DNA of 24,811 bases from the IMG/VR virus record IMGVR_UViG_3300032311_000214, positions 1 to 24,811 of that record. One strand, written 5' to 3'. The notes beneath the pieces are model-generated. The model had not been told where the DNA came from. It saw only the letters and a list, made by a program, of their open reading frames with translations, and searched no databases. The position numbers and the translations under genes are program-made. Origin of the DNA: a virus. The number at the start of each line of letters is the position of its first letter. The stretch's first letter is position 1. Positions 1-24,811 of the stretch are shown piece by piece.

Positions 1-80
1 GTGGAAGAGTCTCCACGTACAACTGTCCATTGGATATTAGCTGGAGTGGCTCCTAGCTTCTCTATTGTTGGTGTACACAT
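1..80 (-). CDS. N-terminus of a possible virion protein (partial)
   Basis: A leftward reading frame starts at ATG 80 and runs off the left edge open for 26 codons, beginning MCTPTIEKLGATPANIQW and continuing into TVVRGDSS. A VRGDS/T stretch near the start is common in phage tail and baseplate proteins, so a structural role is possible, but 26 residues cannot prove it. The start is supported by an extended -10 promoter (TGG-TATAAT, 88-97 on the minus strand) that leaves only about seven bases before the ATG, which would make the message leaderless. Other minus-strand frames here hit stops. Confidence 0.45.
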   Translation of the reverse strand, partial: MCTPTIEKLGATPANIQWTVVRGDSS

Positions 81-87
81 ATCATTG

Positions 88-97
88 ATTATACCAT
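88..97 (-). promoter_or_regulatory. Extended -10 promoter of the leftmost minus-strand gene
   Basis: Read on the minus strand this is ATGG-TATAAT, a perfect -10 hexamer preceded by the TGN extension. The expected start point falls at or beside the ATG at 80. No convincing -35 box is visible, as is usual for extended -10 promoters. Confidence 0.5.
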
Positions 98-105
98 AAA
101 ATAAA

Positions 106-151
106 GCTAGTACCTAGGCGCAGTGGGGTGGGTTAGAACCTAGGTACTAGC
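106..151 (-). terminator. 13-bp perfect inverted repeat, probable terminator or operator
   Basis: GCTAGTACCTAGG (106-118) and CCTAGGTACTAGC (139-151) form a perfect 13-bp stem with a 20-base loop. On the minus strand the stem is followed by TTTATTTTA, so it could terminate the transcript coming from the 408-805 genes just before the promoter of the next gene. Each arm also contains the self-complementary CCTAGG, so a protein-binding site is an alternative. Confidence 0.5.
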
Positions 152-407
152 AGAGTTAAATTATAACATTGTTTATTTAAATGTAGACAATACGGACATA
201 TAGTACAATAAAATTTTATAAGGCCAGGGTATTTGGAATTGTTATCAAAAAGTTATAATTACTAATATACCAAATGTCCGTTTTATACCTATTACTAAAA
301 ATAACCTTATGCTATACTTAAAATATATAAAGAAAAAAGCTATATCTAAACAAGGTTTTTAAAAGATAGTTTATATATTTTATATAAAGGAAAATAGGAA
401 AATTAGA
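152..407. other. AT-rich gene-free gap with a rightward promoter-like sequence
   Basis: With the inverted repeat before it, this makes a gene-free stretch of more than 300 bases. ACGGACAT (192-199) is mirrored by ATGTCCGT (274-281). The 17 bases at 273-289 match 2978-2994 with one difference, and TGC-TATACT-TA at 310-320 fits the extended -10 of the early promoters. A rightward transcript from here would be antisense to the 408-674 gene. No credible small protein was found. Confidence 0.35.
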
Positions 408-674
408 TTACTTGTCAGTCTTAGCAATATGCTCAATTAAAATTTTATACATATCATCAAGTTTAGCTTCTTGACGATTTCTAGATTCAAGAGAATCAAT
501 TCTTTGATCTTCTAAAGCACTTTCAACTCTATTAATTTGATCCTTGACGCTTGATCCTCCGTTGGGCTTAAGTTCGCTTAGATAGTGTTTAACAAGCCAC
601 TTAATTGAAAAAGCTATAGATGAAACAATTGTGAGAATTGCTACAATTAACGAAGCCCAGTCTTGAATTGTCAT
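408..674 (-). CDS. Small membrane protein with coiled-coil tail
   Basis: This 88-residue protein has one hydrophobic segment (about residues 7-27, SLIVAILTIVSSIAFSI) followed by a polar, charged tail (residues 40-85) rich in E, D, K, Q and R with heptad-like spacing. Proteins of this shape are common near lysis and tail genes of tailed phages, where some act as holins or membrane-anchored accessory proteins. No family motif confirms that here. Its ATG overlaps the stop of the leftward gene at 671-805 (ATGA), so the two are probably translated together. Confidence 0.7.
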   Translation of the reverse strand: MTIQDWASLIVAILTIVSSIAFSIKWLVKHYLSELKPNGGSSVKDQINRVESALEDQRIDSLESRNRQEAKLDDMYKILIEHIAKTDK

Positions 675-805
675 AGTGATATTATTATATCATTATTTAA
701 GACAAAGTTCGGCGGGTAGATACAAAAAATCAAAGTGCTGTCTTTAAGTTTCGCCAGCAAATCAATTGGCTTATAGTCGTCGCCGATATAGAGGTACCAA
801 ACCAT
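671..805 (-). CDS. Small protein of unknown function, starts MVWYLYIGDD
   Basis: A 44-codon frame starting at ATG 805 reads MVWYLYIGDDYKPIDL and ends in hydrophobic LNNDIIISL. Its stop (TGA) overlaps the ATG of the membrane/coiled-coil gene, a coupling arrangement repeated throughout the window. No clear ribosome-binding site or leaderless promoter precedes the ATG, so the call rests on the overlap and a protein-like composition. The first seven codons resemble a short frame at 16559. Confidence 0.5.
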   Translation of the reverse strand: MVWYLYIGDDYKPIDLLAKLKDSTLIFCIYPPNFVLNNDIIISL

Positions 806-819
806 CCATAGACAACAAA

Positions 820-853
820 TGGATTGACACAATCCAAACATGTCTGATATACT
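820..853 (+). promoter_or_regulatory. Canonical promoter with palindrome over the -35 box
   Basis: TTGACA (824-829), an 18-base spacer and TATACT (848-853) form a sigma-70-type promoter for the gene at 880. The -35 box lies inside the palindrome TGGATTG-ACA-CAATCCA (820-836), which could be an operator for a repressor controlling this divergent region. Confidence 0.6.
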
Positions 854-879
854 GGTAATATGTCCAATTGGAGGATCAT

Positions 880-1071
880 ATGAAAATTACAACAACAGAT
901 AAAGATTTAGTAGAAAAGCTAAATGCACAAATTCTAAAGAATGTTGAAGAACAACTATCAACACAGGATTTGACAGATGAGGAAAAGGCTGCAAACCTTG
1001 TTCTTGCAAAGCGAGCTGCTCTAAAAGATGCTGAGGCAATTACAAACCTTGTAGTTCAAGCACTTGCTTAA
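880..1071 (+). CDS. Small helical protein of unknown function
   Basis: The protein is 63 residues (MKITTTDKDLVEKLNAQ) and mostly helix-forming, with a charged middle (LTDEEKAANLVLAKRAALKDAEA) typical of small soluble helical-bundle proteins. ATG 880 is chosen because GGAGG lies six bases before it; the longer frame from a TTG at 868 would place that ribosome-binding site inside the gene. It is the first gene of a rightward trio and its stop overlaps the next frame. I do not recognise a family. Confidence 0.75.
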   Translation: MKITTTDKDLVEKLNAQILKNVEEQLSTQDLTDEEKAANLVLAKRAALKDAEAITNLVVQALA

Positions 1072-1669
1072 TACTATAAAAGATACTTTGATTGTTGGGC
1101 TGCTAGATAAACTGGCAGTCCATCATTCTGTATATCGTCTTCCGTGCACCAGTGAATATCTAGAAGAACTCGTTGCAGATGTCCTAAATGAAAACGGTAT
1201 GCCAAATGACTGGAAACCAGATAGAAGCCATAGCGTTAGTATAGATATGACATTGGATTCAGGACAGTCAATATCTGTCAAGTCAGGAAGATATGATCCA
1301 GTAAAAGGAACTCTTGTTATATCTGGATCTAGGCTGGGTAAACACGAGACTTTAGAGAAGATGCTAGAGTCTGTTGTATCTACACATGCTGATTACTATG
1401 TGTGTTTAGCCAAAGCAGATCAGGATTGGTCTGATATACCGTCCAAAATTGAGACTAAGACCTATCACCTATTTGTATTTGAAGCATCCAAATTAGATTA
1501 TGGCTTTGAGCATTGGTCAAGAAAAGAATCTAAACATGGCAAAGGATACAAATATGTAATGGATATAGCAGGTATGTCAGCTACTATACGTCCTACTATG
1601 TCTCATCAGTTGTGGACTACTATATCTTGTGATATTATTGGTATACCGTCCAAATTGGAGATTGTGTAA
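1064..1669 (+). CDS. Possible PD-(D/E)XK-type endonuclease
   Basis: The frame is about 201 residues and opens at TTG 1064 (a second TTG at 1088 is possible; no ATG lies near the start). An acidic helix (EYLEELVADVLNENG, residues 31-45) is followed by D61, D65 and SVKSG (71-75). An acidic residue about ten positions before a beta strand ending S/E-x-K is the layout of the PD-(D/E)XK nuclease core, and xVKSG occurs in several type II restriction enzymes. Alternatives are a DNA-repair nuclease or an unrelated fold. Its stop overlaps the next ATG (TAATG). Confidence 0.5.
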   Translation: MLNTIKDTLIVGLLDKLAVHHSVYRLPCTSEYLEELVADVLNENGMPNDWKPDRSHSVSIDMTLDSGQSISVKSGRYDPVKGTLVISGSRLGKHETLEKMLESVVSTHADYYVCLAKADQDWSDIPSKIETKTYHLFVFEASKLDYGFEHWSRKESKHGKGYKYVMDIAGMSATIRPTMSHQLWTTISCDIIGIPSKLEIV

Positions 1670-1866
1670 TGTCAGATGAAGTAAGACCTTGGGATTTGAT
1701 TAATGGATCTCCTAGAAGTCCAGAAGAACTTGAAGAGTCACGTCTGGCAATATGTAAAACATGTGAGTTCTTTCGTAAGGGAAATCAAACTTGCCGAAAG
1801 TGTGGATGTTTTATGAAGTTAAAAACTAAGTTGGAAAAAGCTACTTGCCCTATAGGCAAGTGGTAA
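1669..1866 (+). CDS. Small cysteine-rich zinc-ribbon-like phage protein
   Basis: This 65-residue protein has cysteines at 29, 32, 42, 45, 47 and 60 in the pattern ICKTC...TCRKCGCF...TCPIGKW. I recognise that layout from small proteins in many marine and freshwater tailed phages; their function is not established. The two CxxC pairs would bind one zinc ion. It is translationally coupled to the preceding nuclease-like gene and ends three bases from a convergent leftward gene. Confidence 0.8.
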   Translation: MSDEVRPWDLINGSPRSPEELEESRLAICKTCEFFRKGNQTCRKCGCFMKLKTKLEKATCPIGKW

Positions 1867-1868
1867 GT

Positions 1869-2030
1869 CTATTTGTCAAAGTCAATTTCTTCTAGAACAA
1901 ATTCTGTATCGTGATCTGAAGCTTTTTCACAAGCACAGCCATTTGAGCAACAATCTGAAAATAATTTTAAGAAGCCAGTAGAGCTTTCTGACTCAAACTC
2001 TGGAAATAGATCTTGTTGAAAGAATGTCAT
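1869..2030 (-). CDS. Leaderless small acidic protein with CCSNGCAC motif
   Basis: The protein is 53 residues (MTFFQQDLFPEFESESS) with a cysteine cluster CCSNGCAC and an acidic C-terminus. The frame is open further upstream to 2174, which would add a hydrophobic N-terminus. ATG 2030 is preferred because TATACT (2037-2042 on the minus strand) ends exactly six bases before it, the spacing of the leaderless genes elsewhere in the window. Function unknown. Confidence 0.55.
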   Translation of the reverse strand: MTFFQQDLFPEFESESSTGFLKLFSDCCSNGCACEKASDHDTEFVLEEIDFDK

Positions 2031-2036
2031 GGTTTT

Positions 2037-2042
2037 AGTATA
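2037..2042 (-). promoter_or_regulatory. -10 box of a leaderless gene
   Basis: TATACT on the minus strand, six bases upstream of ATG 2030. No good -35 box is present. Two copies of AAAATCTGAATA lie upstream at 2055-2066 and 2082-2093. Confidence 0.45.
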
Positions 2043-2054
2043 CCGCATTTTCTG

Positions 2055-2093
2055 AAAATCTGAATAAATTTTGGTTTTGCCAAAATCTGAATA
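2055..2093. repeat. Pair of 12-bp direct repeats upstream of a leaderless promoter
   Basis: AAAATCTGAATA occurs at 2055-2066 and 2082-2093, 27 bases apart, upstream of the minus-strand -10 box at 2037. The spacing (about 2.5 helical turns) and position are compatible with regulator binding sites, but chance cannot be excluded in AT-rich DNA. Confidence 0.4.
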
Positions 2094-2191
2094 TTTCTTA
2101 GGTTTGTATGATACACGTATAAGAAAAATAAATACAAAAAAAATAGTGAGCACACCATACTGGTGCCCCACCATCTTAATTTTGATCTAAA

Positions 2192-2293
2192 TCAAATACA
2201 CTTGCAAGGGTCTATCCTTGTTGTGTCCTTATCAAATATAATAAGCCCTGTGTCTCCACATGACTCACATGTGTGTGCGTACATTGCGCTCAT
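2192..2293 (-). CDS. 33-residue zinc-ribbon peptide
   Basis: A short frame overlapping the stop of the previous leftward gene (TGATG) encodes MSAMYAHTCESCGDTGLIIF and ends in DPCKCI. CESCGDTG plus CKC is a compact four-cysteine, zinc-ribbon-like arrangement seen in many tiny phage proteins. It is the last gene of the leftward operon that starts at 2721. Function unknown. Confidence 0.65.
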   Translation of the reverse strand: MSAMYAHTCESCGDTGLIIFDKDTTRIDPCKCI

Positions 2294-2460
2294 CACTTAC
2301 CTACCTTAATGTCCATGACATTTGCAGTGAACTTTTTAATCTTACCTAATTCACTTTCGTTTAGTGATGCAATGATGTGGTCAATAGCCTTTGGCTCTGT
2401 TGCAATGTTGTCAATAGAGATAAGTTTTGAGCCCTGCCAGATTGAGTATGTGATAGTCAT
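2293..2460 (-). CDS. Small protein of unknown function
   Basis: The 55-residue frame starts MTITYSIWQGSKLISIDNIA and has a mixed strand/helix composition ending VMDIKVGK. A purine-rich GAAGGA precedes its ATG, and its stop overlaps the next gene as TGATG. It lies in a leftward operon whose members touch or overlap. A rightward frame on the opposite strand is a shadow of it. Confidence 0.7.
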   Translation of the reverse strand: MTITYSIWQGSKLISIDNIATEPKAIDHIIASLNESELGKIKKFTANVMDIKVGK

Positions 2461-2462
2461 TT

Positions 2463-2546
2463 TTAGATGTGTCCTTCGTTTGTTAGATAGATGCCAATAG
2501 GGATAAAGATAAAAGATACTAGAGAGATGATGAGTAGTATAGTCAT
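2463..2546 (-). CDS. 27-residue single-span membrane peptide
   Basis: The frame encodes MTILLIISLVSFIFIPIGIY followed by LTNEGHI, almost entirely one transmembrane segment with a short polar tail. It starts one base after the stop of the upstream gene and ends two bases before the next ATG. Three similar tiny membrane peptides occur at 3814, 7955 and 19250. They could disturb or regulate membrane proteins, but this is inference. Confidence 0.6.
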   Translation of the reverse strand: MTILLIISLVSFIFIPIGIYLTNEGHI

Positions 2547-2547
2547 G

Positions 2548-2721
2548 TTAGAAACCATACCATTGCTTGCGGATAGCCTCCACAGTAGCAATCTGAGCCT
2601 CATCTGCTGAGCGATAAGCCTCTACGCTTTCACGTATCCATGGAGATTTAGCCATAGCCTTCTCATGGGCTTGGTGGCGAGCAAGGTCTTGCTCTGCCTT
2701 TATTCTGTTTAATGTATCCAT
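2548..2721 (-). CDS. Small charged helical protein, first gene of the leftward operon
   Basis: The 57-residue protein begins MDTLNRIKAEQDLARHQAHE and is rich in alanine and charged residues, as expected for a long helix, with a C-terminus ending QWYGF. GAAAGG lies upstream of ATG 2721, matching the ribosome-binding sites of the rightward operons. Its promoter must lie between 2722 and about 2860, divergent from the rightward early promoter, but I cannot fix its position. Confidence 0.7.
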   Translation of the reverse strand: MDTLNRIKAEQDLARHQAHEKAMAKSPWIRESVEAYRSADEAQIATVEAIRKQWYGF

Positions 2722-2892
2722 TTGATGAACACCTTTCGTTTAATCTAGTTAGCGATTTGCTAACCTTTTTGCTGACCTAGGTTATTTGCCTACTATGTAG
2801 GGCTCACTAGGATTTGTGTTACTATTTAATTGTTATAGGAGTATCCTATCAGATACCTCGCCAAAAGTCAAGGCGACACGCCGTGTATTTTT

Positions 2893-2908
2893 TGTGATAT
2901 GCATCACA
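2893..2908. promoter_or_regulatory. CRP/GlxR-like palindrome 1
   Basis: TGTGATATGCATCACA is a perfect TGTGA-N6-TCACA site, the consensus of the CRP/GlxR family. It lies 118.5 bases (centre to -10) upstream of the promoter at 3019. A weaker site (CATGATGTACGTCACA, 2938-2953) is centred 73.5 bases upstream, a distance also seen in two other operons. Confidence 0.75.
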
Positions 2909-2918
2909 CGCCCCGGGG

Positions 2919-2939
2919 TTATCCACAGGCTTATCCACA
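2919..2939 (+). promoter_or_regulatory. Two DnaA boxes
   Basis: TTATCCACA occurs at 2919-2927 and again at 2931-2939, both identical to the classical bacterial DnaA-box consensus. They sit between a CRP-like palindrome and the early promoter, so DnaA could act here as a transcription regulator, or the region could be a secondary replication site. Confidence 0.6.
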
Positions 2940-3001
2940 TGATGTACGTCACATGTGTTCTACATCACAATGTCCATAATGTCCGTTTTGTACCCCTCAA
3001 T

Positions 3002-3024
3002 TTGTCAGACCCCTCTGTTATACT
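3002..3024 (+). promoter_or_regulatory. WTGTCAG-type promoter 1
   Basis: TTGTCAG (3002-3008), ten bases ending in TGT, then TATACT (3019-3024) followed by TA. The same WTGTCAG-N10-TANNNT layout is found at eight places. The leader downstream contains AGTATAAAGAAAG, shared with the promoter at 3995. Confidence 0.7.
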
Positions 3025-3075
3025 TACTAGTATAAAGAAAGTTAAAGAAGGTCTTTAACAAGAAAGGAGAATACA

Positions 3076-3255
3076 ATGAGTATTTTCACTAGACTAGCAA
3101 CTGCTAGCAATTATCCAGCAGGTATGATGAATACCTGTCAATGTGGTCAGGTCATTCTAGCACCTGCTACAATTCACGAAATGTGCCTACCTAATGGTAC
3201 ATGCAAGCACACCGCTTGTGGTCGTGACATTTGGGGAAACCCAATCACTAAGTAA
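3076..3255 (+). CDS. Small zinc-binding protein
   Basis: The 59-residue protein starts MSIFTRLATASNYPAGMMNT and carries CQCG (21-24), C37, C43 and C48 with nearby histidines, enough for one zinc site. AAAGGAG lies eight bases before the ATG. It is the first gene of the first rightward early operon. Function unknown; small zinc proteins of this kind often bind host or phage transcription and replication proteins. Confidence 0.75.
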   Translation: MSIFTRLATASNYPAGMMNTCQCGQVILAPATIHEMCLPNGTCKHTACGRDIWGNPITK

Positions 3256-3318
3256 TTAGTGCAAAACAAAAAACTTAATAAATAATAATAACTAATAAAA
3301 AAAGAAAGGTTGTCAAAA

Positions 3319-3501
3319 ATGATAACACTAATAAATAACACAGTATGCAAAGAGCATACCCCTAATAAATCTGCAATCTCTGATGTGCAGGATACACAAT
3401 TCACTTTCTGTGAGATGTGTGAAAATAACATTGAGCGTTACTACTATGATGGTGACCCTGAACGACTACCTGAGTGGTCAGATTGGAAGGTATCTCTATG
3501 A
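3319..3501 (+). CDS. Small zinc-finger-like protein
   Basis: The 60-residue protein begins MITLINNTVCKEHTPNKSAI; CKEH (10-13) and CEMC later make a C-x2-H/C-x2-C zinc-finger pattern. ATG 3319 is chosen over an in-frame TTG nine bases earlier because GAAAGG lies at a normal distance. Its stop overlaps the next gene as ATGA. Function unknown. Confidence 0.75.
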   Translation: MITLINNTVCKEHTPNKSAISDVQDTQFTFCEMCENNIERYYYDGDPERLPEWSDWKVSL

Positions 3502-3662
3502 GTACCTATGTACCTATAAAATCAGTTTGTGGTTCTGTAACAACCACTATTGACATGTATGACTATGAATTAAACCCTCATGGTGTTATCTGTTGCGATA
3601 ATTGCGAAAGCATTTTAATGTGCCGTAAGGCTTGGGATTTTCTATACAAGAAAGGAGAATAA
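3498..3662 (+). CDS. Small cysteine-rich protein
   Basis: This 54-residue protein (MSTYVPIKSVCGSVTTTIDM) contains CCDNC and LMCRKAW in its second half, a probable zinc ribbon. The ATG overlaps the stop of the previous gene and is preceded by GGAAGG; an upstream in-frame GTG is not needed. The next gene follows after four bases. Confidence 0.75.
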   Translation: MSTYVPIKSVCGSVTTTIDMYDYELNPHGVICCDNCESILMCRKAWDFLYKKGE

Positions 3663-3666
3663 CTAA

Positions 3667-3810
3667 ATGCCAATTTTTAATTTTGAGTTATTCGTTGATG
3701 TAGAAGCAGATGATTTTGAGTCTGCCTATTCATGGCTAAAGGCTATGCCACTTGAGAGACAATTAGACTTTCATGTTATTGACTATTTTCAACGACAGAT
3801 TGAGGAATAA
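3667..3810 (+). CDS. Small alpha/beta protein of the VEA family
   Basis: The 47-residue protein starts MPIFNFELFVDVEADDFESA. A beta strand, then VEADDFESAYSWLK, is the same layout as the gene at 6280 (YEFNAFINVEAESYDEAIDV) and the C-terminal part of the 9062 gene (SITVKARNEEEATNAI). This looks like a small ferredoxin-like or DpnD/PcfM-like fold reused in several operons. The overlap of AGGAG with the end of the preceding gene supports its start. Confidence 0.65.
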   Translation: MPIFNFELFVDVEADDFESAYSWLKAMPLERQLDFHVIDYFQRQIEE

Positions 3811-3813
3811 ATA

Positions 3814-3867
3814 ATGTTAGTTGTATGTATTGCAATGATAGTATTTGGTTTTCTTTATTCACTTTAA
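3814..3867 (+). CDS. 17-residue hydrophobic membrane peptide
   Basis: The frame encodes MLVVCIAMIVFGFLYSL, a single transmembrane segment and nothing else. It starts three bases after the previous stop and is the last frame before the operon terminator. On its own this would be doubtful, but comparable peptides end other runs here (7955 and 19250, and 2463 inside the leftward operon). Confidence 0.4.
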   Translation: MLVVCIAMIVFGFLYSL

Positions 3868-3879
3868 TAAATAAAAAAG

Positions 3880-3909
3880 ATCGCAGAACTAAAAAGCTGC
3901 GATTTTTTT
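3880..3909 (+). terminator. Intrinsic terminator of the first early operon
   Basis: ATCGCAG (3880-3886) pairs with CTGCGAT (3897-3903) across a ten-base loop and is followed by a run of seven T. The GC palindrome CCCGGG follows immediately at 3910-3915. Confidence 0.85.
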
Positions 3910-3917
3910 CCCGGGCC

Positions 3918-3926
3918 TGTGGATAA
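3918..3926 (-). promoter_or_regulatory. DnaA box
   Basis: TGTGGATAA is the reverse complement of the DnaA box TTATCCACA. It lies just after the operon-1 terminator and GC palindrome and just before a CRP-like site. Confidence 0.55.
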
Positions 3927-3941
3927 CTTGTGGACAATCTA

Positions 3942-3957
3942 TGTGACCCTTATCACA
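3942..3957. promoter_or_regulatory. CRP/GlxR-like palindrome 2
   Basis: TGTGACCCTTATCACA is a perfect TGTGA-N6-TCACA site, centred 62.5 bases upstream of the -10 box at 4012. Confidence 0.75.
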
Positions 3958-3994
3958 AAAATAAATCTACGACACGCCCGAGAAACACCCTAAA

Positions 3995-4017
3995 ATGTCA
4001 GTGGTCTGTGTTAGACT
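3995..4017 (+). promoter_or_regulatory. WTGTCAG-type promoter 2
   Basis: ATGTCAG (3995-4001), ten bases ending in TGT, TAGACT (4012-4017) then TA. The leader contains a perfect 7-bp hairpin AGTGAGA/TCTCACT (4032-4048) upstream of the ribosome-binding site. Confidence 0.7.
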
Positions 4018-4070
4018 TACAGTATAAAGAAAGTGAGAAACTCTCACTAAGAAAGAAAGGAGTTATCAAA

Positions 4071-4208
4071 ATGATGACTTACTCAATAAATGTAAATGAC
4101 CTACTATGGTGCGATGAATGTACCAATGAGGTAATTGCAATTGACGGCGAGGAGCAGGGTCCAATCTGCCCTACTTGCCAAACAGGTTTCTACCTAGAAA
4201 CTCTGTAA
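4071..4208 (+). CDS. Small zinc-ribbon protein
   Basis: The 45-residue protein begins MMTYSINVNDLLWCDECTNE and ends with CPTCQTGFYLETL; CDEC plus CPTC form a classical C-x2-C/C-x2-C zinc ribbon. AAAGGAG precedes ATG 4071. The frame extends upstream, but that part covers the promoter and leader and is rejected. First gene of the second early operon. Confidence 0.8.
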   Translation: MMTYSINVNDLLWCDECTNEVIAIDGEEQGPICPTCQTGFYLETL

Positions 4209-4239
4209 GAGAATTAACTAAAAGAAAGGTTCATAATAA

Positions 4240-4386
4240 ATGGATACTTATAACAGAATACTAAAAGAGCAACAAGAAAAAAGAATTGCTCAATCACTAA
4301 AAGATAAAGCTACTATTGAAGCCATGTTCTCCAATAGCAATCGCTCAATTAATAATCAACATGAATTAAAGAAAGTAGAAAACTAA
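4240..4386 (+). CDS. Small charged helical protein
   Basis: The 48-residue protein starts MDTYNRILKEQQEKRIAQSL and is almost entirely predicted helix, rich in K, E, Q and N. GAAAGG lies upstream and the stop directly abuts the next ATG (TAAATG). Its opening M-D-T-x-N-R-I resembles the gene at 2548 (MDTLNRIKAEQ), suggesting the two are related. Confidence 0.7.
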   Translation: MDTYNRILKEQQEKRIAQSLKDKATIEAMFSNSNRSINNQHELKKVEN

Positions 4387-4581
4387 ATGTCACTATCACT
4401 AATAAATAAAACTAATGTTGGCAAACTATTTATTGCTAACGATCAAAACTATCTTGTTAAAGAGGTTGTGTATGTAAATGATGATTTAGAATCAATCACT
4501 GCAACACTTGTTAATTCTAATGGAGATGAAGTCTACTTTAATGGTGGATACTCTCAATGGTTTGAAGGGTTGGTTAAATAA
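4387..4581 (+). CDS. Small beta-barrel-like protein (VGKL family)
   Basis: The 64-residue protein begins MSLSLINKTNVGKLFIANDQ. The pattern V-G-K/D-L-[FY], then alternating hydrophobic strands and a late YxxW, is shared with the genes at 5639, 6766 and 8136. That suggests a small SH3-like barrel family with one copy per operon. Last gene of its operon. Confidence 0.7.
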   Translation: MSLSLINKTNVGKLFIANDQNYLVKEVVYVNDDLESITATLVNSNGDEVYFNGGYSQWFEGLVK

Positions 4582-4599
4582 ATTCCCTGCAAAAATGGG

Positions 4600-4607
4600 T
4601 CCCGGGA
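4600..4607. repeat. GC palindrome TCCCGGGA
   Basis: A CCCGGG-centred palindrome four bases before the CRP-like site at 4611. Related GC palindromes mark other operon junctions (2911, 3910, 7002, 9603, 10893, 14600). Confidence 0.5.
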
Positions 4608-4610
4608 AAA

Positions 4611-4626
4611 TGTGATGCAATTCACA
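4611..4626. promoter_or_regulatory. CRP/GlxR-like palindrome 3
   Basis: TGTGATGCAATTCACA is a perfect site. CGACACGCCGTGT follows at 4629-4641. The site is centred 61.5 bases upstream of a possible -10 (TACTAT, 4680-4685) that pairs with TTGACA at 4656-4661. Confidence 0.75.
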
Positions 4627-4655
4627 TGCGACACGCCGTGTTAAGATTTGACTTT

Positions 4656-4685
4656 TTGACATTTCTCTGGTAGTATTGCTACTAT
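4656..4685 (+). promoter_or_regulatory. Possible sigma-70 promoter
   Basis: TTGACA (4656-4661), an 18-base spacer and TACTAT (4680-4685). It lies upstream of the WTGTCAG promoter of the same operon, so the operon may have two start points. Confidence 0.45.
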
Positions 4686-4710
4686 AACAATTAAATAAAG
4701 ATAAATCAGG

Positions 4711-4766
4711 CAGTGAGCCTAGCAAATAAATGTGATGCAAATCACAGTGAGCCTAGCGAATAAATG
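4711..4766 (+). repeat. 22-bp direct repeats enclosing CRP-like palindrome 4
   Basis: The 22 bases at 4711-4732 (CAGTGAGCCTAGC...ATAAATG) recur at 4745-4766 with one mismatch. The two copies overlap the ends of the CRP-like site TGTGATGCAAATCACA at 4731-4746. Confidence 0.75.
4731..4746. promoter_or_regulatory. CRP/GlxR-like palindrome 4
   Basis: TGTGATGCAAATCACA is a perfect site centred 52.5 bases upstream of the -10 box at 4791. It differs from palindrome 3 at one position. Confidence 0.75.
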
Positions 4767-4773
4767 CCAAGAT

Positions 4774-4796
4774 TTGTCAGCCCCCTATGATAGGAT
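4774..4796 (+). promoter_or_regulatory. WTGTCAG-type promoter 3
   Basis: TTGTCAG (4774-4780), ten bases ending in TGA, then TAGGAT (4791-4796). Drives the 4830-5401 operon. Confidence 0.7.
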
Positions 4797-4829
4797 AGTC
4801 TTATCAACTTAACGAAAGGAAGTCTATAA

Positions 4830-5015
4830 ATGACTTACACTGTAACACTAGAAACCTTTTCAGGTTCTACCAAAAAAATCAACTTCGCCTCAAAGGGTGC
4901 TGTTGCTCAATTCATTTCACAATACCCAACACAATTACCTGTTGGCGTATCTGTAAAACTATCTTGTGACGCATTGGGTGTCTCAGGTACTCTAAGAGGA
5001 AAGCGTGGTCTATAA
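4830..5015 (+). CDS. Small protein of unknown function
   Basis: The 61-residue protein starts MTYTVTLETFSGSTKKINFA. It alternates beta-forming segments with a short helix (AVAQFISQYP), and the C-terminus is basic (GTLRGKRGL). GAAAGGA lies nine bases before the ATG. It abuts the next gene (TAAATG). No family recognised. Confidence 0.75.
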   Translation: MTYTVTLETFSGSTKKINFASKGAVAQFISQYPTQLPVGVSVKLSCDALGVSGTLRGKRGL

Positions 5016-5219
5016 ATGAAAATTGAACACAACTTAAAGTTTGTCACAGAGTTTGCAGAAGGCCACCCTGTTACAATTCAAATGTCTAACCTTCCTGAGT
5101 CAATGCGTGTAACAATGCTTGAGTCAATGCTAAAAGAATTAGTAGGACCTCGCTTACAACCTATCCTTGATGAAATAAATGCTGGTGGGTCCTATGCAAT
5201 TCTAAAGGTGGCAGACTAA
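5016..5219 (+). CDS. Small protein of unknown function
   Basis: The 67-residue protein (MKIEHNLKFVTEFAEGHPVT) has two N-terminal strands and a long helix (MRVTMLESMLKELVGPRLQPILDE read in parts). It is flanked without gaps by its neighbours and its stop overlaps the next ATG (TAATG), so the three genes of this operon are probably co-translated. Confidence 0.75.
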   Translation: MKIEHNLKFVTEFAEGHPVTIQMSNLPESMRVTMLESMLKELVGPRLQPILDEINAGGSYAILKVAD

Positions 5220-5401
5220 TGATGACACGCAAAGACTATGTGGAAACTGCAAAAATTCTAAATCAGTTTTCAGATACTATTGACTCTCACGTTTTTCAAG
5301 ATTTAGTTTTTGAATTTAGTGAGTGGTTTAGCGCAGACAATCCAAGATTTGATGAAAATAAATTTTGGGACGCTTGCACAAAAACTTATGAGTTAGTATA
5401 A
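5219..5401 (+). CDS. Small phage protein with ADNPRFD motif
   Basis: The 60-residue protein MMTRKDYVETAKILNQFSDT ends with SADNPRFDENKFWDACTKTY. I recognise this shape (MTRKDY at the start, then F..DNPRFD...F..AC near the end) from small hypothetical proteins of many tailed phages. Their function is unknown. Last gene of the operon, overlapping the previous stop. Confidence 0.8.
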   Translation: MMTRKDYVETAKILNQFSDTIDSHVFQDLVFEFSEWFSADNPRFDENKFWDACTKTYELV

Positions 5402-5410
5402 AATAAAAAA

Positions 5411-5446
5411 CCTAAGCAAGTTTTAAAACTGCTTGATCTTTTTTAT
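5411..5446 (+). terminator. Repeated hairpin element, copy 1, with U-tract
   Basis: CCTAAGCA (5411-5418) pairs with TGCTT (5430-5434) around the loop AGTTTTAAAAC and is followed by TTTTTT. The element recurs at 8331, 8965, 9549 and 10785. This copy can act as an intrinsic terminator for the 4830-5401 operon. Confidence 0.65.
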
Positions 5447-5489
5447 AGCTAAAAAAAATCCCGGCGCGGATGGGCGTGTCGTCCACAGT

Positions 5490-5498
5490 TGTGGATAA
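5490..5498 (-). promoter_or_regulatory. DnaA box
   Basis: TGTGGATAA, a perfect reverse-orientation DnaA box, follows the CGACACGCC motif (5472-5481, reverse orientation) and precedes CRP-like palindrome 5. Confidence 0.55.
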
Positions 5499-5509
5499 CT
5501 TTACGTGGT

Positions 5510-5525
5510 TGTGATTTTTCTCACA
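5510..5525. promoter_or_regulatory. CRP/GlxR-like palindrome 5
   Basis: TGTGATTTTTCTCACA is a perfect site centred 73.5 bases upstream of the -10 box at 5591, the same distance as for the 8015 site and the weak 2938 site. Confidence 0.75.
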
Positions 5526-5573
5526 TTTGTTGAGCGTCTCAGTATTTGGAATTACTCGCTAGTAGGTTGATAA

Positions 5574-5596
5574 ATGTCAGCCATGAATGATAGGAT
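5574..5596 (+). promoter_or_regulatory. WTGTCAG-type promoter 4
   Basis: ATGTCAG (5574-5580), ten bases ending in TGA, then TAGGAT (5591-5596) and TA. A TTGATA lies 18 bases before the -10, so a conventional -35 may also contribute. Drives the 5639-6999 operon. Confidence 0.7.
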
Positions 5597-5638
5597 TACA
5601 GAGTAATAAGTTAATTAACAAAGAAAGGCAGGCACTAA

Positions 5639-5863
5639 ATGTCAGCACTAACCTATACAATAGATAACCTACTAGTAGGAAAATACTATCGTTCCCGTAA
5701 TCGTAAGATTGACGGAATTATCCAAGAGGCAGAAAGTCATGATGCATGGTATGGTAGAGAATACCAAGCCTATCGTGTTCGTGTTAGACCTCAACACGGA
5801 GATAGTATCAAGTCATGGGGTAAAGATTTTTATGCGATAGTCGCAGTAAAGACGGGAGAATAA
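5639..5863 (+). CDS. Small beta-barrel-like protein (VGKY family)
   Basis: The 74-residue protein begins MSALTYTIDNLLVGKYYRSR and is rich in basic and aromatic residues. LLVGKYYRSR...GIIQEAES...YRVRVRP matches the strand pattern of the 8136 protein (KVGDLYTSQ...GTILEISP...VRVKLD), so the two are likely paralogues with an SH3-like fold. The basic charge would suit nucleic-acid binding, which is inference. AAGAAAGG precedes the ATG. Confidence 0.75.
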   Translation: MSALTYTIDNLLVGKYYRSRNRKIDGIIQEAESHDAWYGREYQAYRVRVRPQHGDSIKSWGKDFYAIVAVKTGE

Positions 5864-5867
5864 ATAA

Positions 5868-6059
5868 ATGGGAAACTTAATTGAGTTTTTGGTAGATTGT
5901 GTTGATTGCCATGATGAAGGCGTACTCTTTTGGGGTAATGGTCATGGTGAATACGATACAGATTTTTGTGAGTGCAACAAGGGAGTGTCGCTTGAAAATG
6001 AATACTCTGAATGGTACGCTAGTACAGTAATGAATGAATACTATAAGGAGAACGCATAA
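5868..6059 (+). CDS. Small zinc-binding protein
   Basis: The 63-residue protein begins MGNLIEFLVDCVDCHDEGVL; CVDC and CEC with neighbouring histidines form a DnaJ-like or zinc-ribbon pattern. The C-terminus is acidic and aromatic (EYSEWYASTVMNEYYKENA). Its stop overlaps the next ATG (TAATG). Function unknown. Confidence 0.75.
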   Translation: MGNLIEFLVDCVDCHDEGVLFWGNGHGEYDTDFCECNKGVSLENEYSEWYASTVMNEYYKENA

Positions 6060-6280
6060 TGGAAAATGAATACCTATACGCAGTAACAGTAGCCTATGAT
6101 AGCAAGCCAGTACATTGGACGGGTCGCTATGCAGATGCACTAAGTGCCGTTGATGAGTTTAATAAACACATTGATTGGGGATTTGCAGATGAATACGCAA
6201 CAGTTAATTTATCTGAACCTAGTGGAAAGATGCACACCCGCACTTTCTATCGTGAAGGACGAAAGGTCGTAAGTAAATAA
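6059..6280 (+). CDS. Small protein of unknown function
   Basis: The 73-residue protein MENEYLYAVTVAYDSKPVHW has a strand-helix-strand layout (AVTVAYD, ADALSAVDEFNKHI, EYATVNLSEP) and a basic C-terminus (REGRKVVSK). Both ends overlap neighbours as TAATG. The same general alpha/beta shape recurs in the following gene. No family recognised. Confidence 0.75.
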   Translation: MENEYLYAVTVAYDSKPVHWTGRYADALSAVDEFNKHIDWGFADEYATVNLSEPSGKMHTRTFYREGRKVVSK

Positions 6281-6441
6281 TGAATGTCTATGAGTTTAAC
6301 GCTTTCATAAATGTAGAGGCTGAGTCCTATGATGAGGCTATTGATGTCTTTCAATTCCAATTAAAGTATGGAATAAATAAAGATAATGTCTATGTCGCAG
6401 ACATAAACCAATTAACTAATAACGAAAGCGTAGAGGTATAA
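6280..6441 (+). CDS. Small alpha/beta protein of the VEA family
   Basis: The 53-residue protein MNVYEFNAFINVEAESYDEA is related in layout to the 3667 gene (FELFVDVEADDFESA): a strand, VEA, a short acidic turn and a helix, then a second strand (NVYVADINQL). It resembles small DpnD/PcfM-like or ferredoxin-like proteins. It starts inside the previous stop (TAATG) and ends three bases before the next gene. Confidence 0.65.
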   Translation: MNVYEFNAFINVEAESYDEAIDVFQFQLKYGINKDNVYVADINQLTNNESVEV

Positions 6442-6444
6442 ATA

Positions 6445-6765
6445 ATGGGAAATAACACCGCAATAGATTTAGCAGAAAATATTGACATAACACTTGAACA
6501 GGCTATTGGCTATCACTTAACAGGTAATCACTATCCTCCAGTACCGCTTAGCATGGTGCCAGTATGCATACAGGCTCTTGACTTTGCTAATGAGGATTTA
6601 TGGGATGAAACTATTGAGATGCCTGAAGGTATTTTATACAAGGGCGATACCTCTGCGCCAGTATGGGCTATCATTGAGCAACACCACTTGCACGCATGGC
6701 TACCTGAAAACATTGAATACTACAATGAAGATGAAGGATTTGAATTAGGATTGGGGCTTGAATAA
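6445..6765 (+). CDS. Conserved actinophage protein with NHYPPVPLSM motif
   Basis: The 106-residue protein contains LEQAIGYHLTGNHYPPVPLS (about 17-36), then a helix, LPEG-like MPEGILYKGD and VWAIIEQHHLHAWL. I recognise this combination from small hypothetical proteins of actinobacteriophages; the function is not known to me. It is acidic, soluble and without cysteine motifs. It abuts its right-hand neighbour without a gap. Confidence 0.8.
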   Translation: MGNNTAIDLAENIDITLEQAIGYHLTGNHYPPVPLSMVPVCIQALDFANEDLWDETIEMPEGILYKGDTSAPVWAIIEQHHLHAWLPENIEYYNEDEGFELGLGLE

Positions 6766-6999
6766 ATGAGTGCTACAATAAATAACATGGAACTTGTAAA
6801 AGCTGATTCGTTAACTATAGATGCGCTAGAGATTGGTGATCTAATTAGTTATAATGATGAAATTGTTGAAGTTATTTTTATTGAATGTGATTCAACAGGA
6901 GATAACTATGACATTGAAATTAAAAATGATTTTGGTGAAACAGAAATTGTTCAGTATGCATTTAATGAAACAGTTGATTGGTATGTTTATTTAGACTAA
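6766..6999 (+). CDS. Small acidic beta-barrel-like protein
   Basis: The 77-residue protein includes ALEIGDLISYNDEIVEVIFI and a C-terminus VDWYVYLD. The IGDLI, hydrophobic strands and late tryptophan follow the same strand plan as the 4387, 5639 and 8136 proteins, though this one is strongly acidic. It closes the operon; the next bases are a GC palindrome and a CRP-like site. Confidence 0.75.
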   Translation: MSATINNMELVKADSLTIDALEIGDLISYNDEIVEVIFIECDSTGDNYDIEIKNDFGETEIVQYAFNETVDWYVYLD

Positions 7000-7001
7000 A
7001 A

Positions 7002-7013
7002 GGGCCCGGGCCC
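7002..7013. repeat. Perfect 12-bp GC palindrome
   Basis: GGGCCCGGGCCC is its own reverse complement and lies three bases after the operon stop and five bases before CRP-like palindrome 6. It is conspicuous in AT-rich DNA. Confidence 0.6.
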
Positions 7014-7017
7014 CCCC

Positions 7018-7033
7018 TGTGAGATTGATCACA
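7018..7033. promoter_or_regulatory. CRP/GlxR-like palindrome 6
   Basis: TGTGAGATTGATCACA is a perfect site centred 41.5 bases upstream of the -10 at 7067 and 53.5 bases upstream of the leaderless ATG 7079. The same two distances occur at 11710/11759/11771. Confidence 0.8.
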
Positions 7034-7043
7034 ATTAAGAGAT

Positions 7044-7072
7044 TTGATATTTTTCCCCATTTCTGGTAAGAT
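7044..7072 (+). promoter_or_regulatory. Sigma-70-type promoter of a leaderless gene
   Basis: TTGATA (7044-7049), a 17-base spacer containing TTTTTCCCCATTT, and TAAGAT (7067-7072), followed after six bases by ATG 7079. Confidence 0.7.
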
Positions 7073-7078
7073 TATTAC

Positions 7079-7219
7079 ATGAAGAAAAATGCTGAGGAAT
7101 TAAGACGCTTAATGGAATTACGTCGTTCTAATGCAGCCTCCGCTGTTCCAAATAAAAAGAAATACAATAGAAAAAATTGTCAGTCCCTCATGCTAAAATT
7201 AAAGAAAGAAAGCGAGTAG
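7079..7219 (+). CDS. Leaderless 46-residue basic protein containing a promoter
   Basis: The frame reads MKKNAEELRRLMELRRSNAA and continues with lysine-rich NKKKYNRKN. It is strongly basic and probably helical. There is no ribosome-binding site; the ATG lies exactly six bases after the TAAGAT -10 box. The WTGTCAG-type promoter of the next gene (7177-7199) lies inside the last third of this frame. The stop is five bases before the GP88-like gene. Function unknown. Confidence 0.6.
   Translation: MKKNAEELRRLMELRRSNAASAVPNKKKYNRKNCQSLMLKLKKESE
7177..7199 (+). promoter_or_regulatory. WTGTCAG-type promoter 5, inside a small gene
   Basis: TTGTCAG (7177-7183), ten bases ending in TGC, then TAAAAT (7194-7199) and TA. 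It lies within the coding sequence of the 7079 gene and drives the GP88-like gene. Confidence 0.65.
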
Positions 7220-7224
7220 CCACC

Positions 7225-7947
7225 ATGTCCCAATTACTCAGAAGCAAAGATAGGAAAGTAGCAAATGCAGTCACACCTAACGGAAAACAAGCAAGTATCG
7301 CCAACACTTTCGGATTACCCGCAGGAAAGGCTTATTCATGTCCTGGAGCGACTAGCGTTTGCGAGAGTGTTTGTTATGCTGGCAAGCTTGAAAAAGTATT
7401 CCCAACAGTAAAGAAAAACTTATTGCATAACTGGTCTTTACTTAAAGACGCAGACTCAGACACTATGGTCTCATTGCTAGATGAAATGATTAAAGAGTTT
7501 ATCGTTGATTGTGAAAAGCGTAATGCCCCTAAACTATTCCGTATCCACTGGGACGGGGATTTCTTCAATGATGCTTATACACAAGCATGGAAGACTATCA
7601 TCCTTAATAATACAGACATACAGTTCTGGGTATACACTAGAGTTCAAGCCGCCGCAGTTATCCTTAAGGACATTGATAATCTATCTTTATACTATTCCAC
7701 AGATAGTGAGAATAAATCTATTGGCGTTACCCTGAAAAAAGATCATGGCATTCGTCTTGCATACCTTGCTAAGAATTTCTTAGTAGGACAAGCAGACATG
7801 AAAGAGATGATAGGCAAGGTAGGGGCTAAGTGTCCTGAGAATAAAAAAGCCATTCCCCTAATCTCAACAAATGGAAGCGCTTGCGTTTCTTGCAGTTTAT
7901 GTGTATACTCTAAGAGTGACATAGTATTTTCTTCAAGTAAGAAATGA
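7225..7947 (+). CDS. GP88-family cysteine-rich phage protein
   Basis: The 240-residue protein fits the Gene product 88 family of mycobacteriophages. It has FGLPAGKAYSCPGATSVCES (29-48) leading into CYAG (50-53), a helical stretch, then FRIHWDGDFFNDAYTQAW followed by a FWVYTR strand, and a C-terminal cluster with CPENKK and CVSCSLCVY. The spaced cysteines suggest a metal or iron-sulphur site. The family's reaction is unknown. ATG 7225 is chosen because a TTG at 7177 would put the promoter inside the protein. Confidence 0.85.
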   Translation: MSQLLRSKDRKVANAVTPNGKQASIANTFGLPAGKAYSCPGATSVCESVCYAGKLEKVFPTVKKNLLHNWSLLKDADSDTMVSLLDEMIKEFIVDCEKRNAPKLFRIHWDGDFFNDAYTQAWKTIILNNTDIQFWVYTRVQAAAVILKDIDNLSLYYSTDSENKSIGVTLKKDHGIRLAYLAKNFLVGQADMKEMIGKVGAKCPENKKAIPLISTNGSACVSCSLCVYSKSDIVFSSSKK

Positions 7948-7954
7948 GGAGATA

Positions 7955-8014
7955 ATGGAAAGCCTAGTTGTCCTATGCTTAATAGGCTTATTAGCGTTCA
8001 TGATTTACCAATAA
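7955..8014 (+). CDS. 19-residue hydrophobic membrane peptide
   Basis: GAGGAG seven bases upstream introduces MESLVVLCLIGLLAFMIYQ, one transmembrane segment. It directly follows the GP88-like gene and its stop abuts CRP-like palindrome 7. The strong ribosome-binding site makes this more credible than the similar 17-residue peptide at 3814. Function unknown. Confidence 0.55.
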   Translation: MESLVVLCLIGLLAFMIYQ

Positions 8015-8030
8015 TGTGACCCAAATCACA
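8015..8030. promoter_or_regulatory. CRP/GlxR-like palindrome 7
   Basis: TGTGACCCAAATCACA is a perfect site centred 73.5 bases upstream of the -10 box at 8096. Confidence 0.75.
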
Positions 8031-8078
8031 CCCCCAAGCGTCTCAAATAGTGAGAAATACAAGGAATGGAGTTGAAAA

Positions 8079-8101
8079 ATGTCAGTAGGAAATGTTATAC
8101 T
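8079..8101 (+). promoter_or_regulatory. WTGTCAG-type promoter 6
   Basis: ATGTCAG (8079-8085), ten bases ending in TGT, then TATACT (8096-8101) and TA. A TTGAAA lies 18 bases before the -10. The ATG within ATGTCAG opens a frame that is rejected as a start. Confidence 0.7.
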
Positions 8102-8135
8102 TAATACATACAACAAACTAAAAAGGAGAAACAAA

Positions 8136-8300
8136 ATGACAGTAGCAAATACATACAAGGTAGGCGACCTCTACACATCACAGAAGTCAAAGGTTACAGG
8201 AACAATTCTTGAAATCTCACCTACTGCAAAGGACACAGTTCGTGTTAAGTTAGATGTAAATGGTAACACACGCTGGACAACATGGAAAGCACAATCGTAA
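8136..8300 (+). CDS. Small beta-barrel-like protein (VGDL family)
   Basis: The 54-residue protein begins MTVANTYKVGDLYTSQKSKV and ends RWTTWKAQS. It is the shortest of the VGxL/VGxY proteins (4387, 5639, 6766) and keeps KVGDLY, GTILEI, VRVKLD and a tryptophan pair. Basic charge and a small barrel fold suit nucleic-acid binding, but that is inference. AAAGGAG lies eight bases before ATG 8136. Confidence 0.75.
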   Translation: MTVANTYKVGDLYTSQKSKVTGTILEISPTAKDTVRVKLDVNGNTRWTTWKAQS

Positions 8301-8330
8301 TCTAACAAGCCAGTTAGATAGTAACTTAGT

Positions 8331-8356
8331 CCTGAGCATGACTACTAAAACTGCTC
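8331..8356 (+). ncRNA. Repeated hairpin element, copy 2
   Basis: CCTGAGCA (8331-8338) and TGCTC (8352-8356) form a GAGCA/TGCTC stem around a loop that ends in TAAAAC. Unlike copy 1 there is no U-tract. The closing pair is G-C here and A-T in copies 1 and 5, which supports RNA structure. Confidence 0.55.
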
Positions 8357-8404
8357 AACACAACCCCCTAATAAATCCCACTACAAAAGAAACGAGAATA
8401 AAAC

Positions 8405-8827
8405 ATGGCACGACAAAAAGCAATCTCAGTAAAGATAGCAACACCAAAGGTAATCAAGGCACTAGAAGTAGCACTTGCTAAACTAGAGTCAGACTACGCA
8501 TCACAAGAAGCAAACGAAGCAAAGTACGAAAAGTTGCGTAAGGCTTGGCAGAAAGAAGTGCAAGACTACGCTATTGCTAACATCAAGAAGGCAGAAAACT
8601 TCCGTACTAACTATCGCTCATGGTCAAACAATCTTAACATTGACTTTGACTTGACAGTAGCAGAAAAAGATTTGCCTAAAGAGCCTGAGAAGGACTTTGA
8701 GACACTTCATGTTCATACTTATCGTGAGCAGAAAGAGGAAATCTCTAATGCTATTCGTATTCTAAAGATGACAGATGAGGAAGTAGTTAGCACAAGCACT
8801 TACAATGCGGTTGCTCGTTATCTCTAA
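8405..8827 (+). CDS. Coiled-coil protein of unknown function
   Basis: The 140-residue protein starts MARQKAISVKIATPKVIKAL and contains long charged helices (EVALAKLESDYASQEANEAK and the following KYEKLRKAWQKEVQDYA), then a C-terminal helix (EEISNAIRILKMTDEEVV). Proteins with this opening occur in actinobacteriophages as hypothetical proteins. The ribosome-binding site is weak (ACGAG). Hairpin element copy 2 separates it from the 8136 gene, so the two are probably one transcript. Confidence 0.8.
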   Translation: MARQKAISVKIATPKVIKALEVALAKLESDYASQEANEAKYEKLRKAWQKEVQDYAIANIKKAENFRTNYRSWSNNLNIDFDLTVAEKDLPKEPEKDFETLHVHTYREQKEEISNAIRILKMTDEEVVSTSTYNAVARYL

Positions 8828-8833
8828 ATGAAA

Positions 8834-8990
8834 TTGGGGGAGGCGTAAAAACCTCCCTCAACTTTCGCCAGGCTGATTAGGGCGATAATAGAAATACTAT
8901 AGAGCGCTTCTCGCATAAGCTTAAATTGCGAAACAGTTCACACTAACTGCAAGAGGTGTAACATCCTGAGCATGATCCAAAAAGGCTCCC
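8834..8990 (+). ncRNA. Structured non-coding region ending in hairpin element copy 3
   Basis: After the 8405 gene come at least four short stems: GGGAGG/CCTCCC (8838-8857), TCGCC/GGCGA (8865-8885), TCGCA/TGCGA (8911-8931) and CAGTT/AACTG (8934-8949). The repeated hairpin element follows at 8965-8989 (GAGC/GCTC stem). No small gene was found. It could be a structured 3-prime end or a small RNA processed from the transcript. Confidence 0.4.
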
Positions 8991-9008
8991 CGCAAGGGTC
9001 CTTGACAA

Positions 9009-9031
9009 ATGTCAGTGGGGACCTGTACAAT
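9009..9031 (+). promoter_or_regulatory. WTGTCAG-type promoter 7 with a canonical -35
   Basis: ATGTCAG (9009-9015), ten bases, then TACAAT (9026-9031) and TA. TTGACA at 9002-9007 lies 18 bases from the -10, so both architectures overlap here. This is the only copy without the TGN extension. Confidence 0.7.
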
Positions 9032-9061
9032 TAAATATACCAACTACAGAAAGAGGCCCCC

Positions 9062-9490
9062 ATGGACCAACCAATTACAGTAACAACAGACACACACTAT
9101 ATGACAAGAGAATTCCTTGAGTCACAACTAGTACAAAACAAAACACGTATTGACCAACTAGAAGAACACATCTCACGTGTAACTCAGCGCTCCGTAGGAG
9201 AATCTGCAGAACGCACACGCATGCGTAATGAAATGCAAGAGTGGACCTTGGAAGCAATAGAAAACGGCACCATCACAGAAGACACTGCACAAGAAATTGC
9301 TGACATCTGTGGCTTTGAACTAACAAAAGAATTTGAAATTGAAGCCACTATTCTTTATTCAATTACTGTTAAGGCACGTAATGAAGAAGAGGCAACTAAT
9401 GCAATTCATGATATTGATTTTGATACCGTTCAATACAACGATGAAAATATTTCGTGGTTATCATCAAGCATTGACAGAGTAGATATTTAG
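9062..9490 (+). CDS. Coiled-coil protein with VEA-like C-terminal domain
   Basis: The 142-residue protein has an N-terminal coiled coil (about residues 14-60, FLESQLVQNKTRIDQLEEHI), a short helical hairpin (ENGTITEDTAQEIADICGFE) and a C-terminal strand-helix unit (SITVKARNEEEATNAIHDID) resembling the 3667 and 6280 proteins. Similar proteins with ELTKEFE-type linkers occur in actinophages without known function. AAGAGG precedes the ATG. It is alone in its operon and is followed by hairpin element copy 4. Confidence 0.75.
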   Translation: MDQPITVTTDTHYMTREFLESQLVQNKTRIDQLEEHISRVTQRSVGESAERTRMRNEMQEWTLEAIENGTITEDTAQEIADICGFELTKEFEIEATILYSITVKARNEEEATNAIHDIDFDTVQYNDENISWLSSSIDRVDI

Positions 9491-9548
9491 TAGGGGGCTA
9501 CTAATCAACTGGTGAACGTACGGCCAGTATAAATAAAAGGCGAAACAT

Positions 9549-9580
9549 CCTGAGCACGATGTAAAACTGCTTTAATTTTT
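9549..9580 (+). terminator. Repeated hairpin element, copy 4, with U-rich tail
   Basis: CCTGAGCA (9549-9556) pairs with TGCTT (9568-9572), with a G-T closing pair, around the loop CGATGTAAAAC, and is followed by TAATTTTTATT. It probably ends the 9062 transcript. The preceding bases AACATCC are shared with copy 3. Confidence 0.6.
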
Positions 9581-9602
9581 ATTCATGCCGTTGCATAAAA
9601 AT

Positions 9603-9617
9603 GCGGGCCGGGCCCGC
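9603..9617. repeat. GC-rich hairpin GCGGGC-CGG-GCCCGC
   Basis: A perfect 6-bp GC inverted repeat around CGG abuts CRP-like palindrome 8. It belongs to the set of GC palindromes at operon junctions. Confidence 0.6.
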
Positions 9618-9633
9618 TGTGATCAACATCACA
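9618..9633. promoter_or_regulatory. CRP/GlxR-like palindrome 8
   Basis: TGTGATCAACATCACA is a perfect site. Its centre is 90.5 bases upstream of the -10 at 9716, which does not fit the helical phase of the other sites. An intermediate promoter-like pair (TGTCCA, 18 bases, TATCCT at 9684) might be the one it serves. Confidence 0.75.
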
Positions 9634-9698
9634 CTATGATTTACGACACATTAAAAAAATGTCCATTTTTTCCCATTTTTAACTATCCTGATTTGCAT

Positions 9699-9721
9699 TT
9701 GTCAGCCCTATCTGCTAAACT
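9699..9721 (+). promoter_or_regulatory. WTGTCAG-type promoter 8
   Basis: TTGTCAG (9699-9705), ten bases ending in TGC, then TAAACT (9716-9721) and TA. Drives the DUF932 gene. Confidence 0.7.
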
Positions 9722-9756
9722 TAGTATAAACAACAACAGAAAAGGAAAAATAACTC

Positions 9757-10773
9757 ATGGCACATGAACTAGAAACTCAAAACGGCGTTGCATCTTTTGC
9801 ATCATTCCGAGAGCCTGCTTGGCATGGATTGGGTACTGTATTTACAGAAGAAAAAACAACAAAAGAAATGTTAGATTTGGCTAATCTTTCTAATTGGAAT
9901 GTTCGTCTGGAAGATTTAGAAACCCCATCACATTTATCAAGCGATAAAAACTATCAGTACGTATTGCGTACTAATCCTACAGATAACACACAGACAGACA
10001 TTCTTGGTGTCGTAGGTGAGCGTTATCACGTTATGCAGAATGAAGATTTATTCTCATTCGGCGATAACATTCTAGACGGTGGAGGACGTTGGGAAACCGC
10101 TGGCTCAATCAAGGGCGGACGTGTTGTATTTGGTGCGTTAGCACTAGAGCGTGAAACTGTTCTAGACCCTAGCGGTGTTGCAGATGTTGTAAAAACTTAT
10201 CTGCTCATCAACACATCACATGATGGCTCAATCGCTATTCAAGCAAGCATTACACCTGTTCGTGTTGTGTGCGCTAACACTCTCAATCTTGCACTTAACA
10301 CTACAAAAAAGAAAAATGGCGTTAAGCAATCATTCAAGATTCGTCACACACAGACAGCAAGCGGTAAGGTTGCCGTTGCTCGTGAGACTCTTGGCATGGC
10401 TCATAAGTACATGGATTCATTTGACATCATGGCTAAGGCAATGATTGAGAAAGAAGTTTCTGCTAAGCAATTCAATGACATCATTCTTTCTGCTTATCCT
10501 AAGCCAGAAGCAGATGCTAAGGGTGCTTTCAAGAAATGGGAAAACAAAGTAGATGTCATTAACGACATTTATACAGGCGAGTTTAACGGAATGATTGCTG
10601 GTAATGCGTGGGGTGCTTTCAATGCACTAACTGAACGCCTTGATTGGTATCGTTCTGCTCGTGGTGGTTCTAACGAATCCATTCTTGCATCAGCATCAGG
10701 ATTTGACCCTGCAATTAACGCAGAGAAAAATCGTTTGCTAAAAGTTGTACAAAACGTAATGCAGATTGCATAA
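9757..10773 (+). CDS. DUF932 phage/plasmid-like protein
   Basis: The 338-residue protein matches the DUF932/TIGR03299 family by its start (MAHELETQNGVASFASFREP, then AWHGLGTVF), the central LGVVGERYHVMQNEDLFSF, the GGGRWETAGSIKGGRVVFGA segment and VRVVCANTLNLAL. These proteins are widespread in phages and plasmids and usually lie near replication genes; their activity is not known. It has no membrane segment or signal peptide. AAAAGGAAAA precedes the ATG. Hairpin copy 5 and a tRNA gene follow. Confidence 0.92.
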   Translation: MAHELETQNGVASFASFREPAWHGLGTVFTEEKTTKEMLDLANLSNWNVRLEDLETPSHLSSDKNYQYVLRTNPTDNTQTDILGVVGERYHVMQNEDLFSFGDNILDGGGRWETAGSIKGGRVVFGALALERETVLDPSGVADVVKTYLLINTSHDGSIAIQASITPVRVVCANTLNLALNTTKKKNGVKQSFKIRHTQTASGKVAVARETLGMAHKYMDSFDIMAKAMIEKEVSAKQFNDIILSAYPKPEADAKGAFKKWENKVDVINDIYTGEFNGMIAGNAWGAFNALTERLDWYRSARGGSNESILASASGFDPAINAEKNRLLKVVQNVMQIA

Positions 10774-10784
10774 ATAAAAAAAAT

Positions 10785-10808
10785 CCTAAGCATGATTTAA
10801 AACTGCTT
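10785..10808 (+). ncRNA. Repeated hairpin element, copy 5
   Basis: CCTAAGCA (10785-10792) and TGCTT (10804-10808) form an AAGCA/TGCTT stem around the loop TGATTTAAAAC. It ends four bases before the tRNA-Asp gene, so it may mark a processing site between the DUF932 message and the tRNA. Confidence 0.55.
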
Positions 10809-10812
10809 CACT

Positions 10813-10886
10813 GGTCTGTTAGCTCAGTTGGTTAGAGCGCTACCCTGTCACGGTAGAGGTCGTCGGTTCAAGTCCGATACAGATCG
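10813..10886 (+). tRNA. tRNA-Asp (anticodon GUC)
   Basis: A full cloverleaf is visible: acceptor GGTCTGT/ACAGATC (one G-T pair), D-stem GCTC/GAGC, anticodon stem CTACC/GGTAG with loop CTGTCAC, T-arm GTCGG/CCGAT with loop TTCAAGT, discriminator G. No CCA is encoded. Confidence 0.95.
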
Positions 10887-10892
10887 CAAAAA

Positions 10893-10902
10893 GGGGCCCG
10901 GG
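10893..10902. repeat. GC palindrome-like island GGGGCCCGGG
   Basis: Seven bases after the tRNA, another CCCGGG-containing island marks the junction to the next operon. No CRP-like site accompanies it. Confidence 0.5.
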
Positions 10903-10964
10903 AATTTCATACAAAATGGACATTAATTATATAAATAATCACAAGAAATTGTATTACGGTAGGC

Positions 10965-10993
10965 TTGCTTTTTTCCCAGTTTTCCTGTAAAAT
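10965..10993 (+). promoter_or_regulatory. Sigma-70-type promoter
   Basis: TTGCTT (10965-10970), a 17-base spacer containing TTTTCCCAGTTTT, and TAAAAT (10988-10993). The C-rich tract within T runs resembles the spacer of the promoter at 7044. Confidence 0.55.
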
Positions 10994-11023
10994 TATAATA
11001 TAACTACCACGAAAGGTAATAGT

Positions 11024-11251
11024 ATGAGTTTCCTAGAGAACGAAAACGAAATGGTAATAGATGCAACATACTCTGAGATAGGAGCAATGTTAGTAGAGGA
11101 TTGGGTTAATTCCAATCTTGATGAAGGCCAACTGTTTGCAGATTTTAGATTTGCAGAAATGTCAGATAACAATTACCTAAAGGGCAGGTTTAATCAGTTC
11201 TATGATTTAACACCAGGCGACCAATATTATTTAGAATGTGAGGAAGAATGA
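11024..11251 (+). CDS. Small acidic protein of unknown function
   Basis: The 75-residue protein starts MSFLENENEMVIDATYSEIG and is strongly acidic, ending DQYYLECEEE. GAAAGG lies nine bases before the ATG and its stop overlaps the next gene as ATGA. Acidity and small size are shared by many host-takeover proteins, but nothing here shows a specific target. Confidence 0.8.
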   Translation: MSFLENENEMVIDATYSEIGAMLVEDWVNSNLDEGQLFADFRFAEMSDNNYLKGRFNQFYDLTPGDQYYLECEEE

Positions 11252-11394
11252 TTACTACACAAGAACTAATTGATTATATGTATGATGACAACTTAGCACA
11301 TTTTGACGACAGAGACACATCAGATGATTGTGATTGCTATATTCACATAACACTTAATACTATGATTAAATATATGGAGTTGATAGAATGCTAG
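11248..11394 (+). CDS. Small acidic protein of unknown function
   Basis: The 48-residue protein MITTQELIDYMYDDNLAHFD has an acidic middle with DDCDCY. It overlaps both neighbours by a few bases, so all four genes from 11024 to 11767 appear coupled. No family recognised. Confidence 0.7.
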   Translation: MITTQELIDYMYDDNLAHFDDRDTSDDCDCYIHITLNTMIKYMELIEC

Positions 11395-11546
11395 GCTATA
11401 CCCTGGAAGACTTAAACAACATGACATATGGTGTTGATAACGCTATACTATTAATCAACTCTGATGAGCACCCTGCTATCTATAACTACCTAGTTACTAC
11501 TAGAGAGTTTCTCCAGGGGCTATGGGCAGAAGGGTACTTTGACTAA
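11388..11546 (+). CDS. Small helical protein of unknown function
   Basis: The 52-residue protein MLGYTLEDLNNMTYGVDNAI continues with a helical half (REFLQGLWAEGYFD). Its ATG lies within the end of the previous gene and its stop overlaps the next ATG (TAATG). Confidence 0.7.
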   Translation: MLGYTLEDLNNMTYGVDNAILLINSDEHPAIYNYLVTTREFLQGLWAEGYFD

Positions 11547-11767
11547 TGTATAACTGGACTAAATATGATTATCTATGTACTGATTGTGATGCTCTGATTG
11601 AGATAACTACCCTGCAAAATATCAGGGAATGGCGAGGCTGGTGTTCATGCGGATCTGCTAATCTAATTAATATTGGGGTATCAGACGGGAACGCTCCTCT
11701 CTTTGAACCTGTGATAAAGGTCACACCCCCAAAACTTGTCAAAATCAACACCAACCCTTATACTTAA
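11546..11767 (+). CDS. Small zinc-ribbon protein whose 3-prime end overlaps a promoter
   Basis: The 73-residue protein starts MYNWTKYDYLCTDCDALIEI; CTDC (11-14) and CSCG later form a zinc ribbon. The last twenty or so codons coincide with CRP-like palindrome 9 (11710-11725) and the promoter of the next gene (11736-11764), so the same bases encode protein and control transcription. The low-complexity C-terminus (PPKLVKINTNPYT) may be tolerated rather than functional. Confidence 0.75.
   Translation: MYNWTKYDYLCTDCDALIEITTLQNIREWRGWCSCGSANLINIGVSDGNAPLFEPVIKVTPPKLVKINTNPYT
11710..11725. promoter_or_regulatory. CRP/GlxR-like palindrome 9, inside a coding region
   Basis: TGTGATAAAGGTCACA is a perfect site centred 41.5 bases upstream of the -10 box at 11759 and 53.5 bases upstream of the leaderless ATG 11771, identical to the layout at 7018/7067/7079. 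Confidence 0.75.
11736..11764 (+). promoter_or_regulatory. Sigma-70-type promoter of a leaderless gene
   Basis: TTGTCA (11736-11741), 17 bases and TATACT (11759-11764), followed by TA. The ATG of the next gene starts six bases after the -10. Confidence 0.7.
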
Positions 11768-11770
11768 TAT

Positions 11771-11947
11771 ATGGACCTAAACACATTAAGAGAGTATATA
11801 AAAATTCACCTAATTTCATTGGAGCAAGATGTTGAGGACGCTAACAATGATATTCCTATTACTGAAGATGAGTACTATGAATCAGACGCCTATTACGAGG
11901 GAGCAATTGCTACCTGTGAACACCTACTGGAGTATATAAATGGATAA
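11771..11947 (+). CDS. Leaderless small acidic protein
   Basis: The 58-residue protein MDLNTLREYIKIHLISLEQD has an acidic middle (EDANNDIPITEDEYYESDAY) and a C-terminal helix. There is no ribosome-binding site; the ATG is exactly six bases after TATACT, so the message is probably leaderless. The next gene begins eight bases before its end. Confidence 0.7.
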   Translation: MDLNTLREYIKIHLISLEQDVEDANNDIPITEDEYYESDAYYEGAIATCEHLLEYING

Positions 11948-12218
11948 TCTAACATTAGAGCCACACCTACAACGCATGGTAGACGCAGGGGTATCAGGCA
12001 CAGATATTTTGCACGGGGAACTTAAGAACCTTATGCTAATGGCTGAGCAAAACCTTACAGAGATTGCAACTGAGGAAGAAGAAGGCGACTACTCAGACGC
12101 AATGCTATCTATGCAACGTACAGAAGCAGAGGGCAGACTAGACGCTCTAGTAGAAGTATATAATCTAACATATGCTTTATCATTTGCTATATCGGATAGG
12201 AGTAAGAATAATGCCTAA
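11940..12218 (+). CDS. Small helical protein of unknown function
   Basis: The 92-residue protein MDNLTLEPHLQRMVDAGVSG is mostly helical, with an acidic stretch (ATEEEEGDYSDAM) and a C-terminal helix (RLDALVEVYNLTYALSFAI). It overlaps its neighbours on both sides by eight bases. No family recognised. Confidence 0.75.
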   Translation: MDNLTLEPHLQRMVDAGVSGTDILHGELKNLMLMAEQNLTEIATEEEEGDYSDAMLSMQRTEAEGRLDALVEVYNLTYALSFAISDRSKNNA

Positions 12219-12390
12219 GTGTTTAGACTGTAACAATACCACGAGATTTTGGTACCAGGAACTTGGTAACAAGCTTGGTATATATAATGAGGACGGATCT
12301 CTAGAAGATGTAGAGGACGACTACTATGATGAGGTAGAGGGTGGCACATGTGCTGAGTGCGAGTCTACCAATATTGAGGGTAAGTTGTAG
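12211..12390 (+). CDS. Small zinc-ribbon protein
   Basis: The 59-residue protein MPKCLDCNNTTRFWYQELGN contains CLDC and CAEC separated by an acidic loop, a classical zinc ribbon. ATG 12211 follows AGGAG at a good distance; the longer upstream frame is not needed. The stop is directly followed by the next promoter. Confidence 0.8.
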   Translation: MPKCLDCNNTTRFWYQELGNKLGIYNEDGSLEDVEDDYYDEVEGGTCAECESTNIEGKL

Positions 12391-12419
12391 TTGACAGCCT
12401 AGCCCTATTGCTGTAGAAT
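12391..12419 (+). promoter_or_regulatory. Canonical sigma-70 promoter
   Basis: TTGACA (12391-12396), 17 bases and TAGAAT (12414-12419). There is no CRP-like site and no WTGTCAG element at the phage spacing. Confidence 0.75.
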
Positions 12420-12451
12420 TGTATTAAACCGCCAAGTAGAAAGAAGCCACC

Positions 12452-13189
12452 ATGCCAAACTGGGTATTCAACGGACTAACTATAGAAGGTAACCCTGACC
12501 AAGTTAAGTCTTTAATCAAACAGATGAACAAACCATTTATTCATTCTGTTATTGCTAATGGTGATTTAGCATATGAAGTCAAGCAGACTAAGTATGTTAA
12601 TCCTATCTTTGCTTTTCATAACATTTACAACTACAGAGATGCTGGTATTACTGATGAAGTTTATCATGGACAACCTCCTCGTCATACCGATTTTTCTGAG
12701 TCAATGAAGTTTGATACTAATGACTGGTATAACTTTAATGTCCGTGAATGGGGAACCAAATGGGATGTAGCCGTATCTGAAGATAACAAGTATCCTGATA
12801 CTACTATTGAGGAAGCAGCCAATGGTGAGAACTATGTTGTTCACTATAACTTTAATACTGCTTGGTCTCGTCCTCTTGGTGCCCTTGAAAAATTATCTGC
12901 CCAATACCCAACATTACTTTTTACCTTATCATATGAGGAAGAGACAGGTTGGGGTGGAGAAATGGAATTTCTTCGTGGCATAGTTATATCAGAATCAGAA
13001 TACGATAACCAATGCCGTGACTGTGATGCTACAAACCAAATGGAGTACTGTGAAGAAGCAGACTGCGGTGAGATTTGTGGTAATTGCAATTGGCTTGGTG
13101 AGGCAGACCTAGAGGCTGTTGCAACTTGTCCTACCCACAAGGTATACTTAGATACTAAAGTACCAGAATACAGAAAGGTAACACCATGA
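12452..13189 (+). CDS. Api92/DUF1281-like protein with C-terminal zinc ribbon
   Basis: The 245-residue protein starts MPNWVFNGLTIEGNPDQVKS, the hallmark opening of the Api92-like/DUF1281 family (a ferredoxin-like domain common in phages and plasmids, function unknown). The middle part (LSAQYPTLLFTLSYEEETGW) is also typical of the family. The last 60 residues carry CRDC, CEEADCGEICGNC and CPTH, an added zinc-binding region. It overlaps the next gene by four bases. Confidence 0.85.
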   Translation: MPNWVFNGLTIEGNPDQVKSLIKQMNKPFIHSVIANGDLAYEVKQTKYVNPIFAFHNIYNYRDAGITDEVYHGQPPRHTDFSESMKFDTNDWYNFNVREWGTKWDVAVSEDNKYPDTTIEEAANGENYVVHYNFNTAWSRPLGALEKLSAQYPTLLFTLSYEEETGWGGEMEFLRGIVISESEYDNQCRDCDATNQMEYCEEADCGEICGNCNWLGEADLEAVATCPTHKVYLDTKVPEYRKVTP

Positions 13190-13509
13190 AACCAGACGAC
13201 AAAGATAAATTAAATAAGTGTTTAGAAATCCTAGACACTACTGACTTAGGGCTCTCTATGGTATGGCTATGGACATGGAGCACGATTGACAACATCCTAA
13301 AAGATGACTCATACAAGGCCAATGTAACAATGGACCAAATGTGGGAGCACCTTGGAGAGGCTGTAACTGCTGGACAAGGCTTTTCCCTAGAGTATGGGGC
13401 TGAGCAACATCAAGACGAAGTCCTTGAATGGATGATAAATCGTGATTACATTGTAGACACGTTTAATGACTATGAAGAGGAAGAAGAGGAAGAGGTTGAG
13501 GATGAATAG
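13186..13509 (+). CDS. Acidic protein of unknown function
   Basis: The 107-residue protein MKPDDKDKLNKCLEILDTTD has a helical body, WLWTW in the middle and a C-terminus that is nearly pure glutamate (EEEEEEEVEDE). The acid tail suggests DNA mimicry or binding to a basic partner, but this is inference. It starts by ATGA overlap with the Api92-like gene. Confidence 0.8.
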   Translation: MKPDDKDKLNKCLEILDTTDLGLSMVWLWTWSTIDNILKDDSYKANVTMDQMWEHLGEAVTAGQGFSLEYGAEQHQDEVLEWMINRDYIVDTFNDYEEEEEEEVEDE

Positions 13510-13657
13510 GCCTGACATCCTACTGGTCCTAAACAAGGCCCAAAAGCTTCTGTGGGGTGGATCTGAGACAGAGAACATAGAGGCCCATAACATTATTGCT
13601 AAATTAATTGCTGATCTGGAGGGTACAGATGAAGTGGACACAAATGACCTTGTTTGA
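13502..13657 (+). CDS. Small helical protein of unknown function
   Basis: The 51-residue protein MNRPDILLVLNKAQKLLWGG starts at ATG 13502 inside the end of the previous gene, with GAGG just upstream. The frame is open further left, but that lysine/arginine-rich extension is the shadow of the glutamate-rich tail. It ends just before the -10 box of the next gene. Confidence 0.7.
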   Translation: MNRPDILLVLNKAQKLLWGGSETENIEAHNIIAKLIADLEGTDEVDTNDLV

Positions 13658-13663
13658 TACAAT
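13635..13663 (+). promoter_or_regulatory. Sigma-70-type promoter
   Basis: TGGACA (13635-13640), 17 bases and TACAAT (13658-13663) within TTTGATACAAT, a sequence repeated at 14112-14121. The -35 lies inside the preceding coding region. Confidence 0.55.
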
Positions 13664-13693
13664 GGAACTAACTACTAAAGAAAAGGAAACACC

Positions 13694-14056
13694 ATGGGAG
13701 CAAGAATAAATTTCGTATTTAAAGACGGGACCACATCAAACGTCGTCCTCTACAGTCACTGGGGACAAGACTCCTGGCAGCCTGACCTAGCAGAGGCCCT
13801 AGTACATGCACGTCCACGGATTACTGATTCTTCATATGGCACACGTATGATTATTAGTTATCTGCTGCAGCATAACATCCTGGATGAAACGGGATTTGGA
13901 ATCTATGCAATCAACTCTGACAACTATGACCTAGGGGAGCAAACCGTAGTTATTGACTTTGCTAATCAGACTATCATTGATAATGTCCCAGTGAAATTTG
14001 ACGCCTTTGTCAATGCCTATGGGCCCCAAGTTTTAACTGAGCACGCAGTAGTATAA
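13694..14056 (+). CDS. Conserved actinophage protein with MGARINFVFK start
   Basis: The 120-residue protein starts MGARINFVFKDGTTSNVVLY and continues SHWGQDSW...LAEALVHARPRITDSSYGTR. I recognise this pattern from hypothetical proteins of actinobacteriophages. The start motif, SHWG and the YGTRM segment are the conserved parts. Function unknown. It is transcribed alone, between a sigma-70 promoter and a strong terminator. Confidence 0.85.
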   Translation: MGARINFVFKDGTTSNVVLYSHWGQDSWQPDLAEALVHARPRITDSSYGTRMIISYLLQHNILDETGFGIYAINSDNYDLGEQTVVIDFANQTIIDNVPVKFDAFVNAYGPQVLTEHAVV

Positions 14057-14068
14057 TCATACTGCAAC

Positions 14069-14115
14069 GGGGGAGTGTCAATTTGTGGTGGGTTGCGCTC
14101 CCCCCTTATTTTTGA
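14069..14115 (+). terminator. Intrinsic terminator
   Basis: GGGGGAG (14069-14075) pairs with CTCCCCC (14098-14104), followed by CTTATTTTT. The next promoter (TTGCGC, 17 bases, TACAAT at 14116-14121) overlaps its 3-prime side. Confidence 0.75.
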
Positions 14116-14121
14116 TACAAT
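14093..14121 (+). promoter_or_regulatory. Sigma-70-type promoter overlapping a terminator
   Basis: TTGCGC (14093-14098), 17 bases and TACAAT (14116-14121). The -35 is inside the terminator stem, an economical arrangement for one-gene units. Confidence 0.5.
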
Positions 14122-14137
14122 AGAGTGAGGGAGAACT

Positions 14138-14347
14138 ATGAGACGAAAACTAATCACCAAAGAGGAAAAGGTAGCAATCCAACTATCTAATGTCTTGGCA
14201 GACCTACGCCTTGACCTTGACATGGTAGGTAAGCATTTGGTACAATTATCACCTAACGTAATTTACAATCGTTTAATCGTAATCGCTGACTCCGCCCAAG
14301 CAGAAAAGGAAGAACAATACAATGACTACCAATACAGACTATTCTAA
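14138..14347 (+). CDS. Small helical protein of unknown function
   Basis: The 69-residue protein MRRKLITKEEKVAIQLSNVL continues ADLRLDLDMVGKHLVQL and SAQAEKEEQYNDY, all helical. GAGGGAGAA precedes the ATG. The downstream gene begins 26 bases before its end. The family is not recognised with certainty. Confidence 0.75.
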   Translation: MRRKLITKEEKVAIQLSNVLADLRLDLDMVGKHLVQLSPNVIYNRLIVIADSAQAEKEEQYNDYQYRLF

Positions 14348-14594
14348 GAAATGCGAAGTGCTTGCAAAGTTTTGGAGTGAGCATAAAGATAATCCAGCAC
14401 TTGGGGATTTGTTAAGTTACAATAATGTTGGCTTTCCACTTGCCTACATGCAAGAGCATAATCTCTGTGTCGCAACCGACAATGGTATTAATTACATCAA
14501 TGAAACATTTGATAACCTTGTTGAGATTGTAGAAAATGGAGACACACACTTTGAGATTATCTCTAACTTTCTAAACGAAAATCTAATTGTTTAG
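14322..14594 (+). CDS. Small protein of unknown function
   Basis: The 90-residue protein MTTNTDYSKKCEVLAKFWSE has a helical first half and a conserved-looking middle (LGDLLSYNNVGFPLAYMQEH). Similar short proteins ending in alternating acidic and aliphatic residues are common in actinophages. AAGGAAG lies before the ATG inside the upstream gene. It is the last gene before the origin-like region. Confidence 0.75.
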   Translation: MTTNTDYSKKCEVLAKFWSEHKDNPALGDLLSYNNVGFPLAYMQEHNLCVATDNGINYINETFDNLVEIVENGDTHFEIISNFLNENLIV

Positions 14595-14665
14595 TTAGTG
14601 GGCCCGGGGCCCCATACCAAACCTTAAAACCTTATTACGATCAAACCTTTTCTTTCCCCAAATTT

Positions 14666-14821
14666 GACATTACGAGGACTTTAAAAATTTTCCAGATTCA
14701 TGGACATTACGAAAGCTCTAGAATTTTCCAGATTGTAGCATATCAAACCTTATCTGTCAAACCTTCAAACCTTATTTTCTAAAAAGACATTACGAGCATT
14801 CAAAATATTTTCCAGATTCAT
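14666..14821 (+). repeat. Three 32-36-bp direct repeats with GACATTACGA
   Basis: Copies at 14666-14700, 14703-14734 and 14786-14820 each have GACATTACGA, a variable 11-12-base middle and TTTTCCAGATT. A fourth partial copy (GACATTACG) is at 15204-15212 beyond the inverted iterons. Confidence 0.8.
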
Positions 14822-14890
14822 AACCAAACCTTAAAACCAGAATGTATGGTTTGTATAGCTACTACTATGTATATTCATATCCTTTATTGA

Positions 14891-14948
14891 TCCCGTCCCG
14901 CCAGCGATGTCTGCTTATCCTGTTAAGAATCCTGCAGCGGGACAGGGA
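14891..14948. repeat. GC-rich stem-loop inside the origin region
   Basis: TCCCGTCCCGC (14891-14901) pairs with GCGGGAC-A-GGGA (14937-14948) with one bulged base, making an 11-bp stem. The loop contains a smaller CTGC/GCAG stem. It could be a primer or single-strand initiation structure, which is inference. Confidence 0.65.
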
Positions 14949-15300
14949 TAAATCTATAGATATTAACCCCTATAGAATAACAAACCTTTTCTCCTGGTTT
15001 TTTAAAACTTTTTAAATATTATCAAACCTTTCTATTAAATTATTGGACATTTTGGGCAATTTTGTATAGGTTTTTTATAGGGTTTTTAAGCTATAAAGGT
15101 TTGACAAATAGAGGTTTGGATGGTATACTGCATGCCCCAAATGAAGGTTTGGAGAAAGAAAGGTTTGGTATGTGAGGTTTGGCAGTCCCCTTAAAAAGCC
15201 GTGGACATTACGGCCCCATCTGTCTAAATGCTCAATCCTCCACTTCACTCCACTTTCCTCCATAAAAGTTAAATCTAAAAAATATCAGTAAGATCTATCC

Positions 15301-15387
15301 TGTGGATAACTTCTCTAAATCTGTGGATAACTCTACCAAACCACACCTATTTTCCTGTGGATAACTATCAAACCACCATGTGGATAA
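15301..15387 (-). promoter_or_regulatory. Cluster of four DnaA boxes
   Basis: TGTGGATAA occurs at 15301-15309, 15322-15330, 15356-15364 and 15379-15387, all perfect, all in the same orientation and about 21, 34 and 23 bases apart. Perfect consensus boxes suggest the phage recruits host DnaA. Confidence 0.85.
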
Positions 15388-15419
15388 CTTTGTTAACCTT
15401 CATGTGGTAGTATAGAGTT

Positions 15420-15551
15420 ATGGAATGTAAACACTACTATGAAATTGACTTAGATGGCAAGGTAACTTGCTCTAATTGTCATGATGTAGTAGATGAAATT
15501 GAAACATACAATAACGACTTCTGGTCATCACAAATGAGTTTTGAGGAATAA
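15420..15551 (+). CDS. Leaderless small zinc-ribbon protein
   Basis: The 43-residue protein MECKHYYEIDLDGKVTCSNC has C3, H5, C17 and C20, a compact zinc ribbon, and an acidic C-terminus (SFEE). TGG-TAGTAT ends exactly six bases before the ATG, an extended -10 leaderless arrangement, directly downstream of the last DnaA box. The next gene starts one base after its stop. Confidence 0.7.
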   Translation: MECKHYYEIDLDGKVTCSNCHDVVDEIETYNNDFWSSQMSFEE

Positions 15552-15552
15552 G

Positions 15553-15744
15553 ATGCTAACACTAACACTTATACTAATAACGTGGTATGCCACAAAGGTA
15601 TACTACACAAGAACCTTAACCATAGAAACACCAGTAAAAGAAGAAGGTCCTATGGTGCATATAAGATGTGTTAAGTGCTCTCAAACCATCTATACCCATA
15701 GAGACAATCTTCGTGCTCCTTACTATTGTCTAGCCTGTAAGTAA
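15553..15744 (+). CDS. Membrane-anchored zinc-ribbon protein
   Basis: The 63-residue protein MLTLTLILITWYATKVYYTR has one N-terminal membrane segment (about 2-18) and a C-terminal zinc ribbon (CVKC near 43, CLAC near 60). The ribbon would face the cytoplasm or the outside depending on topology. ATG 15553 is preferred over an upstream non-ATG start. Function unknown. Confidence 0.7.
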   Translation: MLTLTLILITWYATKVYYTRTLTIETPVKEEGPMVHIRCVKCSQTIYTHRDNLRAPYYCLACK

Positions 15745-15787
15745 AAAACGGTACACGCTCTTAGGCTATGTGTGCTATCCTGTACAT

Positions 15788-15901
15788 ATGAAATGTTATT
15801 ACGAAGACTGTAAAAAACCTCCCATTTGGCATATATTTGTTGAACCAGGAACATTTGCTTGTGATCTACATGCTCCTGGAGACTATAGCGAACCTATATA
15901 G
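15788..15901 (+). CDS. Leaderless small cysteine protein
   Basis: The 37-residue protein MKCYYEDCKKPPIWHIFVEP has C3, C8, C25 and H29 in a zinc-finger-like layout. TGC-TATCCT ends six bases before the ATG, and there is no ribosome-binding site. Function unknown. Confidence 0.6.
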   Translation: MKCYYEDCKKPPIWHIFVEPGTFACDLHAPGDYSEPI

Positions 15902-15932
15902 GGTATTTACTATAGGGGTAATGGGGTCTTTC

Positions 15933-15961
15933 TTGACATACCGTTCAAAATCTGAGATAAT
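15933..15961 (+). promoter_or_regulatory. Canonical promoter of a leaderless gene
   Basis: TTGACA (15933-15938), 17 bases and GATAAT (15956-15961), followed after six bases by ATG 15968. Confidence 0.75.
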
Positions 15962-15967
15962 GGTTAT

Positions 15968-16078
15968 ATGAATAAAAACGAATGCCAAAAATGTGGTTTG
16001 TCATACAAAGATCCACTCTTCTGGGAGACTCATCAAACTATGACTGATGGTAGGATTTGGTGTGTCTCTAAGGCATAA
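15968..16078 (+). CDS. Leaderless small zinc-ribbon protein
   Basis: The 36-residue protein MNKNECQKCGLSYKDPLFWE has CQKCG near its start and one more cysteine (C32). It is leaderless, with a very good -35/-10 pair. The HNH gene starts inside it, in another frame. Confidence 0.65.
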   Translation: MNKNECQKCGLSYKDPLFWETHQTMTDGRIWCVSKA

Positions 16079-16529
16079 ACAAGAACCAGAACATGGTACC
16101 CGCTCTGGTTATGATTGGCATAGACGAGACATGAAGCAAGAGCCATGCCAGCTATGTACTGATGCTGAAAGAGCATATTGGCGTAATGAACGTATCATTA
16201 GAAAAAACACTATTAATAGTCTAAGAAAGATTAGTAGAAAAAAACATCAATATACCTATCAAAGCAGGAGAACTAGGGCTAGGAAATTAGGTGTTGAGTA
16301 TGGCTATTACACAGACCAAGATGTTCTAGATCTTTATGGGACTATATGTCATATATGCAATGAAGATATTGATTTGAATGCCCCCAGAAAATGTGGTGAT
16401 GCTGGCTGGGAAAAGGGTTTGCATATAGACCATGTTTATCCTATATCTAGGGGTGGTTCAGATACCCTTGAAAATGTCAGACCATCGCATGGCAGGTGTA
16501 ATGTTGTTAAATGGGCTACTGTGGTATAG
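16047..16529 (+). CDS. HNH endonuclease
   Basis: The 160-residue protein has an N-terminal segment HGTRSGYDWHRRDMKQEPCQ leading into LCTDAERAYW (17-45), found in actinophage HNH proteins, and a basic linker. Its C-terminal HNH domain has C101/C104, HIDHVYPISRGGSD (126-139), ENVRPSHGRC (142-151) and N152. HID-H supplies the catalytic histidine pair and the cysteines bind structural zinc. It may be a free-standing homing endonuclease or a packaging/repair nuclease. The start at 16047 overlaps the previous gene by 32 bases; a later start at residue 29 would cut the conserved N-terminal segment. Confidence 0.9.
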   Translation: MVGFGVSLRHKQEPEHGTRSGYDWHRRDMKQEPCQLCTDAERAYWRNERIIRKNTINSLRKISRKKHQYTYQSRRTRARKLGVEYGYYTDQDVLDLYGTICHICNEDIDLNAPRKCGDAGWEKGLHIDHVYPISRGGSDTLENVRPSHGRCNVVKWATVV

Positions 16530-16539
16530 TAACCAATAG

Positions 16540-16554
16540 TGCTCCTTTGGAGCA
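16540..16554. other. Short perfect hairpin after the HNH gene
   Basis: TGCTCC-TTT-GGAGCA forms a 6-bp stem with a three-base loop. There is no T-run, so termination is unproven. A 17-codon frame (16559-16612, MVCYLYIAAELENHFLT) follows. Confidence 0.35.
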
Positions 16555-16608
16555 TGAGATGGTTTGCTACCTCTATATCGCCGCCGAACTTGAAAACCAT
16601 TTTTTAAC

Positions 16609-16637
16609 TTGACTTAAAGGCGGTTATGCGGTATGAT
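16609..16637 (+). promoter_or_regulatory. Canonical promoter of a leaderless gene
   Basis: TTGACT (16609-16614), 17 bases and TATGAT (16632-16637); ATG 16644 follows after six bases. Confidence 0.75.
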
Positions 16638-16643
16638 ATATGT

Positions 16644-16769
16644 ATGAACGAAAAAGACATCAGAGAACAAATTGCCAAAGAGATTGAATCTTTAACCATT
16701 GAGGACTCTATTACCAATGCCCTTGGCATGAGGATTTTAGCAGCAAAGGTGGCCAGAGGTGAGTCTTGA
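16644..16769 (+). CDS. Leaderless small helical protein (IREQIA family)
   Basis: The 41-residue protein MNEKDIREQIAKEIESLTIE ends ALGMRILAAKVARGES. Its IREQIAxxIE start and AAKVARG end match the 18663 protein (IREQIAQDIEA...VCAAIARGQ), so the two are paralogues or a split family. The last bases overlap the next gene. Confidence 0.7.
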   Translation: MNEKDIREQIAKEIESLTIEDSITNALGMRILAAKVARGES

Positions 16770-16893
16770 CGATATGATGTTGCGTAGAGAGATCGCAATC
16801 AAGATTATAGAAAACTGCAAGCACTTGTCTGCAGATGATGCTGCTTGTGCTCACTGTGTCTATTCTGCTAAAATTGCTTTAGAAGATGAGTAG
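16759..16893 (+). CDS. Small cysteine-containing protein
   Basis: The frame reads MSLDDMMLRREIAIKIIENC from GTG 16759, or starts at ATG 16774. It contains C, CAHC and histidines suitable for zinc binding and ends KIALEDE. The GTG start overlaps the previous gene by 11 bases, as elsewhere in the window; either start is possible. Confidence 0.65.
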   Translation: MSLDDMMLRREIAIKIIENCKHLSADDAACAHCVYSAKIALEDE

Positions 16894-17011
16894 TATTTTA
16901 AGGATGGACTGGAAGGCATTAGGATATAATGCTTCTTGGAAAGATGGAATGGTGGTATGGGAACATGATGAAAACTACAAAGATTCAGAGAACCAAGATA
17001 CTTCCTCTTAG
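16886..17011 (+). CDS. Small protein of unknown function
   Basis: The 41-residue protein MSSILRMDWKALGYNASWKD overlaps the previous stop by eight bases and is overlapped by the next frame by nearly 50. It looks like a short soluble protein (VVWEHDENYKDSE). The double overlap makes it the least secure gene of this run. Confidence 0.5.
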   Translation: MSSILRMDWKALGYNASWKDGMVVWEHDENYKDSENQDTSS

Positions 17012-17204
17012 GTGGATTGGAAACTTTCTTGGAGAATATGCTGGAAACCATCTTATTAAAGCTATTGACTTAGATGAGTCTTTAGATGATAATTTAAGCT
17101 TACGATATAAATACCATGCAAAAATGTGGGTAATTCTTAACAAACCTTATGAGCGTTGGGGAACCTACTATCTTGTTGATATGGAAACACTTGATGATAA
17201 CTAA
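16965..17204 (+). CDS. Small protein of unknown function
   Basis: The 79-residue protein starts at MM (16965) within the previous gene, after GGGAAC. Its C-terminal half (YKYHAKMWVILNKPYERWGT, then YYLVDMETLDDN) looks protein-like and well ordered. The frame is open to 16929, but the later start limits the overlap. No family recognised. Confidence 0.65.
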   Translation: MMKTTKIQRTKILPLRWIGNFLGEYAGNHLIKAIDLDESLDDNLSLRYKYHAKMWVILNKPYERWGTYYLVDMETLDDN

Positions 17205-17403
17205 TCTAGATATTCCAGATCCTTTCCAAACCTTTGTAGCTAAGAAGTATGCTAATGCTAAAGGTTATGTTCATGACTTCTTTACTGGGGAATGGTCTTA
17301 TAAGTGTTTAACTTGTAAGGATGATATGTCTGCTCCATCCCGCAAAATTATGACAAAGATTAGATTATTTCACACACGCAACGAGTGCACAGGTGGGTAT
17401 TAA
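17194..17403 (+). CDS. Small zinc-finger protein
   Basis: The 69-residue protein starts MITNLDIPDPFQTFVAKKYA. Its core GEWSYKCLTC and the later HTRNEC form a C-x2-C/H-x4-C zinc finger with a basic face (SRKIMTKIRLFH). ATG 17194 overlaps the previous gene by 11 bases. Last rightward gene before the leftward tail-fibre genes. Confidence 0.75.
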   Translation: MITNLDIPDPFQTFVAKKYANAKGYVHDFFTGEWSYKCLTCKDDMSAPSRKIMTKIRLFHTRNECTGGY

Positions 17404-17420
17404 TAAAATAGTTTATTTTA
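17404..17420. terminator. AT-only hairpin between convergent genes
   Basis: TAAAATA-GTT-TATTTTA forms a 7-bp stem right after the rightward stop. TTATTTGTT/AACAAATAA (17429-17447) forms a second one across the end of the leftward gene. Together they may act as a weak bidirectional terminator. Confidence 0.4.
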
Positions 17421-17435
17421 GTTCTGAGTTATTTG

Positions 17436-17627
17436 TTAAACAAATAAATCTGCAGAATATTTATCATTATTGTTTTTTAGTTTTTCAATTGCTTCAGCTG
17501 CCCACAAATCTGCCTCTTCTTTTGTAAATGGCATCAATGTTTCTGGGTTATTTTTTTGTGTACATTTTGTAGAATCCCAATAAATTGTTACGTTGTTGTC
17601 TTCATCTAATGTGTATGTATATTCCAT
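17436..17627 (-). CDS. Small partner protein of the tail-fibre gene
   Basis: The 63-residue protein MEYTYTLDEDNNVTIYWDST has a beta N-terminal half and a helical half with MPFTKEEADLWAAEAIEKLK. It follows the fibre-like gene after nine bases in the same operon, with a GAGAAAAA ribosome-binding region. A chaperone-like or accessory tail role is possible by position only. Confidence 0.7.
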   Translation of the reverse strand: MEYTYTLDEDNNVTIYWDSTKCTQKNNPETLMPFTKEEADLWAAEAIEKLKNNNDKYSADLFV

Positions 17628-17636
17628 TTTTTCTCC

Positions 17637-18305
17637 TTAGTATTCAATCATAACTTGTCCAGGACGACCTGAATTGTATTGGTAAGGTGCACCCACTCTA
17701 TAATTAATGGTGCCTCCTGGTGTTACATCTAAATAAACAACTTTTTCTTCCCCATCGTGTCCTGGATAACTTCTGTATTTTTCAGTCCAAGATCTAGACC
17801 AATCAAAAGATATGGGGTTGGGAGTTGATCCAGCTTGCTGTGAGAAGGAGGTGCTAGTACTAAAACTAAAAGTAATTTCCATTGATCCTGCACCTGCTCC
17901 TGGTCTTGTGCTAGTGTATCGCTCAGGCATGCCAGATGAAGAGCTGTTTCCACCACCACTACTAGTGTTGTAAGCACTAACAGATATTGATTCACTTCCA
18001 CTAATAGTAAAGATGGTACCTGTTGCTCCTGGCAACGCTCTAGTAGCATCAACATCTGCTACTATATATGTAGATTCGGTTGAATCACCATCAGATATTG
18101 CATAACCAGCCCCAGTGTTTGGATAAGATTTTGAAACAGACGTTGGCCCATAGGTTCCTCCTGGGCCGATCAGTGTTGCTTTAATTCTTCTAACACCTGC
18201 TGGTACTGTCCACCCATATATTGTTCCAGGTGTTTTGTTGGAAGCATTAAATATTTCTATCTTTCCGAGAGGCGATGGAGCCTCTGGTATATTACGGATT
18301 GCCAT
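17637..18305 (-). CDS. Tail-fibre-like glycine/serine-rich virion protein
   Basis: The 222-residue protein starts MAIRNIPEAPSPLGKIEIFN. TIYGWTVPAGVRRIKATLIG (28-47) is the typical opening of glycine-rich phage fibre domains, and the C-terminus GAPYQYNSGRPGQVMIEY is a typical fibre ending. The middle is low-complexity G/S/T. It may bind the host surface. AAGGAGTG precedes the ATG. This is a leftward, probably late gene inserted among rightward small genes. Confidence 0.85.
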   Translation of the reverse strand: MAIRNIPEAPSPLGKIEIFNASNKTPGTIYGWTVPAGVRRIKATLIGPGGTYGPTSVSKSYPNTGAGYAISDGDSTESTYIVADVDATRALPGATGTIFTISGSESISVSAYNTSSGGGNSSSSGMPERYTSTRPGAGAGSMEITFSFSTSTSFSQQAGSTPNPISFDWSRSWTEKYRSYPGHDGEEKVVYLDVTPGGTINYRVGAPYQYNSGRPGQVMIEY

Positions 18306-18444
18306 TAATCACTCCTTATTTATACGTACATTTAAGTACATATGAGAATAATATCTTAATATAATAAAAATACGCTTAAATACCCAGTTTTTATGAGGTG
18401 AAATTTAGGGGTGATTTATTTTTTATAGTTAGAGGTGAGAAAAA
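18306..18444. other. AT-rich gap upstream of the fibre gene
   Basis: The stretch must hold the leftward promoter of the fibre gene. Several TATTAT/TATAAT-like sequences exist on the minus strand, but none pairs with a convincing -35 box. No WTGTCAG or CRP-like site is present, which fits late genes being controlled differently. Confidence 0.4.
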
Positions 18445-18609
18445 TCAAAGATAAACTTCTTCAAGACACTTAATACAAAACCACTCAGGTGACCCTGACT
18501 CTTTTCTCATTCCACCATACATTACTTCATGATTGTTTAATTGACTAATCATGTGTCCATGCATGTATCCGTATACTATTGGTGTTAATTGATGGTCGCA
18601 TTCATACAT
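18445..18609 (-). CDS. Leaderless zinc-ribbon protein with TPIVYGY motif
   Basis: The 54-residue protein MYECDHQLTPIVYGYMHGHM continues with YGGMRKESGSPEWFCIKC. CDHxLTPIVYGY near the start, a GG in the middle and WxCxxC at the end follow a widespread small zinc-ribbon family of bacteria and phages. ATG 18609 is chosen because TGG-TATGAT (minus strand, 18616-18624) ends exactly six bases before it. The frame extends upstream into the divergent promoter. Confidence 0.75.
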   Translation of the reverse strand: MYECDHQLTPIVYGYMHGHMISQLNNHEVMYGGMRKESGSPEWFCIKCLEEVYL

Positions 18610-18662
18610 AAGGTAATCATACCATACTTGCAATACCGCACAGTTTCTGGTATGCTTGATAC
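18610..18662. promoter_or_regulatory. 53-bp divergent promoter for two leaderless genes
   Basis: Leftward: extended -10 TGG-TATGAT (18616-18624 on the minus strand), six bases before ATG 18609. Rightward: TTGCAA (18628-18633), 17 bases and TATGCT (18651-18656) with TGG before it, six bases before ATG 18663. The two polymerase footprints overlap. Confidence 0.7.
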
Positions 18663-18899
18663 ATGGAAACAACAAATTGGACAAAAGATCTTGACGAAGA
18701 TCAAAAGGCATACGTAATGGATCTAATCATTACAACAGTAAAAGAAATTAGAGAGCAGATTGCTCAGGACATTGAGGCTACCGTCCCAGTATGGCAGGGG
18801 TTAGGCTTTATGAAGAGTCGTAGGACAAAGGCTGCCTTCAAGGTGTGTGCTGCAATTGCTAGAGGCCAAAACGAAAAGGTACCTGAAAATAATGAATAA
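18663..18899 (+). CDS. Leaderless helical protein (IREQIA family)
   Basis: The 78-residue protein METTNWTKDLDEDQKAYVMD contains IREQIAQDIEATVPVWQGLG and ends with KVCAAIARGQ. It is the longer paralogue of the 16644 protein. It is helical and acidic at the N-terminus. Function unknown. The stop overlaps the next gene. Confidence 0.75.
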   Translation: METTNWTKDLDEDQKAYVMDLIITTVKEIREQIAQDIEATVPVWQGLGFMKSRRTKAAFKVCAAIARGQNEKVPENNE

Positions 18900-19026
18900 G
18901 ATGATTTATAAATGTAATGTCCCAGAATGCAATACAAAGATTACATTTGAAACAAAGCAGTCTATGGGTTCTTCAATAGGTTGTATATGCGGTGGATCTG
19001 CTTTATGGATTGGCTCAACAAAATGA
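18892..19026 (+). CDS. Small zinc-ribbon protein
   Basis: The 44-residue protein MNKMIYKCNVPECNTKITFE contains CNVPEC and CICGGSALW, a four-cysteine zinc ribbon. A second in-frame ATG at 18901 is equally possible. It overlaps the genes on both sides. Confidence 0.7.
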   Translation: MNKMIYKCNVPECNTKITFETKQSMGSSIGCICGGSALWIGSTK

Positions 19027-19253
19027 TGTGGTCATGGGTATTAGCAGTTATTGGTGTATCTGGCATCTATTTTGTAGGTCGTAAAAAGAAATGGGCATGG
19101 TTATGGCTCATATTCAACGAATGCTTATGGATTATTTACGCAGTAGCTACTGATCAATACGGTTTTATATTTGCAGCTGTTGCATATACCGCCGTTTACA
19201 TCAAATCCTTTTTACATTGGCGCAGAGATGATGCGAAAGGAGTAACATCATGA
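19023..19253 (+). CDS. Three-span membrane protein
   Basis: The 76-residue protein begins MMWSWVLAVIGVSGIYFVG and has three hydrophobic segments (about 3-20, 26-45, 48-66) with basic ends (GRKKKW, HWRRDDAK). The pattern LWIIYAVATDQYGFIFAAVA occurs in membrane proteins of actinophages whose function is not established. ATG 19023 overlaps the previous stop; upstream starts are rejected. A holin role is possible but unsupported. Confidence 0.75.
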   Translation: MMWSWVLAVIGVSGIYFVGRKKKWAWLWLIFNECLWIIYAVATDQYGFIFAAVAYTAVYIKSFLHWRRDDAKGVTS

Positions 19254-19345
19254 TTGAAGTAATTCTTTTATCTATTGGGGCATTTGTTCTTGGATATGCC
19301 GTTTCATATTTCGTAATGACATTTGGTATTAAGCAAGATAAGTAG
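19250..19345 (+). CDS. 31-residue single-span membrane peptide
   Basis: MIEVILLSIGAFVLGYAVSY continues FVMTFGIKQDK, one membrane segment with a short basic tail. GAAAGGAG lies eight bases before the ATG, which also overlaps the previous stop, so translation is likely. It ends eight bases before the tRNA cluster. Confidence 0.7.
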   Translation: MIEVILLSIGAFVLGYAVSYFVMTFGIKQDK

Positions 19346-19353
19346 TTTATTGG

Positions 19354-19427
19354 GCGCTGTTAGCTCAGTTGGTCAGAGCCCCAAACTCATAATTTGGTCG
19401 TCGTAGGTTCAAGTCCTACACAGCGCA
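19354..19427 (+). tRNA. tRNA with CAU anticodon (Met elongator or Ile2)
   Basis: Cloverleaf: acceptor GCGCTGT/ACAGCGC, D-stem GCTC/GAGC, anticodon stem CCAAA/TTTGG with loop CTCATAA, T-arm GTAGG/CCTAC, discriminator A. The G1-C72 pair argues against an initiator. Whether it is Met or lysidine-modified Ile2 cannot be decided from sequence alone. No CCA is encoded. Confidence 0.92.
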
Positions 19428-19432
19428 CACTT

Positions 19433-19506
19433 GCACCAGTCGCCAAGTTGGTTAAGGCATCAGTCTTATATACTGAAGATCGTAGGTTCAAGTCCTGCCT
19501 GGTGTA
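19433..19506 (+). tRNA. tRNA-Ile (anticodon UAU)
   Basis: Cloverleaf: acceptor GCACCAG/CTGGTGT (one G-T pair), D-stem GCC/GGC, anticodon stem TCAGT/ACTGA with loop CTTATAT, T-arm GTAGG/CCTGC, discriminator A. The UAU anticodon reads AUA directly and is rare in bacteria. Confidence 0.88.
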
Positions 19507-19510
19507 CTAA

Positions 19511-19582
19511 GCCCTTATAGCTCAGCGGAAGAGCGGACGGTTTCTACCCGTTAGGTCGGAGGTTCAAATCCTTTTAAGGGCG
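19511..19582 (+). tRNA. tRNA-Arg (anticodon UCU)
   Basis: Cloverleaf: acceptor GCCCTTA/TAAGGGC, D-stem GCTC/GAGC, anticodon stem GACGG/CCGTT with loop TTTCTAC, T-arm GGAGG/CCTTT, discriminator G. It reads AGA (and AGG), codons favoured by AT-rich genes. Confidence 0.93.
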
Positions 19583-19625
19583 CACAACATGATACAATTG
19601 TTTTATCATACAATGGGGGAATTTG

Positions 19626-20564
19626 TTGAATATAGTTTTTTTAGGTAATTTTCGTGTTGATTACACAAGCGAATCTCACCATGCAAACTCCCTAGAAGAA
19701 CTAGGACACAATGTAATTAGACTACAAGAGTCTGATGCTAAGTCACAAGATATATTATCTGCATGCGTAAATAGCGATTTGTTTATCTGGATACATACAC
19801 ATGGATGGAATACTCCAGGTAAAATAACTATGGAAAAGCTTCTTGAAACATTAAAAACCTTATCTATTCCAAGCATGACATACCACCTTGACCTGTGGTT
19901 TGGTCTGCAAAGAGAGAAAGATCTTGAATCATTTCCTGTATACAAGATGATTGATCACTTCTTTACTGTTGATAAGAAGATGGCTGATTGGTTTAATAAC
20001 AATACCGCCGTAAAAGGACATTACATTCCTGCTGGTGTCTTTGGTCCTGAATGTATGATTAGAGATGTTACCAAGAAGCATGATGTTATATTTGTTGGTA
20101 GTAGCAAATATCATCCTGAATGGCCATACCGTTCAAAATTAATTAATTGGTTAGACGTAACCTATGGTAATAGATTTGAGCACTATGGCAACGGTGGAGT
20201 TAAATATGTAAGAGGACTAGACCTTAATAAGCTTTACTGGTCTACTAAGGTAGTTGTTGGTGATACCTTGTGCATTGATTTTAAATACCCTGACTACTGG
20301 TCAGACAGAATATATGAAACATTGGGTCGTGGTGGATTCTTAATACATCCATACATTAAAGGTTTAGAGAATGAGTTTAAAGATAAAGAGCATGTTGTAT
20401 TCTATGAGTACGGTAATTTTAAACAACTTCAAGAGTTAATTGATTACTACATTGAGCATGATGATGAACGTGAACAAATTAGATTAGCAGGACACAAGTT
20501 AGTTAAGAGTAAATATACATACAAGCATAGATGGCAACACATACTAAAAGAGATATCAGTATGA
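19626..20564 (+). CDS. CgeB-like glycosyltransferase
   Basis: The protein is about 312 residues and starts at TTG (19626 or 19623) after GGGGGA. The N-terminal Rossmann-like half begins NIVFLGNFRVDYTSESHHAN, and the C-terminal half carries SDRIYETLGRGGFLIHPY, LENEFKDKEHVVFYEY and a final helix RLAGHKLVKSKYTYKHRWQH. This is the Glyco_trans_1_2/CgeB-type GT-B fold that transfers a sugar from a nucleotide donor. It is first of five overlapping glycan genes directly after the tRNA cluster. The acceptor (virion protein, DNA or host envelope) is unknown. Confidence 0.88.
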   Translation: MNIVFLGNFRVDYTSESHHANSLEELGHNVIRLQESDAKSQDILSACVNSDLFIWIHTHGWNTPGKITMEKLLETLKTLSIPSMTYHLDLWFGLQREKDLESFPVYKMIDHFFTVDKKMADWFNNNTAVKGHYIPAGVFGPECMIRDVTKKHDVIFVGSSKYHPEWPYRSKLINWLDVTYGNRFEHYGNGGVKYVRGLDLNKLYWSTKVVVGDTLCIDFKYPDYWSDRIYETLGRGGFLIHPYIKGLENEFKDKEHVVFYEYGNFKQLQELIDYYIEHDDEREQIRLAGHKLVKSKYTYKHRWQHILKEISV

Positions 20565-21259
20565 ATCATAAAACAATAAATGAAAACTACTCCTTTACAA
20601 TTAGAGAGTTGCTAAATGATCCAAGCAATGATCATAACCTAGACTATAAGGTAGTTGATGAGACATGGAATGAAAATGTTTATAGACTACATGAGCATCA
20701 ATTTAAAGATAATGGAGTTTTTCTTGATATTGGAGCAAACATTGGATCTGTTAGTCTATATGTAGACAACTTTAACAAGGTTAGAGATGAAGGCAATAAG
20801 ATAAAAGTTTACTCTGTTGAGCCAGAGCCAAACAATCTTTCATTGTTAAAAGAAAATATTAAAAACAATCCAACAGAAAATATTACAGTTATAAATAATG
20901 CTATCTGGCATGAAAAAAAGACTGTCTTTATTACCAATCAGGGTGGAAACAGCAGCATCATTGATGGATCATACGCTGAGTCTGTAGAAGTTTTAGCAAT
21001 AACAATTCAAAACTTTATTGACTTATACAGCATTGATGAGATAGATGTTGCAAAAATAGATATTGAAGGTGCTGAGTTTGATCTTATAATTAATACACCA
21101 CCTGAAACACTTGCAAAGATTAAATATATTACACTTGAGTTTGATAAATCTTTTGATGGTAGGTTTGGAATGATGGTTGAAAAGCTGTCTAAACAGTTTG
21201 GATTAGAAATTTTAGGAAGCCCAGAACGAGGAGGATATATTTATGGACACAGATACTAA
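20561..21259 (+). CDS. FkbM-family methyltransferase
   Basis: The 232-residue protein has FLDIGANIGSVSLY (54-67), the SAM-binding motif I of FkbM methyltransferases, VYSVEPEPNNLSLLKENI (83-100) as motif II and VAKIDIEGAEFDLI (163-176), the family signature. FkbM enzymes O-methylate sugars or other small groups, so it probably caps a glycan made by its neighbours. ATG 20561 overlaps the previous stop as ATGA; the next gene begins 17 bases before its end. Confidence 0.92.
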   Translation: MNHKTINENYSFTIRELLNDPSNDHNLDYKVVDETWNENVYRLHEHQFKDNGVFLDIGANIGSVSLYVDNFNKVRDEGNKIKVYSVEPEPNNLSLLKENIKNNPTENITVINNAIWHEKKTVFITNQGGNSSIIDGSYAESVEVLAITIQNFIDLYSIDEIDVAKIDIEGAEFDLIINTPPETLAKIKYITLEFDKSFDGRFGMMVEKLSKQFGLEILGSPERGGYIYGHRY

Positions 21260-22031
21260 CATTGATTATTTAATTTGTATACCAGTTTACAGGGTAACAG
21301 AAAGAATATACAATTGCATGGAGTCTATACGAGATAAGAATGTTTTGCTTATAGATAACAGTGGTAACAGAGAGTGTGAAATCTTTGAAAAGAAGTATGG
21401 CTTTCAGGTAGAGTATCAGTCAGAAAATATTGGTTTAGCAAGAGCATGGAACATAGGATTAAAAAAGAACCACGACTGGACATTTTTTGTTTCATCTTCA
21501 ATGTTATTTAATAAGCCTTTTTCTCACATTATTGATATGCTTAATGATTTTAAAGGTGTAATGTTTAGAACACAGCATGGTTGGCATCTTTGTGGTATAA
21601 ATAAAAAATTAGTTTCAGCCATTGGATATTTTGATGAAAATTTTTATCCTTATAACTTTGATGACTGCGACTGGGACCATAGGTGCTTGTTGCTTGAAGA
21701 GCAGTTAATTAATGATCCTGAATCAGATGTTGCAGTTTCTTGGCGTGATTATTTTGTACATCCTAATACTCCTATAAGTTATGTGATGAGAATTAGTGCT
21801 AAAGCAGCAGAGGTTGATGTAACCTGTCAAGTAGATGGCGGTGCAACCATTGATGGATTAAAGATAAACATTAACGGTGTTCATGATTACTTTAAGTCTA
21901 AATGGGGTGGAGATAGAACAAGAGAAGGTTGGGGAGAGTATAAGCATCCATTTAACGATCCTACAAAATCTTTAGACTATTGGCCAGTAAATGATATAGC
22001 AACCCTAAAGAGAAACTATGGTTTAATATAA
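21243..22031 (+). CDS. GT2-like glycosyltransferase (GT-A fold)
   Basis: The 262-residue protein has IPVYRVTERIYNC (13-25), LLIDNSG (35-41) and ENIGLARAWNIGL (61-73), typical of family 2 GT-A enzymes, and YFDENFYPYNFDDCDWDHR (129-147), which fits the acceptor/catalytic region. At the usual DxD position it has SSS (84-86), so metal-dependent donor binding may be altered or the acids may be supplied elsewhere. It lies in the glycan operon with a four-way chain of overlaps. Confidence 0.85.
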   Translation: MDTDTNIDYLICIPVYRVTERIYNCMESIRDKNVLLIDNSGNRECEIFEKKYGFQVEYQSENIGLARAWNIGLKKNHDWTFFVSSSMLFNKPFSHIIDMLNDFKGVMFRTQHGWHLCGINKKLVSAIGYFDENFYPYNFDDCDWDHRCLLLEEQLINDPESDVAVSWRDYFVHPNTPISYVMRISAKAAEVDVTCQVDGGATIDGLKININGVHDYFKSKWGGDRTREGWGEYKHPFNDPTKSLDYWPVNDIATLKRNYGLI

Positions 22032-22696
22032 TGCAAACAATAGGAATTTTACCAGCATCTGGAAAAGCATCAAGGATTGGTGGCATACCAAAGTTCTGTT
22101 TGCCTATCTCTGATGAGAGATCATTGCTTCAGTGGCATGTAGAACAAATGTTAGAAGTATGTGATGAAGTTCGTATATCAACTAGGGCTGAATGGGTTCC
22201 TATTATACAAAACATGGATATGAATGTTAAGTTAATTGTGCGAGAACCATCAACAATGTCAGATGCCGTCAAGTTTATGGTTGGTGAACAAAATGATACC
22301 GTTCTTGTTGGAATGCCAGATACTTATATCTTGAACTCACCCGTAAACATTTATAAAGAAATGATGAAGCAAACAAATGCTGATTTAGTTTTAGGTGTTT
22401 GGGAATGTAGTAATGATATAAAGGGTCGTGTTGGACAGGTATTACTTTCTGGAGATAAAGTAATTGGTTCTGAAGATAAAACAGAAAATTGTGACTATCC
22501 AGATATGTGGGGGACCATGATGTTTAGAAAGAACATGATTAGATATTTAGATCCAGAACTGGAGCATCCAGGAAAACAAATAAAGGACTGGATCTTAGAC
22601 GGCAGAAACATAAGAGCAGTAAAACCTGGCGGTAAGTATATGGATATTGGAACACTAAAAGGATTAAGACAGCTCTACAGAGAGATGGACTTGTGA
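22031..22696 (+). CDS. Sugar-phosphate nucleotidyltransferase
   Basis: The 221-residue protein starts MQTIGILPASGKASRIGGIP then KFCLPI. The G-x3-R-x5-K motif (G11, R15, K21) binds the nucleotide triphosphate, D97 in VGMPDTY and D205 in KYMDIGT fit the two metal-binding acids of the RmlA/GlmU-type nucleotidyltransferase fold. It would make the activated sugar (NDP- or CMP-type) used by the neighbouring transferases. The exact substrate cannot be read from the sequence. Confidence 0.88.
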   Translation: MQTIGILPASGKASRIGGIPKFCLPISDERSLLQWHVEQMLEVCDEVRISTRAEWVPIIQNMDMNVKLIVREPSTMSDAVKFMVGEQNDTVLVGMPDTYILNSPVNIYKEMMKQTNADLVLGVWECSNDIKGRVGQVLLSGDKVIGSEDKTENCDYPDMWGTMMFRKNMIRYLDPELEHPGKQIKDWILDGRNIRAVKPGGKYMDIGTLKGLRQLYREMDL

Positions 22697-23727
22697 GATT
22701 AGGAATCATTGCAAGATCTGATAATACTGGTTTAGGTAATCAGACTAAAGAATTAGTTAAGATGCTTAATCCTAATAAGATTCTTCTTATTGATTCCTCA
22801 CATTTTAATGGCAACGAGCAACATCCAGAGTGGTATTCTGAATACAATGTTACAACAACTAAGTATGGCATGGCCTCCAAAGAAGAGGCATCCAAATTCT
22901 TAAACGACTTAGATGTAGTTATCAGCTGTGAGATTTTCTATCATAACTCGTTTATTAACATGGCAAAGAAAAGAAAAGTTAAAACCATTCTTCAATACAA
23001 CTATGAATTCTTAGACTATTTAGTAAACCCAGATGTTGAACTGCCAGACATATTAGTTTCCCCTAGCCTATGGAACTTTGAAGATGTTGTAAATAAGTTT
23101 AGCGACAGGGCAAAGGTCATACACCTTCCACCTCCAACAAGTGTAGAATTGTTTGCTAATGCAAAAAATATTAACATATCAAAAACACATAAAAAAATAT
23201 TACATATTGGTGGCAAGGCAGCGGTAAAGGATAGAAATGGAACCAATACAGTTATTGAGATGCTTAATTATTCTAAGGCTGATTATGAGCTGGTAATTAA
23301 AAGTCAAACCCCACTAGATATAAAATGTAATGATCCAAGATTGACTATTGATACCTCTAATCCAGAAACAAGAGAAAGCCTTTATGAGGGCTATGACGCT
23401 ATGATCTTGCCTAGGAGATATGCAGGGTTGTGTTTGCCTATGAACGAGGCTCTATTGGCCTCTCTACCCGTTTTTATGACCAATATATCCCCCAATAACA
23501 GCATACTTCCAGAGCAATGGCTTGTAGACTCAAAGAAGATTGATAGGCTAATGACTCGCACTATGCTTGATGTATATGAGGGTGATCCTAAGATGCTTGC
23601 TAAGTTAGTTGATGATTATTATGACAGTGATATTTTTCTAAATAAAAGTAAAGCTTTTGATATAGGTATTAATAATTTCTCTAATGAGACTCTGTACCAA
23701 AAATATCAGGACTTACTAAATTTTTAG
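22693..23727 (+). CDS. GT4-like glycosyltransferase (GT-B fold)
   Basis: The 344-residue protein starts at GTG 22693, overlapping the previous stop (GTGA). The second Rossmann domain starts ILHIGGKAAVKDRNGTN (169-185) and contains YDAMILPRRYAGLCLPMNEA (234-253), the donor-binding E-x7-E-like region of family 4 enzymes in a divergent form. The N-terminal half (GLGNQTKELVKML, 13-25) binds the acceptor. Last gene of the cassette; its 3-prime end overlaps the convergent GT2 gene by 12 bases. Confidence 0.85.
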   Translation: MRLGIIARSDNTGLGNQTKELVKMLNPNKILLIDSSHFNGNEQHPEWYSEYNVTTTKYGMASKEEASKFLNDLDVVISCEIFYHNSFINMAKKRKVKTILQYNYEFLDYLVNPDVELPDILVSPSLWNFEDVVNKFSDRAKVIHLPPPTSVELFANAKNINISKTHKKILHIGGKAAVKDRNGTNTVIEMLNYSKADYELVIKSQTPLDIKCNDPRLTIDTSNPETRESLYEGYDAMILPRRYAGLCLPMNEALLASLPVFMTNISPNNSILPEQWLVDSKKIDRLMTRTMLDVYEGDPKMLAKLVDDYYDSDIFLNKSKAFDIGINNFSNETLYQKYQDLLNF

Positions 23728-24402
23728 TCCCAAAACCTTTGATATTGGAAGAATAAACTCTTCTGAAAACTCTTGCTTTAAGTTACCAAGAGTCATATGT
23801 GTTGCTTTAGTATCTCTAATAAATTCAATGTTGGTTTTAAGTTCCTGAATTTTAAGGTTAGTGTGTTTTAATATATAAAAAGATAGCCATAGGTCATCAA
23901 TAATCCAGTACTCTTCTGGGCAATCAAAGAAGTCATCATTAAGAAATAGACTTGAGTGACATATTAATCCACCAGTTCCTGCATAGTTTCCGCACTCGTC
24001 CTTCTCTAACTTAACTTTGCTGTTATAAATCTTCTCAACCATATGTGCCCAAAAGCTTTTTATCTTATCAGGCTCATATTGATCGTGGCATTCTTGTATA
24101 AAGGTATCTGGAATAATCTCATCATCATCAATAAAGATTATCTTTTGATATCCTTGTTCAGCTAACTCTCTTGCTAATATAAATCTAGCAAATTGTTTAA
24201 ATTCATTCTCGTAATTGTGTACAGTTACATCTATGCCGTTGCCAAATTTTTCAAGGTACCCCAACAACTTTGTGTGTCTATTAGAATTATCAACTATATA
24301 AAAATCAAAGTCTTGGTTGGTTTGTCTTTTTATGCAGCTCAAAGTAATCTTAAGGTTTTCAAACCTTACATAAGTACACATTATCAGAGCTGTTTTTGAC
24401 AT
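23716..24402 (-). CDS. GT2 glycosyltransferase
   Basis: The 228-residue protein MSKTALIMCTYVRFENLKIT has the GT-A start, FYIVDNSN (34-41), IIFIDDDEIIPD (88-99) with the DxD metal motif, GTGGLICHSS in the acceptor region and EEYWIIDDLWLSFYI near the catalytic base. It is therefore a more complete GT2 than the 21243 protein. An extended -10 (TGC-TATAAT, minus strand 24411-24419) lies eight bases before the ATG, so the message is leaderless or nearly so. Confidence 0.9.
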   Translation of the reverse strand: MSKTALIMCTYVRFENLKITLSCIKRQTNQDFDFYIVDNSNRHTKLLGYLEKFGNGIDVTVHNYENEFKQFARFILARELAEQGYQKIIFIDDDEIIPDTFIQECHDQYEPDKIKSFWAHMVEKIYNSKVKLEKDECGNYAGTGGLICHSSLFLNDDFFDCPEEYWIIDDLWLSFYILKHTNLKIQELKTNIEFIRDTKATHMTLGNLKQEFSEEFILPISKVLGLKI

Positions 24403-24410
24403 ATATTTTA

Positions 24411-24419
24411 ATTATAGCA
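24411..24419 (-). promoter_or_regulatory. Extended -10 promoter of the leftward GT2 gene
   Basis: TGC-TATAAT read on the minus strand, eight bases upstream of ATG 24402. It lies just downstream of the terminator of the preceding leftward gene. Confidence 0.6.
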
Positions 24420-24424
24420 GAAAG

Positions 24425-24452
24425 AGGGCCAGCCCAGTTGTGGACTGACCCT
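24425..24452 (-). terminator. Strand-specific intrinsic terminator
   Basis: A 12-bp stem with a 4-base loop pairs fully only in the minus-strand transcript, where two positions become G-U pairs; on the plus strand they are C-A mismatches. CTTTCT follows. It ends the leftward 24467 transcript. Confidence 0.75.
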
Positions 24453-24466
24453 CCTATAAGAAACTA

Positions 24467-24730
24467 CTACTTAGCAGCCTTCTTAGCAGCCTTCTTTACA
24501 GGTGCCTTAGCAGCCTTTAGAGCCTTCTCTACCTCTGCAGCATCTGGCAAGATACCAAAAGCCTTGTCATTAGGATTGATTGCTCTGATTGCAACTGGCG
24601 CTAGCGCAGCAACAAGTGCTGTCCATAGATCCTTTGGATCTGTTACGCCTGCCATGTATAGTGCAAGGCCTGATGCAAGAACTGATCTTCCGTATGATGC
24701 AACTAGTGCCTTAATTTGTTCTGTATTCAT
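24467..24730 (-). CDS. Small membrane protein with lysine/alanine tail, possible holin
   Basis: The 87-residue protein MNTEQIKALVASYGRSVLAS has two hydrophobic segments (about 15-30, GRSVLASGLALYMAGV, and 36-51, LWTALVAALAPVAIRA) and a C-terminus of alternating K and A (KAPVKKAAKKAAK). Two membrane spans with a basic tail suit a class II holin or a virion-associated membrane protein. Proteins of this type are common in freshwater and marine phage metagenomes. AGGAGG precedes the ATG. Confidence 0.75.
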   Translation of the reverse strand: MNTEQIKALVASYGRSVLASGLALYMAGVTDPKDLWTALVAALAPVAIRAINPNDKAFGILPDAAEVEKALKAAKAPVKKAAKKAAK

Positions 24731-24740
24731 AATTTTCCTC

Positions 24741-24811
24741 CTAGGATATTACGTTTGTTAGTACTGTGAAGCCAATCCATAGACCAATAATTCCTGCGAC
24801 TCCCGCAAAAA
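24741..24811 (-). CDS. C-terminus of a membrane protein (partial)
   Basis: A leftward frame enters from the right edge and ends at TAG 24741-24743, encoding FAGVAGIIGLWIGFTVLTNV plus IS, a single membrane segment. It lies just upstream of the possible holin, with the AGGAGG of that gene at its stop. A lysis-module partner is plausible, but only 22 residues are visible. Confidence 0.5.
   Translation of the reverse strand, partial: FAGVAGIIGLWIGFTVLTNVIS

Follow-up and report, generated by a model that had tools for sequence, protein, structure and literature searches.

A conserved non-coding control region with divergent promoter sequences and a possible replication origin in freshwater relatives of Streptomyces phages

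Introduction

In bacteriophage lambda, transcription near the replication origin activates initiation even when it is directed away from the origin, an effect that is explained by negative supercoiling, and the iterons of this origin lie beside an A+T-rich region (PMC5043065, PMC3985674). The locus described here resembles ori-lambda with its pR and pO promoters in having repeats beside an AT-rich region and predicted transcription nearby, such that initiation might likewise be tied to promoters (PMC5043065, PMC3985674). It also shares iteron-like repeats, an AT-rich segment and DnaA boxes with P1 oriR and other iteron plasmid origins (P1, RK2, pSC101, R6K; PMC5043065). The phage group that carries it is common in freshwater metagenomes, and no replication origin was found described in the open-access literature for this group or for its Streptomyces relatives.

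Results

The window, which is the whole stretch of DNA that was analysed, is the full record of a linear virus fragment of 24.8 kb. No close named phage was found for it, and its genome neighbourhood is common in IMG/VR. Dozens of contigs from freshwater phages have the same locus; these phages are related to Streptomyces phages of the Stanwilliamsviridae. Near-complete relatives measure 108-117 kb and encode DnaB, a DnaG-type primase, SSB, a DnaE polymerase, a RecA-like recombinase, a PD-(D/E)XK nuclease and a terminase, where the assignments of DnaE, RecA and terminase rest on inspection by eye and on similarity to genes of named Streptomyces phages. Their closest counterparts are the Stanwilliamsviridae Streptomyces phages (about 54% for DnaE, about 35% for a MerR-like HTH protein heading the DnaB operon), and the host is probably an actinobacterium. 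The window also holds four tRNA genes at 10813-10887 and 19354-19583 (Asp, Met, Ile (tat) and Arg (tct)), and genes at 19623-24402 that resemble, by eye, glycosyltransferases, a methyltransferase and a nucleotidyltransferase.

The locus, at 14595-15420, is non-coding except for one minus-strand frame that is probably spurious. It is flanked by a 90-aa gene on one side and more small genes on the other (Table 1). A pattern search combined with a neighbour search yielded 26 loci carrying the array of 8-bp boxes, a few of them near-identical to each other, and the layout is common to all 26. The small gene at 14138 gave 112 matches in an iterated HMM search, adjoining the locus in array-bearing and array-lacking phages alike, and AlphaFold2 models its product as three helices with no reliable fold (pLDDT 67). 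A tblastn search had given the impression that this gene is a partner specific to the boxes, an idea that was rejected when the profile search found the gene in all groups; it therefore serves as a synteny marker. Because the locus follows this gene in both box-bearing and box-less phages, the non-coding block is orthologous by position. No confident family match was found for the 90-aa gene.

Table 1. Features of the locus and of its left border. Positions are those of the window; boxes are named by their first nucleotide.
Feature	Position	Strand	Remarks
Small gene, 69 aa, helical	14138..14347	+	Immediately precedes the locus in all relatives
Second small gene, 90 aa	14322..14594	+	Borders the locus on the left in many relatives
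GC-rich palindrome GGGCCCGGGGCCCC	14600..14613		Left edge
Left-array CAAACCTT boxes, outer pair	14618-14625, 14642-14649	+	
Two GACATTACGA...TTTTCCAGATT repeats	14666..14734	+	Starts 14666 and 14703
Leftward sigma-70-type promoter sequence, TTGACA-17-TACAAT	14732..14760	-	11/12; box 14758 over −35, box 14744 in spacer
CAAACCTT boxes 14744, 14758, 14766	14744..14773	+	
Third GACATTACGA...TTTTCCAGATT repeat	14786..14821	+	
CAAACCTT box	14825..14832	+	
Stem-loop ATCCCGTCCCGCC...GCGGGACAGGGAT	14890..14949		Outer pairing usually kept in relatives
CAAACCTT boxes 14981, 15023	14981..15030	+	Edge of AT core
AT-rich core between both promoters	14990..15095		76% AT, 49% T
Right-array boxes 15096, 15111, 15144, 15160, 15174	15096..15181	-	AAGGTTTG/GAGGTTTG on +; in right promoter and leader
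Rightward sigma-70 promoter sequence, TTGACA-17-TATACT	15101..15129	+	11/12; box 15096 over −35, box 15111 in spacer
Fourth copy, GACATTACG	15204..15212	+	In conserved leader
Three CTCCA(C) repeats, 10-bp period	15238..15262	+	Starts 15238, 15248, 15258
Four exact DnaA boxes, TTATCCACA	15301..15387	-	Starts 15301, 15322, 15356, 15379; reads TGTGGATAACT on +

Two opposed sets of boxes dominate the locus. The eight boxes originally predicted to face one way are all exact copies of CAAACCTT on the plus strand, while the five said to face the other way comprise three exact copies of AAGGTTTG (15096, 15144 and 15160) and two 7/8 matches, GAGGTTTG (15111 and 15174). The window contains 16 exact copies of CAAACCTT where 1.32 are expected, a number reached in none of 100 shuffles, and the array has 13 occurrences of the heptamer CAAACCT, whereas its frequency in the rest of the window would predict 0.24 (P=1.2e-18). 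Ordering of the boxes into two blocks is non-random in most loci (P=0.0005 by permutation for the window). Their spacing is irregular, ranging from 8 to 156 bp, and is not helix-phased. Such a concentration of short-repeat copies at a single non-coding locus is a feature of iteron origins. The possibility that the repeats are scattered across the genome, which would have spoken against the original prediction, was dropped, given that CAAACCT is sparse beyond the array and mostly coding there; G002 has some additional non-coding copies outside the array. A search by phyletic pattern for a box-binding protein, present in box-bearing phages and missing from G005 and other box-less ones, returned only small proteins with no obvious DNA-binding features. 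Some relatives carry a small ORF within the array, complete with a promoter-like sequence of its own (about 81500-81690 in G001); it takes the space that holds the third GACATTACGA repeat in the window.

A promoter scan of positions 14300-16100 found three sequences scoring 11/12, two of which are divergent and lie within the array, forming a pair of near-consensus promoters such as is typical of divergent promoter/operator regions. The left promoter reads AAGGTTTGACAGATAAGGTTTGATATGCTACAAT on the minus strand and the right promoter AAGGTTTGACAAATAGAGGTTTGGATGGTATACT on the plus strand. In each, one box runs into the −35 element and another lies within the spacer, so that the boxes occupy equivalent operator positions, and further boxes lie in the two leaders and between the promoters. 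The right promoter scores 11-12/12 with 17-bp spacing in 23 of the 26 loci. The left promoter is found at the same site in G001, G003, G004, L040, L092, L102 and L122, scoring 11/12 in about a third of loci and having an altered −10 element in others. In G002 and some others, the box over the −35 element is in the opposite sense (TTGACAAACCTT). Among the 7 to 18 promoters scoring at least 11/12 in each of the window, G001, G003, G004 and G012, exactly two carry boxes, and these are the divergent pair in the array; this exclusive pairing holds in five of six array-bearing sequences. The mirror symmetry of the boxes had been taken to suggest an initiator that loads in both directions, but no such initiator is needed. 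Because the boxes are equally placed in two divergent sigma-70 promoters, their symmetry is the symmetry of the promoter pair.

Several other elements share the locus with the boxes. All three long GACATTACGA...TTTTCCAGATT repeats of the original prediction are present in the left array, and ATTACGA occurs 4-5 times per locus on a single strand (P from 6e-5 to 1e-7 in five sequences). The only helix-phased repeats are those of the CTCCAC triple. In its strict form, this triple has a single copy per genome in the window, G001, G006, G008 and G009, in each case at the locus, and it is found in 27 of 34 box-less orthologous loci. The GC-rich hairpin that interrupts the left array was confirmed, with a predicted energy of −26.7 kcal/mol; in relatives, the length and sequence of the stem vary. 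At the left edge, the palindrome GGGCCCGGGGCCCC could possibly act as a stop for transcription from both sides. The core between the promoters falls in the top 1% of 100-bp windows for AT content, although it is not the most AT-rich segment of the window, and it is T-rich in aligned relatives as well. An AT-rich segment adjoining repeats is a further feature of iteron origins, and this core is a candidate unwinding region.

The four perfect same-strand DnaA boxes of the original prediction are also present, forming within 87 bp a consensus cluster such as a DnaA-dependent origin has. Further exact boxes in the window, at 2919, 2931, 3918 and 5490, sit in other promoter modules (2919-2939, 3918-3937 and 5490-5498). 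These additional boxes, the divergent promoter pair and the phased CTCCA(C) triple had all escaped the earlier reading. Exact DnaA boxes occur in 17 of the 26 array loci, often in tandem 11-12 bp apart, and are lacking in nine; they also occur in 17 of 34 box-less orthologous loci and are grouped in the largest non-coding gap of the Streptomyces phages Wakanda and Comrade. Elsewhere in these genomes, DnaA boxes recur in promoter regions together with CRP-like palindromes.

Nine such palindromes, TGTGA-N6-TCACA, are located at window positions 2893, 3942, 4611, 4731, 5510, 7018, 8015, 9618 and 11710, where shuffled sequences yield 0.0. They are mostly intergenic and in the small-gene region, and DnaA boxes and CGACACGCC adjoin some of them. 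Most near-complete relatives have 4-9 of them, G012 has one and G005 has none. We take these palindromes to resemble CRP/GlxR-type regulator sites, and their sequence suggests that the phage uses a host regulator of the CRP type. In the phage collection, the array region matches at the DNA level only phages of the Lactococcus phage 949 kind; phage 949 is unrelated, and seven exact DnaA boxes are grouped in a non-coding gap of its genome (L128:2982-3300).

Box-less orthologues such as G005/L113, L126, L059 and G006 retain the TTACGA repeats, TTGACA promoter-like sites and the CTCCAC triple, strict or in variant form, often with tandem DnaA boxes. The CAAACCTT box itself is missing in G005 and others. 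G005 and the box-bearing G001 are 65-84% identical in the HTH protein, DnaB, DnaE and RecA. Because the box-less orthologous loci keep the other repeats, CAAACCTT constitutes a clade-specific layer, built on an older TTACGA/CTCCAC/DnaA core, and comparison of these sequences indicates that the boxes are dispensable to the locus across relatives.

In agreement with the original prediction, no initiator gene is visible in the window. In a near-complete relative, the replication operon lies tens of kb from the locus and begins with the gene of the MerR-like HTH protein. This protein (phrog_9440), encoded upstream of DnaB in G001, is the best candidate for an initiator. It is strongly conserved within its own clade, and its structure model is weak (pLDDT 55). 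An apparent tie between the version of the HTH protein and the type of repeat was set aside as confounded by clade. No DnaA was noticed in phages that encode DnaB, primase, SSB and DnaE. A change in GC skew would be expected at a DnaA-dependent origin, and its absence was originally named as grounds for rejecting an origin here; no such change occurs at the locus, skew being a weak test for a lytic phage. Specifically, raw whole-genome skew turns with gene strand and not at the array, and GC skew at four-fold sites, with genes split by strand, gives no bidirectional signal there.

Discussion

The locus is a real, conserved and well-structured control region. Very probably it is a divergent promoter/operator hub, and the odds that it also acts as a transcription-activated replication origin appear about even. 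The best explanation for the whole is thus a control region of ~0.8 kb that combines a promoter/operator hub with a transcription-activated origin, a reading to which we assign a probability of roughly 0.5. Part of the original case for an origin holds: a conserved, non-coding repeat field with an AT-rich core and DnaA boxes is confined to a single locus in phages with their own DnaB, primase, SSB and DnaE. The remainder does not, since CAAACCTT is absent from orthologous loci, and DnaA boxes also occur away from the locus, with exact ones lacking in 9/26 array loci.

Under the combined reading, host RNA polymerase would fire both promoters early, and the divergent transcription would build up negative supercoiling in the intervening core. 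Host DnaA, bound to its boxes, and a phage protein on the TTACGA/CTCCAC repeats would then open the core, onto which the phage DnaB could be loaded. A single 8-bp operator, AAGGTTTG, is predicted from sequence in the −35 element and spacer of both promoters, and a protein bound to these boxes would gate both promoters and hence the start of replication. It is rather doubtful that the gate takes its most specific form, in which one phage protein on AAGGTTTG is common to both promoters, and divergent transcription and host DnaA open the AT core to start lytic replication.

The most serious competitor, though a less probable one, holds that the locus controls transcription only. Divergent early promoters would be governed by one phage repressor or activator on AAGGTTTG and followed by long regulated leaders, and replication would start elsewhere or by recombination. 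This accords with the boxes lying over the −35 element and spacer of both promoters and continuing into the leaders, with strong promoters bearing the box being found solely at this locus, with the recurrence of DnaA boxes alongside CRP-like sites in promoter regions of these genomes, and with the lack of any skew signal. It accounts less well for boxes 14766, 14825, 14981 and 15023, which lie between the promoters and not on them, for conservation of the AT-rich core, for box-less orthologues, whose non-coding block still has TTACGA repeats together with the CTCCAC triple and, often, DnaA boxes, and for Streptomyces relatives that carry DnaA boxes in their largest gap.

The original prediction of an iteron origin, in which CAAACCTT is the iteron of an initiator and forks are loaded both ways, now seems improbable. 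The number of repeats, the AT-rich core, the DnaA boxes and the confinement to one locus would all suit it, but box orientation is explained by promoter geometry, relatives whose replication proteins are similar dispense with the boxes, and the irregular spacing of the boxes is unlike that of phased plasmid iterons (PMC5043065). Least probable is an RNA-based origin or regulator, whereby a leftward RNA of ~120 nt or the rightward leader would be a functional non-coding RNA, as in extrachromosomal mycobacteriophage prophages. RNA-based origins do exist in actinophages (PMC7157519), and the region, itself non-coding, combines strong promoter sequences with a recurrent stem-loop. Against this, no Rfam match was found in the locus, the stem-loop varies in length and content, and short repeats at promoters suggest protein binding.

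The region is one conserved locus in which promoters and repeats are defined, and it offers a short, testable candidate for an origin and an early-transcription switch. Its clade-specific boxes, layered on an older core, provide a natural experiment in the evolution of control regions. If the gate takes the most specific form outlined above, the locus would represent a transcription-gated origin of a kind undescribed in these freshwater phages, a large group related to Streptomyces phages.

In lambda, the iterons are part of the O gene and are bound by O dimers, whereas the present locus has non-coding repeats associated with promoters, and no homologue of O or P was seen. Plasmid iterons are mostly phased direct repeats, in contrast to the two opposed, unphased sets of boxes, which overlap promoters and have no rep gene in the window. 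Bacterial oriC similarly places several consensus DnaA boxes near AT-rich DNA, but here about 200 bp separate the DnaA boxes from the AT core, and many orthologous loci lack exact boxes. The RNA-based prophage origins of mycobacteriophages Alma and LadyBird also involve a non-coding, transcribed segment of an actinophage (PMC7157519); they are linked to parABS, whereas the present segment is rich in repeats and parABS was not noticed. Finally, the gap in Wakanda and Comrade (Stanwilliamsviridae) lacks CAAACCTT and is not significantly enriched in TTACGA, but, homologous or not, it resembles the locus in its large size, its small-gene region and its cluster of DnaA boxes.
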